Source: Salipiger sp. IMCC34102
GTDB lineage: Bacteria; Pseudomonadota; Alphaproteobacteria; Rhodobacterales; Rhodobacteraceae
Direction: 5' to 3'
DNA: 64,000 nt
NCBI RefSeq assembly: GCF_004145405.1
Contig: NZ_SELQ01000001.1
Span: 62,001 to 126,000, forward strand
The notes below the pieces were generated by a model, which had not been told where the DNA came from, did no database searches, and saw only the letters and a list, made by a program, of their open reading frames with translations. This document shows positions 1 through 64,000 of the stretch, in pieces (the stretch's first letter is position 1; the number at the start of each line of letters is the position of its first letter). The position numbers were made by a program, and so were the translations under genes.

Positions 1-134
1 TCGTTGGCCGCTGCAGTCACGTCCGCCGAGGCGTCTGCGGATCGCGCCGGCGGTCGCGGGATCTCCTGCGCGGAAACGGACCCGGGTAGAACCAACACTG
101 CACACAGAAGCGCGCTTGCGATGGCGAGCCTCAC
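1..134 (-). CDS. Secreted protein, N-terminal part only
   Basis: Only the first 44 codons are in the window; the gene runs off the left edge. It starts with GTG at 134, and that codon overlaps the TGA of the upstream prephenate dehydrogenase gene as GTGA, so translation is probably coupled. The N-terminus is a clear Sec signal peptide: MRLAIAS, a Leu/Val/Ala-rich core, then VSAQE with cleavage likely after Ala. The start of the mature part is rich in Pro, Arg and Ala. The family cannot be read from this fragment. Extensin-like proteins often follow this dehydrogenase in related genomes, but that is memory of gene order, not something seen here. Confidence 0.6.
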   Translation of the reverse strand, partial: MRLAIASALLCAVLVLPGSVSAQEIPRPPARSADASADVTAAAN

Positions 135-1048
135 TTCGTACCGGCCTTGCGCCCGAAATCCGGCGCGTCGGTATCCTGGCCCGCCTCGATGATCCCCCGC
201 CGAATCGCGCGGGTGCGGGTGAAATAATCGTGCAGCGCCGGACCGTCGGCGGTCCGGATCGCACGCTGCAACGCAAAGAGCTCCTCGGTGAACCGGCCCA
301 GGATCTCCAGCGTGGCATCCTTGTTGGTCAGGAAGACATCGCGCCACATGGTGGGGTCCGAGGCCGCGATTCGCGTGAAGTCGCGAAAGCCCGCGGCCGA
401 ATACTTGATGACCTCGCTGTCAGTCACCCGGCTCAGGTCGTCGGCCACGCCGACCATGGTATAGGCGATGAGGTGCGGCGTGTGGCTGGTCACGGCCAGG
501 ACCAGATCGTGATGCTCGGCGTCCATCTGGTCGACGTTGGCCCCCATGCCGCGCCACAGGCGCGCCAGCCGGTCCACGGCCCCCTGATCGGTGTCCTCCA
601 CCGGCACCAGGATGCACCAGCGGTTGTCGTAAAGCTCCGCGAAGCCCGCGCGCGGGCCGGAGTGTTCGGTTCCGGCGAGCGGATGCGCGGGTACGAAATG
701 CACGCCTGCAGGCACATGGGGTTGAACCGCCTCGATCACCGCCTTCTTGACCGATCCCACGTCCGACAGCGTTGCACCGGGTTTGAGCGCCGGCCCGATC
801 TCCTCCATCACGGCGCCCATCGCGCCCACCGGCACGCAAAGCACGACCAGATCGGCCTCCGCCACGGCCTCGGCCGCGGTCTCGCAGACCTCGCACAGGT
901 CGAGTTCCCGCGCGGTCTCTCGCGTCTCGACGCTGCGTGCATAGCCGGTGATCCGACCAGCGAGCCCCGCGCGCTTCATCGCCAAGGCCATGGACGATGC
1001 GATCAAGCCCAGGCCGATCAGCGCCACCTTGTCGTAGATCACGCTCAT
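131..1048 (-). CDS. tyrA: Prephenate/arogenate dehydrogenase
   Basis: A 305-aa monofunctional enzyme of tyrosine synthesis, oxidatively decarboxylating prephenate (or arogenate) with NAD(P). The N-terminus ([19 protein letters not shown]) is the Rossmann glycine loop, and the rest matches the TyrA helical dimerisation domain, with the conserved [11 protein letters not shown] and [11 protein letters not shown] stretches. There is no chorismate mutase domain. The ATG at 1048 overlaps the stop of the upstream aminotransferase gene as ATGA. The frame stays open upstream inside that gene, but those codons are not family-like. Pairing with an aminotransferase fits the two last steps of tyrosine formation. 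Confidence 0.93.
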
Positions 1049-2124
1049 CGGCTGTCCTTGAACTGGCCTATGGCATGCGCCACCCGGCGGCAGGCGCTTT
1101 CGTCGCCGACGGTGATCCGCAGGCAATGCGGAAACCCGTAGGACTTGGGATGCCGCACCACGATCCCCTGACTTTCCAGGTAGACGTTGCAGGCCAGCGC
1201 CTCGTCTTCCGAGGCAAAGCGGGCCAGGATGAAATTCGCGGTCGATGTGTCCGAGGGCACGCCCCGCTCCGCAAGGGCCGTCGACAGCCAGTCGCGCCAC
1301 CGGGCATTCTCGGCTCGGCATTTCTCGGTGTAGTCGGTGTCGCGCACCGCGGCCTCGGCGGCGGCAAGGGCGCCGCCCGAGAGGTTGAAAGGCCCCCGGA
1401 TGCGGTTGAGCACGTCGATCACTGCGCGCGGTCCGTAACCCCAGCCGATGCGCAAGCCCCCCAGCCCGTAGATCTTGGAAAAGGTGCGCGTCATGAAGAC
1501 GTTATCGCGCGCCTCGACCAGCGCGCGCCCCCCGTCGTAGCCTTCCGCGAACTCGGCGTAGGCGCCGTCCAGCACCAGCATCGCGCGCTCCGGCAACCCG
1601 GCGGCGAGGCGCGCGATCTCGGCCTGGCCGATCATCGTCGCGGTCGGATTGGCGGGGTTGGCGATATAGACCAGACGGGTCGCGTCCGTGCAGGCCGCGA
1701 GGATCGCATCCACGTCGATCACGCGCTCGCGCTCGGGCACCACGACCGGCGTGGCCCCGACAGCCAGCGCCACGATGCGGTAGATGGCAAAGCCGTGCTC
1801 GGTGTAGATCACCTCGTCGCCTGGGCCGGTGTAGGCCTGGGCCAGCAGGTGCAAAATTTCGTCCGAACCCACGCCGCAGATCACCCGGTCGGGGTCGACC
1901 GACCAGACATCCCCGATCGCGCGGCGCAGTCTTGCATGGTCGGTGACCGGATATCGGTGCAGGTCGTGGACCGCGCGGGCGTAGGCGTCCTTGGCCTTCG
2001 GCGAAGGCCCGTGGGGATTCTCGTTCGACGACAGCTTCAGGATATTCGTCATGCCCGCGACGGAACTCGCCCCGCCCTTATAGAGCGTGATGTCCATGAT
2101 CGACGGCTTCGGAGAGATGGTCAT
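1045..2124 (-). CDS. hisC: HisC-family aminotransferase (histidinol-phosphate / aromatic)
   Basis: A 359-aa fold-type I PLP aminotransferase. [11 protein letters not shown] near residue 35, NPANPT at 156-161 and the PLP lysine K217 in [15 protein letters not shown] are all present. The family transaminates histidinol phosphate, and many members also accept phenylalanine or tyrosine. The overlap with prephenate dehydrogenase, rather than with his genes, points to a role in aromatic amino acid synthesis; this is inferred from context. The ATG at 2124 was chosen because AAGGGA lies 8 bases before it; an in-frame ATG at 2148 has no better ribosome site. Confidence 0.88.
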
Positions 2125-2222
2125 GCGCGCGGTCCCTTGTGCCTGCACGTTCTAGCGAGGCGCGCGTGTCCTGACCAGTGACAAGCACGACATGATGCGG
2201 GCCTCGTGGGCGCCTTGCCGCC

Positions 2223-3635
2223 CTAGTTCGCCAGGGTGTTCTTGAGCGCCCAGGGCGTTTCGGGAAGCAGATCCTCCGGAAAATGCTCCGACCGGTTGTC
2301 GAGCGGCGTCCAACCCGTGTAATGCCCCTCGACCGGACCGAGGTAGGGCCGCTGCACCTCGAGGCAGCGGGCGTGGTCCATCTCGTCGGTCTCGACGATG
2401 CCCGCCTGGGGATTCTCGAGCGCCCAGACCATCCCGGCGAGCACGGCCGAGGTGACCTGCAGACCGGTCGCGTTCTGGTAGGGCGCCAGCTTGCGCGCCT
2501 CTGCGTTCGACAGGCGACTGCCGTACCACAGGGCGTTCTTGTCGTGCCCGTAGAGCAGCACGCCCAGCTCGTCGATGCCGTCGACGATCTCGTCCACGTC
2601 GAGGATCTCGTGCGTCTCCTGGACCTTGCCGCTGCCGAACATCTCGTGCAGCGACAGCACCGCATCGTCGCTGGGGTGATAGGCGTAGTGACAGGTGGGC
2701 CGGTAGTCCGGCGCATGGGCAGGACCCACGGTGTAGTAATCCGCGATGGACACGCTCTCGTTATGGGTCACGAGGTAGCCGAACTGCGGACCCGGCGTCG
2801 GGCACCAGGTCCGCACCCGCGTCGCGGCCCCCGGCCGGTCGAGCCAGATCGCCGACTGGCAGCCGGTGTCGTGCCGGTGGCCGTTCTCGGGGAACCAGGG
2901 CTCGAAGGTGCCCCACCCCAGCTCGGCGGGCTGGAACCCTTCCGAGATGAAGCCTTCCACCGACCAGGTGTTGACGAAGGTGCCGCGCGGACGCGGCAGG
3001 CGGCGCGCCTGGGTGTCGCGTTCGGCGATATGCACGCCCTGGACGCCCAGCGATTGCATCAACCTGGCCCAGCCGTCGCGGTCCGTCGGCGCGGGATCGT
3101 CACGGCCGAGGTCGGCGGCCAGTTTCATCAAGCCTTCCTTCACGAACCAGCTTACCATGCCGGGATTGGCCCCGCAGCAGGACACGGCCGTCGGCCCGCC
3201 GGGGTTCGCCGCGGCCTCTTCGCGCACCGTCTCGCGCAGGGCGTAGTTCGTGCGCGCGGCATTGTCGGCCGTGTCGAAATAGAACCCGGCCCAGGGTTCG
3301 ACCACCGTGTCGATGTAGAGCGCGCCCAGCTCGCGACAGAGCCGCATGATCTCCAGCGAAGAGGTATCGACCGAAAGGTTCACGCAGAACCCGCCGCCCC
3401 CCAGCAGGTCCGACAGGACCTCGCGATAATTCTCCGGGGTCAGCGCGACTTGCAGGTGTCGATGCCCGTGTTGAGCCAGGAAGGTATGGGTCGCGGGATC
3501 GGGATCGATCACCACCAGCTTGTCCGCGTCGTACTCGAAATGGCGTTCGATCAACGGCAGCGTGCCCTTGCCGATGGATCCGAAGCCGATGAGCACGACG
3601 GCCCCTTCGATGCGACCGTAAACGGGATGAGACAT
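2223..3635 (-). CDS. hss: Homospermidine synthase
   Basis: A 470-aa NAD-dependent enzyme that joins putrescine units (or spermidine and putrescine) to make sym-homospermidine, a common alphaproteobacterial polyamine. The N-terminal Rossmann motif GFGSIGKG at residues 17-24 is of the saccharopine dehydrogenase-like type. SCCGANPGMVSWFV and SEGFQPAELGWGT are characteristic of bacterial homospermidine synthases, and the length is normal. The start ATG at 3635 follows a strong GGAGGAAG site; an earlier in-frame start at 3653 lies upstream of that site and was rejected. It stands alone between rpsD and hisC. Confidence 0.93.
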   Translation of the reverse strand: MSHPVYGRIEGAVVLIGFGSIGKGTLPLIERHFEYDADKLVVIDPDPATHTFLAQHGHRHLQVALTPENYREVLSDLLGGGGFCVNLSVDTSSLEIMRLCRELGALYIDTVVEPWAGFYFDTADNAARTNYALRETVREEAAANPGGPTAVSCCGANPGMVSWFVKEGLMKLAADLGRDDPAPTDRDGWARLMQSLGVQGVHIAERDTQARRLPRPRGTFVNTWSVEGFISEGFQPAELGWGTFEPWFPENGHRHDTGCQSAIWLDRPGAATRVRTWCPTPGPQFGYLVTHNESVSIADYYTVGPAHAPDYRPTCHYAYHPSDDAVLSLHEMFGSGKVQETHEILDVDEIVDGIDELGVLLYGHDKNALWYGSRLSNAEARKLAPYQNATGLQVTSAVLAGMVWALENPQAGIVETDEMDHARCLEVQRPYLGPVEGHYTGWTPLDNRSEHFPEDLLPETPWALKNTLAN

Positions 3636-3791
3636 GGCAACTTCCTCCTGCAACGGATCCTGTCTACCCCGGAGAGGCCGCGCGTCAACCCGCCGGCCCG
3701 CGCGGGCGCCCTGCTTCTTCTAGCGGGAAATACCTTCCCCGCAGGCGAGGCGTCCCGAACCCTCGTGCCGCACCGACGGGCGATCGAACGC

Positions 3792-3821
3792 GAAAGGGCC
3801 GCCCCGCGGGACGACCCTTTC
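3792..3821 (-). terminator. Hairpin after rpsD
   Basis: An imperfect stem of about 13 pairs (GAAAGGG... / ...CCCTTTC arms at 3792-3798 and 3815-3821) lies 22 bases after the rpsD stop. The sequence that follows on the minus strand is not U-rich, so it may act as a weak or bidirectional terminator. Confidence 0.5.
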
Positions 3822-3843
3822 CGAAACCAGCCTGATCCGAGGA

Positions 3844-4464
3844 TCAGTTCTTGGCGTAGAATTCGACGACCAGGTTCGGCTCCATCGTGACCGGGTAGGG
3901 CACGTCGCCGAGCGCCGGGGTGCGCACGAAGGTGGCGGACATCTTGGAGTGATCGACTTCCATGTAGTCGGGGACGTCGCGCTCGGGCAGTTGGGCTGCG
4001 ACCAGCACCATCTCGAGTTGCTTGGACTTGTCGCGGACGGCGATCACGTCGCCTTCCTTCACGCGGTAGGAAGGGATGTTCACGCGCTGGCCGTTCACGG
4101 TCACGTGGCCGTGGTTCACGAACTGGCGGGCGGCGAAGACGGTGGGGACGAACTTGGCGCGGTAGACGACGGCGTCGAGGCGGCGCTCCAGCAGGCCGAT
4201 CAGGTTCTCACCGGTGTCGCCCTTGACGCGCTCGGCCTCGGCGAAGATGCGGCGGAACTGCTTTTCGGTGATGTCGCCGTAGTAGCCCTTCAGCTTCTGC
4301 TTGGCGCGCAGCTGCAGGCCGAAGTCGGACACCTTGCCCTTGCGGCGCTGGCCGTGCTGGCCGGGGCCGTATTCACGGCGGTTGACCGGGGACTTGGGGC
4401 GGCCCCAGATGTTTTCGCCCATGCGGCGGTCGATCTTGTACTTGGCAGACGTGCGTTTGGTCAC
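3844..4464 (-). CDS. rpsD: 30S ribosomal protein S4
   Basis: A 206-aa uS4 protein, an early 16S rRNA binder in small-subunit assembly. [20 protein letters not shown] at the N-terminus and the S4 RNA-binding domain ([33 protein letters not shown]) are clear. The GTG start at 4464 is preceded by AAGGAGA at good spacing and gives the usual family length; codons upstream in the same frame are not S4-like. It stands alone rather than in the S13-S11-S4-rpoA operon, which is usual for alphaproteobacteria. Confidence 0.97.
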
Positions 4465-4624
4465 GGCTGATCTCCTTCGTTTTGGTTTGCTTCGCAGCTT
4501 TCTTCGGATCTGCGATCCTCGGGATGCTACGCAGGTTGCGAAGGGCGTTGTCCTTTGCCCCGGAGGTGGTCCGGAACCGACAGGCGTCCCCTTGCGGGGG
4601 CCACCAACACCAGTGGTGCGGGCG

Positions 4625-4653
4625 CGCTTAAAGGGTCGGGCGGGGGGTGTCAA
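4625..4653 (-). promoter_or_regulatory. Candidate sigma70 promoter for rpsD
   Basis: On the minus strand a perfect TTGACA (4653-4648) is followed after 17 bases by TAAGCG (4630-4625). It lies about 160 bases before the rpsD start. The -35 is ideal and the -10 is poor, so this is a candidate only. Confidence 0.35.
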
Positions 4654-4667
4654 TGGCGAAGGGCGGG

Positions 4668-4703
4668 AGCCTCCGGCGGGAGTTTATTCGGCCAGATGAA
4701 AAG
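4668..4703 (+). repeat. Dispersed intergenic element, copy 1
   Basis: The pattern CCTCC-GGC-GGGA, an AT-rich TTTATT, then GCCAGA-T-GAA is shared with an inverted copy at 16218-16253. Elements of this appearance are common between genes of Rhodobacteraceae (from memory). Here it sits between the 3' end of glpK and the rpsD promoter region. Confidence 0.5.
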
Positions 4704-4722
4704 CGAACGGCGCGCGCAGGGG

Positions 4723-6213
<1,491 letters not shown>

Positions 6214-6319
6214 GGCGGCCTCCCGGAGCGTTGCAGGGCGCGCGCGGGCGCCTGCTTCCATCGTGCCCGAGTTTGCCGCCATGGGAAAGTCGGGTGGCAT
6301 GGCAAGGCGTCGGAAAGCC

Positions 6320-7879
6320 TCACGCCGCCTGCGCGACCGCCTTCCGCATCCAGGCGTCCAGCGCCGCGACCTGGTCGGCATCAAGACGCAGGCCAAGCTT
6401 GGACCGGCGCCAGACGACATCGGCTGCCGTGCGTGCGAATTCCCGAGCCACCAGCCAACGGACCTCGGCTTCGGTCAGCGTCGCGCCGAAATGGCGGCCC
6501 AGGTCCGCGGCCTCTCGCGCCGCGCCCAGCACCTGCCATGCGTCGGTGCCGTAGGCCCGGATCAGGCGCCGCGCCCAGTAGGGCGTGAGAAACGCGTAGT
6601 CGGCTTGCAGGCGCGCGATCAGCGCGTCGACCTCCGTCACGCCGAAGTCACCGCCCGGCAGCGGCACGCCTGCGGACCACTTGGGCGGCAGGTCCGAGAA
6701 ATAGGGCGCAAGCTTGTCCATCGCGTCCTCGGACAGCTTGCGGAATGTGGTGATCTTGCCGCCGAAGATGTTCAGGATCGGCGCACCACCTTCGGCTTCG
6801 ACCTTCAGCACGTAGTCGCGCGTCGCCGCCGTCGCGGACTTCGCCCCGTCGTCGTAGAGCGGGCGTACGCCGGAATAGGTCCAGACGATATCGTCCGTGC
6901 TGATGTCCTTCTTGAAGTAGCGGTTCGCGAAATCGACGAGGTAGTGCGCCTCCTCCGGCGTGCAGACCGGCGGGGTGTCGGGATCGTCATGGGCGGCATC
7001 GGTGGTGCCGATGAGGGTGAAATCGGTCTCGTAGGGGATGGCGAAGATGATCCGCCCGTCCTCGCCCTGGAAGAAGTAGCACTTGTCGTGATCGAAAAGC
7101 CGCCGGGTCACGATGTGGCTGCCGCGGACGAGGCGCACGCCCTCGGTGCTGGGGATGTGCACGGTATCGTGGATGATGTTCCCGACCCAGGGGCCGCCGG
7201 CATTGACCAGCGCGCGGGCGGTGATGCTGCGCGCGCCGCCCGGACCATCCAGATCGACCGTCCAGTGATCCCCCGTCCGCCGCGCCGCGACGACGCGGGT
7301 GCGCACCAAGATATCCGCCCCGCGCTCCTGCGCGTCGCGGGCGTTCAGGACGACAAGACGGCTGTCCTCGATCCAGCAGTCGGAGTATTCGTAAGCCGTT
7401 TTGAACCGATCCTCCAAGGGCGCCCCTTCCGGGCCTGCGGTCAGGTCCACTGTCGTCGTGCCCGGCAGGATCGTACGGCCGCCGAGGTGGTCGTAGAGGA
7501 AGAGGCCAAGCCGGATTAACCACATCGGACGCCGCCCCTTCATCCAGGGCATCACGGTGCTGAGGATCCGCGAGGTCGGCGTTTCGCTCTCGAAGCGCAT
7601 GTCGGGGCTGTAGGGCAACACGAAACGCATCGGCCAGGCGATATGCGGCATGGCGCGCAGCAGCGTCTCGCGCTCGGCCAGGGCGTGGCGGACGAGGTTG
7701 ATCTCGAAGTATTCGAGATAGCGCAGCCCGCCGTGAAAGAGCTTGGTCGAGGCGCTGGAGGTCGCCGAGGCGAGATCGTGCATTTCGGCCAGGCCAACGC
7801 GCAGGCCGCGGCCCGAGGCGTCGCGCGCGATGCCGGTGCCGTTGATGCCGCCGCCGATGATGAAGATGTCGTAGTCCAT
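6320..7879 (-). CDS. glpD: Glycerol-3-phosphate dehydrogenase (aerobic, FAD)
   Basis: A 519-aa membrane-associated flavoprotein that oxidises glycerol 3-phosphate to dihydroxyacetone phosphate and feeds electrons to quinone. The FAD dinucleotide loop GGGINGTG is at residues 9-16, followed by [16 protein letters not shown], a GlpD signature. GVRPLYDDG and the C-terminal helical domain are present at normal length. It probably forms an operon with glpK downstream. No glycerol facilitator or GlpR-type repressor is in the window. Confidence 0.96.
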
Positions 7880-7918
7880 GCCCCGGACCTATCGCAAAAC
7901 CAGCCGCAGGGAACCCGC

Positions 7919-8350
7919 CTATCCCAGAAGCTGCATGAGCCTGCGCAACGCCGCGGCGTAGCCTTCGGTGCCCAGCCCCGCGATCACCGCGTCGGCGCGG
8001 GCCGAGACATAGGAATGGTGGCGGAACGCTTCGCGCTTGTGGATGTTCGAGATATGGACCTCGATCACGGGTCCGTCGTAGGCATTCAGCGCATCGAGGA
8101 TCGCGACGGAGGTGTGCGAATAGGCGCCCGGGTTGATGACGATGGCATCGGCATCATTGCGCCCGGCCTGGATCAGATCGACGAGCGTGCCCTCGTGGTT
8201 GGATTGCTCGAACTGCAAGTCCACGCCTTCCCCCACCGTGGCGCGGCAAAGGTCGGCCACGTCGTCCAGGGTCTGGGCGCCGTAGATCTCCGGCTGGCGC
8301 TGGCCGAGCAGGTTCAGGTTCGGTCCGTTGAGGATCAGGATCTTGGGCAT
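7919..8350 (-). CDS. aroQ: 3-dehydroquinate dehydratase, type II
   Basis: A 143-aa small dodecameric dehydroquinase of the shikimate pathway. It opens with [21 protein letters not shown], which carries the catalytic tyrosine, and has [13 protein letters not shown] and [14 protein letters not shown] with the conserved His residues. The ATG at 8350 follows AAGGAGG. It lies between a terminator and glpD, so it seems to have its own promoter, possibly reading into glpDK. Why it sits with carbon-uptake genes is unclear. Confidence 0.95.
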
Positions 8351-8401
8351 GCGGGCCTCCTTGTGCGCGACCATGCCGGATCGGGCGGACCTGCGCCATG
8401 C

Positions 8402-8431
8402 AAAAAGGCGCGCCTTGCGTGACGCGCCTTT
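8402..8431 (-). terminator. Rho-independent terminator of the aglEFGK operon
   Basis: On the minus strand a stem AAAGGCGCG / CGCGCCTTT with a 10-base loop ends in a run of five T. It lies 16 bases after the ATPase gene stop and separates the transporter from aroQ. Confidence 0.85.
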
Positions 8432-8446
8432 CGCGGCAGGTCGACG

Positions 8447-9535
8447 TCAGCGGTATTTCAGCGACCGGCCATCCTTGAAGATCTGCACCTTCTCGGGTGC
8501 CGCGGACATGCGCACGTCGCGCCCGCGCAGATCGGCGTGGATGCCCGGCAGCTTGCCGATCACCGCGTCGTTGTCGCCGATCCGCTCGAAGTAAAGGAGC
8601 GTGACCTCGCCCAGGGCCTCGGTGATGTTGACCGTTCCATGGAAGATGTAATCGCCGTCCGTCGCGACGAGGTCTTCGGGACGGACGCCCACGTTGACGC
8701 GCGCCCCCATGTCCGCATCGGTCGAGGCGACGTCCGCCAGCGCCGTGCCGCCGCCGTCCAGCCTCACCCGGGTCTGCGCACCGGTTTCGACGATCTCGCC
8801 CGAGAGCAGGTTCATGGCAGGAGAACCGATGAACTGCGCTACGAACTCGTTCTCCGGTCGCTCGTAAAGCTCCAGCGGGGTGCCGACCTGCGCGATGCCC
8901 TTGTTGGCCAGGACGACGATGCGGCTCGCGAGCGTCATCGCCTCGACCTGGTCGTGGGTGACGTAGATCATCGTGCTGTCGGGCATCGATTCCTTGAGCT
9001 GCGCGATCTCGATCCGGGTGGCGACCCGCAGCGCCGCGTCGAGGTTCGAGAGCGGCTCGTCGAAGAGATAAACCTTGGGATCGCGCACGATGGACCGCCC
9101 GATCGCGACCCGCTGGCGCTGCCCGCCCGAAAGCGCCTTGGGCAGACGGTCGAGGTAAGGTTCCAGCTGGAGGATCTTCGCGGCCTTCATGACGGCGGCG
9201 TCGATCTCTTCCTTGGACTTCTTGGCGAGTTTCAGCGCGAAGCTCATGTTGTCGCGCACGGTCATGTGCGGGTAGAGCGCGTAGCTTTGGAACACCATCG
9301 CGATGCCACGCTGCGCAGGGGGCGTGTCGTTCACGACCTGGCCGTCGATTTCGAGCGTGCCGGAGGTGATCTTCTCGAGCCCCGCGATCATCCGCAGCAA
9401 GGTCGACTTGCCGCAGCCGGAGGGACCGACGAAGACGATCAATTCGCCCGCCTTGATGTCGAGGTTGATGTCGTTGAGGACGTTGACCGTTCCACCGTAG
9501 GTCTTCTCGATGTCGGTCAGCTTGAGAGTGGCCAT
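8447..9535 (-). CDS. aglK: Sugar ABC transporter ATP-binding protein (AglK/MalK type)
   Basis: A 362-aa ATPase of the MalK/UgpC/AglK group. Walker A GPSGCGKST is at 37-45, the signature LSGGQRQR begins at 135, Walker B YLFDEP is at 156-161, and the C-terminal half is the regulatory OB/TOBE domain (NVGVRPEDL). It energises the two permeases encoded just upstream. The start has GGAG 8 bases before it. It is the last gene before the terminator. Confidence 0.92.
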   Translation of the reverse strand: MATLKLTDIEKTYGGTVNVLNDINLDIKAGELIVFVGPSGCGKSTLLRMIAGLEKITSGTLEIDGQVVNDTPPAQRGIAMVFQSYALYPHMTVRDNMSFALKLAKKSKEEIDAAVMKAAKILQLEPYLDRLPKALSGGQRQRVAIGRSIVRDPKVYLFDEPLSNLDAALRVATRIEIAQLKESMPDSTMIYVTHDQVEAMTLASRIVVLANKGIAQVGTPLELYERPENEFVAQFIGSPAMNLLSGEIVETGAQTRVRLDGGGTALADVASTDADMGARVNVGVRPEDLVATDGDYIFHGTVNITEALGEVTLLYFERIGDNDAVIGKLPGIHADLRGRDVRMSAAPEKVQIFKDGRSLKYR

Positions 9536-9547
9536 ACCCGGTCTCCT

Positions 9548-10702
9548 TTATTTCACGGACCCGGCCAGCAGGCCGCGGACGAGGTAGCGTTGAAGGGTGA
9601 AGAACACCAGAAGCGGGATCGTGATCGACACGAAGGCGGCGGCGGCCAGGATCCCCCAGTCCCCCCCGCGAGAGCCGAGCAGATCGTCGGCGATCTTCAC
9701 GGTCATGACTTTCGTCTCGTCCGACGAAGGCAGGAAGACCTTGGCGATCAGCAGGTCGTTCCAGGTCCACAGGAACTGGAAGATCGCGAAGGCGGCCAGC
9801 GCCGGGAAGGACAGCGGCAGGATGATCTTGGTGAAGATCTGGAAGTCGGTGCCGCCGTCGACGCGGGCGCTCTCGATGATGTCGCGCGGCAGTCCGATCA
9901 TGTAGTTGCGCAACAGGTAGACCGCGAGCGGCTGCCCGAAGGCCGAGTGCGCGAGCCAGATTCCGAGGAACGACTGCCCGATCCCCACCTGGTTGTGCAA
10001 GGTCAGCATCGGCACCAGCGCCAACTGCAATGGGACGACCAGAAGACCGATGATCGCGGCAATCAGCCAGGTACGCCCCGCGAAATCCATCCAGGCCAGC
10101 GCGTAGGCGGCGAAGGCCGCCATCAGGATCGGGATGATCGTCGTCGGGATCGTCACCGTCAGCGTGTTCACGAAGGCCTGGCCCATCCCCCCGGCCGTCA
10201 GCACCGTGCGGTAGTTGTCGAGCGTGAAGCTGGGCGGTGCCTCTGCCACGATGTAGTAACGCGGACCGCTCCCCTCGGGATCTTCGGGCACGGTGAAGAC
10301 GTAATCGCCGTTGCGTTCGACGATGAGCGTCTCTCCGTCGCCGAGGTCGGCGACCTCTCCCGCGGGATAGGCGCCCGGCGCTCTACCCGAATCACCGAAA
10401 GCCGCAATATTGCCTTGCCCGTCGGGGAAGCTGGGCGCGATTTCGGGATCCTCGAAGACGTTGCCGGTCAGCGCGAAGCCCCCGTCGACCGGGGTTGTGG
10501 TTTCGGTGTCCCCGCGCCCGCGGAAGGTCTGCTCGGTCGAGGACGCCGCCAGCCACCAGCCCGAGGCCGAGATGGCGTCGCGGTCCCTGAAGGACGACAC
10601 GAACAGCCCCACGGTGGGGATCAGCCAGATCAGCACCAGCAGAAGCACGGTGATGTTGACCGCGATCGAGAGACTGGATTTCTTTCCTGCGATATTGTCC
10701 AT
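9548..10702 (-). CDS. aglG: Sugar ABC transporter permease (AglG type)
   Basis: A 384-aa inner-membrane permease. The first membrane helix is near residues 11-33. A roughly 110-residue periplasmic insertion, rich in Gly and Asp, separates it from the five remaining helices; this large insertion is typical of AglG. The EAA loop (YMIGLPRDIIESARVDGG) contacts the ATPase. It lies 12 bases upstream of aglK and 13 bases after aglF. The alpha-glucoside assignment rests on family resemblance and could be another disaccharide. Confidence 0.87.
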   Translation of the reverse strand: MDNIAGKKSSLSIAVNITVLLLVLIWLIPTVGLFVSSFRDRDAISASGWWLAASSTEQTFRGRGDTETTTPVDGGFALTGNVFEDPEIAPSFPDGQGNIAAFGDSGRAPGAYPAGEVADLGDGETLIVERNGDYVFTVPEDPEGSGPRYYIVAEAPPSFTLDNYRTVLTAGGMGQAFVNTLTVTIPTTIIPILMAAFAAYALAWMDFAGRTWLIAAIIGLLVVPLQLALVPMLTLHNQVGIGQSFLGIWLAHSAFGQPLAVYLLRNYMIGLPRDIIESARVDGGTDFQIFTKIILPLSFPALAAFAIFQFLWTWNDLLIAKVFLPSSDETKVMTVKIADDLLGSRGGDWGILAAAAFVSITIPLLVFFTLQRYLVRGLLAGSVK

Positions 10703-10715
10703 GATCTCTCCCCTC

Positions 10716-11696
10716 TCAGCGCATCTCTGCGCGGGCTTGGCGGATGTTCTGCACCATCACCGGCGTCACGATCAGCATGATCACGATGGCCACGGCCGTC
10801 GCGCGCCCGTCGTCGCGGAACATGAACTGCATCATGTAGCTAGGCAGGATCTGCGTATTGAAGTTGCCGCCCGTCATCGCATAGACGATGTCGAAGACCT
10901 TCAGCACCAGGATCGTCGTCGTCGTGAAGACCACGATGATCGTATTGGTGACCTGCGGGATCTGGATCTTGAAGAAGATCTGGAACGGGTTCGCCCCGTC
11001 GATGATCGCGGCCTCGATCGTCTCTTCGGGGATGCCGCGCAGGGCCGCCGACAGGATCACCATGGCGAAACCGGTCTGCACCCAGATCAGGATGACCATC
11101 AGAAAGATGTTATTCCAAAAGGCCACCTGCAGCACGTCGAGCGGTTGCGCGCCGAACATGTTCACCCGGATCGCGTTGATGATCCCAAGCTCCGGGTCGA
11201 TGGCGTAGACGAACTTCCAGATCAGCGAGGCGCCGACGAAGCTGATCGCCATCGGCATGAAGATCAGCGACTTGGCGATATTCCCCCAGCGCAGCTTGTC
11301 CGTGAGCTGCGCGATCAGGAGCCCCAGGAAGGTGGAGACGGACGGCACCACCAGCGCCCAGAGCACGTTGTTCAGGAAGGCGGTGCGGAATTCCGAGGAC
11401 GCGAACATCGACGTGTAGTTCGCGAAGCCGATGAAGTCGTTGCCTGACCGGTTGTAGAGCGACCGGATGAACGAACCCACCACCGGATAGACGAGGTAGA
11501 GCGACAGCGCGATGATCGTCGGCGCCAGGAAGAGCCAGGGCCGGATCGTGTTCGCGCGGTTGATGTTGCGGGAGGCGTTCGGCCCCTTCGCCGGGAACAG
11601 GACCTTGTCCAGAAACGCGTTCGAGGCGATGAAGTACAGGAAGATCCCCCCCACGCCGATCGCGATGGTGATGAGCCCCTGGAATACCGGGTTCAT
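10716..11696 (-). CDS. aglF: Sugar ABC transporter permease (AglF type)
   Basis: A 326-aa permease with an N-terminal helix (residues 4-24) and a second group of helices beginning with TIRPWLFLAPTIIALSLYLVYPVVG. The EAA loop is ALRGIPEETIEAAIIDGANPF. GGGAGGAG precedes the ATG at 11696. It would form the membrane channel with AglG. It is separated from the binding-protein gene by a strong hairpin at 11753-11776. Confidence 0.88.
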   Translation of the reverse strand: MNPVFQGLITIAIGVGGIFLYFIASNAFLDKVLFPAKGPNASRNINRANTIRPWLFLAPTIIALSLYLVYPVVGSFIRSLYNRSGNDFIGFANYTSMFASSEFRTAFLNNVLWALVVPSVSTFLGLLIAQLTDKLRWGNIAKSLIFMPMAISFVGASLIWKFVYAIDPELGIINAIRVNMFGAQPLDVLQVAFWNNIFLMVILIWVQTGFAMVILSAALRGIPEETIEAAIIDGANPFQIFFKIQIPQVTNTIIVVFTTTTILVLKVFDIVYAMTGGNFNTQILPSYMMQFMFRDDGRATAVAIVIMLIVTPVMVQNIRQARAEMR

Positions 11697-11752
11697 GCGT
11701 TGCTCCTCCCTAAGCCGCAAGACGCCGGGCCGAAGCACCGGCTATGGGGTGA

Positions 11753-11776
11753 CCGGGCCCCCCGTGGGGGACCCGG
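11753..11776 (-). promoter_or_regulatory. Stable hairpin between aglE and aglF
   Basis: CCGGG-C-CCCCC pairs with GGGGG-A-CCCGG around a GT loop: a stem of about 11 pairs with one C/A mismatch. It begins 13 bases after the aglE stop and has no T run. Hairpins in this position in binding-protein operons commonly stabilise the upstream mRNA or lower permease expression, which would give more binding protein than permease; this role is inferred. Confidence 0.6.
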
Positions 11777-11788
11777 CAATGTCCGTGC

Positions 11789-13147
11789 TTACTGGATCTG
11801 GTCCCAGCGGCTCTGGATCTGGTCGGCCACGGCCTGCGCATCCGCGCCGGTGGTGTAATCGACCATGCCGGTCCAGAAGGCGTTGGTGCCGATCTCGCCC
11901 GGCATCAGGTCCGATCCGTCGAACCGGAAGGACGTGGCCGTGGTCAGGATCTCACCCAACGAACGCTGGACGTCCGAGGTGTAGATGTCGAGGTTCGCAT
12001 CCTGGTGCGGCGACAGGAACTGGCCCTGCGTCATCATCAGCTCGTGCGCGATCGGCGTGCCGAGGAACTCCATGAAGCCGTTCGTCACGTCGCGGTCGTT
12101 GGTCTGCGACGCGAGGCCCCCGGAGCCCAGGACGGGCCGGCCCAGATCCTCGGACTCGAACGGCGGGAAGTAGAAGAACTCGACATCCGTGCCGGCTTCG
12201 ACGCCTTCAGGGAAGAAGATCGGGATGAAGGACGCCTGCTTGTGCATGTAGCAGGCCGGCGGGAAATCGAACAAGCCATCGGGGCTGTCGCGGAAGTCGG
12301 TCGTGGCCGCCGCCTCCGGTCCGCCGTCGACGAAACCTTCGGTCAGGGCATACATGCCGTACTGCTCGATGGCGTTGACGACGATGGGATCGTTGAACGC
12401 CAGCTCGTTGTTCACCCAGCGGTCGTAATCCTCGAGGCTTGCTGTGCGCAGCATCATGTCCTCGACCCAGTCGGTCGCGGGCCAGCCGGTCGCCGCACCG
12501 GATCCCAGGCCCAGGCACCAGGGCGTGCCGCCGTCGTCGACGATCTGCTGGGAGAGCTCCATCAGCTCTTCCTGCGTCTCGGGGATCTCGTAACCGGCTT
12601 CCTCGAACTGCTCGGGCACGTACCAGACCAGCGACTTCACGTCCGTCCCGAAGAACAGGCCGAACACGTCCTCGTTGCCGTCGGAGCCTTCGAAGGTCGC
12701 CAGCTGCTTCCAGCTGTCGCCGGCCGCGTAATTCTCGACCATGAAGTCGGTCATGTCGTCCGCCACCGGCATCAGCGCGCCTTGCTGTGCCAGATCCTTG
12801 GCCAGACCCGGCTGCGGGAACAGGGCCACGTCGGGCAGACCGCCCGCCTGGGACGCGATGACGATGTCCTGCTCGAAACTCTCGGAGCCGGAGTATTCGA
12901 CGGTCGCCCCGGTGGCGTCCTCGAAATAGGCGTAGAGGTTGCGATAGCGTTGCGCGTCATCGCCGGTGGTCGCACCGGTCACGTTCAGCGTCTCGCCGCT
13001 GTAGTCGTGATTCGCGGCGAATTCCTCCAGGGCGGACCAGCTGAAGTCGCCTTCGCCCTTCTCGACGATCAGGTCCTGCGCGCTCGCGGCACCGGCCGAG
13101 ACGGCCAGCAGCGTGATAACGCTAACGGTATTCATTGTACGGTGCAT
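11789..13147 (-). CDS. aglE: Periplasmic sugar-binding protein (AglE type)
   Basis: A 452-aa extracellular solute-binding protein. The signal peptide ends at AGAASA-QD, near residue 24. The mature protein resembles alpha-glucoside binding proteins (GLPDVALFPQPGLAKDLAQQ; WCLGLGSGAATGWPATDW). It should capture sugar in the periplasm for AglF/G. Two ATGs stand in tandem at 13150 and 13147; the second was chosen because GGGAGG is then 6 bases away. No alpha-glucosidase or AglR regulator gene is adjacent, unlike the rhizobial agl operon. Confidence 0.9.
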   Translation of the reverse strand: MHRTMNTVSVITLLAVSAGAASAQDLIVEKGEGDFSWSALEEFAANHDYSGETLNVTGATTGDDAQRYRNLYAYFEDATGATVEYSGSESFEQDIVIASQAGGLPDVALFPQPGLAKDLAQQGALMPVADDMTDFMVENYAAGDSWKQLATFEGSDGNEDVFGLFFGTDVKSLVWYVPEQFEEAGYEIPETQEELMELSQQIVDDGGTPWCLGLGSGAATGWPATDWVEDMMLRTASLEDYDRWVNNELAFNDPIVVNAIEQYGMYALTEGFVDGGPEAAATTDFRDSPDGLFDFPPACYMHKQASFIPIFFPEGVEAGTDVEFFYFPPFESEDLGRPVLGSGGLASQTNDRDVTNGFMEFLGTPIAHELMMTQGQFLSPHQDANLDIYTSDVQRSLGEILTTATSFRFDGSDLMPGEIGTNAFWTGMVDYTTGADAQAVADQIQSRWDQIQ

Positions 13148-13205
13148 CATTATCCTCCCAGATAAATCTCGATTGGCCCGACCGGATCGGGCGGCGTTCG
13201 AATTT

Positions 13206-13231
13206 CGCATGGTCATGATCCGAACCATGCG
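13206..13231 (-). promoter_or_regulatory. Inverted repeat, possible operator of the agl operon
   Basis: A perfect 8-base inverted repeat CGCATGGT-N10-ACCATGCG lies about 60 bases before aglE, just downstream of a candidate promoter. The placement suits a repressor site; the regulator is not in the window. Confidence 0.45.
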
Positions 13232-13247
13232 ACATCGACTGATAAAT

Positions 13248-13275
13248 AGCCTAGCGAGAAACGCACACGAGGCAA
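13248..13275 (-). promoter_or_regulatory. Candidate promoter of the agl operon
   Basis: TTGCCT (13275-13270), 16 bases, TAGGCT (13253-13248) on the minus strand. Transcription would start near 13241, immediately before the inverted repeat at 13206-13231. The match to sigma70 consensus is moderate. Confidence 0.35.
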
Positions 13276-13510
13276 CCGTCGTCTTCGGTGTTACGATCTG
13301 GAAACACGCGTATTTTTAAGGCAACCGCCGCGCTTCCATCCCCGAATTTCGGAAACCGTCGTCGATGCTGCACTGCGGCGCGGCCTGCGCAAGGATCCGC
13401 TGCCAACTGCGGGCGCAGGAACCGGAAACCGCATGCCGAGGCACTCCTGAACGCCCCACTCATGCCGCCGCTCGACAGCTTATCCTTGGCGCGCGATTTG
13501 ACGCAGACCC

Positions 13511-13539
13511 TTGCCGGTCAACGCCTGCGAACATACCAT
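13511..13539 (+). promoter_or_regulatory. Candidate promoter of the radical SAM-udgX operon
   Basis: TTGCCG, 17 bases, then TACCAT. The -10 lies inside the LexA box at 13529-13543, and the predicted start of transcription falls at or within a base or two of the ATG at 13546, which would make the mRNA leaderless. Confidence 0.45.
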
Positions 13540-13543
13540 GAAC
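13529..13543 (+). promoter_or_regulatory. SOS box (LexA operator)
   Basis: GAAC-ATACCAT-GAAC is a perfect match to GAAC-N7-GAAC, the direct-repeat LexA operator known in Rhodobacter and other alphaproteobacteria. It overlaps the candidate -10 and ends 2 bases before the first ATG of the radical SAM gene, where bound LexA would block RNA polymerase. Confidence 0.8.
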
Positions 13544-13545
13544 CT

Positions 13546-14775
13546 ATGATGTCACTGAACCGAAAACTCGCGATTCTCTCGGATGCGGCACGCTACGATG
13601 CGTCCTGCGCCTCTTCCGGCACGACCCGTCGCGACAGCCGCGACGGCAAGGGGTTGGGCAGCACCGAAGGATCGGGCATCTGCCATGCCTATGCCCCGGA
13701 CGGGCGCTGCATCAGTCTGCTGAAGATCCTGATGACGAACTTCTGCATCTACGACTGCGCCTATTGCGTGAACCGCGTGTCGTCCAACGTCGAACGCGCG
13801 CGCTTTTCCGTGGACGAGGTCGTGCAACTTACGCTCGAGTTCTATCGACGCAACTACATCGAGGGGCTGTTCCTGTCCTCCGGCGTGGTCCGGAACCCCG
13901 ACGACACGATGGAGCAGATGGTCCGCATCGCGCGACGCCTGCGCGAAGAGGAACACTTTCGCGGTTACATCCACCTCAAGACGATACCCGACGCCTCTCC
14001 CGCCCTGATCGAAGAGGCGGGACTTCACGCCGATCGTCTATCGATCAACGTGGAACTGCCGACCGACAAGGCGGTGCAGGCCTTCGCGCCGGAAAAGAAT
14101 CCCGAAACGATCCGCGGCGCCATGGGCAACGTGCGGACCCATCGCGCGGCCTCGAAGGAGCGCAGCCACACGGGCAAACGGCCCCCGAAGTTCGCGCCCG
14201 CCGGGCAATCGACGCAGATGATCGTGGGCGCGGACGGGGCAACGGATGCCACGATCCTGACCCGCTCCACCGGGCTTTACGAGGATTACAAGCTGCGGCG
14301 CGTCTACTACTCGGCCTTCTCGCCGATCCCCGACGCGACCGCGAAACTGCCGCTGGTGAAACCGCCCCTGATGCGCGAACACCGGCTCTACCAGGCCGAT
14401 TGGCTGATGCGGTTCTATGGCTTCAACGTCGGGGAAATCACCTCGACCGCCGCGGACGGCAACCTTGATCTGGATATCGACCCCAAGCTCGCCTGGGCCT
14501 TGCGCAACCGCGATCAGTTTCCGGTGGACGTGAACCGCGCGCCGCGCGAGCTTCTGCTGCGCGTGCCCGGCTTCGGGACCAAGACGGTGGGGCGCATCCT
14601 GACCACGCGGCGTCATCGCAGCCTGCGCTACGACGACCTGCTGCGGCTCGGCGCCTCGCTGAAGAAGGCGCAGGCCTTCGTCACCTGCGCGGATTGGACA
14701 CCCGGCGGCCTGACCGACAGCGCGAACCTGCGCGCGCGTTTCGCCCCGCCACCGGAACAACTGTCGCTTTTCTGA
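13546..14775 (+). CDS. Putative DNA modification/repair radical SAM protein
   Basis: A 409-aa radical SAM enzyme of the group described as 'putative DNA modification/repair radical SAM protein' (TIGR03916 type), linked in the literature to UdgX. The cluster-binding motif CIYDCAYC gives C67, C71 and C74 for the 4Fe-4S cluster. The C-terminus has a helix-hairpin-helix DNA-binding segment (APRELLLRVPGFGTKTVGRIL). The reaction is unknown. ATG 13546 or the adjacent 13549 begins the conserved N-terminus (MSLNRKLAILSDAARYDASC). Neither has a ribosome site, but an SOS box and -10 sit directly before them. The frame stays open upstream to 13288 without conserved residues. The stop overlaps the UdgX start as TGATG. 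Confidence 0.9.
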   Translation: MMSLNRKLAILSDAARYDASCASSGTTRRDSRDGKGLGSTEGSGICHAYAPDGRCISLLKILMTNFCIYDCAYCVNRVSSNVERARFSVDEVVQLTLEFYRRNYIEGLFLSSGVVRNPDDTMEQMVRIARRLREEEHFRGYIHLKTIPDASPALIEEAGLHADRLSINVELPTDKAVQAFAPEKNPETIRGAMGNVRTHRAASKERSHTGKRPPKFAPAGQSTQMIVGADGATDATILTRSTGLYEDYKLRRVYYSAFSPIPDATAKLPLVKPPLMREHRLYQADWLMRFYGFNVGEITSTAADGNLDLDIDPKLAWALRNRDQFPVDVNRAPRELLLRVPGFGTKTVGRILTTRRHRSLRYDDLLRLGASLKKAQAFVTCADWTPGGLTDSANLRARFAPPPEQLSLF

Positions 14776-16202
14776 TGCACACCATTCCCCTGCCCCGCAT
14801 CGGAACGTGGGAGGCTTGGCGCACCGCCGCCCGCGCCTGCCTTGCCGCCCGCATCCCGCCGGAGGACATCCTGTGGGACTTCGCCGGCAGCGAAGCGGAG
14901 CTTTTCGCAACCGACCTGCCTGCCCCCACCGTCCGCGGCACGGTCAAGGTGCCCGCCGACTTCGTCGACATGGCGAAATGGGTCGTCTGGCACGCGGACC
15001 CGCAACGCTTCGCGCGGCTCTACGCGCTGTTGTGGCGGCTTCGGCTTGACAAGGGAGTGATGTCGGACCGCGCCGACCCTGACCTCGCCAAGCTGCGGCA
15101 GATGGAAAAGGCGGTGCACCGGTGCAAGCACAAGATGCGGGCCTTCGTGCGGTTCCGCGATCTGCGCACCGGGGGGCCGCGCCGCAGCTTTGCCGCCTGG
15201 TTCGAACCGACGCACCATACGGTCGAACCCAATGCCCCCTTCTTCGCCCGTCGCTTCGCGGACATGGACTGGATGATCGTCACCCCCGACATCACCGCGC
15301 GTTTCACGGACGGCACGCTGACGTTCCACGAAGGCCAGCCGAAGCCGGACCTGCCCGACGACGCGACCGAAGAGCTTTGGGGGACCTACTTCAAGAACAT
15401 CTTCAACCCCGCCCGGCTGAAGGTGAAGGCGATGACCGCCGAGATGCCCAAGAAATACTGGAAGAACATGCCCGAAGCGCAGCACATCCCCGACCTCATC
15501 GCCCATGCGGAGGCCCGCGTGCGCGACATGGCGGAGGCGGGCCCCACCCTCGCCCCCGCGCGCGTGGCCAAGATCCGTGCCCAACTGGCCGAGACGCCGC
15601 AACCCGCGTCATGGAACCTGCTGGACGCCGATCTGCACAATTGCACCCGTTGCCCGCTTCATGGTCCCGCGACGCAGGTGGTGCCGGGCACCGGTCCGCG
15701 CGATGCGGCGCTGATGATCGTCGGCGAACAACCCGGCGATGCGGAGGACCTGGAAGGCCTGCCCTTCGTCGGTCCCGCCGGCCAGCTGTTCGACCGTCTC
15801 GCGGCGCAGGCGGGACTGGACCGCAAGACCGCCTTCGTCACCAACGCCGTCAAGCACTTCAAGTTCGAGCAGCGCGGCAAGCGGCGTATTCACCAGAACC
15901 CCAATACCTCGGAGATCGAGCATTGCCGCTTCTGGGTCGAGTCCGAGATCAAGCTGGTGAAACCGAAGCTGATCCTCGCCATGGGCGGGACCGCGGCGGA
16001 AAGTCTGACGGGGACGCGCAAGGGGATTCTGAAACGGCGCGGCCAGATCGAGGACACGCCCCACGGCCCAGTCTTTCTGACGGTCCACCCCTCCTACCTG
16101 CTACGCCTGCCCGACCACGCCCGCGAGGAAGCCGAGCAAGCCTTCCGCGCCGACCTCTCCGGCGCCGTGCAAGCCCTCACCCTCCTTTCGCACCCCGCTT
16201 GA
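14775..16202 (+). CDS. udgX: UdgX-family uracil-DNA binding protein with N-terminal DNA-metabolism domain
   Basis: A 475-aa two-domain protein. Residues 1 to about 270 are the 'probable DNA metabolism' domain (TIGR03915/DUF4130 type) that accompanies the radical SAM partner. From about 280 on it is a family-4-like uracil-DNA glycosylase fold: candidate Fe-S cysteines C290, C293 and C384, active-site motif GEQPGDAEDLEGLPFVGPAG at 318-337, and HPS near 438-440. The KRRIH loop at 369-373 marks UdgX. In Mycobacterium smegmatis UdgX the loop His makes a covalent bond with DNA at uracil sites, so H373 should do the same. The start is fixed by TGATG overlap with the upstream gene. Confidence 0.92.
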   Translation: MHTIPLPRIGTWEAWRTAARACLAARIPPEDILWDFAGSEAELFATDLPAPTVRGTVKVPADFVDMAKWVVWHADPQRFARLYALLWRLRLDKGVMSDRADPDLAKLRQMEKAVHRCKHKMRAFVRFRDLRTGGPRRSFAAWFEPTHHTVEPNAPFFARRFADMDWMIVTPDITARFTDGTLTFHEGQPKPDLPDDATEELWGTYFKNIFNPARLKVKAMTAEMPKKYWKNMPEAQHIPDLIAHAEARVRDMAEAGPTLAPARVAKIRAQLAETPQPASWNLLDADLHNCTRCPLHGPATQVVPGTGPRDAALMIVGEQPGDAEDLEGLPFVGPAGQLFDRLAAQAGLDRKTAFVTNAVKHFKFEQRGKRRIHQNPNTSEIEHCRFWVESEIKLVKPKLILAMGGTAAESLTGTRKGILKRRGQIEDTPHGPVFLTVHPSYLLRLPDHAREEAEQAFRADLSGAVQALTLLSHPA

Positions 16203-16217
16203 GCGGCGCGCCGCGAT

Positions 16218-16253
16218 CCCCTTCTTCTGGCTCTAAATATCCCGGGGGAGGCG
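16218..16253 (-). repeat. Dispersed intergenic element, copy 2
   Basis: Read on the minus strand this is CCTCC-CCC-GGGA, ATATTTA, GCCAGA-A-GAA, matching the element at 4668-4703 in order and spacing. It begins 15 bases after the udgX stop. Confidence 0.5.
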
Positions 16254-16267
16254 CGGCCTGCCGCGAC

Positions 16268-16282
16268 GGGGGCAGAGCCCCC
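16268..16282. terminator. Short GC hairpin after udgX
   Basis: GGGGGC-AGA-GCCCCC, a 6-pair stem with a 3-base loop and no T run. Part of a 175-base non-coding stretch between convergent genes. Confidence 0.35.
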
Positions 16283-16311
16283 AGACCTCGTCAGACACCC
16301 CGCGCGCGCTG

Positions 16312-16337
16312 GAAGACTTTTCGGCCGGAAAGTCTTC
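16312..16337. repeat. Near-perfect 26-base palindrome
   Basis: GAAGACTTT and AAAGTCTTC arms (16312-16320, 16329-16337) surround TCGGCCGG. Because the centre is also nearly self-complementary, the whole 26 bases can pair. It looks like a mobile-module type intergenic repeat rather than a terminator. Confidence 0.6.
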
Positions 16338-16344
16338 GCCACGG

Positions 16345-16366
16345 AAAACTATTCTAGAATAGTTTT
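16345..16366. terminator. Perfect palindrome between convergent udgX and ychF
   Basis: AAAACTATTCT followed directly by AGAATAGTTTT, a perfect 22-base palindrome ending in a T run on the plus strand. It lies 11 bases beyond the ychF stop and can end transcription from both sides, although the AT-rich stem is weak. Confidence 0.5.
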
Positions 16367-16377
16367 TGCTCCCACGC

Positions 16378-17475
16378 TCAGGTGTTGAACAGGAAATGTA
16401 GAACATCGCCGTCCTTGACGGTGTAGCCCTTGCCTTCCGCGCGCATCTTGCCCGCTTCCTTCGCGGGCTGCTCGCCGCCCAGGGTCACGAAATCGTCGTA
16501 GGCGATGGTCTCGGCCCGGATGAACCCGCGCTCGAAATCACCGTGGATGACGCCGGCGGCCTTGGGCGCCGAGGTCCCTTCTGAGATCGTCCAGGCCCGC
16601 GCTTCCTTCGGCCCGACGGTGAAGTAGGTCTGCAACTTCAACAAGGCGTAGCCCGCGCGGATCAACCGGTCGAGACCGGGTTCTTCCAGCCCCATCTCGC
16701 CCAGGAACATCTCTGCTTCCTCGGCGTCGAGCTGGCTGATCTCCTCCTCGATCCGGGCCGAGATCACCACGTGGGAATTTCCTTCCGCCGCGGCCATTTC
16801 GGCGACGCGCGCGGACTGGCTGTTGCCCGCCCCCGCGCTTTCTTCCTCGACGTTGCAGACGTAGAGCACCGGCTTGGTCGTCAAAAGCTGCAGCATCCGC
16901 CAGGCCTTGGCGTCGTCGGCGTCCACCTCGACCATTCGGGCGGGTTTGCCGTCCTCCAGCGCCGCCTGTGCGGCCTTGAGCAGACGTTCCTGCTGCACTG
17001 CCTCCTTGTCGCCACCGCGCACCTTGCGCGTGAGACCGGCCAGGCGCTTCTCGATGCTTTCGAGGTCGGCCAGCATCAGCTCTGTCTCGATCACGCTGGC
17101 GTCCTCGACCGGATCGACCCGGCCTTCGACGTGAGTGATGTCGGGATCCTCGAAGCAGCGCAGCACATGGGCGATGGCATCGCATTCGCGGATGTTGGCC
17201 AGGAACTGGTTGCCCAGCCCCTCGCCTTTCGAGGCGCCTTTCACGAGGCCCGCGATATCGACGAAGGTCATGCGCGTCGGGATGATGTTCTGCGACTTCG
17301 CGATCCCCGCGAGGGTATTCAGCCGCGCGTCGGGCACGGCCACGTCGCCGACGTTCGGCTCGATGGTGCAGAACGGAAAGTTCGCGGCCTGGGCGGCCGC
17401 GGTACGCGTCAGCGCGTTGAACAGGGTGGACTTGCCGACGTTCGGCAGACCCACGATTCCCATCTTGAAGCCCAT
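16378..17475 (-). CDS. ychF: YchF/Obg-like ribosome-binding ATPase
   Basis: A 365-aa OLA1/YchF P-loop NTPase. G1 GLPNVGKST is at residues 9-17, G3 is in VDIAGLVKGASKGEGLGN, followed by a coiled-coil insertion and a C-terminal TGS domain (VKDGDVLHFLFNT). YchF proteins bind ribosomes and prefer ATP. The length is normal. It is convergent with udgX across a repeat-rich spacer and followed upstream by a small membrane protein gene on the same strand. Confidence 0.96.
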   Translation of the reverse strand: MGFKMGIVGLPNVGKSTLFNALTRTAAAQAANFPFCTIEPNVGDVAVPDARLNTLAGIAKSQNIIPTRMTFVDIAGLVKGASKGEGLGNQFLANIRECDAIAHVLRCFEDPDITHVEGRVDPVEDASVIETELMLADLESIEKRLAGLTRKVRGGDKEAVQQERLLKAAQAALEDGKPARMVEVDADDAKAWRMLQLLTTKPVLYVCNVEEESAGAGNSQSARVAEMAAAEGNSHVVISARIEEEISQLDAEEAEMFLGEMGLEEPGLDRLIRAGYALLKLQTYFTVGPKEARAWTISEGTSAPKAAGVIHGDFERGFIRAETIAYDDFVTLGGEQPAKEAGKMRAEGKGYTVKDGDVLHFLFNT

Positions 17476-17534
17476 CGGATCACTCCCTTGAAAGACCCGC
17501 CGCGTCTAGTCCGCAAGCCTTCCGGAAACAAGGG

Positions 17535-17714
17535 TCAGGCGTTGCGCCGTTCGAAGATGATCAGCCACGCCAGCACGATGAACATCGGGTGGGTCAGACC
17601 GCCCGAGATGATGATCGCCGGGATCCAGATGAAAAAGGTGATGATCCCCACGAACGGACGGCCGGCGAGGAAGATCGACAAGGGCGGGAGCAATAGTGCG
17701 AGCAAGTAGTTCAT
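17535..17714 (-). CDS. Small Pmp3/YqaE-like membrane protein
   Basis: A 59-aa hydrophobic protein in the spacer between ychF and trpA. It begins [20 protein letters not shown]; the LLPP near the end of the first helix recalls Pmp3/YqaE proteolipids. A second helix follows ([16 protein letters not shown]), then a possible third ([11 protein letters not shown]) ending with charged residues. It would sit in the inner membrane; Pmp3 proteins are tied to membrane potential and salt stress. The ribosome site is poor, and a GC hairpin (17715-17732) directly abuts the ATG. The gene could be expressed with ychF downstream. Family placement is moderate, since the third helix differs from typical Pmp3. 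Confidence 0.65.
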
Positions 17715-17732
17715 GCCCCCGATATAGGGGGC
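17715..17732 (-). promoter_or_regulatory. Hairpin abutting the start of the small membrane protein
   Basis: GCCCCC-GATATA-GGGGGC, a perfect 6-pair stem ending one base before the ATG at 17714. If transcribed it would occupy the ribosome-binding position. Confidence 0.45.
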
Positions 17733-17828
17733 CGTTCGCCTTTCACCAGTCCCGCGGGGCAGGCGGCCTTGTCAGACCCCCGCAAATCCGCCATTCCTGC
17801 GGCCACGACCGACCGCAGAGGCCTGCCC

Positions 17829-18626
17829 ATGTCCCGTATCGACGCCCGTTTCGCCAAACTCAAGGCCGAAGGCCGCAAGGCCTTTGTCGCCTACGTCATG
17901 GCGGGCGATCCGACCTACGAGACCTCGCGCGACGTGATCCTTGGCCTGCCGGGGGCGGGCGTCGACATCATCGAGCTGGGGCTGCCCTTCACCGATCCGA
18001 TGGCCGACGGCTCGACCATCCAGCTTGCCGGGCAGCGCGCGCTGGAAGGCGGCCAGACGCTGGCTCGGACCCTTGATCTTGCGCGCGAGTTGCGCAAGAC
18101 CGACGACACCACGCCGATCGTGATGATGGGCTACTACAACCCGATCTATTCCCGTGGCGTCGATCGCTTCCTGGACGAGGCGAAGGAGGCCGGCATCGAC
18201 GGGCTGATCGTCGTCGACCTGCCACCGGAGGAAGACGACGAGCTTTGCCTGCCCGCCCAGGCCAAGGGTCTGAACTTCATCCGCCTCGCCACGCCCACCA
18301 CGGACGACAAGCGCCTGCCCAAGGTGCTGACCAACACCAGCGGGTTCCTCTACTACGTCTCGGTTACCGGGATCACCGGCACCGCCGCCGCCCAGGCCGG
18401 TGACGTCGGGCCGGAGGTCGCACGCATCAAGTCCCAGACCGACATCCCCGTCGTCGTCGGCTTCGGCATCCGTACGCCGGAGGCCGCGCAGGCCATCGCC
18501 TCGGTCGCCGATGGCGCGGTCGTGGGCTCCGCCATCGTGGAGCGGATCGGCGCGGGGCAATCGGCCTCTGACGTGCTGAGCTTCGTGGCCTCGCTGGCCG
18601 ACGGCTGCCACGCGGCCAGGGCCTGA
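17829..18626 (+). CDS. trpA: Tryptophan synthase alpha subunit
   Basis: A 265-aa TIM-barrel lyase that cleaves indole-3-glycerol phosphate to indole for the beta subunit. The catalytic Glu lies in [16 protein letters not shown] and the catalytic Asp in [15 protein letters not shown]. The phosphate loop is [12 protein letters not shown]. The ATG at 17829 follows GAGG; the frame is open further up to 17769 but those codons are not conserved. It is separate from trpB/trpF, which are not in the window. Confidence 0.96.
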
Positions 18627-18629
18627 CCC

Positions 18630-18914
18630 GCCCCTATCCAAGCCCCGACACCGAGAACCAGCGCGCCGCCCAGGGCCATCTGGAAGGCCGCGCGCAGGAA
18701 CGGCGTCTGCACGGAGAGGTTTTGGATCCAGGCGATTGCCCAAAACTCTACGAAGACCACGGCCAATGAGCGGAGTTGTCTTACCGAACTGGCTGCGGTG
18801 CAGGGCGATGAGGCGCTTGCGGTGACCGTCCTCCCCGGAGGAAATGGCGCGCGCCAGCACCTTATGCCTGGACAGGTCCCGGAACCGGCGGCGGGTGGAA
18901 ACTCCAAACAGCAT
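18630..18914 (-). pseudogene. Remnant of an MbfA-like (erythrin-VIT1) iron/manganese transporter
   Basis: Two fragments in different frames. From the ATG at 18914 the frame reads MLFGVSTRRRFRDLSRHKVL and continues ARAISSGEDGH, resembling the start of the ferritin-like domain of MbfA. From about 18769 a frame shifted by one reads AVVFVEFWAIAWIQNLS, then TPFLRAAFQMALGGALVLGV and GAWIGAG, matching the last two helices of the VIT1/CCC1 domain. About 250 or more central residues are missing, and the second frame runs without a stop into the 3' end of trpA. This looks like one internal deletion plus frameshift in a former gene. Identification is from pattern memory; a search would settle it. Confidence 0.6.
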
Positions 18915-18962
18915 GGCAGCCCCCAACTTGAGGACAAGTCTAAAGCAGGAGCGCCGGGCGCG

Positions 18963-19682
18963 TCAGTCCAGCCGGCGCACCTCGAGGTGGTTGCCCCCCC
19001 GTTGCTTGATCTCGAACCGGCCCGTCTTCCGCAGAAGGTCCGACAGCTTGGCGCTGCCGTAGGTGCGCGGGTCGAAGTCCGGCGTGGCGCTGACCAGATA
19101 CTGGCCCAACTGGCCCAGCGTGTACCAGTCGGAATCGGGATCGATGGATTCCATCGCTGCCAGTACCAGCGGGATCGCGTCGTAGGCGGCATCCTTGGAC
19201 GGCTCTCCAGCCGCGGAAGTGGGCTTCACCTCGACCTCGGGCGTGGCGCCCAGGTTCTCGACGAAGATGAACCGCTTGCAGGCGCGCCGGAAGGCGTCCG
19301 GGGTCTTCTTCTGGCCGATCCCGTAGACATCGGTGCCCTGCTCCCGGATCCGCGCGGCGAGCGACGTGAAATCGCTGTCGGAACTCACCAGAACGAAGCC
19401 CTGGAACCGCCCGGTGTGCAGAAGATCCATCGCGTCGATCACCAGCGCGATGTCGCTGCTGTTCTTGCCCGTGGTGTAGGCCGGTGATTGCTGCGGGTTC
19501 AGACCGTGCTCCAGCAGGACGCGGTTCCATCCCGCCAACTGGTTCGAGGCGAAGTCCCCGTAGATCCGCCGCACGCTGGCTTCACCGAAGCGGGCGACCT
19601 CCTCGAAGATCGCGCGGGCGTGCTTTGGAGAGGTATTGTCCGCGTCGATCAACACGGCGAGCAAGGGGCGGGTATCGGGCAT
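18963..19682 (-). CDS. NYN-domain protein with C-terminal LOTUS/OST-HTH domain
   Basis: A 239-aa protein. The N-terminal NYN (PIN-like) nuclease fold shows the acidic residues in LLAVLIDADNTSP, NSSDIALVIDAMDLLH and LVSSDSDFTSLAARI. A second domain at about 165-239 (DSDWYTLGQLGQYL, KLSDLLRKTGRFEI) resembles the OST-HTH/LOTUS RNA-binding fold. Such proteins are thought to act on RNA; the target is unknown. The true start is the ATG at 19682, with AAAGGA before it; the adjacent TTG at 19685 is not needed. A second NYN gene is at 44320. Confidence 0.88.
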   Translation of the reverse strand: MPDTRPLLAVLIDADNTSPKHARAIFEEVARFGEASVRRIYGDFASNQLAGWNRVLLEHGLNPQQSPAYTTGKNSSDIALVIDAMDLLHTGRFQGFVLVSSDSDFTSLAARIREQGTDVYGIGQKKTPDAFRRACKRFIFVENLGATPEVEVKPTSAAGEPSKDAAYDAIPLVLAAMESIDPDSDWYTLGQLGQYLVSATPDFDPRTYGSAKLSDLLRKTGRFEIKQRGGNHLEVRRLD

Positions 19683-19804
19683 CAAAATTCCTTTCGTGCG
19701 TTATCCCGTCCTACCGCGGCGCAAAGGCATGAGCCACCCCGTCCGGCCGGGGCCGCGCGGTCAAGGCTCTTGCCCCCCGCCGATCCGCCGGGCAAGGTGC
19801 GCTC

Positions 19805-20062
19805 ATGAACAAGATTGCCCTTTCCACCCTTCTGCTGCTTTCCGCCTGCTTCGGGCCCGCCCCGGTGCCCGATGCCGACGGTTGCGGCGCGGCGGCCTTC
19901 GCGGACACGCTCGGCATGCCGATCGACGATGTCAGCGTCCCGACCGACCGCCCGGCCCGGGTCATCCGGCCCAACGACATGGTCACGGCCGACTACAACG
20001 AAAAGCGCATCAACTTCGATGTCGATACCCTGGGCCTCGTGACGGACATCACATGCGGCTGA
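19805..20062 (+). CDS. I78-family protease inhibitor-like lipoprotein (first of pair)
   Basis: An 85-aa secreted lipoprotein. The lipobox LLSAC follows a short hydrophobic leader (MNKIALSTLLLLSAC). The mature part ends in the peptidase inhibitor I78 pattern: CGAAAF, RVIRPNDMVTADYNEKRINF, then D-x-x-G and a final TCG. I78 proteins resemble potato inhibitor I-type folds. Its last 10 bases overlap the start of a related gene, so the two arose by duplication and are co-translated. Confidence 0.8.
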   Translation: MNKIALSTLLLLSACFGPAPVPDADGCGAAAFADTLGMPIDDVSVPTDRPARVIRPNDMVTADYNEKRINFDVDTLGLVTDITCG

Positions 20063-20361
20063 TCGCGACGTTGGGTCTAATCGCCCTGACCACCGCCTGC
20101 ACTGGCCCCCGCAGCGACGGTCCCGTTCCGCAAGCGCCCGTGGTCGACAACCCGGTACCGACCGGAACGGACAACACCTGCGGCGGACGGCGTTACGGCA
20201 GCCTCGTGGGCAAGAACGCCGAAGTCCTGGAAACCGTGCTGATCATGGGGCCGATCCAGGTCATCCGGCCCGGCATGGTGACGGCGCAGGACTACAACCC
20301 AGAGCGGATCAACTTCCGCATCGGGGCCTCCGGGCTGATCGAAGGCATTACCTGCGGGTAG
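20053..20361 (+). CDS. I78-family protease inhibitor-like lipoprotein (second of pair)
   Basis: A 102-aa homologue of the gene before it. It begins MRLIATLGLIALTTACTG with lipobox TTAC, then has TCGGRRYGSLVGKNAEVL, QVIRPGMVTAQDYNPERINF and a closing GLIEGITCG. The ATG at 20053 lies inside the end of the first gene in another frame. Both would be anchored in the membrane facing the periplasm, perhaps guarding against periplasmic serine proteases; that role is inferred from the family. Confidence 0.8.
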   Translation: MRLIATLGLIALTTACTGPRSDGPVPQAPVVDNPVPTGTDNTCGGRRYGSLVGKNAEVLETVLIMGPIQVIRPGMVTAQDYNPERINFRIGASGLIEGITCG

Positions 20362-20645
20362 GCGCGGCACGCATGACACCGGCGTGCGGGGCTAAGGATC
20401 GTTTCGCGTGACAAGGCGGGCACCCTGCGGCGATCTCGACGGATGGGGTGAACTCGAAGCCTGCCGCCGGTCCGACCGTCACGGGTGGGGGCATCATGAG
20501 GCCGGTCCGGGGCAGAACTTCTTGACCCCATACATCCCTGACCCTTGTGGCGATCCAGGGTGGCCAAGGGGACCGTCGCAAGACCATTTCACGGCAAACC
20601 TGCGACAGGGTTGATTTGAGTTTAACAAGGTCCGATCTTGGTAGG
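20362..20645. other. Non-coding spacer
   Basis: 284 bases between the I78 pair and DUF2794. Short open frames occur on both strands but none has a ribosome site or family resemblance. No convincing promoter, repeat or hairpin was seen. Confidence 0.5.
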
Positions 20646-20987
20646 ATGACAGACCAGTCCCCCATACCTTTCCCCACCCGAAACGACGATCGGGTCTCGT
20701 TCCACCGGACCGAACTGGCGCCGATCCTGTCGCTCTACGGTCGCTTCGTCGCCGCCGGGGAGTGGCGCGATTACGGGATCAGCGCGCTGCGCGACCTGGC
20801 GGTGTTCAGCGTCTTTCGCCGCACCGCCGAGAACCCGATCTACCGGATCGAGAAACGTCCCAAGCTGCGCAACCGGCAAGGCCAGTATGCCGTCGTCGGT
20901 ATCGACGGGCAGGTCCTCAAGCGCGGAAACGACCTGGGCCAGGTTCTGAAGGTGCTCGAACGCAAGCTGATCCGCATCGTCGAATGA
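20646..20987 (+). CDS. DUF2794 family protein
   Basis: A 113-aa basic cytosolic protein matching DUF2794, a small family of alphaproteobacteria of unknown function. Recognisable stretches are VSFHRTELAPILSLYGRFVA, EWRDYGISALRDLAVFSVFR and EKRPKLRNRQGQYAVVG. The ATG at 20646 follows TAGG only 3-4 bases away, so initiation may be modest. The 284 bases before it (20362-20645) show no gene or clear signal. Confidence 0.85.
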   Translation: MTDQSPIPFPTRNDDRVSFHRTELAPILSLYGRFVAAGEWRDYGISALRDLAVFSVFRRTAENPIYRIEKRPKLRNRQGQYAVVGIDGQVLKRGNDLGQVLKVLERKLIRIVE

Positions 20988-21047
20988 CCATGCAAAGGTG
21001 AACTGGCTCGCCGACGGCGCGCCGCCCGGCTTCGCGCCTTGCGTGGA

Positions 21048-21866
21048 TCAGGTCAGGCGACGCCGTGCCGTCACGTCTCCTCCACCCTGCGCCTGGATCC
21101 GCAGGATCGCGGTTTCCAGCGGCTCGTAGGTGCAGGCCATCGCGTGGCCGTTGGCGTGGATCATCACGGCGTCGTCGACCATGATCCCGACGTGACCCGG
21201 CCAGAAGACGATGTCGCCGCGGCGAAGCCCCGCGTCGGGGGCGAGTGCCGCCCCGAGGGCTTGCTCCTGCAGGTCCGCATCCCCCGGACAGGCGATGTCG
21301 CAGGCGGTCAAAGCCGCGTGTATGAGACCCGAGCAATCGATCCCGCGCGTCGAGTTCCCACCCCACAGATAAGGCACGTTGAAATGCAGCTGCGCCACCG
21401 TGACCGGGTCCGTGAACGGCCGGTCGAGCGGGCGCAGATGCTTTTTCGGCACGTACCCCTGGGGCGTCTCGAACATCGTTCTGCGCTCGTCCAGTACCCG
21501 TAGACGAGCGCCGAACGGCAGCGCCATGCGCGGTTCCGACTTGAGATCGTCGGCGGCGTAGGCATGGGTGGCGAAGGTTCCGACGCGGTGGGTGGGCCAG
21601 TGAAGGTTGTCGAGCCGGGCCGTTTCGACATAGCCGCAGTACCCGTTCGCGGTCTGCACGAAGGACCAGCCGCCGCGGTCTTCCAGCACGGTGACCTCTT
21701 CGCCCAGCAGAAGCTGACGCTCCCGCCGACCGTCCGGCGCGGCACGAAGGTCCGTCACGGGCCGTGCCAGCCGTGCCGGCGTGCCATCGACGGGCGTGCG
21801 GTCGGGCAGGCCCAACCGGCGCAGGGCGACGCGGTCGTTCGCGGGCCAGAGCCTGCGGTCGGTCAC
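21048..21866 (-). CDS. NlpC/P60-family cell-wall hydrolase
   Basis: A 272-aa cysteine peptidase. SH3-like segments fill the first half (LLLGEEVTVLEDRGGWSFVQ). The catalytic NlpC/P60 domain has the nucleophile in TRGIDCSGLIHAAL and the His in WPGHVGIMVDD, followed by MIHANGHAM. These enzymes cleave peptidoglycan stem peptides, commonly the D-Glu-diaminopimelate bond. No signal peptide is visible, so it may recycle muropeptides in the cytoplasm. Its ATG overlaps the leucyl aminopeptidase stop as ATGA, and both act on peptides. Confidence 0.9.
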   Translation of the reverse strand: MTDRRLWPANDRVALRRLGLPDRTPVDGTPARLARPVTDLRAAPDGRRERQLLLGEEVTVLEDRGGWSFVQTANGYCGYVETARLDNLHWPTHRVGTFATHAYAADDLKSEPRMALPFGARLRVLDERRTMFETPQGYVPKKHLRPLDRPFTDPVTVAQLHFNVPYLWGGNSTRGIDCSGLIHAALTACDIACPGDADLQEQALGAALAPDAGLRRGDIVFWPGHVGIMVDDAVMIHANGHAMACTYEPLETAILRIQAQGGGDVTARRRLT

Positions 21867-23227
21867 AACGACAGGATCCGCGGCAGCGCGTCCAGAAGCG
21901 CACGCGCGCCCATGCCGACGCCGCCTTTCGGACGGGCAGGCTTGGCCGAGGGGTTCCAGCCGTAGATGTCGAAGTGCAGGTAAGGCGCCTCTACGAAGCG
22001 GCGCAGGAAGAGCGCTGCCGTCGTGGCCCCCGCCATGCCGCCCGAGGGCGCGTTGTCCAGATCCGCGACGCCGGGTTCGATCATCGTCTCGTAAGGGTCG
22101 TGGAACGGCAGCCGCCAGACCGGGTCGGCCACCCGCGCGGCCGCCTCGGTCAGCATCTGGGCGGTGGCATCGTCGTCGGTGAAGAAGGGCGACAGGTCCG
22201 GCCCCAGCGCCACCCGCGCCGCCCCCGTGAGCGTCGCCATCGACACGATGAGGTCGGGCGCGTCCTCTGACGCGAGCGCGAGCGCATCGGCCAGGACAAG
22301 GCGCCCTTCCGCGTCGGTGTTGTTGATCTCGACCGTCAGGCCCTTGCGGCTTACCAGGATGTCCTGCGGTCGGAAGGCGTTGCCGGAGATGCTGTTCTCG
22401 ACCGCCGGGATCAGCAGGCGCAGGCGCACCGGCAGGTCCAGCGCCATGATCATATGCGCAAGGCCCAGCGTGGTCGCCGCCCCGCCCATGTCCTTCTTCA
22501 TCAAGCCCATGGAGCTACCAGGCTTGATGTTGAGGCCCCCGGTGTCGAAGCAGACGCCCTTGCCGACGAGCGTCAGCGCTGGACCTTCGTCGCCCCAGCG
22601 CAGGTCGATCAGGCGCGGCGCCCGGTCACTGGCCCGGCCCACGGCGTGGATCATGGGAAAGTTCGCGGACAAGAGATCGTCCCCGGTGGTGACGGTGATC
22701 TTCGCGCCATGCGTGTCGGCAAGGCGGCGGGCCTCGGCCTCCAGTTCTTCCGGGCCCATGTCGGAGGCAGGGGTATTGATCAAATCGCGGGTCAGGTATT
22801 CGCCTGCGGCGATCGCCTCCACCCGCGCGGGGTCGATGCCGTCCGGCGCGATCAGCTGCGCCGCCGGACGGGCGGGCTTGCGGTAGCGGTTGTAACCGTA
22901 AGACGCCAGCAACCAGCCGAGGGCGGCCTCCTCCGCCGCGTCCGACGGCAGGTCGGTGGCAATGGCGTAGGTCCCCTGTGGCAGCTTGCGCGCGGCGGCA
23001 CCGACGTGGAACCGGTCCCGCTTGCGCGCGGTCTCTCCGCCGATGCCGACAAGCGCCATCGCCAGCGCACCGTCGGGGCCCGGCACGCAAAGCGTGGATC
23101 CCGCCGCCCCGTCAAAGCCGTTGGCCTGCGCCCAGGCGCGGGCGGCTTCGGGGATGTCGTCGGCGGCGTCGGAGACGATGTGCAGCGCAATGGCGCTGTC
23201 GGTCGGGTCGGCGAAAGTCGCGGTCAT
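21863..23227 (-). CDS. Leucyl aminopeptidase (M17)
   Basis: A 454-aa dizinc/manganese aminopeptidase. The M17 signature NTDAEGRLVLADAL and the metal/catalytic stretch VGKGVCFDTGGLNIKPGSSM are present, after an N-terminal macro-like domain. It resembles the Rhodobacteraceae M17 proteins that are shorter than E. coli PepA. It probably degrades peptides in the cytosol, perhaps with the overlapping NlpC/P60 gene in muropeptide turnover. Confidence 0.93.
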   Translation of the reverse strand: MTATFADPTDSAIALHIVSDAADDIPEAARAWAQANGFDGAAGSTLCVPGPDGALAMALVGIGGETARKRDRFHVGAAARKLPQGTYAIATDLPSDAAEEAALGWLLASYGYNRYRKPARPAAQLIAPDGIDPARVEAIAAGEYLTRDLINTPASDMGPEELEAEARRLADTHGAKITVTTGDDLLSANFPMIHAVGRASDRAPRLIDLRWGDEGPALTLVGKGVCFDTGGLNIKPGSSMGLMKKDMGGAATTLGLAHMIMALDLPVRLRLLIPAVENSISGNAFRPQDILVSRKGLTVEINNTDAEGRLVLADALALASEDAPDLIVSMATLTGAARVALGPDLSPFFTDDDATAQMLTEAAARVADPVWRLPFHDPYETMIEPGVADLDNAPSGGMAGATTAALFLRRFVEAPYLHFDIYGWNPSAKPARPKGGVGMGARALLDALPRILSL

Positions 23228-23306
23228 GAAGGATGCCTGTGGATTGCTTTGGTCTGCCGCACCCTATGGCAGGCTCTGGGCAATGTCTAAACGCAAAGCC
23301 CGGGCA

Positions 23307-24416
23307 TCACTGGACAACGAACTCCGCGTGCAGAGCACCGCTCGCCTTGATGCTCTTGAGGATGTCGATCATGTCGCGCGGCGCGACGCCCAGCGCGTTC
23401 AGGCCCGCCACCACCTCGCTCAGCGAGGTGCCGGTGGGCACCTCGGCCAGACCGATCCCCGGCTCGTCCGCGATGCCGACGTTGGTGCGCGGCACAACGA
23501 CCGTCTCACCCGGCGAGAAGGGATTGGGCTGCGAGACGAGCGGCGCCTCCTGCACGCGCAAGGTCAGGTTGCCCTGGCTGACCGCGACGCGACTGATGCG
23601 CACGTCCTCGCCCATGACGATCGTGCCAGACGCCTGGTCCACCACGACCCGCGCCCGTCGTTCGGGTTCGACCGTCAGCGTCTCGATCCGGCCGAGGGCA
23701 TGGGCCGGCGAGTGCATGCCGGCCGCGGCGATCTCGAACTGGACGGTGCCGGCGTCGATCATGGTGGCCACGTGGCGACCGAAGTTGTCGTTGATCACCC
23801 GCTCGATCCGCGCGGCCGTGGTGAAGTCGGGGGTGCGCAAGGCCAACCGGATCCGGTCGAGCCCGGCAAAGTCGAAATCGACCTCGCGCTCGACCGTGGC
23901 ACCGGACGGAATCACCCCCGCGGTGGGCACGCCTTGGGTGATGGTCGCACCCTCGCCTTCGGCCACGACGCCGCCCGCGATGATCGTACCCTGCGCCACG
24001 GCGTAGATATCGCCGTCGGCCGCGTTCAGGGGCGTCATGATCAGCGTGCCGCCCAGCAGGCTTTTCGCATCACCGATGGCCGAGACGGTCGCGTCGATCG
24101 AGCTGCCCGCACGGCTGAACGGCGGCAGGCTGGCGGTGACCAGCACGGCGGCGACGTTCTTCGGGCGAAACTGCTCTCCGGTAACGTTCACACCGAGACG
24201 TTCGAGGATGTTGACCATGATCTCCTCGGTGAAGGGCGAATTGCGCAGGCCGTCGCCGGTCCCGTTGAGCCCCACGACCAGCCCGTACCCCACGAGGTCG
24301 TTGGACCGCACGCCGTCGAATTCGACGAGGTCCTTGAGCCGGATCTGGGTCGCCTGCGCCCCCGGGGCCGCGATGGTGAAGGTCAACGCGAGGAAAAGAA
24401 GAAGCAATCGCATCAT
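23307..24416 (-). CDS. flgI: Flagellar P-ring protein FlgI
   Basis: A 369-aa periplasmic protein forming the ring around the flagellar rod in the peptidoglycan layer. It has a signal peptide (MMRLLLLFLALTFTIAAPGA) and standard FlgI blocks: IRLKDLVEFDGVRSNDLVGY, GLVVGLNGTGDG, PKNVAAVLVTA, and a closing LSEVVAGLNALGVAPRDMID. It overlaps flgL as ATGA and is the last gene of the flagellar run. Confidence 0.96.
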   Translation of the reverse strand: MMRLLLLFLALTFTIAAPGAQATQIRLKDLVEFDGVRSNDLVGYGLVVGLNGTGDGLRNSPFTEEIMVNILERLGVNVTGEQFRPKNVAAVLVTASLPPFSRAGSSIDATVSAIGDAKSLLGGTLIMTPLNAADGDIYAVAQGTIIAGGVVAEGEGATITQGVPTAGVIPSGATVEREVDFDFAGLDRIRLALRTPDFTTAARIERVINDNFGRHVATMIDAGTVQFEIAAAGMHSPAHALGRIETLTVEPERRARVVVDQASGTIVMGEDVRISRVAVSQGNLTLRVQEAPLVSQPNPFSPGETVVVPRTNVGIADEPGIGLAEVPTGTSLSEVVAGLNALGVAPRDMIDILKSIKASGALHAEFVVQ

Positions 24417-25414
24417 AGGTAATTCGCCAGGCTCAGGCGCGACAGGCGCGCGGTTGCGGTGAAATGCAGTTCCAGGCTTTGCTGGGCCTCTTGCAGGCGG
24501 CTTGCGGACTCGAAGGGATCGAGGTTCACGCGGTCGTTGCGGGCGGAGGCAAACATCGTGCGCTGCGCCCCGAGGCGTACCCGTTCGTTCGCAATCAGCG
24601 CCTGGTCGTCACCGATGCGGGCGGCAAGACCATGCAAGCCCTGTGCCGCGGAAAAGGCATCCGTCCCCGCCCCTTTCAGCAGGTCCGCCCTTTCGGCATG
24701 ACCGATGGTGCCGGAGAGACGTGCGCTGAGAGCCGCCGTGGCGCTGGCGGCCAGCGCGCTGCGGACTTCGGGCGCGTCCGCGCGTGCAGTGCCGTCGATG
24801 GAATGGATCTCGCTGATCCGGTGCTTTGCGGCATCGCCGGTGGCCCCCTGGTAGGCCACGGCAGAGAAGCCGCCCACGGGATCGGCGAACCAGTCCCGGA
24901 CCGCGGTCGCGATATCCCCGGCCTCGGTCAGCCCCGCCACCTCGATCTCGAGCGCGTCGAGGATCGTCTGGGCCGAAGCGAGCGGCACGCGATCCGTCGC
25001 CACCCCCGAAAACAGCGAGCGCCCCGCGGAAAACCCGTTCAACCGCTCGATGGCGGAGCCGAAGGCATCCTCCCCCAGCTTTTCCGCGGTTTCGAGTTGG
25101 GACAGGGTCGTATCGCTGCGCACCACGATCATGCGCAGGCCCGAATCCTCGAGCGTTTCGGTGATGGAGGCCAAGGCCAGTTGCTGCCGATCAAGGGTCA
25201 GATCCAGCGCGGTGGCGCGGTCTAGAAAGCCGTCGATCCGCTCGATATCGCGGTCGAGCCCCGCGACTGCCGCCGTTCGGCCCGAAAGGTGCTTTGCCAC
25301 GTCCGCAGGCTTGCCCGAGGACAATTCGTTGCTGTAACGGTTCAGGTCGGTCTTCAGTCTTGCACCCGTGTTGAGCGACTGGAACGCTTGGCTGCGATCT
25401 CCAACGGTGAGCAT
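24413..25414 (-). CDS. flgL: Flagellar hook-filament junction protein FlgL
   Basis: A 333-aa flagellin-like hook-associated protein 3. The N-terminal helical segment (LKTDLNRYSNELSSGKPADV) and C-terminal RVNLDPFESASRLQEAQQSL are typical of the flagellin D0/D1 regions. The ATG at 25414, 2 bases after the flgK stop with GGAG in the end of flgK, was preferred to an upstream TTG. The protein connects the hook to the flagellin filament. Confidence 0.88.
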   Translation of the reverse strand: MLTVGDRSQAFQSLNTGARLKTDLNRYSNELSSGKPADVAKHLSGRTAAVAGLDRDIERIDGFLDRATALDLTLDRQQLALASITETLEDSGLRMIVVRSDTTLSQLETAEKLGEDAFGSAIERLNGFSAGRSLFSGVATDRVPLASAQTILDALEIEVAGLTEAGDIATAVRDWFADPVGGFSAVAYQGATGDAAKHRISEIHSIDGTARADAPEVRSALAASATAALSARLSGTIGHAERADLLKGAGTDAFSAAQGLHGLAARIGDDQALIANERVRLGAQRTMFASARNDRVNLDPFESASRLQEAQQSLELHFTATARLSRLSLANYL

Positions 25415-25416
25415 GG

Positions 25417-26850
25417 TCAAATCTCCATCAGGCGTTGCATCAACTGGTCGATCGTCTGGATCACCCGCGCGTTCGCGGCATAGGCCTGCTCGACCAGAAG
25501 CAGGCGTTGCAGTTCCGCGTCGGTGTCGACACCCTCGGCCAGTTCGGCGCTGCGCAGGCTGTCGCGGCGTGCGGAAGCGAAGATCAGCTCCTGCTCGGCG
25601 GCGAGCCGGTCGATCGACACTGTTTCGGAGGCGCGGGCGATGCGGTCGAAGGCCGAAAGTGCTGTGCTCCCCGGGCCGGTGGCGCGCTGCTCCGACAGGG
25701 CGGCGATCGTGCGGTTCAGCTGCGATGGATCCCCCACCTCGCCCGGCGCTGCGGCACCGAGCCCGTCGCGCAGGCGCCAGACCTCGCCCAGGCCTGCGGG
25801 ATCGATGGCGGCGTTCACACGCAGGCGCTGCGCCAGGCCGACCTCGTCGCCCGCGGTGAAGGCAAGGCCATTGTCGGTCAGCAGCCCCGGCGCTCCGGGC
25901 GCGATGGTGGGATCGACGGCCGGGTCGGAGAACCGCGACAGAAGATCCAGCGCGATATCGTCGAGGGCTGCCTGCTGGCCGGTCAACGTCTCGTCCCGCA
26001 AGGTAAAATCCGCCTCGAGTGCACCGCCGGTCAGGCGGCCCACGCCCCCGTTGGCCTGCGGGATGCCGTTCACGGTCAGACCCGACAGCGCACCGCTCGC
26101 CTGCGTCATGTCGGGCGTGATGACGGCACGGGGCGTGAACGCGATGCGGGCGGCGCGACCGTCCAGAAGCTGCGCGCCACTCGCGGTCCAGAGCGCCACC
26201 TTGCCGTTCGGCTGGGCGATCTCGCGGACCGGCACCAGTTCCGAGATCCCGTCGATCACCACCTGCCGCTGATCCATGAGCGCCGAAGGGTCGCGCCCGG
26301 TGCCGTAGGCGCGCTCGATATCGGCATTCAGGGTCTCGACCTGGCCGAGCGCGGTGTTGAGCCGCCGCACCGCGTCGTGGATGCGGGTGTCGGCGCGTTG
26401 CCGTTCGGTCTGAATGGCATCGCCGGTTTGCGAAATGGCCCCGGCAAGATCCTTGAGCGCCTGAGCGCCGCCGCGCAGCAACCGGTCCGACGCCGGGTCC
26501 CCTGCGGCGGCCCCCAGAGCCAGCTCCAGATCCACCAGCCGGGCCGAAAGGCTCGCGGGATCGCCGACGCTGCCGAACGCGGTTTCCACCGTCCGCAAGG
26601 CCCGCGCCTGCGTGTCCGCCCCCGCCGCCGCCCCGTCCGAGCTGCGCCGGTCGGTCAGGATGACCATGTTCGACGCCCGCTGCACGCCGCCCTGTCCCCG
26701 CGCCCCGATCGCCGTGGGCGCCAGTTCCACCGACCGTCGGCCATATCCCTCGGTCAAAGCGTTCGCGATATTGGCCGACGCCACCTCGGCCCGGCGCGCA
26801 TTCGCGGTCAGTCCGGACAGGGAATTGGCCAGGGCGGAAGAGATGGTCAT
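25417..26850 (-). CDS. flgK: Flagellar hook-associated protein FlgK
   Basis: A 477-aa HAP1 at the hook-filament junction. The start (SSALANSLSGLTANARRAEV, then ASANIANALTEGYGRRSVEL) is the FlgK N-terminal helix. The end (LLLVEQAYAANARVIQTIDQ) is the conserved C-terminal coiled region shared with FlgE. It lies between flgE and flgL, separated by 22 and 2 bases. Confidence 0.94.
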   Translation of the reverse strand: MTISSALANSLSGLTANARRAEVASANIANALTEGYGRRSVELAPTAIGARGQGGVQRASNMVILTDRRSSDGAAAGADTQARALRTVETAFGSVGDPASLSARLVDLELALGAAAGDPASDRLLRGGAQALKDLAGAISQTGDAIQTERQRADTRIHDAVRRLNTALGQVETLNADIERAYGTGRDPSALMDQRQVVIDGISELVPVREIAQPNGKVALWTASGAQLLDGRAARIAFTPRAVITPDMTQASGALSGLTVNGIPQANGGVGRLTGGALEADFTLRDETLTGQQAALDDIALDLLSRFSDPAVDPTIAPGAPGLLTDNGLAFTAGDEVGLAQRLRVNAAIDPAGLGEVWRLRDGLGAAAPGEVGDPSQLNRTIAALSEQRATGPGSTALSAFDRIARASETVSIDRLAAEQELIFASARRDSLRSAELAEGVDTDAELQRLLLVEQAYAANARVIQTIDQLMQRLMEI

Positions 26851-26872
26851 CGGTCAGCCTTTCGGTTCGGTC

Positions 26873-28174
26873 CTAGCGCTTGATGTTCGTGGTTTCCTGG
26901 ATCATCTCGTCCACGGTCTGGATGACCTTCGCGTTGGACGAATAGGCACGCTGGGTCTGGATCAGCTGGGTCAGCTCGCTTGCGACGTCGACGGTCGATT
27001 CTTCCCGTGCGAAGTTGGCGATGTCGCCGGTCGGACCGTCGCCTGCATCCCACATGAAGAAGGTGCCCGATTCAGGGGTCACGCGATAAGCCTGGCTGTC
27101 CAGCGCTTCCAACCCGTTGAGGTTGGGAACATCGACCAGCGGCACCTGGTAGAGGACCTGGCTGACGCCGGTGTCGAAGGACGCGCGCACGAACCCGTTC
27201 GCATCGATGTCGATGGATGTCAGGCTTCCGACCACGCTGCCGTTCTTGGAAATGTTCACCGGCGCGAAGCTGTCCGAGAGTTGGGTCATGCCCTGCGCGC
27301 TGCCGATCACCCCGATCTCGGCGGTGATGGGGCCGCCGGCGACATCGAGGACGAAGGTGCCTTCCGCCGGATCGTAGGCGTTGCCGGTCACGGTCGTCAC
27401 CGAGGCAAGTGTCCCGCCGCCGCCGCGGGAATCGTCGAAGGTCAGTGTGTATTCCGCGATCGTCGCCCCGCCGGAGGCGCTGTCGGCGATCGTCATGGTC
27501 CATTCGTTGGACGACCCCGCCGCGGGAACGGTCGGCGTGAAGGTGACATTGAGGTTGGCCGATTTGCCCAGGTTGTCGAAGTATTCGATGGACAAGGGCT
27601 CCGCCGTTCCATCGGCCCCCGCCAGGGTTTCCGTCGCCGGCAGGTTTGCGACCAATTGCATCTCTGTCGTGGGATCGCCGGAGAACTGGTTGCCGTTGAC
27701 CTGCACCGGCGAAAGCCCCGCGGCGGAATCGCGCGGATAGGCCGGGATCGCGCCATCGGCATCTGCCGGCCACCCCATCAGCACCAGCCCCGCGGGACTG
27801 CGAAGATAGCCTTCATCGTCGGCCCGGAACGACCCGGTGGTCTGCAGCTGCATCGGCAGATCGCCCGTGTTCGCGACGATCGACGCTTCGGTCGTGACGG
27901 GGAACATGCCGCGGCCGCGCACGGCAATATCGGTCGAGTTCGACGTCGACACGAGAGAGCCGCGTTGATCGATCAAACGCTGCGTCATCGCTCGGACGCC
28001 CCCCGCGGAATACTTTCCGCGGCTGTTCGCGGTGACGAGGGACTGAAAATCCGTCTCGGCCCGCTTGTAGCCGTGGGTGGAGGCATTCGCGATGTTGTCC
28101 GAGATCGTCGCGAGCCGCGTCGCGTTGGAGGCGAGGCCGGACACGCCGGCATTGAGCGAGGAGGAGATGGTCAT
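26873..28174 (-). CDS. flgE: Flagellar hook protein FlgE
   Basis: A 433-aa hook subunit. N-terminal SSSLNAGVSGLASNATRLAT and DNIANASTHGYKRAETDFQS form the flagellar basal-body rod signature. The middle carries the Thr/Gly/Ala-rich variable domain, and the C-terminus (QLIQTQRAYSSNAKVIQTVD) the conserved tail. It lies between motB and flgK and probably shares their transcript. Confidence 0.95.
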   Translation of the reverse strand: MTISSSLNAGVSGLASNATRLATISDNIANASTHGYKRAETDFQSLVTANSRGKYSAGGVRAMTQRLIDQRGSLVSTSNSTDIAVRGRGMFPVTTEASIVANTGDLPMQLQTTGSFRADDEGYLRSPAGLVLMGWPADADGAIPAYPRDSAAGLSPVQVNGNQFSGDPTTEMQLVANLPATETLAGADGTAEPLSIEYFDNLGKSANLNVTFTPTVPAAGSSNEWTMTIADSASGGATIAEYTLTFDDSRGGGGTLASVTTVTGNAYDPAEGTFVLDVAGGPITAEIGVIGSAQGMTQLSDSFAPVNISKNGSVVGSLTSIDIDANGFVRASFDTGVSQVLYQVPLVDVPNLNGLEALDSQAYRVTPESGTFFMWDAGDGPTGDIANFAREESTVDVASELTQLIQTQRAYSSNAKVIQTVDEMIQETTNIKR

Positions 28175-28243
28175 CGAGGATGCACGCCTTTTCGGGTTCG
28201 GAGCGGTGTTGCCCTTGTGTAGCGCGAAGCCCTGAAAGACCGG

Positions 28244-29062
28244 TTAATCGCGGTAGAGGCTTTCGCGCAGGACGATCAGCTCGATCCGGTTGTTCCGCGG
28301 CGCCTCGGGCGAGACGGTGGCCGGATCTCGGTCCGACCGCCCGGATAACCGCGCGATGCGCTCCGGAGCGAGACCGCCGTCGCGCGTCAGTGCAGCGAAG
28401 GTCCGGGCCCGATCGAGCGACAGAGACCACATGGCGGCATCGTCCATTCCCTCGGTCCGGGCCAGATGCGCGCGCACGGCGATGCCGTTGTCGACCAGGC
28501 GCAGCACCCGCGCCAGCATGCGGGCCAGGTCGCGCGTGACCGGGTTCGGCGTGGCGGTGGGGCCGTCGAACAAGGACGCTTCGGGACGGTCGAACAGTTC
28601 GATCACGAGGCCTTCGTCGGTAAGCCGGCTCAACACGTGCTTGAGTGCGTTCTCCATTTCGAAGGATTCGCCCCCCAGTCCGAGGAGCGCCTGCTCGAGC
28701 TGGCGCAGTTCACGGGTTTCGACTGCTTCGGCCACGCCCGGACCGGCGCCGTTTTCGCGCTCGGCCAGCCCGCCGCTGCCGGTCTGTATCATGGTATCGG
28801 AGGCCTGCAGGCTGTCGCCTGCCATGATACCGTCCCCCCCGCCGGAATTCTGGCTTATCGGAATCGTCGGTGAGAAATAATCCGCGATCCCCGAGCGTTG
28901 CTGCTCGGTGGTGGCATTGAGCAGCCACATGAGCATGAAGAACGCCATCATCGCGGTGACGAAATCGGCGTAGGCGACCTTCCACGCGCCGCCGTGATGG
29001 CCGTCCCCGCCGGTGATCTTCTTGCGCTTGATGATGATCGGTCGGTTGTGCCCGGTGGCCAT
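28244..29062 (-). CDS. motB: Flagellar motor stator protein MotB
   Basis: A 272-aa stator component. A basic N-terminus is followed by a single membrane helix carrying the proton-binding Asp in AWKVAYADFVTAMMAFFMLM. The C-terminal half is an OmpA/MotB-like peptidoglycan-binding domain ending with RNNRIELIVLR. motA is not adjacent. The ATG at 29062 has GGA about 9 bases before it; an ATG at 29095 in frame lacks any ribosome site and was not chosen. Confidence 0.9.
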   Translation of the reverse strand: MATGHNRPIIIKRKKITGGDGHHGGAWKVAYADFVTAMMAFFMLMWLLNATTEQQRSGIADYFSPTIPISQNSGGGDGIMAGDSLQASDTMIQTGSGGLAERENGAGPGVAEAVETRELRQLEQALLGLGGESFEMENALKHVLSRLTDEGLVIELFDRPEASLFDGPTATPNPVTRDLARMLARVLRLVDNGIAVRAHLARTEGMDDAAMWSLSLDRARTFAALTRDGGLAPERIARLSGRSDRDPATVSPEAPRNNRIELIVLRESLYRD

Positions 29063-29258
29063 GGCGACGGTCCTGCTGTGATACGGGACCGTCATGCATG
29101 CGAAGGGATGAAACCGGAATTAAAGGCCGGATTCGTGCGATGTGGGATAAGGATCAGTTAAAGCCATGCGGACCGGCGGCGAGTTTCCCTCGCGCGGTGC
29201 GCCGCGTCAGTCGTCCGCCCCGAAAATCGCTCGGCGCAGACGACCTTGCAGGACAGGT

Positions 29259-30032
29259 TCAAGTCTCGAGGTCCTTGGCGATGTAGATGTCGTCCACGCC
29301 GCAGAACTCGGCCAGCTTGTAGCCATGCTCGTCCATGAACTTGACCATCTCGCGGCTGCCGGTGTTGTTCTCGATCGCCCAGACGCCGACCCGGTGTGCG
29401 TCGAAGTCGAAGGCACGCAGGGCAGTCATCTCTCCGCCCTCGATGTCGAGTGAGACGAAATCGACCTCTTTCGTGCCGATCTCTGCGAAGATCGCGTTCA
29501 GGGTGCGGGTTTCGACGGTGAGGCGATCCTCTGCGTGGCGCTTGTCGGACCGGACCCGCTTGAGCAGCGCCGCGTCATAGGTATCCTCCAGCCCGCTCAT
29601 CTGGGTGTAGCCCTTGGTGACGGCGATGAAGGGCGCCTCTCCATCGGTGTCGGAGACGGCGTAGGGCAGGATCGGCGCGGTGCGCCACAGGGCCGCCGTT
29701 TCGCGGTTCTCGACCACGGGTTCGACGAGGTGCCCGGTCCAGCCGCGCCACTTCTCGAAATAGACGGTGTTGGACCCGGTGATCCCGTTGAAGGCGCCGA
29801 TATCGAGGAAGGTGCCGCCGGTCTTGCCCTTGTAGATCGTGTCGACGACCTGATCCTGCCCCGCCTGCGAGGCATAGGGAAAGCCGGGCGTCATCATGCC
29901 CGCGATCTCGTGCAGCAGGCGGATGACCGGCCCCCGGCGGCGGCTCTTTTCCTTGGTCAGGATGTCGGACAGTTCCTTGCGGACCTCCGTCAGATCCTTG
30001 CGGGCGGCGGCGACGCGTTCGGCGGGGTTCAT
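29259..30032 (-). CDS. FkbM-family methyltransferase
   Basis: A 257-aa SAM-dependent O-methyltransferase. The SAM-binding loop is TFLDIGAFNGITGSNT, followed by GHLVEPV, and DFVSLDIEGGEMTALRAF marks the FkbM domain. Such enzymes methylate sugars of polysaccharides or glycoproteins. The ATG overlaps the stop of the DUF6165 gene as ATGA. It lies upstream of motB, separated by 196 bases. A role in decorating flagellin or surface glycan is a guess from context. Confidence 0.88.
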   Translation of the reverse strand: MNPAERVAAARKDLTEVRKELSDILTKEKSRRRGPVIRLLHEIAGMMTPGFPYASQAGQDQVVDTIYKGKTGGTFLDIGAFNGITGSNTVYFEKWRGWTGHLVEPVVENRETAALWRTAPILPYAVSDTDGEAPFIAVTKGYTQMSGLEDTYDAALLKRVRSDKRHAEDRLTVETRTLNAIFAEIGTKEVDFVSLDIEGGEMTALRAFDFDAHRVGVWAIENNTGSREMVKFMDEHGYKLAEFCGVDDIYIAKDLET

Positions 30033-30433
30033 AGGGGCTGACCTTCCGGGCTGTAGTACGATTTTTCCTCGACGATGGCGGAGCCCAGCAGGAGGTTGAT
30101 CCGTTTCTTGACCGCGGCGCGTTCGTCGTTGGTGACGTATACCGCACGCGCCAAGGCGATGAAACCGGGACCGAAGTCGGCGCGGGCCTCGCAGGCCCGG
30201 ATATCGTCCTCGATCGCCCAGAGATCGCCGTTAATCGCGTAAAGGTCGTCCCATAGCGCGGAAAGCTCGTCGATCCCGGGCAGGTGGTGATCCGCGATCC
30301 CCTGCAGCACCTGCCGTTCGTATTGGACGTTCGCCAGCTTCGCGGGGTCGGTGATCTTCTCTTCCTTGAGCCGCAGTATGGTCAGCTTGTCGATCAGCTC
30401 TCCCGGGGCGGTTGGAACAAGGATGTCGGTCAT
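30029..30433 (-). CDS. DUF6165 family protein
   Basis: A 134-aa helical protein. PGELIDKLTILRLKEEKITD, DLWAIEDDIRACEARADFGP and a closing INLLLGSAIVEEKSYY match the DUF6165 family, often found next to glycosyltransferases and of unknown role. The ATG at 30433 follows GGAGG and overlaps the TPR gene stop as ATGA; the frame upstream inside that gene is a shadow. Confidence 0.82.
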   Translation of the reverse strand: MTDILVPTAPGELIDKLTILRLKEEKITDPAKLANVQYERQVLQGIADHHLPGIDELSALWDDLYAINGDLWAIEDDIRACEARADFGPGFIALARAVYVTNDERAAVKKRINLLLGSAIVEEKSYYSPEGQPL

Positions 30434-31788
30434 GGGTGGTCCTCCGTTCGGGTGCGCACGGCCTGCGCGACACGGGCCATGACGCCGCTCCAGTCGAGGG
30501 GCGTCTCCTGTCGGAACAGGCGCAAGGTGGGATACCAGCCGGTCGTCTCGCCCGCGTGGCGGAACACCCAGAAGGGATCCCAATGCAGCACGACCCACGC
30601 CGGAATCCCGAGAGATCCGGCCAGGTGCGCGGTCGCGGTGTCGGTGGTGATGACGAGATCCAGCGCCTGCATCATCGCGGCGGTGTCGGCGAAATCACGC
30701 TCCGAGCCGCCGGTGTCGATGATGAAGGCATCGGTGCCGTCGGCATGGTAAGGCGCCAGTTCCGGTCCCTTGTAAAGCGAGAAGAGTTGCACGCCCGGCA
30801 GATCCGCCAGGGGGGCCACATCGCGATGCGACATCGAGCGGAAGGCGTTGCCCTTGTAGGTGACCGATCCGGTCCAGACGATCCCGACGTTGAAGGTTCC
30901 CGCATGCGGTGCGAGGATCTGGCGCGCGCGGGCGTGGCTGTCTTCGGGTATCGTCAGGGCCGCGGGCGGGGGAATTCTGCCCTCTTCGCGGAAATGCGAC
31001 AGGGCCAGATCCATCATGTTGACGTAGAGATCCGCGCTGGGCTGCCTGTCGGTGACCTCGTCCACCCCGTCGACGCCCCCCAGAAGCCGCCGGAGGGGGG
31101 CCTTGAGCGGCATCACGACACGCCCGCCGCGGCCCTTCAGATGCGCGACGAAACGCGCGAAGAGGATCGCGTCGCCGAACCCCTGCTCCGGCAGGACGGC
31201 GATGGTCTTGCCCGCAAGATCGCCACCGCCCCATTCGGGCAGGTGGAGATCGCGCGGCGCTACCTCCCCGGCCCGCCAGCGATGGCGGTAACTTTCGAAC
31301 CCGGCGGCGTAGTCACCAGCCCCCAGTTGCGCGAAGGCCAGTTGCATGTGCAGTTCGGGATCGTCGGGATGGGCGCCGAGCGCGTCGGTCAACCAACGGA
31401 TCGCCCCGGCGTAATCCCCCTTGCCGCGCAGGCAGCGGCCGATCAAGGCCAATTGCTGCGGATCCCCCGGTCGGGCCGCGAGAAGGGTCTGCCGCAGCGC
31501 GATGGACCGGTCGTAAAGACCGATGTCCGAGTAGCAGTTCGCGGCGTTGTTCAGCACCGTCTCGTTCCAGGGGTCTGCCTGCACGGCCCGGTCGTGGGCC
31601 CGGCGGGCCTGCAGGTGGCGACCCTGCTTGCGGTGCAGCGCGCCGAGGTTCGACCAGATCACCGCATCCCCCGGCACGCGGGCCAGGTAGTCCGCATAGG
31701 CCCGCATGGCCGCGTCCGGTTCACCCGCCATATGGGCCCGAAGCCCCTTGTCCCGCAGGACCGCCGGCGAGAGGGCCGCCTCCGTCAC
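30430..31788 (-). CDS. TPR protein with C-terminal glycosyltransferase-like domain
   Basis: A 452-aa protein. Residues 1 to about 175 contain roughly five tetratricopeptide repeats (AVIWSNLGALHRKQGRHLQA, ETVLNNAANCYSDIGLYDRS). The second half resembles GT-B / family 9-like glycosyltransferases: KTIAVLPEQGFGDAILFARF, VGIVWTGSVTYKGNAFRSMS, and LVITTDTATAHLAGSLGIPA, the latter usual for nucleotide-sugar sites. This architecture resembles SPINDLY-like and flagellin-modification enzymes. It begins with GTG at 31788, one base after the previous stop. Confidence 0.82.
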   Translation of the reverse strand: MTEAALSPAVLRDKGLRAHMAGEPDAAMRAYADYLARVPGDAVIWSNLGALHRKQGRHLQARRAHDRAVQADPWNETVLNNAANCYSDIGLYDRSIALRQTLLAARPGDPQQLALIGRCLRGKGDYAGAIRWLTDALGAHPDDPELHMQLAFAQLGAGDYAAGFESYRHRWRAGEVAPRDLHLPEWGGGDLAGKTIAVLPEQGFGDAILFARFVAHLKGRGGRVVMPLKAPLRRLLGGVDGVDEVTDRQPSADLYVNMMDLALSHFREEGRIPPPAALTIPEDSHARARQILAPHAGTFNVGIVWTGSVTYKGNAFRSMSHRDVAPLADLPGVQLFSLYKGPELAPYHADGTDAFIIDTGGSERDFADTAAMMQALDLVITTDTATAHLAGSLGIPAWVVLHWDPFWVFRHAGETTGWYPTLRLFRQETPLDWSGVMARVAQAVRTRTEDHP

Positions 31789-31789
31789 G

Positions 31790-32575
31790 TCAGTCCCGCT
31801 CGCCGCGTTTGAGCGGCGTGACCAGCTTGGCGGGGCGGCGCGCCTCTGCCGCCTCGAAGAGCGAGAAGGTCTGGTTGACGTAGTTCACGGCCCCCGAGAT
31901 CAGGTCCATGTAATCGGTAAGATCCTGCGTGACCTCGACCTCGGACACGGTGACGGATCGGTCCTGCGGTGTCGTCTCGAAAGTGACGTAGAACAGCGGA
32001 TCGCCGCGGTTCACGACCAGCGGCTTTTCGTGATCGACCCACTCGAAGGCCCACATCAGCGGGCGCGGCCAGACGTTGATCGGAAAGCGCCCACCGAAGA
32101 TCGTGCCGGGCAGCGGGGTGCGCGCGTAGTGCATGAAGGGCGCGACCTGGGACATGTAGACCGGCTCGTCCGCGATGAAGACGTAAGGCAGTTCCAGTTG
32201 CAGGGTGGGCACGCCGGGATAGCGCCATTCGTGCTCCGCGGCGAGGTGGACCCGCTCGCGCAGCTTGTTGGCGCGAATGCCCGACCGATCGCCGTTGAGG
32301 TTGCGCATCGCGGGCTTGCCGTCCTTGTCGCGCACGAACTGCAGGTTCAGATCGAAGGGGCAGCGGACGACGAAGTAACGGCTTTCCATATTCACGACAG
32401 CCGGACATCGGCTGGCGGACTTGGCATGCGACTTGTTCATGTCGACCGAGCGGACGCGTTCGGGCGGGAAGTAGACGATGCCGGCCTTGCGCTGGTTGAG
32501 GAACCAGCCGACCTGCACCGGCCCGCGACCCGGATCGCCACCTTGCGTATTCTCGAACTTCACCGATAGTTGCAT
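31790..32575 (-). CDS. Unrecognised protein, 261 aa
   Basis: First gene of the four-gene cluster with the TPR, DUF6165 and FkbM genes. It is soluble, with no signal peptide or membrane segment. Conspicuous features are many aromatic residues (GRFPINVWPRPLMWAFEWVD) and a repeated pattern of Tyr-Val-Phe segments (LELPYVFIADEPVYMSQV). I do not recognise a named family with confidence; the aromatic GGRFPI/WPRPL core suggests a conserved enzyme or binding fold. The ATG at 32575 has GAGG 8 bases upstream. The intact frame and gene-typical composition leave little doubt that it is a real gene. Confidence 0.8.
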   Translation of the reverse strand: MQLSVKFENTQGGDPGRGPVQVGWFLNQRKAGIVYFPPERVRSVDMNKSHAKSASRCPAVVNMESRYFVVRCPFDLNLQFVRDKDGKPAMRNLNGDRSGIRANKLRERVHLAAEHEWRYPGVPTLQLELPYVFIADEPVYMSQVAPFMHYARTPLPGTIFGGRFPINVWPRPLMWAFEWVDHEKPLVVNRGDPLFYVTFETTPQDRSVTVSEVEVTQDLTDYMDLISGAVNYVNQTFSLFEAAEARRPAKLVTPLKRGERD

Positions 32576-32624
32576 CTTGACTGCCTCTCGTGGCTCAGGG
32601 GTCCGTTTCCGGGTCGGCGGCCCG

Positions 32625-32645
32625 ATTGACCTGATGGCGGTCAAT
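32625..32645. promoter_or_regulatory. Perfect inverted repeat upstream of the glycan cluster
   Basis: ATTGACC-N7-GGTCAAT, a perfect 21-base dyad 50 bases before the ATG at 32575. Its symmetry and place suit a dimeric regulator; no matching regulator is known to me. Confidence 0.4.
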
Positions 32646-32768
32646 ATCGGGTTAACCGTGGCGCCACTGTGTCGGGCCCGGGTTCAGTTTCGGGTAATCA
32701 TACGTCGCAGGACACAAGACCGCACGTCGTGCGTTTTCGGTTGAATGGGAGCGAGTAGGAGGGTGTCG

Positions 32769-32927
32769 ATGGCTTTTCACTCATCGGACCTTGGTCCGCA
32801 ACGCCGATGGCACCGGATGCCCCCGGTGCGATCAGTCGGATCTACAGGGGCAGGTTCGACGCGTCGGGCCCGCGTCGCTGCAAGCTGGCAGCGGCAACCC
32901 GGCATCCCCGGCGGCTGTCTGACATAA
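32769..32927 (+). CDS. Doubtful small open frame, 52 aa
   Basis: An ATG at 32769 is preceded by an excellent AGGAGG at 7 bases. The product (MAFHSSDLGPQRRWHRMPPV...) is Arg/Gly/Ser-rich, lacks hydrophobic core patterns and resembles no family. It may be spurious or the stub of a lost gene. Confidence 0.15.
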   Translation: MAFHSSDLGPQRRWHRMPPVRSVGSTGAGSTRRARVAASWQRQPGIPGGCLT

Positions 32928-32940
32928 GATGCTGGCAATC

Positions 32941-32964
32941 GCGGTGCGGCCATGACCGCACCGC
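32941..32964 (-). terminator. Hairpin after the Gfo/Idh/MocA gene
   Basis: A perfect 9-pair stem GCGGTGCGG / CCGCACCGC with a 6-base loop, 12 bases after the stop. There is no T run, but the stem is very stable. Confidence 0.55.
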
Positions 32965-32976
32965 CTTGCGGATGGG

Positions 32977-34041
32977 TTACTCCACCAGGACGTCCCGGCA
33001 GCCGTGGGCGTTGGAGGCGACGGCCGCATCCAGGGCCGCCTGCAGTTTCGCCCCGCGGGCGAAATCCGGCAGGACGAAAGACTCCGCACGGATCGCCTCG
33101 ATGAAACGGGTGTAGTTGGTTTGCACGGCCGGCACGTCCAGATATTCCCAGGCCGCCGTGGTAAGATCGTCACCGGTGCAGGCCCGCAGGATCGACTGCT
33201 CGTCCTCCCAGCGGACGTCCAGGCCACCCTTCGTGCCGAAGATGCGCAGGCGCAGGTCGTTCAGGTGCCCGCTGGCGAAGCGCGAGGCATGGATCACGCC
33301 CACGGCCCCGTTGGTCAGCTGGACCTGCATCGTCGCGCTGTCGTTGGCGTCGAGCGTATAGGCGCCCACGCGCCCGCCCGGCGCCTTGTCGAAGGTCTGA
33401 AGCCGCGCGGACATGCGCGCGGTATCGGCGCCGGCCACGAAGGTCGCGAAGTCGAGCACGTGCACGCCCACATCGCCCAACACCCCCAGAGAGCCGTGCT
33501 CGGACGAAAGCCGCCAGAGCCATTGCTCTTCCTCGTTCCACTTGCCCCAGGCGGGCTGGGTCAGCCAGCTTTGCAGGTAGGAGGCCTCGAAGTGGCGGAC
33601 CTCTCCGATCGCTCCGGCGGCCACCAGCCGGTGGGCTTCCATGATCGCGGGGATGTTGCGGTAAGTCAGGTTGACCATGTTCACGACACCCGCCTCCTGC
33701 GCGGCCTCGGCCATCTGGGCGGCTTCGGCATGGGTGACGGCGAGCGGCTTTTCGCAAAGCACGTGCTTGCCCGCACCCAGAAGCGGCAGGGTCGTCGGAA
33801 AGTGCACCGCGTCCGGTGTGACGTTCGACACGGCATCGAATTCGCCCCACTGCAGCGCCTCTATCACGGAATCGAACCCATGGGTAATCCCGTATTCGGC
33901 GTTGAAGCTATGCAGGTTCGCAGGATTGCGGTCGACACCGCCCACGAGGTGGACGGAATTCATCGCCTTGTAGGCATCGGCGTGGGCATGGGCCATCCCA
34001 CCGGTGCCGACGATCAGGACGCGCAGAGGAGACTCGGTCAC
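32977..34041 (-). CDS. Gfo/Idh/MocA-family oxidoreductase (ThuB-like)
   Basis: A 354-aa NAD(P)-dependent sugar dehydrogenase. The Rossmann loop [28 protein letters not shown] with the family's EKP motif, and [17 protein letters not shown] are all present. It starts with GTG at 34041, overlapping the ThuA stop as GTGA, with GGAGGG upstream. In Sinorhizobium, ThuA and ThuB, a protein of this family, act together in trehalose and related disaccharide catabolism; the same pairing here supports a similar role, but no thu transporter is adjacent. Confidence 0.88.
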
Positions 34042-34823
34042 CGGAAGCCCTCCTCGCCCTCGGCGTGCAGGCTCGGACCGCGGGCCTCGATCGGCTCCAG
34101 CGCCTTTTGCACGGGCACGTTGGGCGCGTCGGTGACGCCCGTTACGCGGGCGGCGGGGTTATGCGCCCAGCGCGTCGCGTTGACGATGACCCGGCGGACA
34201 TTGTCGTCGAAGTAGGTGGGATAGGTCTCGTGCCCGGGTCGGAAGTAGAACACGTGACCCGCGCCGCGCTTGTAGGTCAGGCCGGAGCGGAAGACCTCGC
34301 CCCCCTGGAACCAGCTCACGAAGACCGTCTCCAGCGGTTCGGGCACGCCGAAGGGTTCGCCGTACATCTCCTCGTTTTCCAACTCGAAGTGGTCCGGCAG
34401 GCCTGCCGCGATGGGGTGGTTGCGCGAGGTGACCCAAAGCCGCTCGCGCTCCCCCGCCTCGCGCCAGGTAAGGTTGCAGGCGCTGCCCATGAGCCGCTTG
34501 AACGGCTTGGCGAAATGCGAGGAGTGCAGGGCGATGAAACCCATGCCGGACCAGACCGCCTCGACCACGCGCTCCACCACCGCGTCGGAGACCTCGCCGT
34601 GGGCCGCATGGCCCCACCACAGCAACACGTCGGTGTTGTCCAGTCGGTCCTGCGTCAACCCGTGCTCCGGCTCCTGCAGGGTGGCGGTCGTAGCCTCGAT
34701 CCCGTCGCTCGCGTTGAGGGCGGCGGCAATGGTGCCGTGGATCCCCTCGGGATAAAGATCCCCGACGATCTTGTTGTGCGTCTCGTGGACGTTCTCGTTC
34801 CAGACGGTGGCACGAATAGACAT
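34038..34823 (-). CDS. thuA: ThuA-like trehalose utilisation protein
   Basis: A 261-aa protein of the ThuA family, which has a glutamine amidotransferase-like fold. [40 protein letters not shown] and [20 protein letters not shown] are typical. ThuA acts with ThuB on keto-sugar intermediates. The ATG at 34823 follows GGAAGGG. A longer open frame continues upstream to 35498 through a non-coding region and the antisense of the PRC-barrel gene, and was discarded. Confidence 0.9.
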
Positions 34824-35055
34824 GAAGCTGCCCTTCCTCAATTTTTCACCCAAGGTGCAACGCGGTCCCCGCACATGCAAATCTGTTTGAGGTTTTGACC
34901 CGATTGCACCTGCGGACGTGCCGATCAGGTCACGGCGCTTGGGCTTGCGAGACCCCTTGTGGCGCAGTTTGTTTAAGAATTGCGACCCGGTTTCGCAGGT
35001 TTTCGCGGTCTTTTGATCCCGCACGGGGACTAGCCGCATCCGCCGAAATTGGGTC

Positions 35056-35081
35056 GGAACATCATGCGGGGGCGCGCCGTT
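35056..35081 (+). promoter_or_regulatory. EcfG-type promoter of the PRC-barrel gene
   Basis: GGAAC (35056-35060), 17 bases, CGTT (35078-35081): a perfect match to the general stress sigma factor promoter of alphaproteobacteria. The predicted start of transcription is about 24 bases before the ATG at 35112. Confidence 0.65.
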
Positions 35082-35111
35082 GGGGGACCAGACACCTAAG
35101 GAGGGAAAGAC

Positions 35112-35531
35112 ATGAAACGCTTTACCGCACTCGCTCTCGTCGCAACGCTGGCCGGCGGTTCCGCCATGGCGCAGGACGCGATGAGCACCGACAACCTGAT
35201 CCGGTCGCGCGACATCACCGGCGGTGACGTCTACACGACGAACACCGACATGGACGACACCAGCTGGGACAGCATGGACGTCGGCACGATGGACGACGGC
35301 TGGAACGACATCGGTGAGATCGAAGACCTCGTTCTCGACCAGAACGGTCAGATGGTCGGTGTCGTGGCCGAAATCGGCGGCTTCCTCGACATCGGCGACA
35401 AGCACGTGATGATCGAGATGAACGACATCAAGCTGGCGCCGGTCGATGACCGTTCCTACGCGCTGGTCGTGCGCCAGACCGAAGAGCAGCTGGAGCAATT
35501 GCCCAGCGTCGATGAAAGCTTCCTCGACTGA
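35112..35531 (+). CDS. Secreted PRC-barrel domain protein
   Basis: A 139-aa protein. The signal peptide [20 protein letters not shown] is cleaved before QD. The mature part is acidic, with many Asp and Met residues, and carries a PRC-barrel ([20 protein letters not shown]). Periplasmic PRC-barrel proteins are common stress-induced genes in alphaproteobacteria; their function is unclear. It has a strong AAGGAGG site, an EcfG-type promoter upstream and a terminator after it, so it is a single-gene unit. Confidence 0.88.
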
Positions 35532-35568
35532 CAGCTCAAGGACCGCCGGTCCTGACCACTTCGAGACG

Positions 35569-35591
35569 GGGCCCCTTCGGGGGCCCTTTTT
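35569..35591 (+). terminator. Rho-independent terminator of the PRC-barrel gene
   Basis: GGGCCCC-TTCG-GGGGCCC followed by TTTTT: a perfect 7-pair stem with a UUCG-type tetraloop and a T run. Confidence 0.92.
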
Positions 35592-35598
35592 CGTGCGG

Positions 35599-35934
35599 TC
35601 AGGCCAGACCCGGCTGGTCCAGAAGATGACGGCCCTCTCGATCTTCCACTTCGATCACCCAGAGGTCGGGGTCGAAGCCGCGTTGACGCGCGACAGACGC
35701 ATCGACGTCCGTTTCGGCCCCTTCGACAAGGACGGCCCAGACACGGTCGCCGGTCATCAAATCGAAGCTGCGCTGGTAGGCGGTCGCTTCCCCGTCGAGG
35801 GTGTTGAGCTTGACCAGGACGGACCCGGCGGTCGCATCGCCGCGAGCCACCACGAAGGCGGGAATGTCGAAGCTGCGCAGCCGCGCGAGGTAGGCCGCCA
35901 CCCAGAAATCGGCGGTCAGGCGTGGCTCAGCCAT
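35599..35934 (-). CDS. DUF1491 family protein
   Basis: A 111-aa protein of the alphaproteobacterial DUF1491 family, which has no known function. [20 protein letters not shown] and [20 protein letters not shown] are characteristic. The ATG at 35934 overlaps the end of era by 8 bases, so it is the last gene of the lepB-rnc-era group. It is convergent with the PRC-barrel gene. Confidence 0.88.
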
Positions 35935-36841
35935 CGCCGTCCGTGAAATCGAGTCCCATCTCGGAATAGCGTTCCTTGTCGTCGAGCCAATTTGCACGGA
36001 CCTTCACCTGCAGGAACAGATGCGCCTTTCGGCCGATCAAGTCCTCGATCTCGGCGCGGGCGGATTGTCCGACCGCCTTGATCGTCTCGCCCTTGTTGCC
36101 CAGCACGATACCCTTGTGACCGTCGCGCACGACATAGATCAACTGGTCGATCCGGGCGGAGCCGTCGGGGCGGTCCTCCCAGTTCTCGGTCTCGACGGTC
36201 AGCTGGTAGGGCAGCTCCTGGTGAAGGCGCAGCGTCAGCTTTTCGCGCGTGATCTCGGCCGCGATCTGGCGCAGGGGTGCATCGGCGATCTGGTCGTCGG
36301 GGTAGAGCCAGGCGCCCTCGGGGACCTGCCCCGCAAGCCAATCCTTCAGCGCATCGAGGCCGTGACCGCGTTCGGCGGAAATCATGAATGTTTCCGCGAA
36401 AGGATAGGCCGCATTCATCTTGGCGGTGAGTTCCAGCAGCCGTTCGGATTTCACCTTGTCGATTTTGTTGATGGCCAGCGCCACCTTCGCGCGGCCAACC
36501 CGCTCGGCCAGCACGTCGAGAATCGCCTGAACGCCCGGCGTCAGGCCCCGGTGCGCCTCGATCAGCAGGACAACGACGTCGGCGTCCCCGGCCCCGGTCC
36601 AGGCGGCGGCGACCATGGCGCGGTCGAGACGGCGGCGCGGCGCGAAGAGGCCGGGCGTGTCGACGAACACGAGTTGCGAGGCACCGTGCTGCATCACGCC
36701 GCGGATCCGGGCGCGGGTGGTCTGGACCTTGTGAGTCACGATGGACACCTTGGCCCCGACCATGCGGTTGAGAAGGGTGGATTTGCCGGCATTCGGCTCA
36801 CCGATCAGGGCGACGAATCCGGCGCGGGTGTCGTCGGTCAT
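35927..36841 (-). CDS. era: GTPase Era
   Basis: A 304-aa GTPase that binds the 3' end of 16S rRNA and assists small-subunit maturation. G1 [10 protein letters not shown]3 DTPGLF and G4 NKID are present, and the C-terminal KH domain contains [17 protein letters not shown]. The ATG at 36841 overlaps the rnc stop as ATGA. Confidence 0.97.
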
Positions 36842-37518
36842 GGGGCTACCTTCTTCAAGAGGGCGGTGGCGGCGGCCTGTTCGGCCTGCCGCTTCGCACG
36901 GGCGGTGGCGCGGGCGGTCTGGCCGGTGGTCAGCCGCGCCTCGATGGTGAAATCGGGCTGGTGATCGGGACCGGAACGGGCGACCTCGGTATAGGTGGGC
37001 GGCGGTTCCCCGCGGGCCTGCGCCCATTCCTGCAGCGCCGACTTCGGATCGCGCGCATCCTCGGCCACGTTGCGGACACGGTCGCCCCACAGGCCGCGCA
37101 CGAGGCCGCGCGCCGTCTCGAAGCCCGCGTCGAGGTAGACGGCGGCGATCACCGCCTCCATCGCATCGGCGAGCAGGGCGTCCTTGCGGCGACCGCCCGA
37201 TTTCATCTCTGACCGCCCCAGCTTCATCACCTCGCCCAGGTCGATCTGGCGGGCGACCTCGGCACAGGTCTCGCGCCGGACGAGGGCGTTGTAGCGCGGG
37301 GCCAGCAGTCCTTCGGCGGCCGCCTTGTCGGCCTCCAGCAAGGCCTCCGAGATCACGAGACCCAGAACGCGGTCGCCCAGGAATTCCAGCCGCTGGTTGT
37401 CATCGCGATGCGGGCTGGACATCGACGGATGCGTGACCGCGCGCAACAAGAGTTGCGGGTCCGAGAACCGATGGCCCAGCCGATCCTGGAAGGCCGTCAG
37501 TTGGGCCGAAAGCTTCAC
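36838..37518 (-). CDS. rnc: Ribonuclease III
   Basis: A 226-aa double-strand-specific RNase that processes rRNA. The catalytic signature [20 protein letters not shown] lies near residue 40 and [17 protein letters not shown] further on. The C-terminal dsRNA-binding domain ends in [16 protein letters not shown]. It starts with GTG at 37518, overlapping the lepB stop as GTGA. Confidence 0.97.
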
Positions 37519-38351
37519 TCGATCGCCTTAAAGAAACGGTCGGACCGCCAGGTCCAGAAGGCCAGCATCGAGCTGCCCGCGGAGGAGAAGATCACCCGAT
37601 CGGCGCGCCCCACCAGATCCTTGCGGTGCACGAAACCCACTCCGCCGGCGGACTGCGCGACCCGGCTGTCGGTGGAATTGTCGCGGTTGTCACCCATGAA
37701 GAAGAAATGATCGGCGGGCACCGTGAAGACGCCCGTGTTGTCCAGGCTGCGGGTGCCGATGTTCAGGACGGCGTGTTCGGTGCCGTTGGGCAGCGTTTCG
37801 GTATAGCGCTCCTTGATGCAGTCAGACCCTTGCCCCACCGCCCCGTTGGAGCATTGCGGCAGCTGACGGGCGGAGCCTTGCGGCGCGAAAGTCTCGACGA
37901 ATTCGCCTGCGGGGACCTGTGGTGCCGCCTCGTCGTTGATGTAGAGCGTGCCGTCGCGGACCTGGATCCGGTCGCCGGGCATCCCAACGACCCGCTTGAT
38001 GAAGTCCCGCCCGGTGACAGGGTGGCGGAAGACGACGACGTCGCCTAGTTCGGGATCGCTGCCGAAGAGACGGTCGTCGTAATCCTCGAAGACGCCGCAG
38101 AAGTCGTCGGCGCCGATGTCGACGCCCAGCCCCGGCAGATAGATCGACGGGCAGGAGGCGTAGGAATAGCCGTAGGCCATCTTGTTGACGAAGAGGAAAT
38201 CGCCCACCAGCAGCGTGTCCTTCATCGACCCCGAGGGGATGAAGAAAGGCTGGAACAGCACCGTGCGGAAGATGCCCGCGATCAGAAGCGCGTAGACCAC
38301 GGTCTTGACGGTCTCGATCACGCCCGCGAGGGCGCCCTTGTCTTCGGCCAT
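37515..38351 (-). CDS. lepB: Signal peptidase I
   Basis: A 278-aa membrane-bound S26 peptidase that removes Sec signal peptides. One membrane helix near residues 14-32 precedes [16 protein letters not shown] with catalytic S42; K119 in [14 protein letters not shown] is the general base. The C-terminal box [15 protein letters not shown] is complete. It is followed by overlapping rnc and era. Confidence 0.97.
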
Positions 38352-38408
38352 TGCGATCTGTCCCGTCAGTCTGAATGCCCGGCTAGATGATCGTGCAGGC
38401 GCGTGCTG

Positions 38409-38810
38409 TCAAGCGATGGGTCGTGCCTCGATCAGGACGAAGGCCTGCGCCCAGGGGTGGTCGTCGGTCAAGGTGACGTGGATGATCGCTTCGTGTCCCG
38501 GCGGTGTCATCTGGGCCAGACGGTCGGCGGCCCAGCCGGTGACGGCCATCACGGGCTGCCCGGTGGAAAGGTTCGTCACCGCCATGTCTCGCCAGGCGAT
38601 GCCCATGCGCAGTCCGGTGCCCAAGGCCTTGGAACAGGCCTCCTTCGCCGCCCAGCGCTTGGCGTAGGTCCCCGCGATATCGGCCCGCCGTTCGGCCTTG
38701 GCCTGCTCGACCTCGGTGAAGACGCGGTTGCGAAAGCGATCCCCGAAGCGGTCCAGCGTGCGCTGGATCCGCTCGATGTTCGCCAGATCCGTCCCGATGC
38801 CGAGGATCAT
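38409..38810 (-). CDS. acpS: Holo-[acyl-carrier-protein] synthase
   Basis: A 133-aa phosphopantetheinyl transferase that activates ACP. The motif [16 protein letters not shown] carries the metal-binding Asp, and [19 protein letters not shown] is the second signature. The ATG at 38810 overlaps the Dabb-protein stop as ATGA. It lies 57 bases before lepB. Confidence 0.96.
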
Positions 38811-39121
38811 GCGACGTGGTCCAGATCCGCGATGAAGAGGCCATTTATTCCATCCGCGCACAGATCGACGAGCGCCGCGCCCAAACGCTGGTGTTCGGGA
38901 TCCGCGGCATAGGCGCCGAGCGCGTCACGATCCGCGAACGTGGCGCGGAACCCGTAGCCGAACCCGGGCGAGCGCGCTTCGAGATCGAGGTTGGGCCCAT
39001 GGGCGAACGACAGGAACCCGGGCAAGGTGCCTACCAGTCCCGCGAGCCCCGCCATGACGGCCTGAAGCGCCTGCGGATCGTGGTCGGGGTCAAGGCGACA
39101 CAGGACGATGTGGTCGATCAT
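38807..39121 (-). CDS. Dabb-domain (stress-responsive A/B barrel) protein
   Basis: A 104-aa ferredoxin-like dimeric barrel protein: [20 protein letters not shown] at the N-terminus and [20 protein letters not shown] are Dabb features. The biochemical role is unknown. Both its ends overlap neighbours as ATGA. Confidence 0.85.
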
Positions 39122-39585
39122 GACCCGCCCCCTTGCGTGTAGATCTTGCGAAGCCGGTCCTCCTCCACCCCGCCGAGGTAGCCGAAAACCCCCTCGCAGG
39201 CCGCGTGGTAATCGGCGATGGAAAGGCCGGGGAACTGGAAGAAGCCCGCCGCGCTGTCCTCCTGGCGCGCACCGAAGATCAGGCGGTCGACCCCGGCCCA
39301 GCGCATGGCCGACAGGCACATCTCGCAGGGCTGGCAGGAGGCGACGAGCGTGCAGCCCGACAGATCGCGGGTGCCCAGCTTCCGTGCGGCCCGCGCCAGC
39401 GCCACGATCTCGGCGTGGCGCGACGGATCGCCGGTTTCCGCCACCTCGTTGCGGGCCGTAACGATCGTCTTTGCGCCTTGGACCACGGCGGCGGTGAAGA
39501 CGATACCGCCCTGCTCGGCGTGCAGCCGCAAGGCGTCGTCGGCGACGTCACGCATCGCGCGGAGTTCGGCGTCGACGGGCGTCAT
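39118..39585 (-). CDS. Nucleoside/nucleobase deaminase (CDA fold)
   Basis: A 155-aa zinc deaminase. The catalytic HAE is in [19 protein letters not shown] and the zinc cysteines are in [15 protein letters not shown]. The arrangement resembles guanine deaminase/TadA-like enzymes of the CMP/dCMP family; substrate not assignable. It overlaps pdxJ and the Dabb gene as ATGA at both ends. Confidence 0.85.
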
Positions 39586-40325
39586 GCGCGACCCACATCC
39601 ATGCAGCGGCGCATCTCAGCGATCGCGGGGCCCAGACCGCGAAAGATCGCCTCCCCGATGAGGAAATGGCCGATGTTGAGTTCGCGCACCTCGCTCAGAG
39701 CGGCGATGGGGCCGACGCTGTCGTAGGTCAGGCCGTGGCCCACGTGGACCTCGAGCCCAAGGTCATGGGCATAGGCGGCCATCTCCGTCAGCTTGCGCAG
39801 CTCTTCGTCGCGGTCGGCCCAGCGGCCCTCGGCCCAGGCGTCGGCATAGGCGCCGGCGTGCAGCTCGATCACGGGTGCGCCGGTGCGATGCGCCGCCTCG
39901 ACCTGCGCGCGGTCCGCGGCGATGAAGAGCGAGATCCGCGCCCCGGCCTCCTGCAGGGGCCGCATGTAATAGGCAAGCTCGTTCGCCTGCCCCGCCACGT
40001 TCAGCCCGCCTTCGGTCGTGCGTTCCTCGCGCTTTTCCGGAACGAGGCAGACGGCGTGGGGCCGGGTGCGCAAGGCGATCTCGCGCATCTCCTCGGTGGC
40101 GGCCATCTCGAAGTTGAGCGGGATCGTCAGGTGCTCCTTCAGCGCCGCCATGTCGGCGTCGCGAATATGGCGCCGGTCCTCGCGCAGATGCGCCGTGATG
40201 CCGTCTGCCCCCGCCTCCTGCGCCATCAACGCGGCGCGCAGCGGGTCGGGATTGTCGCCGCCGCGGGCATTGCGGACGGTGGCGACGTGGTCGATGTTTA
40301 CGCCAAGGCGCAGGCGATCGGTCAT
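39582..40325 (-). CDS. pdxJ: Pyridoxine 5'-phosphate synthase
   Basis: A 247-aa TIM-barrel enzyme that condenses 1-deoxyxylulose 5-phosphate with aminoacetone phosphate, the last step of DXP-dependent vitamin B6 synthesis. [33 protein letters not shown], and [14 protein letters not shown] with [10 protein letters not shown] are family hallmarks. The ATG at 40325 gives the normal length. Confidence 0.97.
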
Positions 40326-40353
40326 GGCGGGCTCCTGTCGGTCTGCGGCAAAC

Positions 40354-41010
40354 CTAGCCGTCTTTCGGCCCGATGCCATCCCCCGGCGGCCTCGGGGTCG
40401 AGAGACGCTCGAGCTTGGAGCTCAGGATCTTGCGGCGGCGGTTCTGCTGGGCGGTCAGCACCGGCACGATCAGGTAGTAGGACAAGGTCGCGGCCAGCGC
40501 GCCCGGGATCAGCCCGCCGACCAGCCAGGGCAGGAAGATGTCGTCGTAGAACAGCGACAGCCCGTGCCAATCCGCCCGCTCTGGCGTGAACAGCGCGATC
40601 GTGTTGTGCCACAGGTCCTGGCCCGCATCCGCGAAACGGGTGCCCAGAGCGGCCGGGTCGTGGGCGCTTTCGTCGCGACCCAGGATCCAGTAACCGGTGG
40701 TCAGAGAGGCCGCGGCGATGGGAAGATAGGTCAGAGGATTGCCAAAGAAGGTCGCCATCAGCGCGGCCAGGATATTGCCCCGCCCGATCTTGGCCAGCAG
40801 CGCCGCGACGATGAAGTGCAGTCCGTAGAACGGCGTGAAGGTGGTGAAGACCCCGGCCCAAATACCGCGACCGATCTTCTCGGGCGTGTCAGGCAGGCGC
40901 TGCAGACGGGCCTGCACGTACCAGAATGCGCGCCGCCAGCCGCCGTAGGGCCGCACCGTGTGACGCACGATCTGCCAGGCCGGCCGTCTGTCCCTGCGCT
41001 TGAACACCAC
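40354..41010 (-). CDS. DUF2062 membrane protein
   Basis: A 218-aa inner-membrane protein. After a basic N-terminus, the DUF2062 core is [20 protein letters not shown] and [20 protein letters not shown]; a further helix pair lies near 165-190. Function unknown. It begins with GTG (41010, or the adjacent 41007) 15 bases after the rsh stop and precedes pdxJ by 28 bases. Confidence 0.88.
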
Positions 41011-41025
41011 TTGGCCTTTCTGCGG

Positions 41026-43152
41026 TCACCCCGCGCCCGATTGCCCCGGATCGCGGTGTCGGCTGACGTGCGAAACGCTGCTGTCCGCCGAAATCGCGGT
41101 TCTGACCCGATGCAGGTGATCCACATCGCGCAGGTCCACATCCACCAGCAACCTGAAGTAATCGGGTTTTCGGTCAATGAACTTCAGGTCCGATATGTTG
41201 GCGCCCTGCTCACCGATCAAGGTGCAGATCCGGCCCAGGACGCCAGCGTCGTTGGTGATCGACAAATCCAGCGTGACGGTATGCACCGGCCGGTGCTGGC
41301 CGTCCTCCCAGCGCAGGTCGATCCAGCGTTCGGGCTGGTCTTCGTAATCGGCCAGGGCCGCGCAGTCGATGGCATGCACCCGCACCCCCTGCCCGCGGAA
41401 GGCGATGCCCACGATCCGCTCTCCCGGCACGGGCTGGCAGCAAAGCGCGCGCTGGTGCGTCTGATCCGAGGTCAGGCCCACGACCGCGTGCGCGGCCTCC
41501 ACCTCGTCACCTTCGCGCGGGCGCAGATCGGGGTAGAGCGTCGCCACGATGTCGCGCGCGGACATCTCCGCCCCGCCGATCTGCGAAAGCATCTCGTCCA
41601 CGCCCTCGATCGTCATGGCCCGAGCGGCGGTGCGCAGCGCCTGCTCGGTCATGCGCTTGCCCACGTTCTCGAAGGCGACCCGGGCCAGTTCGCGTCCCAG
41701 CCGGATGAAGCGTTCGCGGTTCTGGTCGCGCAGGACCTTGCGGATCGCCGTCTTGGCCCGCCCCGTCACGGCGATGTCGATCCAGGTGGATTGCGGCGTC
41801 TGACCCTGGGCCGTGATGATCTCGACCGATTGGCCGTTCTTCAGCCGGGTCCAGAGCGGCACCCGCAACCCGTCCACCCGGGCGCCCTGGCACATCGAGC
41901 CGATCCGGGTATGGATCGCGTAGGCGAAATCGATCGGCGTGGCCCCGCGCGGCAGCTTGATGACATCGCCCTTGGGCGTGAAGCAGAAGACCTGGTCGGT
42001 ATACATCTCCAGCTTGACGGCTTCGAGGAAGGCGTTGTGATCCTCGTCGTCCTCCAACTGGTCGGTGAGCGCGTTGATCCATTTGACCGGATCCACCGCG
42101 AAGCGGTTCTCGACCCGTTCGCCGTTCTTGTAGGACCAGTGCGCTGCGACCCCGGTCTCGGCCACCTCGTGCATCTCGCGGGTGCGGATCTGGACCTCGA
42201 CCCTCCGCCCGTCGCGGCCCGAGACGGTGGTGTGGATCGAACGGTACCCGTTGGTCTTGGGCTGGCTGATGTAATCCTTGAAGCGCCCCGGCACCGCCCG
42301 CCAGCGCTGGTGGATGGCGCCCAGGGCACGGTAGCAATCCGCTTCAGTCGCGGTGATCACCCGAAAGCCGTAGATGTCGGACAGGCGGCTGAAGCCCTGG
42401 TCCTTCTCCTGCATCTTGCGCCAGATCGAATAGGGCTTCTTGGCGCGCCCCATGACCTCGGCCGAGATACCGGCGCGATCGAGCTCGACCCGCATGTCGG
42501 TGGTGATCCGGCTGACGACGTCGCCGGCGTCCTGCCGCAGCTTGATGAAGCGCCGAAGGATGGAATTGCGCGCCTCGGAATTAAGGACGCGGAAGGCGAG
42601 GTCTTCGAGTTCCTCCCGCATCCACTGCATGCCCATCCGCCCCGCGAGCGGGGCATAGATGTCCATCGTTTCCCGCGCCTTCTGCGCCTGTTTCTCGGGC
42701 TTCATCGACCGGATCGTGCGCATGTTGTGCAGCCGGTCGGCAAGCTTGACCAGCGTGACCCGCAGATCGCGGCTGGTGGCCATGAAGAGCTTGCGGAAGT
42801 TCTCGGCTTCCTTGGTCTCCCGGCTGTTCAGCTGCAGGTTCGTGAGTTTGGTGACACCGTCGACCAGGTCTGCGATTTCCCGGCCGAAGATTTCCTCGAC
42901 CTGGGCGAAGGTCGCGGGCGTATCCTCGATCGTGTCGTGCAGCAGGGCGGTGATGACGGTGGCATCGTCCATCTGCATCTTGGCTAGCGTCTCGGCCACG
43001 GCGACGGGATGGGTGATGTAAGGCTCGCCGGAGTGGCGGAACTGGCCCGCGTGCATCTCGTCTCCGAAGACGAAGGCGCGCCTGAGAAGCGTATCGTTGC
43101 AGCGGGGATTGTAGGTGCGGACCAGGTCGATCAGGTCATCGGCTGTCGTCAT
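41026..43152 (-). CDS. rsh: RelA/SpoT-type (p)ppGpp synthetase/hydrolase
   Basis: A 708-aa bifunctional stringent-response enzyme. The HD hydrolase domain shows ITALLHDTIEDTPATFAQVE; the synthetase domain has DIYGFRVITATEADCYRALG and the tract KTNGYRSIHTTVSG. The TGS domain follows (VFCFTPKGDVIKLPRGATPI), and a C-terminal ACT domain ends the protein. The hydrolase motif is intact, so it should both make and degrade (p)ppGpp. It follows rpoZ by 34 bases, the usual alphaproteobacterial order. Confidence 0.96.
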   Translation of the reverse strand: MTTADDLIDLVRTYNPRCNDTLLRRAFVFGDEMHAGQFRHSGEPYITHPVAVAETLAKMQMDDATVITALLHDTIEDTPATFAQVEEIFGREIADLVDGVTKLTNLQLNSRETKEAENFRKLFMATSRDLRVTLVKLADRLHNMRTIRSMKPEKQAQKARETMDIYAPLAGRMGMQWMREELEDLAFRVLNSEARNSILRRFIKLRQDAGDVVSRITTDMRVELDRAGISAEVMGRAKKPYSIWRKMQEKDQGFSRLSDIYGFRVITATEADCYRALGAIHQRWRAVPGRFKDYISQPKTNGYRSIHTTVSGRDGRRVEVQIRTREMHEVAETGVAAHWSYKNGERVENRFAVDPVKWINALTDQLEDDEDHNAFLEAVKLEMYTDQVFCFTPKGDVIKLPRGATPIDFAYAIHTRIGSMCQGARVDGLRVPLWTRLKNGQSVEIITAQGQTPQSTWIDIAVTGRAKTAIRKVLRDQNRERFIRLGRELARVAFENVGKRMTEQALRTAARAMTIEGVDEMLSQIGGAEMSARDIVATLYPDLRPREGDEVEAAHAVVGLTSDQTHQRALCCQPVPGERIVGIAFRGQGVRVHAIDCAALADYEDQPERWIDLRWEDGQHRPVHTVTLDLSITNDAGVLGRICTLIGEQGANISDLKFIDRKPDYFRLLVDVDLRDVDHLHRVRTAISADSSVSHVSRHRDPGQSGAG

Positions 43153-43186
43153 CCCGGTCCGGCACCTTATGTCGCGGCCGCGCGCG

Positions 43187-43540
43187 TCAGCGCTGACCCT
43201 GCGCTTCCATCAGGGCGCGCAGCAGTTTTTCCTCGGACATGTCGTCCTCGACAGGCTTGTCGGCCTCGGCCCCCATGAGAAGGGCCATCTGGTCCTCTTC
43301 GGGCTCGTCGACCTCGATCTGGGTCTGGTTTGCCTCGATCATGCGCTCGCGCAGATCGTCGGCCTGCTGCGTCTCGTCCGCGATCTCGCGGAGGGACACG
43401 ACCGGGTTCTTGTCATTGTCGCGGTTGACCGTGACCGGAGAACCCGCCGTGATCTCGCGCGCACGATGGGCCGCCAGCATGACCAGTTCGAACCGGTTGG
43501 GAACCTTGTCGACGCAATCTTCGACGGTAACGCGGGCCAT
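43187..43540 (-). CDS. rpoZ: RNA polymerase omega subunit
   Basis: A 117-aa omega subunit. The conserved start is [20 protein letters not shown] then [14 protein letters not shown]; the acidic C-terminal tail is longer than in E. coli, as usual for the group. Omega helps assemble RNA polymerase and is part of a ppGpp site in proteobacteria, which fits its place before rsh. Confidence 0.95.
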
Positions 43541-43606
43541 CGGCACACTCCTGTTTGTCAAGGACCTGAAATAGCAAGGCCTGCTGATGCCACGGGCGGT
43601 TGCGAA

Positions 43607-44191
43607 TTACAAGCGGTCGATCTCAGCTATTCCGGCGCGCTGCGCCTGCGGCAAGGCATCGCGCATCTCCGTGACCGTCAGGCCGGTCACGGGATGGGTC
43701 CAGCCCGGCGCGATCTCGGCCAGGGGCACCAGCACGAAGCCGCGATCCTGCAGCCTCGGATGCGGCAGGACGAGCTCGGCGGGCGCCTCCCGGGCCTGCC
43801 GCTCCAGCGGCAGATCGCGCCACCGGACCTGTGACGCGACGTCAGGCCACACCTGCCCTCCCAGCGCCAACAGGTCGAGGTCGAGCGAACGCTCTCCCCA
43901 CCGCTTCGAACGGGTCCGGCCGGCTTCTGCCTCGATGGCGTGGAGCGCCGCCAGCAGCTCAGGTGCGGCCCGCGTCGTCTCGAACGCGGCGCAGGCATTC
44001 ACAAAATCAGCACCGATTCCAACGGGGTAGGCCGGAGTTTCGTAGAAGGCGCTAACGCGCAAGGTGTCGGGCAGGGCCAGATCGCGGGCGATCGCTTCGA
44101 TCGCACGCGTGAGGGTGGCAATACGCCGGCTCCGCTCGATCGGCATGTTTGCGCCGAGGGCGACGAAAGCCGTTTCACGAACACCTGACAT
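43607..44191 (-). CDS. folK: HPPK, folate biosynthesis
   Basis: A 194-aa 2-amino-4-hydroxy-6-hydroxymethyldihydropteridine pyrophosphokinase. AFVALGANMPIERS opens the fold, and the signature RWGERSLDLDLLALGG plus LVLPHPRLQDRGFVLVPLAE carry the metal and pterin contacts. It acts just before dihydropteroate synthase in folate synthesis. It stands alone, divergent from a NYN gene. Confidence 0.95.
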   Translation of the reverse strand: MSGVRETAFVALGANMPIERSRRIATLTRAIEAIARDLALPDTLRVSAFYETPAYPVGIGADFVNACAAFETTRAAPELLAALHAIEAEAGRTRSKRWGERSLDLDLLALGGQVWPDVASQVRWRDLPLERQAREAPAELVLPHPRLQDRGFVLVPLAEIAPGWTHPVTGLTVTEMRDALPQAQRAGIAEIDRL

Positions 44192-44319
44192 TTCGACACC
44201 TTGTTGCGAGCCGTGCGATTACCATATAGCGCAGTTCCGGTGCCTGATCACCTCGTCAAACCTCTTAAAGTGCGCCCGTTCGGCACCCAAGATCGACTGC
44301 GACCCCCAAGGACTTCTTA

Positions 44320-44889
44320 ATGTTTTATCGCGACGAACGTCTTGCCCTCTTTATCGATGGATCGAACCTCTACGCTGCCGCCAAGGCGCTTGGGTTCGAC
44401 ATCGACTACAAGTTGCTGAGGCAGGAATTCATGCGGCGGGGCAAATTGCTGCGCGCCTTCTACTACACGGCCCTGCTCGAGAACGAGGAATACTCGCCGA
44501 TTCGCCCTCTGGTCGACTGGCTGCACTACAACGGCTACACCATGGTCACGAAGCCCGCCAAGGAGTTCACCGATGCCGCGGGCCGGCGCAAGATCAAGGG
44601 CAACATGGATATCGAACTGACGGTGGACGCGATGGAGCTCGCCCCTCGGATCGATCACGTGGTGCTCTTCTCCGGCGACGGCGACTTCCGCCCGTTGGTC
44701 ACATCGCTGCAACGGCAAGGCGTCCGGGTGTCCGTCGTCTCGACGGTCCGAAGCCAGCCGCCGATGATCGCAGACGAGCTGCGCCGCCAGTGCGACAATT
44801 TCATCGATCTCGAGGATCTTCGGGACGTGATCGGCCGCCCTCCGCGCGAACCGATGGACCGCGACCGGCAGGATACGGCCGACGCCTGA
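44320..44889 (+). CDS. NYN-domain protein (LabA/DUF88 type)
   Basis: A 189-aa NYN/PIN-like protein: RLALFIDGSNLYAAAKALGF, KGNMDIELTVDAMELA and HVVLFSGDGDFRPLVTSL give the conserved acidic residues of the proposed metal site. These proteins are thought to be RNases. The ORF is divergent from folK and 138 bases before ispH. It is shorter than the other NYN gene and lacks the LOTUS domain. Confidence 0.9.
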   Translation: MFYRDERLALFIDGSNLYAAAKALGFDIDYKLLRQEFMRRGKLLRAFYYTALLENEEYSPIRPLVDWLHYNGYTMVTKPAKEFTDAAGRRKIKGNMDIELTVDAMELAPRIDHVVLFSGDGDFRPLVTSLQRQGVRVSVVSTVRSQPPMIADELRRQCDNFIDLEDLRDVIGRPPREPMDRDRQDTADA

Positions 44890-45027
44890 CCCAGCGGGGG
44901 CCGACGGGCGTTGCGCCTGCCGTTCTGGTCCAAGCGCATCGGATGCGGCGCCCTTTCGGAGGGGCCCGACACTGGACCTTGCACGGCGGCACCCTTACCT
45001 TCAGGACAGCCTGATACCGGAGTTCCG

Positions 45028-45978
45028 ATGACCCATTCCGCGCTCACCCTCTATCTTGCCGCGCCGCGCGGCTTCTGTGCGGGCGTCGATCGCGCGATCA
45101 AGATCGTCGAGATGGCACTCGACAAGTGGGGGGCGCCGGTCTTCGTGCGACATGAGATCGTGCACAACAAGTTCGTCGTGGACAGCCTGCGCGAGAAAGG
45201 TGCCGTTTTCGTCGAGACGCTGGACGACTGCCCCGACGACCGGCCCGTCATCTTCTCGGCCCACGGCGTCCCCAAGGCGGTGCCCGCGGCGGCGGCCAGG
45301 CGCGAGATGGTCTACGTCGACGCCACCTGCCCGCTCGTCAGCAAGGTCCATATCGAGGCCCAGCGCCACGCCGAGAACGGCCTGCAGATGATCATGATCG
45401 GCCATGCCGGCCACCCGGAGACGATCGGCACCATGGGTCAGCTTCCCGAAGGCGAGGTGCTTCTGGTGGAAACGCCCGATGACGTGGCCCGGGTCGAGGT
45501 GCGAGATCCCGAGCGCCTCGCCTTCGTGACCCAGACGACGCTCTCGGTCGACGACACCATCGACATCGTCGCCGCCCTCAAGGCCCGTTTCCCGGCCATC
45601 GTGGGGCCGCACAAGGAAGACATCTGCTACGCGACGACCAACCGGCAGGAGGCGGTCAAGGCGATGGCCCCCAAGTGCGACGCGATGCTGGTGGTGGGCG
45701 CGCCCAACTCGTCGAACTCCAAGCGCCTCGTCGAGGTCGGCGCGCGCGCAGGCTGCGCCTACAGCCAGCTCGTGCAGCGCGCCGCGGACATCGACTGGCG
45801 TGCGCTCGAGGGGATCTCGTCGATCGGGATCACCGCCGGCGCCTCGGCTCCCGAAGTGCTGATCGAAGAAGTCATCGACGCCTTCCGCGCGCGCTACGAC
45901 GTCACGGTCGAACAGGTCGAAACCGCGGTCGAGACGGTCGAATTCAAGGTCCCCCGCGCCTTGCGCGAACCCGCCTGA
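45028..45978 (+). CDS. ispH: 4-hydroxy-3-methylbut-2-enyl diphosphate reductase
   Basis: A 316-aa Fe-S enzyme, the last step of the MEP isoprenoid pathway. Its three cluster cysteines are C17 ([12 protein letters not shown]), C101 ([11 protein letters not shown]) and C199 ([11 protein letters not shown]). [15 protein letters not shown] and the usual His residues of the substrate pocket are present. The ATG at 45028 has CGGAG before it; the frame is open further upstream without conservation. Confidence 0.97.
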
Positions 45979-46020
45979 GAGACCGCCCCGCGGCTTCTAC
46001 CGGCTGCAGTCAACCGGGGT

Positions 46021-46037
46021 CCGGGGCAAAGCCCCGG
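46021..46037 (+). terminator. GC hairpin after ispH
   Basis: CCGGGGC-AAA-GCCCCGG, a perfect 7-pair stem 42 bases after the ispH stop, without a T run. Confidence 0.5.
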
Positions 46038-46101
46038 GACATGCCCGATCCAGAACGGCCAGCTTGGCGGCAACCGCGCCAGGCAAGATGGAGGTGAAGA
46101 C

Positions 46102-46542
46102 ATGCACGGCATCCCCAAAGGTCCGCTTCTTCTTGGCCTCGCAGGTCTGCTGCCGTTCCTGTGGGGGGCCTTGACTGCCCTCCTTCCGGATCTGGGCGCA
46201 TGGGCGAACGTCGCCCTCTCGGGGCGCTTCACCGCCCCCTTCGTGCAACTTTCCTACGGCTCCGTGATCCTGTCGTTCATGTCGGGTGTGCTCTGGGGCT
46301 TCGCCACGCGGCAGGGATCCTGGGTACCCTATGCTTTGTCCGTGATCCCCGCCCTGTGGGCCTTCTTCATGGTAGGCGGCGGGCCGACCTCGGCGGCGGT
46401 GAACCTCTGCGCGGGCTTCCTGGGCCTTCTGCTGCTCGACTGGCAGTTCGCGAAACAGGGCTGGGCCCCGGAGTGGTGGATGCGTCTTCGCGTGCTGCTC
46501 ACGGGCGTGGTGGTCCTGTCCTACCTTCCGCTGATCCTCTGA
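46102..46542 (+). CDS. DUF3429 membrane protein
   Basis: A 146-aa inner-membrane protein with about four helices: LLLGLAGLLPFLWGALTALL, FVQLSYGSVILSFMSGVLWG, SVIPALWAFFMVGG and the C-terminal VLLTGVVVLSYLPLIL. The SFMSGVLWGFA pattern belongs to DUF3429. Function unknown. It has its own spacer after ispH and precedes rnhA by 75 bases. Confidence 0.85.
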   Translation: MHGIPKGPLLLGLAGLLPFLWGALTALLPDLGAWANVALSGRFTAPFVQLSYGSVILSFMSGVLWGFATRQGSWVPYALSVIPALWAFFMVGGGPTSAAVNLCAGFLGLLLLDWQFAKQGWAPEWWMRLRVLLTGVVVLSYLPLIL

Positions 46543-46617
46543 AGGGTCCGGCTGGACAAATCCGCCCGCACGCCCGATGACCCTTCGCGAGCCCCCGACA
46601 CGCGAAGGACCCATGCC

Positions 46618-47070
46618 ATGCCAGACCTCTTTGCCTATACCGACGGCGCCTGTTCGGGGAACCCGGGGCCCGGCGGCTGGGGCTGCCTGCTCGTCGCCCG
46701 CAACGGCGACGCGGTGGTGAAGGAGAAAGAGCTCAAGGGCGGCCTGGCCAAGACCACGAACAACCAGATGGAGTTGATGGCCGCGATCTCGGCGCTGGAA
46801 AGCCTGTCGGGGCGCAGCACGATCACCATCGTGACCGACAGCTCGTACGTGAAGGACGGGATCACCTCCTGGATCCACGGCTGGAAGAAACGCGGCTGGA
46901 AGACGGCCGCCAAGAAGCCAGTCAAGAACGAGGATCTGTGGAAGCGCCTCGACGCCGCCACGCAGGCCCATGACGTGCGCTGGGAATGGGTCAAGGGACA
47001 CGCGGGGCACCCCGAGAACGAGCGCGCCGACGAACTGGCCCGCGCCGGCATGGCGCCCTTCAAGCCGTGA
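46618..47070 (+). CDS. rnhA: Ribonuclease HI
   Basis: A 150-aa RNase that cuts RNA in RNA-DNA hybrids. The catalytic carboxylates lie in [27 protein letters not shown] and [11 protein letters not shown], and the last in [13 protein letters not shown]. Its TGA overlaps the GTG start of the channel gene downstream. Confidence 0.97.
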
Positions 47071-47717
47071 TCCCGGACGCCTTCGCGGACCTCTCCGTCC
47101 TGATGGCGGCCCTGGATTACGCCAGCGTCTTCGTCTTCGCGATCACCGGGGCGCTGGTCGCCAGTCGCGCGCAACTGGACATCGTGGGCTTCGTCTTCGT
47201 GGCCGCCCTTACCGCGGTGGGCGGGGGCACTCTGCGCGACGTGCTGCTGAACCGCGCGGCGGTCTTCTGGATCGCCGACCCCACCTACATCGCCGTCGCG
47301 GGCGCGGCTGCGATCCTGGTGTTCTTCACCGCGCACCGACTGGACAGTCGCAAGGCCGGGATCGTCTGGTTCGACGCGCTGGCCCTCGCCGTCGCAGTGC
47401 CCGCGGGAGTCGCCGTCGCCAGCGCGATGGACATGGACTGGCCCGTCGTGCTGGTCATGGGGGTCGCCACAGGTTGCTTTGGCGGCCTCGCCCGCGACGT
47501 GGTCTGCAACGAGGTGCCGCTGGTCCTGAAACAAGGCGAGCCCTACGTCACCTGCGCGCTGGCCGGGGCCATGGCCGCGGTGCTGACACAGGCCGCCGGG
47601 CTGTCGGGCGCCGTCCCGCTGGCCCTGTGCGGCACGGTGACCTTCGCCTTGCGCGCGAGCGGGATCGCGTGGCGCTGGCGGATACCGGTCTATCGCAGCC
47701 GCCCGCCGCGCGTATGA
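47067..47717 (+). CDS. TRIC-type (UPF0126) cation channel family protein
   Basis: A 216-aa membrane protein of two repeated three-helix units. Glycine-rich [20 protein letters not shown] in the first unit and [20 protein letters not shown] in the second are the prokaryotic TRIC/YadS signature. Such proteins form trimeric cation channels. The GTG at 47067 overlaps the rnhA stop (GTGA) and is preferred for coupling; an ATG at 47103 is possible and would remove 12 residues. Confidence 0.87.
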
Positions 47718-47769
47718 GGGGTGGCGGACAAGCCGCCATCGCGACGCAGCCGCGAGCAGAGTCGTCCCG

Positions 47770-48738
47770 TCAGACCCGCAAGACGATCTTGCCGATGTGA
47801 TCGCCCGCTTCCATGCGGGCGTGGGCCTGCGCGGCATCCTCCAGGCTGAATTCCTGGTCCATCACGGGGCCGATCTTGCCTTCGGCCAACAAGGGCCAGG
47901 CGTGGCCCAGTAGCGCCTGCGCGATCTCGGCCTTGGCGGCATCGCTCTGCGGGCGCAGGGTGCTGCCGGTCAAAGTCAGCCGCTTGACCATCATCGGCGC
48001 GAAGTTCATCTCGGCCTTGGCGCCGCCCAGGAAGGCGATCTGTACCAGCCGTCCCTCGACGTTCAAGCAAGCCACGTTGCGCGGGATGTAATCCCCGCCC
48101 ACCATGTCGAGAACGACGTCCGCCCCGCCTTCGGCCTTCACCACCTCCACGAAATCCTGTGTCTTGTAGTTGATGCAGACATCCGCGCCGAGGTCACGGC
48201 AGACCGAAAGCTTGTCTTCAGACCCCGCCGTCACGATGACCTTCGACCCGAAGGCCTTGGCCATCTGGATCGCCGTGGTCCCGATCCCGGAAGACCCGCC
48301 GTGGCACAGCAAGGTCTCTCCCTTGCGCAGGGCCCCGCGGTCGAAGACGTTGGTCCAGACGGTGAAGTAGGTCTCCGGCAGGCAGGCGGCTTCGCGCAGT
48401 CCCATGCCTTCGGGCACTGGCAGGCAATGGGCCGCGGGGGTTGCCACGTATTCCGCGTACCCGCCGCCCGGCAGCAGCGCGCAGACCGCGTCGCCCACGG
48501 CCAGATCCGTCACCCCCTCGCCCACCGCATGGACGGTGCCGGAGGCCTCCAGCCCCGGCAGGTCGGAGGCCTCTTTCGGCGGGTCGTAGGCCCCCGCGCG
48601 CTGCAGTGCGTCGGGACGGTTCACGCCGGCGTAGGCCACCTTGAGGACCACCTGTCCGGGCCCCGGTTCTGGCACCGGCCGGTCGCAGATCTTCAGGACC
48701 TCGGGACCGCCGGGCTTGCTGATCTCGACCGCCCTCAT
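47770..48738 (-). CDS. NAD(P)H quinone oxidoreductase, zinc-free MDR family
   Basis: A 322-aa medium-chain dehydrogenase of the quinone reductase (PIG3/QorA-like) branch: VAYAGVNRPDALQRAGAY, the nucleotide loop LLCHGGSSGIGTTAIQMAKA, and VLDMVGGDYIPRNVACL. No zinc-ligand cysteines are in the usual places. It may reduce quinones or other enones with NADPH. The ATG overlaps the coq9 stop as ATGA, suggesting a link to ubiquinone metabolism. Confidence 0.9.
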   Translation of the reverse strand: MRAVEISKPGGPEVLKICDRPVPEPGPGQVVLKVAYAGVNRPDALQRAGAYDPPKEASDLPGLEASGTVHAVGEGVTDLAVGDAVCALLPGGGYAEYVATPAAHCLPVPEGMGLREAACLPETYFTVWTNVFDRGALRKGETLLCHGGSSGIGTTAIQMAKAFGSKVIVTAGSEDKLSVCRDLGADVCINYKTQDFVEVVKAEGGADVVLDMVGGDYIPRNVACLNVEGRLVQIAFLGGAKAEMNFAPMMVKRLTLTGSTLRPQSDAAKAEIAQALLGHAWPLLAEGKIGPVMDQEFSLEDAAQAHARMEAGDHIGKIVLRV

Positions 48739-49430
48739 TTCGGCGCTCCGGGCCGCCACATGCCGGGGACGTCCATGTCGGGCGTTTGTCGGGGCGGCTT
48801 GATCATCTCGCCCAGCTTGCCCAGAGGCACAGTGAGGGGCTTGAGCAGCGGGTTGCCGCGCAGGGCGGATTTCGCCCACTCGATCTGCATCACCTCGTCG
48901 ATCCGGCGGTCGATGAAGGCGGTGGTCTGGACCGTTCCTTCCGACTGATCGCCCAGCCAGTAGAGGATCACCGCGCTCCAGACGCCGGACAGCGTGGCGC
49001 GCTTGGTGTACCAGTTCACGTCCGCCGAGGTATCGCCCAACGCCGTCCAGATCGCATCCGCCGTGCCCCACATCAGCTTGGCCCCGTCGGCGGCCAGATG
49101 CGGCAGGGAGAACAGCGTCATACCGCGGCGCACGGCCTCGCGGTCCTCGATCACGTCGAGACGCAAGCGCAGGGCCCGTGCCACCTTGTCACGGAAGCGC
49201 AGCGTCGAGAGATCCTCGGCCCGCAACGCCTCGACCATCGCGCGGTCGCCCTGCTGGTGGAACAGGATCGCAAGATCCGTGGCACCCCGCGGACACAAGG
49301 ACCGCGCCCGTACCTCGGGCACGTCTGTCGCGGCGACGGCGGCCTTGAACGACGTCTCGGACCAGCCGTCGAAGGCCACCTGCGGCACGATAGCGTCGAG
49401 CAGGGTCAGTTTGTCGGGGTCGGGGGTCAT
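48735..49430 (-). CDS. coq9: COQ9-family ubiquinone biosynthesis protein
   Basis: A 231-aa protein with a TetR-like helical fold. DAIVPQVAFDGWSETSFKAA at the start resembles a TetR helix-turn-helix, and the COQ9 domain includes FSLPHLAADGAKLMWGTADA and WAVI-like SGVWSAVILYWLGDQSEGTV. COQ9 binds lipid and assists COQ7 hydroxylation in ubiquinone synthesis. It is divergent from rpsU, an arrangement common in related genomes. Confidence 0.93.
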   Translation of the reverse strand: MTPDPDKLTLLDAIVPQVAFDGWSETSFKAAVAATDVPEVRARSLCPRGATDLAILFHQQGDRAMVEALRAEDLSTLRFRDKVARALRLRLDVIEDREAVRRGMTLFSLPHLAADGAKLMWGTADAIWTALGDTSADVNWYTKRATLSGVWSAVILYWLGDQSEGTVQTTAFIDRRIDEVMQIEWAKSALRGNPLLKPLTVPLGKLGEMIKPPRQTPDMDVPGMWRPGAPK

Positions 49431-49458
49431 GGGGATGCCTTTCGTCGCGGGGCCTGGC

Positions 49459-49487
49459 TTTACAAGCTAGGCTGGAACGGCTATGGG
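49459..49487 (+). promoter_or_regulatory. Candidate promoter of rpsU
   Basis: TTTACA (49459-49464), 17 bases, TATGGG (49482-49487), giving a leader of roughly 45 bases before the ATG at 49540. The -35 and first half of the -10 are good. Confidence 0.4.
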
Positions 49488-49539
49488 ACCACCTCCTGCA
49501 ACTTATTGCAAATCCGACTAGAAAGGTGGTGAAAACCAC

Positions 49540-49746
49540 ATGCAGGTTAGTGTTCGTGACAACAACGTCGATCAGGCGCTTCGTGCTTTGAAGAAGAAGC
49601 TTCAGCGTGAAGGCGTGTTTCGGGAAATGAAGCTCAAGCAGCATTTCGAGAAGCCCTCCGTCAAGAAAGCGCGCGAGAAGGCCGAGGCGATCCGCCGTCA
49701 GCGCAAGCTGGCGCGCAAAAAGGCCCAACGCGAAGGGTTGCTTTAA
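49540..49746 (+). CDS. rpsU: 30S ribosomal protein S21
   Basis: A 68-aa very basic bS21 protein: [20 protein letters not shown], then [20 protein letters not shown]. It helps mRNA binding on the small subunit. It has an AAAGGTGG ribosome site and its own terminator, so it is a single-gene unit. Confidence 0.96.
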
Positions 49747-49770
49747 ACCGTTCTCGACACAGTGAAGAAA

Positions 49771-49799
49771 CCCCTGCCCGGCCTCGGGCGGGGGTTTTT
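49771..49799 (+). terminator. Rho-independent terminator of rpsU
   Basis: CCCCTGCCCG / CGGGCGGGG stem with a short loop followed by GTTTTT, 24 bases after the stop. Confidence 0.9.
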
Positions 49800-49876
49800 C
49801 GTGTCGAACTTCCGGTAGACAGGCGACCGGACATCCTTAGGCTGAACCAAGGAAAAAACGATCGAAAGGGCACGCA

Positions 49877-50605
49877 ATGGCGACCAAATGCGCGCGATGC
49901 CCGCTGCGGCGGCTCGAGATGTTCGTGCCGATGTCCCCCGAAGAGGTCCGCGTCATGGACCGATTCAAGGTCGGGGAACTGACTGTGGATGCCGGAACGC
50001 CAATTCTTCAGGAAGGATCGAATGCCCTGCAGCTCTTTACCGTCCTGCGCGGCATCGGCATCCGCTACAAGACCACCGAAAGCGGCCGGCGACAGGTCAT
50101 TAATTTCGTCTTTCCCGGTGATTTTCTGGGGCTCCAAGGCAGCGTCCGCGAGGAGATGACCCATTCCATCGAAGCGCGATCGAAAATGACGCTTTGCGTC
50201 TTCAACCGCTCCGAACTCTTCGGCTTCATCAAGAACAACCCGGAACGCGCCTATGATATCATCTGGGCCTGCGCGACCGAGGAGCACTTCCTGGGCGAGG
50301 CGCTGACGACCCTTGGGCAACGCACCGCCATGGAATCGGTCGCCTGGGCGGTGCTCCGTCTGTTCGAACGCGCCGAAGGACTGGGGCTGGTCGAGAACGC
50401 CACGGTGGAATTGCCCTTGCGCCAGCAGGATCTGGCCGATGCGCTGGGTTTGTCCCTGGTGCATACCAACAAGACCTTGAGCAAGCTGCGCGAGCGGCAG
50501 TTCATCGGCTGGACCGACGGGCACATCACCGTTCCCGACACCGCGAAATTGGCCGACGTTGCCGGGGTCGAGGTCGAAGCCGCACAACCCCGCCCGCTGA
50601 TGTAG
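49877..50605 (+). CDS. Crp/Fnr-family transcription regulator
   Basis: A 242-aa regulator. The N-terminus has one CxxC (C5, C8 in KCARCPLRRLEMF). The cyclic-nucleotide-binding-like domain includes GRRQVINFVFPGDFLGLQG. The C-terminal helix-turn-helix is LRQQDLADALGLSLVHTNKT. Further cysteines occur only deep in the fold (near 109 and 134), so the four-cysteine pattern of FNR oxygen sensors is not evident. Signal and targets are unknown. It is transcribed convergently with topIB, whose stop codon lies immediately next to its own. Confidence 0.88.
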   Translation: MATKCARCPLRRLEMFVPMSPEEVRVMDRFKVGELTVDAGTPILQEGSNALQLFTVLRGIGIRYKTTESGRRQVINFVFPGDFLGLQGSVREEMTHSIEARSKMTLCVFNRSELFGFIKNNPERAYDIIWACATEEHFLGEALTTLGQRTAMESVAWAVLRLFERAEGLGLVENATVELPLRQQDLADALGLSLVHTNKTLSKLRERQFIGWTDGHITVPDTAKLADVAGVEVEAAQPRPLM

Positions 50606-51613
50606 TCAGCCCGCCGCCAGGTAGGCGCCAAGCTCGGCCTCCCCGGCGCGCAGTCCCGCGACCGAGCCTGTCTTGTCCAACCGCTTGAACAGTCGGTTTC
50701 TTTCCGCGTCGGAGAGTTCCGCAAGCTCGATGACGGCGGGATGGATGTAGCTGTTGCGCGCCACGGTGGCAGTGTTGTTCAACCGTGCGGCGGCGGCTTC
50801 CGCCATGGTCTTGATCGTCAGCGTCTCTGCCTCGCGTGCGGCACGGTAGGCCGCAACGGTTCCGGTCCAGGTGCGCAAGGTCTTAGCCGTCACCTGCGGA
50901 CCGCAGAGGTCTTTCAGAACATCGTTGATATGCTCAGAGCGGATCGCATGGGACGCGCCCGCGTCGTCCTGCCACGAGACGACCTCCGCCCCGGGCAGAT
51001 CCTGGCAATCTTCCAATATCGCAGCCAGGCGCGGGGCGTAGATCTCGCGCTCTACCCGCTTGCCGCTCTTGCCGGTGAAATCCAGCGCGATCGACCCGCC
51101 CGTCACGGTGACATGCTCCTGCAGCAGGGTCGTCGCACCATAGCTTCCGTTGTCCTGCGTGTAGCTTTCATGGCCCACGCGCAGCGCCGCCCGGTCGATC
51201 AGCGCCAAGGTGGCGGCGAGGGCCACGTCGAAGCTTCCCGCCTCGCCGCGCAACCGGGTTTCGATCCAGCGGCGCAAGCGGGGCAAGGTCGCGACAAGGT
51301 CCGCAAGGCGGTCGAACTTCAACTGCGCATGCAATCGCGTCCAATCGTCGTGGTAGCGATATTGCTTGCGTTCGCGCTCATCCAGACCGGTGGCCTGCAG
51401 ATGCCCCTGCACCATCGGAGAGATCCAGACATCCGCATAGGCCGGCGGAATTCCCAGCGCCTCGATCCGGTCGCGTTCGGGACCCCGCTCGATCCGGGTG
51501 CCATCGGGACCCGTGTACGAAAACCCCCGCCCCGCGCGCCTGCGAGCGATGCCCGGTTCGCTGTCGGGATAATAGACCAACCCGTGGCCCTTGGGGATGT
51601 CCGTAAAGCTCAT
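50606..51613 (-). CDS. DNA topoisomerase IB
   Basis: A 335-aa poxvirus-type topoisomerase that relaxes supercoils via a 3'-phosphotyrosine bond. The active-site set is visible: R145 (AALRVGHESY), K182 (TGKSGKRVE), R247 (TLRTWTGT) and nucleophile Y289 (VARNSYIHP). Its ATG overlaps the DUF2945 stop by one base (TGATG), so both should be expressed from the EcfG-type promoter upstream. Bacterial TopIB genes are often part of the general stress response. Confidence 0.93.
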   Translation of the reverse strand: MSFTDIPKGHGLVYYPDSEPGIARRRAGRGFSYTGPDGTRIERGPERDRIEALGIPPAYADVWISPMVQGHLQATGLDERERKQYRYHDDWTRLHAQLKFDRLADLVATLPRLRRWIETRLRGEAGSFDVALAATLALIDRAALRVGHESYTQDNGSYGATTLLQEHVTVTGGSIALDFTGKSGKRVEREIYAPRLAAILEDCQDLPGAEVVSWQDDAGASHAIRSEHINDVLKDLCGPQVTAKTLRTWTGTVAAYRAAREAETLTIKTMAEAAAARLNNTATVARNSYIHPAVIELAELSDAERNRLFKRLDKTGSVAGLRAGEAELGAYLAAG

Positions 51614-51828
51614 CAGGCCTTTTCGACCTCGGTGCTGGACTTGAAGACCTCGTCACCGTCTTCCTGTTCGATACGCAGCGACGGCTCGTCCTCGGAGGCA
51701 TCGCGTGTCACCTCGTTGCCGTCGATCTTGAGCGTGCGCTTCTGGGTATAGACCTTCTTGACGGTGCCGGTCCCGGTTCCGTTGCCCCAGTTCCACTTGA
51801 CCTTGTCGCCTTCGGAAAACTTCGCCAT
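51613..51828 (-). CDS. DUF2945 (HVA1-type TUDOR) small protein
   Basis: A 71-aa acidic/basic protein: KFSEGDKVKWNWGNGTGTGT and a short beta barrel ending in DGDEVFKSSTEVEKA match DUF2945. Role unknown; members are often stress-linked. AGGAG precedes the ATG. It is the first gene of the unit with topoisomerase IB. Confidence 0.88.
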   Translation of the reverse strand: MAKFSEGDKVKWNWGNGTGTGTVKKVYTQKRTLKIDGNEVTRDASEDEPSLRIEQEDGDEVFKSSTEVEKA

Positions 51829-51858
51829 GTCGTTCGCTCCTGTTCAATGTGATCGAGG

Positions 51859-51884
51859 AACGCGAGCCGGATTTGTCCGGTTCC
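51859..51884 (-). promoter_or_regulatory. EcfG-type promoter of DUF2945-topIB
   Basis: On the minus strand GGAAC (51884-51880), 17 bases, CGTT (51862-51859), a perfect general-stress promoter. The predicted start is about 25 bases before the DUF2945 ATG. The opposite strand carries a weaker GGAAC-N17-GGTT. Confidence 0.65.
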
Positions 51885-52103
51885 GGACACAGACTGCGAC
51901 AAAGTGGGGAGGGGGGCGACCGGATCGAAGTTGCTCGGGGAGGGACCCGATCCGGCCGCTGGCAGAATGCGCGGGGACAAGCGCGTTCTTGCAATGCCAA
52001 CGACGGCGACCGCCGGAGGTTCCCCCAAAAATTGCAAAAAGTACCATCATCGGACGGAAAAGCGATCTCGTCGCCTCACTCGGCGGAATTTGGCGCAAGA
52101 CAG

Positions 52104-52128
52104 GGAACCCAAAAACCTTGGCCGCGTT
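52104..52128 (+). promoter_or_regulatory. EcfG-type promoter of mscS-DUF2254
   Basis: GGAAC (52104-52108), 16 bases, CGTT (52125-52128). The predicted start of transcription is only a few bases before the ATG at 52138, so the mRNA may be nearly leaderless. Confidence 0.6.
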
Positions 52129-52137
52129 CGAAATGTC

Positions 52138-53052
52138 ATGGATTACGCTGAATTGACCGGGACGCTGTACGGCACGCTCGAGACCTACGCGACCGGATTT
52201 ATCCGCGCCCTCCCCCGGATAGGGCTGGCGCTGCTGCTGATCCTGATGATCTGGGCAATCGTGCTGCTGGTGCGGGCCGGCATCCGCAAGGTCGGTCGCC
52301 GCGTGCATCTTCGGCAGAACCTGATCGACGTCTTCGTGCTCGTGGCCGTCACCGCGATCTGGCTGATCGGCACGCTGATCGCCCTGGCCGTCGTCTTTCC
52401 GTCGATCACGCCCGGCAAGGCGCTGACGACGCTGGGATTGGGATCGGTGGCGATCGGCTTTGCCTTCAAGGACACCTTCGAAAACTTCCTCGCCGGGATC
52501 CTGATCCTGCTGCGAGAGCCCTTCAGCATCGGCGACTACATCGAGGTCGATGGCCACGAAGGCCAGATCGAGGATATCACCATCCGCGACAGCCGCGTGC
52601 GGATGACGGATGGACAGCTGATCGTGATGCCGAACCACACGCTGTTCTCGAACCCCGTGACGGTGCGCACCAACCGCGGCCTGCGGCGCACGACCGTCAT
52701 TTGCGGCGTCGCCTACGACGAGGACGTCGACGAGGCGCGCGACGTCATCACCGAGGCCGTCAAGGCCGTCGAATCGGTGCGCGACGACGTGAAGGACGTG
52801 CAGATCTTCGCGCAAGCCTTCGGTGCGTCCTCGATCGATTTCGAGGTGACGTGGTGGACCGGCTCGAAGCCCGTGGACATCCGCCGCAGCCGCGATCAGG
52901 TCGTGGGTGCGGTCAAGCGCGCGCTCGACGACGCAGGCATCGAGATCCCGTTCACCTACCAGACGCTCACGTTCAAGGAACCCCTGCAGATCGAGCGGGC
53001 GGGCCGGGACGACGACCAGGGCGCGGCAGGCCCGACCGAAGACGACACCTGA
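52138..53052 (+). CDS. mscS: MscS-family mechanosensitive channel
   Basis: A 304-aa small-conductance channel. Three membrane helices occupy about residues 24-45, 60-85 and 95-125, the last being the pore helix (LGLGSVAIGFAFKDTFENFL). The MscS beta domain follows (EPFSIGDYIEVDGHEGQIED, MPNHTLFSNPVTV). It releases solutes on osmotic downshift. The ATG at 52138 is 1 stop-to-start unit from DUF2254 and has no clear ribosome site. Confidence 0.93.
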   Translation: MDYAELTGTLYGTLETYATGFIRALPRIGLALLLILMIWAIVLLVRAGIRKVGRRVHLRQNLIDVFVLVAVTAIWLIGTLIALAVVFPSITPGKALTTLGLGSVAIGFAFKDTFENFLAGILILLREPFSIGDYIEVDGHEGQIEDITIRDSRVRMTDGQLIVMPNHTLFSNPVTVRTNRGLRRTTVICGVAYDEDVDEARDVITEAVKAVESVRDDVKDVQIFAQAFGASSIDFEVTWWTGSKPVDIRRSRDQVVGAVKRALDDAGIEIPFTYQTLTFKEPLQIERAGRDDDQGAAGPTEDDT

Positions 53053-53053
53053 C

Positions 53054-54304
53054 GTGGCTGTCTTCAACAGCCGCGCCTTCGTCAAGAAGATCATCCTGGA
53101 CGTCAAGGCCAGCTACTGGTTCGTACCCTCGACCTTCGTCGTGACGGCACTGATCCTCGCCGAGCTCTTGATCTGGCTGGACCACAACCCCGACCTCATC
53201 CCCTTCCCCCTGCCCAAAAGCTGGGTCGACCAGCAAGGCGACGGGGCGCGCCAGACCCTGGCCACCATCGCATCGACCGTGATCGGGGTGGCGGGTGTCC
53301 TGTTTTCGATGACGCTCGTCGCGGTCAGTTTCGCGGCGGGCAACTTCGGGCCGCGGCTGATCGGGAACTTCATGCGCGACCGGTCCACGCAGGTCAGCTT
53401 CGGGATGCTTCTGGCGACCTTCACCTTCGCGATCTTCGTGCTGCGCGCGATGCAGGGGGCCGTGGACGAACAGGCCCCCTTCGTGCCGCAATACGCGCTT
53501 CTGATGGCGATGATCCTGACGGTCCTGTCGGTCTTCACCATGATCTACTACGTCCACCACGTGCCCGAAACGATCAACGTCTCGAACATCGCCTCAGACC
53601 TGGGCCACCGGTTCAGCCGGGACATACGCGGCCTGATCGAGATGCGCGAGACCATGGTGGTGGAACAGCCCGTCGCGCGCACCCGCGCGGTCACAACCGA
53701 AATCCGTCTCAACGACGCGGGCTACATCCAGCAGATGGATCTCGACACGCTCTTCGATCGCGCGCGTGAGAACGACTGGCTGATCGAGATCCACCACGCG
53801 CCCGGAACCTTCGTCAGCCCGCAGGTGGCGATGATGACCGTGCAATCCGACGCGGACCTGACCGACCGCCAGCGCGACACCCTGCGCGGGGCCGTCGCCA
53901 CCGGCAACGCCCGGACCGAGGAGCAGGCGACGCCATTCCTGGGCGACCAGATGACCGAAATGGTGGCCCGTGCCCTGTCGCCCGGGTTCAACGATCCGTT
54001 CACGGCGATGAACTGCCTGAACTGGCTGCACGCGGGGCTTCTGGAAGCGATCGAATATCGCGGCGGGTTGAAACCGATGGAAACGCCGCGCGTGGCCATC
54101 CACTATACCGATTTCAACGATCTGCTGGACCCTTACGAGAACTGCATTCCCTACACGATCACCGACCGTATGACGCGGATCCGGCATCTGGACCTGACCC
54201 GATCCCTGATCCGTCACGCCGGGCCAGACCACCCCCAGGCGGAGCGGTTGCGGCGGCTGGCCAAGTCGCTCGACCAGCCGGAGGAAGAGGTCAGGCTGTT
54301 TTAA
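53054..54304 (+). CDS. DUF2254 membrane protein
   Basis: A 416-aa protein with four N-terminal helices (FVVTALILAELLIWL, STVIGVAGVLFSMTLVAVSF, VSFGMLLATFTFAIFVL, ALLMAMILTVLSVFTMIYYV) and a soluble C-terminal half with LSPGFNDPFTAMNCLNWLHA, a DUF2254 signature. Function unknown. It starts with GTG one base after the mscS stop. Its 3' end overlaps the convergent ald gene by 14 bases. Confidence 0.87.
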   Translation: MAVFNSRAFVKKIILDVKASYWFVPSTFVVTALILAELLIWLDHNPDLIPFPLPKSWVDQQGDGARQTLATIASTVIGVAGVLFSMTLVAVSFAAGNFGPRLIGNFMRDRSTQVSFGMLLATFTFAIFVLRAMQGAVDEQAPFVPQYALLMAMILTVLSVFTMIYYVHHVPETINVSNIASDLGHRFSRDIRGLIEMRETMVVEQPVARTRAVTTEIRLNDAGYIQQMDLDTLFDRARENDWLIEIHHAPGTFVSPQVAMMTVQSDADLTDRQRDTLRGAVATGNARTEEQATPFLGDQMTEMVARALSPGFNDPFTAMNCLNWLHAGLLEAIEYRGGLKPMETPRVAIHYTDFNDLLDPYENCIPYTITDRMTRIRHLDLTRSLIRHAGPDHPQAERLRRLAKSLDQPEEEVRLF

Positions 54305-55412
54305 GCGCCGCCTGCGGATCCAGCGTCTCCAGTCCCAGCGCCTGACCCACCGCGGCATAGGTCACGCGGCCCGCGTGGACGTTGAGACCCGCCAGCAGAT
54401 GCGGATCCTCGGCGCAGGCCTGTCGCCAGCCCTTGTCCGCCAGCGCCAGCATGAAAGGCATCGTGGCGTTGCCGAGCGCGATGGTGCTGGTGCGTGCAAC
54501 GGCCCCCGGCATGTTAGCCACGCAGTAATGCATGATGCCGTCGACCTCGTAGATCGGATCCTGGTGGGTGGTCGCGCGCGACGTCTCGAAGCAGCCCCCC
54601 TGGTCGATGGCGACATCCACCAGCACCGCACCGGGCTTCAGCTCCGACAGTTGCGCGCGAGAGATCAGCTTGGGGGCCGCCGCTCCGGGGACCAGCACCG
54701 CGCCGATGATCATGTCGGCCTGGGCTGCCAGTTCCGCCGTGTTGCCCGCACTGGCGAAACCGGTCTTGAAGGCCCCGCCGAAGACATCGTCGAGGTAACG
54801 CAGCCGGGGCAGTGACCGGTCGAGGACAGTGACATCCGCTCCCATGCCGGCGGCGATCCGGGCCGCTTGCGTGCCCACCACGCCCCCGCCGATCACGGCG
54901 ATGCGGGCGGGACTGACCCCGGGCACGCCCCCCATAAGCACGCCGCGGCCGCCGTTGGCCTTCTGCAGCGTCCAGGCCCCCACCTGCGGCGCCAACCGGC
55001 CCGCGACCTCGGACATCGGTGCCAGCAACGGCAGGCCGCCGACCCGGTCGGTGACGGTCTCGTAGGCGATGCAGGTCGCGCCCGAGTCGATCAGATCGCG
55101 CGTCTGCTCGGGATCGGGGGCAAGATGAAGGTAGGTGAAGAGGATCTGACCCTCCCGCAGCATCGCTCGCTCGACCGCTTGCGGTTCCTTGACCTTCACG
55201 ATCATGTCGGCAGCGGCAAAGATTTCCGCCGCCGTCTCGGCGATCCGGGCCCCCGCGGCAACGTAGTCGGCATCGACGAAGCCTGCGCCGACGCCGGCAC
55301 CCGCCTCGATCGTCACTTCGTGGCCGTGCAGAATCGCCTCGCGCGCGGCGTTGGGCGTCAGGCCGACGCGGAATTCCTGCGGTTTGATCTCTTTCGGGCA
55401 GCCGATATGCAT
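54291..55412 (-). CDS. ald: Alanine dehydrogenase
   Basis: A 373-aa NAD-dependent enzyme converting L-alanine to pyruvate and ammonia. MHIGCPKEIKPQEFRVGLTP, the nucleotide loop IAVIGGGVVGTQAARIA, and DVAIDQGGCFETSRATTHQD are family signatures. The ATG at 55412 follows GGAGG; a TTG slightly upstream is not used. An Lrp-type regulator is encoded divergently and probably activates it with alanine, as AldR does elsewhere. Confidence 0.95.
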   Translation of the reverse strand: MHIGCPKEIKPQEFRVGLTPNAAREAILHGHEVTIEAGAGVGAGFVDADYVAAGARIAETAAEIFAAADMIVKVKEPQAVERAMLREGQILFTYLHLAPDPEQTRDLIDSGATCIAYETVTDRVGGLPLLAPMSEVAGRLAPQVGAWTLQKANGGRGVLMGGVPGVSPARIAVIGGGVVGTQAARIAAGMGADVTVLDRSLPRLRYLDDVFGGAFKTGFASAGNTAELAAQADMIIGAVLVPGAAAPKLISRAQLSELKPGAVLVDVAIDQGGCFETSRATTHQDPIYEVDGIMHYCVANMPGAVARTSTIALGNATMPFMLALADKGWRQACAEDPHLLAGLNVHAGRVTYAAVGQALGLETLDPQAALKTA

Positions 55413-55494
55413 GGTCAATCCTCCGGTATGCGTTTCACTCAGCTTGCCACGCGCCTTGCGGCGGATCTTGGATCACTTTACGACCGAGAGCGGA

Positions 55495-55519
55495 AACACC
55501 GGGAAATTTAACCGGTGTT
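55495..55519. promoter_or_regulatory. Inverted repeat between ald and its Lrp-type regulator
   Basis: AACACCGG-N9-CCGGTGTT, a perfect 8-base dyad with an AT-rich centre (GAAATTTAA), in the 134-base divergent spacer. The form suits an Lrp/AsnC-family operator serving both genes. Confidence 0.5.
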
Positions 55520-55546
55520 ATGCCAATTTTCGGGAGGATTTTGCGC

Positions 55547-56008
55547 ATGTCCGAGATTGATGCAACAGACCGCAGGCTTCTGGCTGTCCTGCAACGCGCC
55601 GGACGGATGACGAATGGGGAGCTGGCGGAGGCGGTGAACCTGTCCGCCTCGGCCTGTCATCGCAGGGTGCAACGGATGGAGCGGGCGGGCGTCATTTCCG
55701 GCTACGTCGCGCGGTTGAACGCGAAGGCGCTGGGCCTGTCGACCGTGGTGTTCGTGGAGATCACCCTCTCCGGTCAGGCCGACGAGCTTCTGGATGCATT
55801 CGAACGGGCCGTGTCCCGCATTCCGGACGTTCTGGAATGTCACCTGATGGCCGGCACGGCGGATTATCTGTTGAAGGTCGTCGCGCGGGATACAGAGGAT
55901 TTCGCGCGCATACACCGACAGCACCTGGCCCGCCTTCCAGGCGTGGCGCAGATGCAGTCGAGCTTCGCTTTGCGGACGGTCAGGGCGGGATCCGCCCTGC
56001 CCGTCTGA
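55547..56008 (+). CDS. Lrp/AsnC-family regulator (AldR-like)
   Basis: A 153-aa regulator. The N-terminal helix-turn-helix is TNGELAEAVNLSASACHRRV; the C-terminal RAM effector domain is at about 65-145 (VLECHLMAGTADYLLKVVAR). Divergence from ald suggests control of alanine catabolism. The ATG at 55547 has GGGAGG upstream. It ends 3 bases from the convergent phyR stop. Confidence 0.92.
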   Translation: MSEIDATDRRLLAVLQRAGRMTNGELAEAVNLSASACHRRVQRMERAGVISGYVARLNAKALGLSTVVFVEITLSGQADELLDAFERAVSRIPDVLECHLMAGTADYLLKVVARDTEDFARIHRQHLARLPGVAQMQSSFALRTVRAGSALPV

Positions 56009-56011
56009 AGC

Positions 56012-56827
56012 TTACACCATCAAGGTGTCGGTCGAGGAGAAGAACATCGCCTGCGCCACGGCACTTCTGACCTGTTCTTCTGTGTAGGGCTTGGCGATGA
56101 GGAAGGCAGGTTCCGGTTTGTCACCGGTCAACAGCCGTTCGGGGAAGGCCGTGATGAAGATGACTGGAATGTCGCCGAAGGCTCCCAGCAGCTCGTTCAC
56201 CGCGTCGATCCCTGACGAATTGTCGGCCAGCTGGATGTCCGCCAAGATAAGGTCCGGCTTTTCCGCCGTGCCCAGCTTGATGGCACCTTCATGGGTGCGC
56301 GCGATACCGGTGACCTTGTGGCCCATGTCCGAGACGAGCGCCTCGAGGTCCATGGCGATGATCGCCTCGTCCTCGATGATCAGGATCCGGCCGGAGACGC
56401 TGTCGGCCAATTCGCGGTGTGCCACGTCCACGAGGTGAGACACCTCGGTTTCCTCGATCGACATGATGTCGGCGATCTCGGGGTAGGAGAATTCCTCGAT
56501 CGTGTGCAGCAGGAGCGCTTCGCGGGTGTTGGCGGTCAGCTTGGCGAGGTGTCGCTGCGCGGCCCCTTCGATGCCGATGGCGGATTCACCGGGTTCAGAG
56601 ACATCGGTGCTCGACCACATCATGTGCAACGTCTTGAACAACGCCGATTTCGGAGAAATCTCCGTGTCGAAAATGGTACGGTCTTCCAGGATCGCTTCGA
56701 GCGTTGCGGCGGCATAGGCATCCCCGCTGGCCTGAGAGCCGGTGAGCGCACGCGCATATCGCCGCAGATAGGGAAGATATGTCCCGATTGCGGTCGTCAT
56801 GTCTTGGTTGGCAGAAGTGCTTGCCAT
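56012..56827 (-). CDS. phyR: General stress response anti-anti-sigma factor PhyR
   Basis: A 271-aa response regulator with reversed order. Residues 10-140 are a sigma-like domain (IGTYLPYLRRYARALTGSQA, SYPEIADIMSIEETEVSHLV), and 146-265 are the receiver with phospho-acceptor D197 (PDLILADIQLAD). When phosphorylated it captures NepR and frees EcfG. The start at 56827 is chosen because the overlapping EcfG-type promoter would start near 56859 and GGGA lies 6 bases upstream; ATGs at 56854 and 56800 are possible. Confidence 0.95.
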   Translation of the reverse strand: MASTSANQDMTTAIGTYLPYLRRYARALTGSQASGDAYAAATLEAILEDRTIFDTEISPKSALFKTLHMMWSSTDVSEPGESAIGIEGAAQRHLAKLTANTREALLLHTIEEFSYPEIADIMSIEETEVSHLVDVAHRELADSVSGRILIIEDEAIIAMDLEALVSDMGHKVTGIARTHEGAIKLGTAEKPDLILADIQLADNSSGIDAVNELLGAFGDIPVIFITAFPERLLTGDKPEPAFLIAKPYTEEQVRSAVAQAMFFSSTDTLMV

Positions 56828-56858
56828 ATGAGTTTGTCCCGTATTGTTCCCCATCTCG

Positions 56859-56883
56859 GGAACCCAACCCCGTATCACGCGTT
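56859..56883 (+). promoter_or_regulatory. EcfG-type promoter of nepR-ecfG
   Basis: GGAAC (56859-56863), 16 bases, CGTT (56880-56883), perfect match. The predicted start is about 40 bases before nepR. It interlocks with the opposing phyR promoter in one near-palindrome. Confidence 0.75.
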
Positions 56884-56891
56884 TGGGTTCC
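56866..56891 (-). promoter_or_regulatory. EcfG-type promoter of phyR
   Basis: On the minus strand GGAAC (56891-56887), 17 bases, GGTT (56869-56866). One mismatch in the -10. It overlaps the nepR promoter, so both directions should respond to EcfG. Confidence 0.6.
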
Positions 56892-56932
56892 TTAAAGATT
56901 GTGTCCAAACACAGGTAATGACAGGCCCCTGA

Positions 56933-57109
56933 ATGTCCAACGATACCCCTAGCGAAAAGGCGCGTCAGCAGATCGACGCCAATCTTCGCCGCGTCTTCCA
57001 AGCTCAGGAGCAGGCCGAATTGCCGGACCGCCTGAAGGCGTTGCTGGACGATCTCAAGGCGCAGGACACCGCGGCCGACGGCACTCCGAACGATGGTGCC
57101 AACGAATGA
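56933..57109 (+). CDS. nepR: Anti-sigma factor NepR
   Basis: A 58-aa protein that sequesters EcfG. The conserved NepR core is IDANLRRVFQAQEQAELPDR followed by LKALLDDL. The tail is short and acidic. The stop overlaps the EcfG ATG as ATGA. The gene is too short to be found by length-filtered searches but is securely identified by its core motif and its position. Confidence 0.93.
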   Translation: MSNDTPSEKARQQIDANLRRVFQAQEQAELPDRLKALLDDLKAQDTAADGTPNDGANE

Positions 57110-57660
57110 ACGGCGATCCGCGTGACGAATTGGTCGAACATCTGCCGGCGCTCCGGGCCTTCGCCATCTCGTTGACCCGCAACGGTGCGACGGCCGACGA
57201 CATGGTGCAGGACACCGTGGTGAAGGCCTGGACCAACATCGAGAAGTTCGAGCCCGGCACCAACATGCGCGCCTGGCTCTTCACGATCCTGCGCAACACC
57301 TTCTATTCCAGCCGCCGGAAGGCCAAGCGCGAAGTGGCCGACGTCGACGGCATCTTCACCGAAAGCATGGCCGAAAAGCCCGCCCATGACGGGCATTTGC
57401 AGATGACCGACTTCAAGACCGCCTTCGCCAAGCTGCCCGACGAGCAGCGAGAGACCCTGATCCTCGTCGGCGCTTCCGGCTTCTCCTACGAGGAGGCCGC
57501 CGCGATGTGCAATGTCGCCGTGGGCACCATCAAGAGCCGCGCGAACCGCGGCCGCAAGAAGCTTGCGGAACTGATGAACCTCGATGCCGACGGCCCCGTT
57601 GAGTTGACCGACAAGGCGACGGTCGCCGTTGTCAGCAACAACGGCAATTCAGCATTTTAA
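57106..57660 (+). CDS. ecfG: General stress sigma factor EcfG
   Basis: A 184-aa ECF sigma factor of the EcfG group. Region 2 is LVEHLPALRAFAISLTRNGA with ADDMVQDTVVKAWTNIEKFE; region 4 is LPDEQRETLILVGASGFSYE, then VGTIKSRANRGRKKL. Expression is coupled to nepR. It should read the GGAAC/CGTT promoters found in this window. Its stop overlaps the kinase ATG (TAATG). Confidence 0.96.
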   Translation: MNGDPRDELVEHLPALRAFAISLTRNGATADDMVQDTVVKAWTNIEKFEPGTNMRAWLFTILRNTFYSSRRKAKREVADVDGIFTESMAEKPAHDGHLQMTDFKTAFAKLPDEQRETLILVGASGFSYEEAAAMCNVAVGTIKSRANRGRKKLAELMNLDADGPVELTDKATVAVVSNNGNSAF

Positions 57661-59405
57661 TGTCCGGCGCCGGTCCCGAGAGGCAGGAGTCGTTCGGGTT
57701 CCTCGAAGGACTTCCGTTCCGGGTCGTGGCCTTCTTGTCGCTGGCGCTTTTGCCTATCGGCCTTCTGGCCATGTGGCAGACCAAGAACCTCGACGACAAC
57801 CTGCGCGCCCGCACCGAACTCAGCCTGGTGGCGCTCACCGAGCTGGCCGCCAGCGGTGAACGCCGGGCGCTCCAGAACGCCATAGGGTCCGCCCAGTCGG
57901 AAGCCGCCATGCTGCCGCGGGACCTCATGGACGAGGGGACCTGCAGGACCATGTTCACGAACCTGGTCGACATCAGTCCGAACTACAGTTTCGTCGGCTT
58001 CGTACCGCTCGAGGGCGATATCACCTGTTCATCGGCCGACCGCCCGATCGAGGTCGAAACGATAGATTCCCGCATTCTGGGCTTGCGCGACTCGTCGGAG
58101 CGATCCTTCCTGCGCGCGGACAGCCAATTGATGCCCGGCGTGGAAGTGGCGGTCCTGCTCTACCCCGTAATCCCGGACGAGGACGTCATCGGCCAGATCG
58201 CCGTGGCGATACCGCTTGCGGAACTGGAGGCCGAGCGGGACATGGACCTGGACCGGGCCCCCCTCTCGATGGTCATCTACAACCGTGACGGCGACCTCGT
58301 CATGAGCCAGGGCGAGGCGCTGTCGACCGCGACGCTGGACATGCTGGCGAGGCGGGTGACGCCCGAAACGACCTTCTCCAGCCAGCGGCGTGTCCTGCGG
58401 GGGACAAATGCGGACGGCCAAGAGCGCTTGCTCACCACCTCGACGGTCGTGCCCGGACTGGCCTATGCCGTGGCGAGCTGGCCCCCCCTGGGCGGCGCGC
58501 TCGGCGGGGACCGGACGGCCCTGCCTTCGACCTTCCTGCCGGTGCTGATGTGGTTCGCGAGCCTTTTCGTGGCTTACTTCGCCGTCCACAGACTGGTCGT
58601 CGGTCCGATCAAGGACCTTCGCCGACGCATGCGCGAGTTCGCGGCCGATCGGTCGCTGAAGGAAAGCAAATCTGCCGTCCAGTTACCGCGCGAGCTTTAC
58701 GAGCTGGATCGCACCTTCGTCGACATGGCCTACGACCTGCTCGACGACGAAGCCCGCATGGAAGACGCCCTGCGCGAGAAGAATTTGCTTTTGAAGGAAA
58801 TTCACCACCGGGTGAAGAACAACCTCCAGATGATCTCGTCGATCATCAACATGCAGATCCGCGCGACCGGCGAATCCACAGCAAAGGAAACCTTGATCCG
58901 GCTGCACGCACGCGTTCTGAACCTCGCGACGGTCCACCGTTTCCTTTACCAGGCCGACGACTTCGGACGGATCGATATCTGTTCGCTGGTCGAGGATCTG
59001 TGCGGCAGCCTCTTCGACAGCTTGCGCGCCGATTTTCCACAGGCCCAGACGCATGTCGCCTGCGACGACTTCGGCCTCGTGCCCGATCAGGCGATTCCGC
59101 TGGCACTTTTCATCGGGGAAGTCGTCTCGCAGGTCCACCGCAGTCAGCCCAAGGACAGCCACGACTTGTCCATGGCCGTCGATCTGCGGACGATCGAGGA
59201 CGGCGTCGCAAGGCTGCAAATCGTCAGCCCCTACCGCAGCGAGGACGACGGTTCTGTCGATGCGGACATCAATCGCCAGCTCAAGCGCGCCTTCGCCCTG
59301 CAGCTTGGCAGCACGATCGAACGGTCCACGACTGACGACGGCCAGCGGCTCATCGGCCTGACGTTCGAGATCACATCCGCCTTGCCAGAGACCAAGGACT
59401 ACTGA
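57660..59405 (+). CDS. Stress-locus membrane histidine kinase with degenerate ATPase domain
   Basis: A 581-aa sensor. Membrane helix 1 is at about 21-40, a periplasmic sensing domain spans 41-290, and helix 2 lies at about 291-310, followed by a HAMP-like linker. The HisKA_2/HWE-type phospho-acceptor motif is EIHHRVKNNLQM with H383. The ATP-binding half is weak: the expected N-box Asn is replaced (GEVVSQVHR, residues 486-494), and no DxGxG box can be found before the C-terminus. Family kinases of this locus phosphorylate or dephosphorylate PhyR. This one may be a phosphatase or need a partner; inference. Confidence 0.85.
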   Translation: MSGAGPERQESFGFLEGLPFRVVAFLSLALLPIGLLAMWQTKNLDDNLRARTELSLVALTELAASGERRALQNAIGSAQSEAAMLPRDLMDEGTCRTMFTNLVDISPNYSFVGFVPLEGDITCSSADRPIEVETIDSRILGLRDSSERSFLRADSQLMPGVEVAVLLYPVIPDEDVIGQIAVAIPLAELEAERDMDLDRAPLSMVIYNRDGDLVMSQGEALSTATLDMLARRVTPETTFSSQRRVLRGTNADGQERLLTTSTVVPGLAYAVASWPPLGGALGGDRTALPSTFLPVLMWFASLFVAYFAVHRLVVGPIKDLRRRMREFAADRSLKESKSAVQLPRELYELDRTFVDMAYDLLDDEARMEDALREKNLLLKEIHHRVKNNLQMISSIINMQIRATGESTAKETLIRLHARVLNLATVHRFLYQADDFGRIDICSLVEDLCGSLFDSLRADFPQAQTHVACDDFGLVPDQAIPLALFIGEVVSQVHRSQPKDSHDLSMAVDLRTIEDGVARLQIVSPYRSEDDGSVDADINRQLKRAFALQLGSTIERSTTDDGQRLIGLTFEITSALPETKDY

Positions 59406-59466
59406 GCCGCATTTGGCAGGGCTGTGTCAAATTCGCAAAGTATGCGTAGTTTTATGAATTTAGGTC

Positions 59467-59491
59467 GGAACCTTCCCCTACTACCGCGGTT
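59467..59491 (+). promoter_or_regulatory. EcfG-like promoter of the 47-aa gene
   Basis: GGAAC (59467-59471), 16 bases, GGTT (59488-59491), one mismatch to the stress promoter. The predicted start is about 22 bases before the ATG at 59520. Confidence 0.45.
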
Positions 59492-59519
59492 GGACTCGCG
59501 AAGTTCAAGAGGCTGAACA

Positions 59520-59663
59520 ATGACTATTGATGTCCTGATCGTATCCATCTGCGCCGTCGCACTCACGGCTGCGTTGATCCATTTCCTGACCCGTCCGACC
59601 GAACGTCGGGTCCACCGGTTAAGCCGGCAGCACCCGACGGCGCGCACCGACCGCCGCGGCTGA
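59520..59663 (+). CDS. Small membrane peptide, 47 aa
   Basis: A single hydrophobic helix (VLIVSICAVALTAALIHFL) is followed by a basic tail rich in Arg, His and Thr. AGAGG stands 6 bases before the ATG. No family is recognised. An EcfG-like promoter upstream and a terminator 50 bases downstream frame it as a one-gene unit, which argues that it is real and stress induced. Confidence 0.6.
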   Translation: MTIDVLIVSICAVALTAALIHFLTRPTERRVHRLSRQHPTARTDRRG

Positions 59664-59712
59664 CGCCCCAAGACTGCCCGCTCTGAACCGGGTGACGTGA
59701 TGTTCAGCCAAT

Positions 59713-59747
59713 GCGAAAGGGTTCTCCGCACCGGGGAACCCTTTCGC
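59713..59747. terminator. Bidirectional hairpin between stress locus and mscL
   Basis: A perfect 12-pair stem GCGAAAGGGTTC / GAACCCTTTCGC with an 11-base loop lies between convergent genes. No long T run, but the stem is strong. Confidence 0.65.
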
Positions 59748-59766
59748 GTTGGCGACATGAACCGAT

Positions 59767-60195
59767 TCAGGGCTTCAGGCGATCGCGGATCTCGATCAGC
59801 ACGTCCAGCTGCGACGGGCCGGTCTGGACCTCCGGGGCGACGTCGTCGGGTTTTTCTGCCGCGGCCTTCAAACGGTTGACGGTCTTGACCAGCAAGAAGA
59901 CCACGACGGAGATGATCAGGAAGTTAATGCAAGCGGTCACGAAGGCACCGTAGGCGAAGATCGCGGCCCCGGCCTCCCGCGCGGCGTCGAGCCCCACGCC
60001 CTCCGGCACCTCGCCGGACAGGACCACGTACATCGAGGTGAAGTCGATCCCGCCCAGGATCAGCCCGATCACCGGATTGATCAGATCACCGACGAGCGAG
60101 TTCACGATCGCGGTGAAGGCCGCGCCGATGATGATCCCGACCGCCAGGTCCATGACGTTGCCCTTGGCGATGAAGTCCTTGAATTCCTGCAGCAT
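59767..60195 (-). CDS. mscL: Large-conductance mechanosensitive channel MscL
   Basis: A 142-aa channel that opens at high membrane tension. [20 protein letters not shown] is the amphipathic N-terminal helix plus the first membrane helix ([20 protein letters not shown]); the second helix is [20 protein letters not shown]. ATGs stand in tandem at 60198 and 60195, the second being better placed from GGAGG. Confidence 0.96.
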
Positions 60196-60331
60196 CATTT
60201 CCTCCGCATTTCGATTGACGGGGGCTATAGCAAGCCCGCGCGAACGCGGTCAAAGCCGATTGCGACCCGGGGGGTCGATGATGGCCGCGTCGAAACTAGG
60301 TCGTGCACAAATATCACAACAGGAGCGCCCC

Positions 60332-61030
60332 ATGGCCGACCTTTCCGCATTTCCGATCACCCAGCGTTGGGCCCCGAACAAGCCCGACGTCATCCAGCTT
60401 TACGCCTTTCCGACGCCCAATGGGGTCAAGGCCTCAATCGCGCTCGAGGAGATGGGACTGGATTACGAACCGCACCTCGTGAAGCTGTCGGATGACAACG
60501 TGAAATCGGACGCCTTCACCTCGCTCAACCCCAACGGCAAGATCCCGGCGATCATCGACCCCAACGGACCCGATGGTCCGATCGGCCTGTGGGAATCCGG
60601 CGCGATCCTGATCTACCTGGCCGAAAAGTCCGGCAAGCTGCAGGGCAGCACCGCGACCGAGCGGGCGCATGTGATCCAGTGGCTCATGTTCCAGATGGGC
60701 GGCGTCGGCCCCATGTTCGGGCAGCTTGGCTTCTTCTACAAATTCGCAGGCTCCGAGATCGAGGATCCCCGCCCCCGACAGCGTTACGTCGACGAAGCCA
60801 AACGCCTGCTGGGCGTGGTCGAAGGAGTGCTGGCCGATCGCGAATGGATCGCGGGCGATTTTTCCATCGCGGACATCGCTTTGGCGCCCTGGCTGAACGC
60901 GCTCGACTTCTACGGCGCGAAGGAGGTCACGGGCTATACAGACCTGACCCACGTTCCCGCCTACGTCGACCGGTTCTACGCCCGGCCCGCCGTGCAGAAG
61001 GCCAAGCGCATCCCCGATCCGGACGCCTAG
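60332..61030 (+). CDS. Glutathione S-transferase family protein (YfcG/Ure2p-like)
   Basis: A 232-aa GST. The thioredoxin-like N-domain shows YAFPTPNGVKASIALEEMGL, SLNPNGKIPAI and GLWESGAILIYLAEK (glutathione gamma-Glu site). The C-domain has REWIAGDFSIADIALAPWLN. It resembles disulfide-bond reductases of the YfcG type. AGGAG precedes the ATG. Its 3' end overlaps the convergent pheT by 4 bases. Confidence 0.92.
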   Translation: MADLSAFPITQRWAPNKPDVIQLYAFPTPNGVKASIALEEMGLDYEPHLVKLSDDNVKSDAFTSLNPNGKIPAIIDPNGPDGPIGLWESGAILIYLAEKSGKLQGSTATERAHVIQWLMFQMGGVGPMFGQLGFFYKFAGSEIEDPRPRQRYVDEAKRLLGVVEGVLADREWIAGDFSIADIALAPWLNALDFYGAKEVTGYTDLTHVPAYVDRFYARPAVQKAKRIPDPDA

Positions 61031-63423
61031 CCGCGCAGACGGCCGCCGGTCGCCTTGGTGACCTTGGCCACGATCTGCTCCGAGACGGCCTCGATCTGTT
61101 TGTCGGTCAGGGTCGCCTCGGTCGGTTGCAGGCGCACGGTGATCGCGAGCGATTTCGCGTCCTCACCCAGCGCGCCGCCCAGGAACTCGTCGAAGAGGCG
61201 CACATCCGCGATCAGCGCCTTGTCGGCCCCCGCCGCGGCGTTCATCAGGGTCTGCGCATCAACGCCTGTGTCGACCACGAAGGCGAAGTCGCGCTCTACC
61301 GCCTGCAGGTCGGGCGCGACCAGCGCAGGCCGCGTGTTCGTCTTGGCGCGCGGCATCGGCACTTCCGCCGGGAACAGGGTGAACGCCACCGCAGGCCCCT
61401 TCACGTCCAGCGCCGACAGAATCTTCGGGTGCAGCTCTCCGAAAATGCCGAGGGTCTTCTTCGGGCCAAGGCAGATGCGGCCGTGGCGGCCCGGGTGAAA
61501 CCAGTCGGGACCGTCGCGCAGGATCATCGTCTTAGCGGGGGCGCCGATGGCGGCCAACAGAGCCTCCGCATCGGCCTTGGCATCGAAGGTATCGACCGGG
61601 CGCGAAGCACCGTGCGTGTCTTTCGGACCGGTCCGCCCGATCAGGATGCCCGTGACGCTGGGGGCCTGGTCGCCGGGCTCGCCACCGTGGAAGACGTCGC
61701 CCACCTCGAACAGCGCCATGTCCATGATACCGCGCGCCTGGTTGCGTGCCGCAGCCTGCAGCAGGCCGGGCAGAAGCGCGGGCCGCATGTGCGACATCTC
61801 CGACGAGATCGGGTTTTCCAGCCGCGTCGCCTCGCCGCCGCCGCCGAACAGCGCGGCGGCGGCCGCATCGATGAAGCTGTAGGTCACGCATTCGTTGTAG
61901 CCCAGCGCCGCCGCCGTGCGGCGGGCCGCCTGCGCGCGCTGCTGACCGGGCGTCAGGACGGGCTTCGGCACGCCGGGCTGACTGCGCGGCAACGGCGTGC
62001 CCTGCAACTTGGTGAGCGATGCGATGCGGGCCACCTCTTCGACCAGATCGGCAGAGCCTTGCACGTCGGGCCGCCAGCTTGGCACGTGGGCTTGGTCGCC
62101 TTCCATCCGGAAGCCGAGATCGGTGAGCGTCTGGCGCTGGGTGTCCGCCGCGATCTCCATCCCGACGAGGCTGACGACACGATCGGTGTCCAGCGTGTAG
62201 CTGCGCGCCGTGTCGGGAACCTCCCCCGCCACCACCATGTCGGAGGCGCTCCCGCCCGCGACATCCGTAATCATCGCGCAGGCGTGGTCCAGCCCTTCGG
62301 GCGTGAGCGCAGGGTCGACGCCCCGCTCGAACCGGTAGCGCGCGTCCGAGTTGATCTTGAGCGCGCGTCCCGCGTAGGCGATCTGCACCGGATCCCAGTA
62401 GGCGCTTTCGACGAAGACACGGGTGGTCGTCTCGGTACAGCCGGTGGCCGCGCCGCCCATGATGCCGGCGATGCTGACCGGCCCGTTGTCGTCAGAGATT
62501 ACGATCTGCCCTTCGCGCAAGGTGTAGGTCTTGTCGTCGAGAGCCACGATCTCTTCGCCGCCCGCGGCCCGGTGAACCCGCAGATCGCCCGCCACCTTGT
62601 CCGCGTCGAAGACATGCAGGGGGCGGTTCAGATCGTAGGTGAAGAAATTCGTAACATCGACCAGGAACGAGATCGGGCGCAGGCCCACGGATTTCAGCCG
62701 CTGCTGCAGCCATTCGGGGCTGAGGCCGTTGGTCACGCCTTCGATCAGGCGTCCGCAGAAGACGGGGCAGCCGTCGCGCGTGTCCTCGTCGATGCGCACT
62801 GTCATGGCGGGCGCACCGGTGCCGGCGACCTCTGGCGTCGCAAGGGGCTTGAGCGTTCCGATCCCGCGGGCGGCCAGGTCGCGGGCCACGCCGCGGACGC
62901 CCAGCGCGTCGGGGCGGTTGGGGGTGATCGCGATCTCGATCACCGGGTCGATGCGAGACGGTTCGTGTTCGGCGAGCCAGTCCGCGAAGCTTTGCCCGAC
63001 CTCGCCCGAGGGCAGCTCGATGATCCCGTCGTGTTCCTCGGACAGCTCCAACTCACGCTCGGAGGCCATCATGCCGAAGCTTTCGATGCCGCGGATCTTG
63101 CCCACGCCGATGGTGGTGTCGATGCCGGGGACGTAGACGCCCGGATGGGCGACGACCACGGTGATCCCCTCCCGCGCGTTGGGCGCGCCGCAGATGATCT
63201 GCTGCAGACCATCCTTCGTGCGCACCTGGCAGACCCGCAGCTTGTCGGCGTCGGGATGCTTTTCGGCACTTTCGACGTGGCCGATGGTGAAGGGGCGAAG
63301 CGCCTCGGCGGGGTTCTCGATGCCTTCGACCTCGAGCCCGAGATCGGTCAGCGTCTCGGCGATCATGTCGACCGAGGCGTCGGTGTCGAGGTGCGTCTTC
63401 AGCCAGGACAGAGAGAATTTCAC
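61027..63423 (-). CDS. pheT: Phenylalanyl-tRNA synthetase beta subunit
   Basis: A 798-aa subunit. Order: N-terminal tRNA-binding/EMAP-like domain (about 38-150), B3/B4 editing region, B5 domain, core (ARYRFERGVDPALTPEGLDH) and the C-terminal FDX-ACB anticodon domain (DVRLFDEFLGGALGEDAKSL). The start is GTG at 63423 (MKFSLSWLKTHLD), with AAGGGA upstream; an ATG at 63510 in frame adds non-conserved residues. pheS is not directly upstream within the window, unlike many bacteria. Confidence 0.96.
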   Translation of the reverse strand: MKFSLSWLKTHLDTDASVDMIAETLTDLGLEVEGIENPAEALRPFTIGHVESAEKHPDADKLRVCQVRTKDGLQQIICGAPNAREGITVVVAHPGVYVPGIDTTIGVGKIRGIESFGMMASERELELSEEHDGIIELPSGEVGQSFADWLAEHEPSRIDPVIEIAITPNRPDALGVRGVARDLAARGIGTLKPLATPEVAGTGAPAMTVRIDEDTRDGCPVFCGRLIEGVTNGLSPEWLQQRLKSVGLRPISFLVDVTNFFTYDLNRPLHVFDADKVAGDLRVHRAAGGEEIVALDDKTYTLREGQIVISDDNGPVSIAGIMGGAATGCTETTTRVFVESAYWDPVQIAYAGRALKINSDARYRFERGVDPALTPEGLDHACAMITDVAGGSASDMVVAGEVPDTARSYTLDTDRVVSLVGMEIAADTQRQTLTDLGFRMEGDQAHVPSWRPDVQGSADLVEEVARIASLTKLQGTPLPRSQPGVPKPVLTPGQQRAQAARRTAAALGYNECVTYSFIDAAAAALFGGGGEATRLENPISSEMSHMRPALLPGLLQAAARNQARGIMDMALFEVGDVFHGGEPGDQAPSVTGILIGRTGPKDTHGASRPVDTFDAKADAEALLAAIGAPAKTMILRDGPDWFHPGRHGRICLGPKKTLGIFGELHPKILSALDVKGPAVAFTLFPAEVPMPRAKTNTRPALVAPDLQAVERDFAFVVDTGVDAQTLMNAAAGADKALIADVRLFDEFLGGALGEDAKSLAITVRLQPTEATLTDKQIEAVSEQIVAKVTKATGGRLRG

Positions 63424-63543
63424 GGGCCGCGTCCCTTGGGTTCGTTCAAGCTGTCGCTGTCCTAGCGCAAAGCCGCGCGGGGCGAAAGCGGGGTTTAGGT
63501 CGCTGACCATTGGCTACGAGCCGGATGCCACGGACCCCTACGG

Positions 63544-63723
63544 ATGCCGATCGTCTACTCCATCGCGGGCCTTTTGCCTTTTGCAATGATGATCCTGCCG
63601 ACGCTGTTCCGGGTAGTGCGGCTGACGGGGAAATTGGGCAGGAACCCTGATCTTGTCGGCCTCGTTCGTGGCGCCGCTTCTACCCGCGCACGGGCAGATC
63701 GGTGTATCCCACCGCCTGTATAA
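63544..63723 (+). CDS. Doubtful small hydrophobic open frame, 59 aa
   Basis: An ATG at 63544 opens a frame with a hydrophobic start (IVYSIAGLLPFAMMILPTLF) and basic tail. There is no good ribosome site, and it runs antisense to the possible gene remnant. It may be a chance frame. Confidence 0.15.
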   Translation: MPIVYSIAGLLPFAMMILPTLFRVVRLTGKLGRNPDLVGLVRGAASTRARADRCIPPPV

Positions 63724-63939
63724 TGGCGTTGACCGCGGGCTGTGCGCTTTCTGGTGTGAGGACGCCTTGATCGGCATTGACCCTGGTCGTCGCCAAAAGG
63801 CGAAAGGGTCAGCGCGCTGCACATGGAGATGCGCTGAAACGGATCCCACGCGCTGGCCAGCGGCGCGATCCGGTCAGGCTGGCTGCTGGTCGTCATGCGG
63901 CTGTTCCAACGCGAAGGCTCAGTGCCGCACGGGGGTATT

Positions 63940-63967
63940 GGGCGGGCAACCGTGCGGGCGCCCGCCC
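63940..63967 (-). terminator. Hairpin after the gene at the right edge
   Basis: A perfect 8-pair stem GGGCGGGC / GCCCGCCC with a 12-base loop, 7 bases after the TAA at 63975. Confidence 0.6.
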
Positions 63968-63974
63968 GGCACGT

Positions 63975-64000
63975 CTTACAGCTTGTTCATGCTGGGCTCG
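63975..64000 (-). CDS. C-terminal end of a gene entering from the right edge
   Basis: The last codons read EPSMNKL then TAA at 63977-63975, followed by a strong hairpin. The fragment is too short to identify. Confidence 0.4.

Follow-up and report, generated by a model that had tools for sequence, protein, structure and literature searches.

According to the accessible part of PMC8565304, UDG and COG4277 form a two-gene operon under SOS control in Bacteroidetes, and citations are given there for the same arrangement in Verrucomicrobia and Alphaproteobacteria; the gene pair and its SOS regulation in several bacterial groups are already in print. The same part of that paper describes SplB as SOS-regulated in several species, and the accessible part of PMC9380542 lists one radical SAM gene among the LexA-bound genes of Streptomyces. 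The beta-clamp-binding consensus is given as QL[S/D]LF in the available text of PMC3716654, where UmuC carries the motif as QLNLF. The available portions of PMC13384398 and PMC1839093 contain nothing on the radical SAM-UdgX pair, term searches within PMC12700426 and PMC10776899 came back empty, and in the open-access literature searched we found no printed report of its leaderless reading, clamp motif or extra cysteines. The names of the profile models TIGR03916, TIGR03915 and TIGR03914 indicate putative DNA repair or binding of uracil-DNA, and none of them assigns a reaction to the radical SAM protein or to DUF4130.

Here we analyze such a pair from Salipiger sp. IMCC34102, located in a stretch of 64,000 nucleotides (the window). 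Its first gene belongs to the TIGR03916-type radical SAM family, which we take to be identical with COG4277. The features are as follows.

13511..13516, forward strand: putative -35 element TTGCCG; TTG recurs at matching spacing in near-box orthologues
13529..13543, forward strand: predicted LexA operator GAACATACCATGAAC, the alphaproteobacterial SOS box GAAC-N7-GAAC (GTTC-N7-GTTC on the other strand); exact box in orthologues
13534..13539, forward strand: putative -10 hexamer TACCAT, located within the operator and 6 nt ahead of the ATG, from hexamer positions in orthologues
13546..14775, forward strand: radical SAM gene, 409 aa, TIGR03916 rSAM_link_UDG, by profile and alignment
14758..14772, forward strand: C-terminal QLSLF, predicted beta-sliding-clamp-binding motif, from orthologue tails, controls and the consensus in the available text of PMC3716654
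14775..16202, forward strand: gene of a DUF4130 (TIGR03915) and UdgX (TIGR03914) fusion, 475 aa, by profiles
14775..15479, forward strand: DUF4130 domain, about residues 1-235, by profile; predicted fold weakly DHH-like (RecJ, Cdc45)
15606..16157, forward strand: UdgX domain, about residues 278-461, with GEQPG, KRRIH R-loop and HPS, by profile and alignment with PDB 6ajo

Operon layout and the predicted LexA box

The box GAACATACCATGAAC is followed by two bases (13544-13545) and the ATG of the radical SAM gene at 13546, directly behind which lies a second ATG at 13549. The stop codon of this gene and the start codon of the DUF4130-UdgX gene overlap as TGATG at 14773-14777. An earlier note on this DNA had described an exact GAAC-N7-GAAC box 2 nt from the ATG, a candidate -10 overlapping it, a first gene without a ribosome site, and the TGATG overlap. 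All of these are found in the sequence: TACCAT falls wholly within the box, and no Shine-Dalgarno-like stretch is visible by eye ahead of 13546.

Taken alone, the motif could be explained by chance, with three occurrences in the window vs 2.16 expected and 85 sites genome-wide vs 73 for the reversed control. Comparison of orthologous loci, which the earlier note had proposed as a check, rules out this explanation. Of 204 unique alphaproteobacterial radical SAM orthologues, 199 have the exact box between -120 and +45 relative to the start, and six control windows of the same size contain it in 0/204 (three windows), 0/203 (two) and 0/152 (one); therefore, its position is not accidental. The 204 loci, each with at least 60 nt of upstream sequence, were merged from several sets with duplicates removed. 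The first set has the box in 88/91 loci, and a further set in 39/40, where the pattern also allowed GATC half-sites and seven loci from the window's own family (L112, L113, L143, L144, L146, L147 and L149) were kept outside. The named loci, also included, have it in 76/80; at least 589 matches were confirmed, of which these are the best 80 and thus a non-random sample. The split gene of G178 was left out of the comparison, while L118 (a repeat of L014) and the near-identical L192 and L194 were kept in the 40-, 155- and 152-locus counts. The exact box is absent from five of the 204 loci (L097, L111, L114, L209 and L222), four of which have a one-mismatch version by eye. The operon also occurs in laboratory alphaproteobacteria, for example Phaeobacter inhibens and Paracoccus denitrificans.

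In the Salipiger genome, a GAAC-N7-GAAC box also precedes lexA, recA, uvrA and a UvrD/PcrA-type helicase gene, as well as genes whose matches to ImuA and to Y-family polymerases are weaker and fall below the cut-off. The predicted operator is the LexA type of the lineage itself, common to lexA and recA. Likely repair genes stand behind only about 7 of 20 other genomic boxes inspected. The remaining ones look mostly chance-like, and one is located inside the gene of ribosomal protein S7.

Among 19 proteobacterial loci outside Alphaproteobacteria, the GAAC-N7-GAAC box occurs in none, and CTG-N10-CAG is found within 100 nt of the start in 16, with the strict form CTGT-N8-ACAG in 12; L160, L264 (Stenotrophomonas) and L142 have no box of any tested type. 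The orthologues, the operators matched to each lineage and the box shared with lexA, recA and uvrA strongly back the SOS control proposed in the earlier note. From this sequence comparison, it is nearly certain that the radical SAM-UdgX operon is under SOS (LexA) control.

Putative promoter geometry and the start of the message

TTGCCG and TACCAT are separated by a 17-nt spacer and match the sigma-70 consensus in 8 of 12 bases by hand count. Of the 180 forward boxes among the orthologues, 143 have their end 0-6 nt ahead of the chosen start codon (near-box loci). Since the first in-frame ATG past the box was chosen in each orthologue, this spacing is a minimum; 14 of the 143 have a further in-frame ATG within the box itself. 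The end of the best -10-like hexamer is commonest at -7 (51/143), with a second peak at -12 (25/143). In 109/143 near-box orthologues a TTG begins 16-20 nt ahead of the box; at four control offsets the corresponding counts are 9, 11, 15 and 18 (of 143). Shine-Dalgarno motifs remain at chance level, being found in 11/143 near-box loci against a shuffle mean of 8.6.

A -10 element about 6-7 nt ahead of the start codon, without a Shine-Dalgarno sequence, is what is expected of a leaderless gene, and it is well supported that the mRNA of the first cistron has no leader or almost none. We consider unlikely a variant in which LexA controls the operon but transcription from another promoter gives the message a short 5' leader of the conventional kind, with the box as a mere roadblock or operator. 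Such a leader would accord with the promoter scan of 13200-16500, which called no consensus promoter at a limit of 9/12 (the window's own promoter has 8/12), and with the 51 of 199 loci in which more than 6 nt separate box and start codon, 14 of them with Shine-Dalgarno-like motifs. However, it does not readily explain the fixed spacing between the -35 TTG and the box, an upstream flank that has an information content of at most 0.25 bit outside the TTG, or Shine-Dalgarno motifs at chance level. Moreover, even in the 30 loci with a box 7-18 nt upstream, -7 is still the commonest hexamer end (12/30). The leaderless start suggested in the earlier note is well supported by the fixed -35/box/ATG geometry and the lack of Shine-Dalgarno motifs, but the 51 loci with a distant box show that it is not universal.

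Domains of the two proteins and the predicted clamp-binding tail

The radical SAM protein matches TIGR03916 with a score of 590.6 bits over a cut-off of 343.5, and this is its only NCBIfam match. The CxxxCxxC motif at C67, C71 and C74 is kept in 229/229 aligned orthologues, and additional cysteines at C21, C46 and C55 are conserved in 228/229; the latter suggest an auxiliary Fe-S cluster, although the predicted structure of this region has pLDDT <50. A region at about 323-357 is, by eye, presumably helix-hairpin-helix-like; its matches to RuvA and ComEA are non-significant (E 0.43 to 0.68). A sequence search for a solved structure yielded none below E 0.19. In two fold comparisons, lipoyl synthase, HydE and biotin synthase are the closest solved folds among the matches listed, and spore photoproduct lyase (SPL) is absent among the 50 matches listed in each, an absence that does not speak against SPL family membership.

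The C-termini of 155 complete radical SAM proteins comprise 139 with the pentapeptide motif, 11 with a hexapeptide, 4 with a relaxed form and 1 other. Among the tails of the named loci (best 80 of at least 589), 73 are pentapeptide, 3 hexapeptide, 1 relaxed and 3 off pattern (QFELF, QPRLL and QRSLF). The Gln of QLSLF is aligned in 229/229 orthologues behind a variable linker. Control matches were 8/2606 in internal windows, 0/170 in partner C-termini, and 1/140, this one being P0001 itself. Nearly every radical SAM orthologue is thus predicted to end in a sliding-clamp-binding motif.

All three models, TIGR03914, TIGR03915 and TIGR03916, score above their cut-offs, with TIGR03915 reaching 210 bits over 112.25 in the partner protein. 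The UdgX domain aligns with PDB 6ajo at E 3.8e-46, including GEQPG motif A, the KRRIH R-loop and HPS motif B. We take this structure, one of several, to be Mycobacterium smegmatis UdgX, the species being partly after the accessible part of PMC10359453. Among UdgX orthologues, GEQPG is retained in 117/123 and HPS in 112/123. The R-loop His is present in 120/123, of which 93 were identified by pattern and 27 by eye among 30 residual rows; the exceptions are L014 (not readable), L180 (expanded loop) and L224 (His lost).

DUF4130 is found in 147/152 loci and UDG in 123/152, while 24/152 have radical SAM and DUF4130 with no UDG found nearby. These UDG-less loci include alpha-, beta- and gammaproteobacteria, Bacteroides and Clostridia; therefore, the core activity seems to be independent of UdgX. 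Judged from gene content, the conserved core is radical SAM plus DUF4130, and UdgX is an optional accessory module. The second gene, called UdgX in the earlier note, does encode a UdgX domain, but as part of a DUF4130-UdgX fusion in which UdgX is the optional part. The predicted clamp-binding tail and the extra cysteines are additions to that note.

Comparisons of the predicted DUF4130 fold lean weakly toward RecJ and Cdc45 (DHH-type); in one list the top two rows are an uncharacterised Helicobacter protein, and rows 3-13 are mostly RecJ/DHH-type. Roughly the first 224 residues lack both the DHH and the GGH motif, DPD (101) and DMD (163) being present, and the score of a RecJ profile does not exceed that of unrelated controls. 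A RecJ/DHH relationship was accordingly set aside and stays a lead. A role in anti-phage defence was also dropped, as a PADLOC search with both proteins at E 0.001 gave no match.

Possible function and relation to known systems

We regard it as probable that the locus is an SOS operon for clamp-associated processing of DNA lesions. LexA would close the promoter by occupying the box, which overlaps the -10 and lies up against the start codon, and DNA damage would lift the repression; from comparison, this step is nearly certain. RNA polymerase would then start at or a few bases from the ATG, making the radical SAM cistron leaderless or nearly so, and the TGATG overlap would couple translation of the second gene. 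The C-terminal QLSLF, a form of the nearly universal motif, is predicted to tether the radical SAM protein to the beta sliding clamp, with the helix-hairpin-helix-like region contacting DNA. We hypothesize that the target is a damaged base or a crosslink, located at the replication fork or behind it, on which SAM radical chemistry, possibly involving an auxiliary cluster on C21, C46 and C55, acts jointly with DUF4130. From its family, the optional UdgX domain would excise uracil and remain covalently on the abasic site as a cap. A more specific version is tentative, and we put it somewhat below even chances: the clamp-tethered radical SAM enzyme would hold an auxiliary Fe-S cluster and work directly on DNA bases during SOS, DUF4130 would be its regular partner and UdgX an optional abasic-site cap, and together they would form a radical-chemistry repair branch at the fork distinct from SplB.

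The operon might be a uracil base-excision system in which radical SAM and DUF4130 merely assist UdgX, e.g. by releasing the UdgX-DNA adduct. UdgX does form a covalent adduct (accessible part of PMC10359453), UDG is present in most loci, and the pair is called a putative UDG-based repair system in the part of PMC8565304 at hand; however, the 24 loci that retain radical SAM and DUF4130 with no UDG found nearby make this account improbable, about as much so as a conventional leader. Somewhat less likely again is direct reversal of thymine lesions by a spore-photoproduct-lyase-like enzyme. DUF4130-associated proteins are termed SplB-like photolyases that might modify thymines in the available text of PMC3765255, and the CxxxCxxC spacing would agree, but the sole NCBIfam match to TIGR03916, the closest listed folds (lipoyl synthase, HydE and biotin synthase), and the three extra cysteines argue against it. 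Least likely of all, QLSLF would be a coincidental hydrophobic C-terminus and no clamp ligand. Short motifs do recur by chance, and three of the named loci are off pattern, yet the invariant Gln behind a variable linker and the scarcity of matches in partner C-termini and internal windows argue against it.

For the clamp-associated operon that we favor, the conserved tail, the extra cysteines and the minimal radical SAM plus DUF4130 core offer concrete tests of function: the clamp as site of action, the cofactors to reconstitute, and the species with a UdgX-free core. The predicted clamp-binding tail therefore makes the radical SAM chemistry easier to test. The start-abutting operator is also a clear-cut example of a message, probably without a leader, under LexA control.

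Compared with described systems, the Salipiger pair resembles the UDG and COG4277 operon in having two genes under SOS control, and differs from the account in the accessible part of PMC8565304 in its start-abutting box, leaderless geometry, clamp motif, extra cysteines and DUF4130 core. Its UdgX domain shares GEQPG, the KRRIH R-loop and HPS with Mycobacterium smegmatis UdgX, but forms the C-terminal part of a fusion with DUF4130, whose gene shares its operon with a radical SAM gene. SplB is likewise a radical SAM protein of DNA repair that is SOS-regulated (same part of PMC8565304), whereas the Salipiger protein has extra cysteines and the clamp motif. Finally, UmuC is a polymerase with an internal motif, whereas the Salipiger protein is a radical SAM enzyme with the motif at its C-terminus.

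Layout of the locus

The radical SAM and DUF4130-UdgX genes are preceded by a GAAC-N7-GAAC box (alpha box), the predicted alphaproteobacterial LexA operator.

13529-13543, + strand: predicted LexA box GAACATACCATGAAC, followed by 2 bases and then ATGATG
13546-14775, + strand: radical SAM gene, 409 aa; TIGR03916 "putative DNA modification/repair radical SAM protein", 590.6 bits
14775-16202, + strand: DUF4130-UdgX gene, 475 aa; TIGR03915/DUF4130, then TIGR03914 UdgX

Two features reported in the earlier note are seen in the sequence: the perfect box 2 bases before the ATG of the radical SAM gene, and the TGATG common to the stop of this gene and the start of the next. The adjoining long minus-strand reading frame starts at 13228, leaving about 317 bp of intergenic sequence, in which the box lies. 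PADLOC gave no match for either protein. A perfect, AT-rich inverted repeat (AAAACTATTCTAGAATAGTTTT, 16345-16366), not reported by the scan, separates the UdgX gene from the convergent reading frame that follows and may be a two-way terminator.

Predicted LexA operators at orthologous loci

The alpha box is common by itself (3 in the window vs 2.16 expected; 85 in the 3.58-Mb genome vs 73 for the reversed control), and its meaning was therefore tested by comparing orthologues. The radical SAM gene is patchy, occurring in 14/61 relatives and 84/394 genomes of the family (E 0.001), and over the TIGR03916 cut-off in 18/289 genomes of the class and 53/299 of the phylum, these four samples overlapping. 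The box lies within -250..+45 in 88/91 loci, made up of 83 family genomes out of 84 (without the split gene of genome G178) and 8 further relatives; one miss is contig-cut (L035) and two carry one-mismatch versions, read by eye (L097, L111). It was also found in 39/40 further alphaproteobacterial loci, with a pattern also admitting a GATC half-site, and in 76 of 80 named loci, which are the best 80 of at least 589 matches, closest rather than random; two of these four misses are non-alphaproteobacterial (Stenotrophomonas, Acidovorax). With the sets merged and duplicate start regions removed, the orthologue search proposed in the earlier note yields the exact box within -120..+45 in 199/204 alphaproteobacterial loci and in none of six control windows.

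The predicted operator tracks lineage. Among 19 proteobacterial loci outside Alphaproteobacteria, two of them named and 17 presumed beta/gamma, none has the alpha box, 16 have CTG-N10-CAG no more than 100 nt from the start, and 12 have the strict CTGT-N8-ACAG, the E. coli box according to an excerpt of PMC8565304; this strict form occurs in the start window of 1/204 alphaproteobacterial loci. The exceptions are L142, L160 and L264 (Stenotrophomonas). The upstream regions of the last two are nearly identical and lack every LexA box tested; both have an inverted repeat, GCGGTCTCAT-CCA-ATGAGACCGC, about 20-45 bases 5' of the start, perhaps a different operator. Loci outside proteobacteria are few, and their upstream regions were read by eye: GAACAATTGTTC and GAACAAAAGTTC lie 5' of a short preceding reading frame in Pusillibacter (Clostridia; L189), and one-mismatch versions of GAAC-N4-GTTC occur in Acetoanaerobium (L190) and a gut phage record (L195). 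The B. subtilis box is CGAACN4GTTCG (excerpt of PMC9578287, Table 1).

Elsewhere in the window's genome, the alpha box precedes lexA, recA, uvrA, a helicase gene of the UvrD/PcrA type, and genes matching ImuA and Y-family polymerases below the cut-off. We inspected 20 of the 84 other sites, picked by eye for AT-rich spacers: about 7 lie before likely repair genes, 1 before a cytosine methyltransferase gene and 1 inside the S7 gene, and the remainder look like chance. Because most of these sites are chance-like and 20 of 84 were covered, the list is not a full regulon. In the same genome, at L016, the start of a DNA cytosine methyltransferase gene (2083-3036) has a perfect SOS-like box (1994-2008) 74 nt ahead of it.

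The conservation in orthologues, the lineage-matched operators and the boxes at lexA, recA and uvrA strongly support the SOS control suggested by the earlier note. As judged from sequence comparison, the window locus is a real, conserved repair operon of known kind under predicted SOS control.

Geometry of the start

That the radical SAM message is leaderless, which the earlier note held to be probable, is likely but unproven, its 5' end being deduced from orthologue geometry. Unique loci that have a forward box (GAAC-N7-GAAC on the gene's strand) and an identified start number 180; in 143 of them the box ends 0-6 nt before the start codon, in 84 exactly 2 nt before it. As start we took the first ATG in frame past the box or, failing that, GTG or TTG, which makes the spacing a minimum; 14 of the 143 near-box loci have a further in-frame ATG within the box. 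In the window's genome the box-to-presumed-start distance is 2 nt for the radical SAM gene, 34 for lexA, 66 for uvrA, 42 for the helicase gene and 24 for a gene that we take to be DUF3072-like (no NCBIfam match).

Shine-Dalgarno-like 4-mers are near chance (11/143 near-box loci; shuffled sequences averaged 8.6, range 2-17). In 109/143 a TTG begins 16-20 nt 5' of the box, in 74 at exactly 18, compared with 9, 11, 15 and 18 at four control offsets. Aligned on the box, the loci show 0.70-0.84 bit of information at the TTG and no more than 0.25 bit at other positions of the upstream flank. The best -10-like hexamer most commonly ends at -7 where the box abuts the start (51/143; second peak at -12, 25/143), and again at -7 where the box lies 7-18 nt away (12/30). 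Counting against a leaderless message, however, the window's own promoter hexamers score 8/12 to the sigma-70 consensus, the promoter scan called no promoter at this locus, and 51/199 loci have spacings above 6 nt. The fixed TTG/box/start geometry favors the leaderless reading, which these three points weaken.

Predicted clamp motif, UdgX and relation to known systems

The window's radical SAM protein ends in EQLSLF; QL[S/D]LF is the consensus for beta-clamp binding (Dalrymple 2001, quoted in an excerpt of PMC3716654). Across 229 unique aligned sequences the tail Gln is invariant, and the linker ahead of it varies in length. Of the 155 complete orthologues, 139 have Q[LM]x[LFI][FLIW] in their last 32 residues, 11 have a hexapeptide type of clamp motif, 4 a relaxed one, and the remaining protein ends in QLSLAI. 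For the 80 named loci (best 80 of at least 589) the corresponding counts are 73, 3 and 1, with QFELF, QPRLL and QRSLF off pattern. Controls gave 8/2606 internal 32-aa windows, 0/170 partner C-termini, and 1/140 C-termini of window reading frames, the one being the radical SAM protein itself. The tail is a predicted clamp-binding motif.

A divergent relative from Gemmatirosa kalamazoonensis (L191, 3001-4263) has QLSLW near its C-terminus though it lacks the extra cysteines (C21/C46/C55 in the window's protein, possible auxiliary Fe-S cluster ligands); no DUF4130 partner was detected for it. In the UDG domain of L224 (Acetobacter) the R-loop histidine is gone (GRRIP), and that of L180 has an expanded R-loop; these UdgX domains therefore may not crosslink. 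The Acinetobacter phage MD-2021a contig (L194) has glyS and glyQ besides the radical SAM-DUF4130 pair and resembles a piece of host chromosome filed as phage, and the 3.66-Mb "plasmid" pDETAB15 (L192) looks chromosomal.

UdgX is probably an accessory module rather than core. In the literature searched, no published account of the leaderless geometry, the clamp motif or the extra cysteines turned up. The gene pairing and SOS control are already known from the literature; what the present comparison most usefully adds is the predicted clamp-binding tail, the set of extra cysteines, and the reduced role of UdgX as an accessory module.
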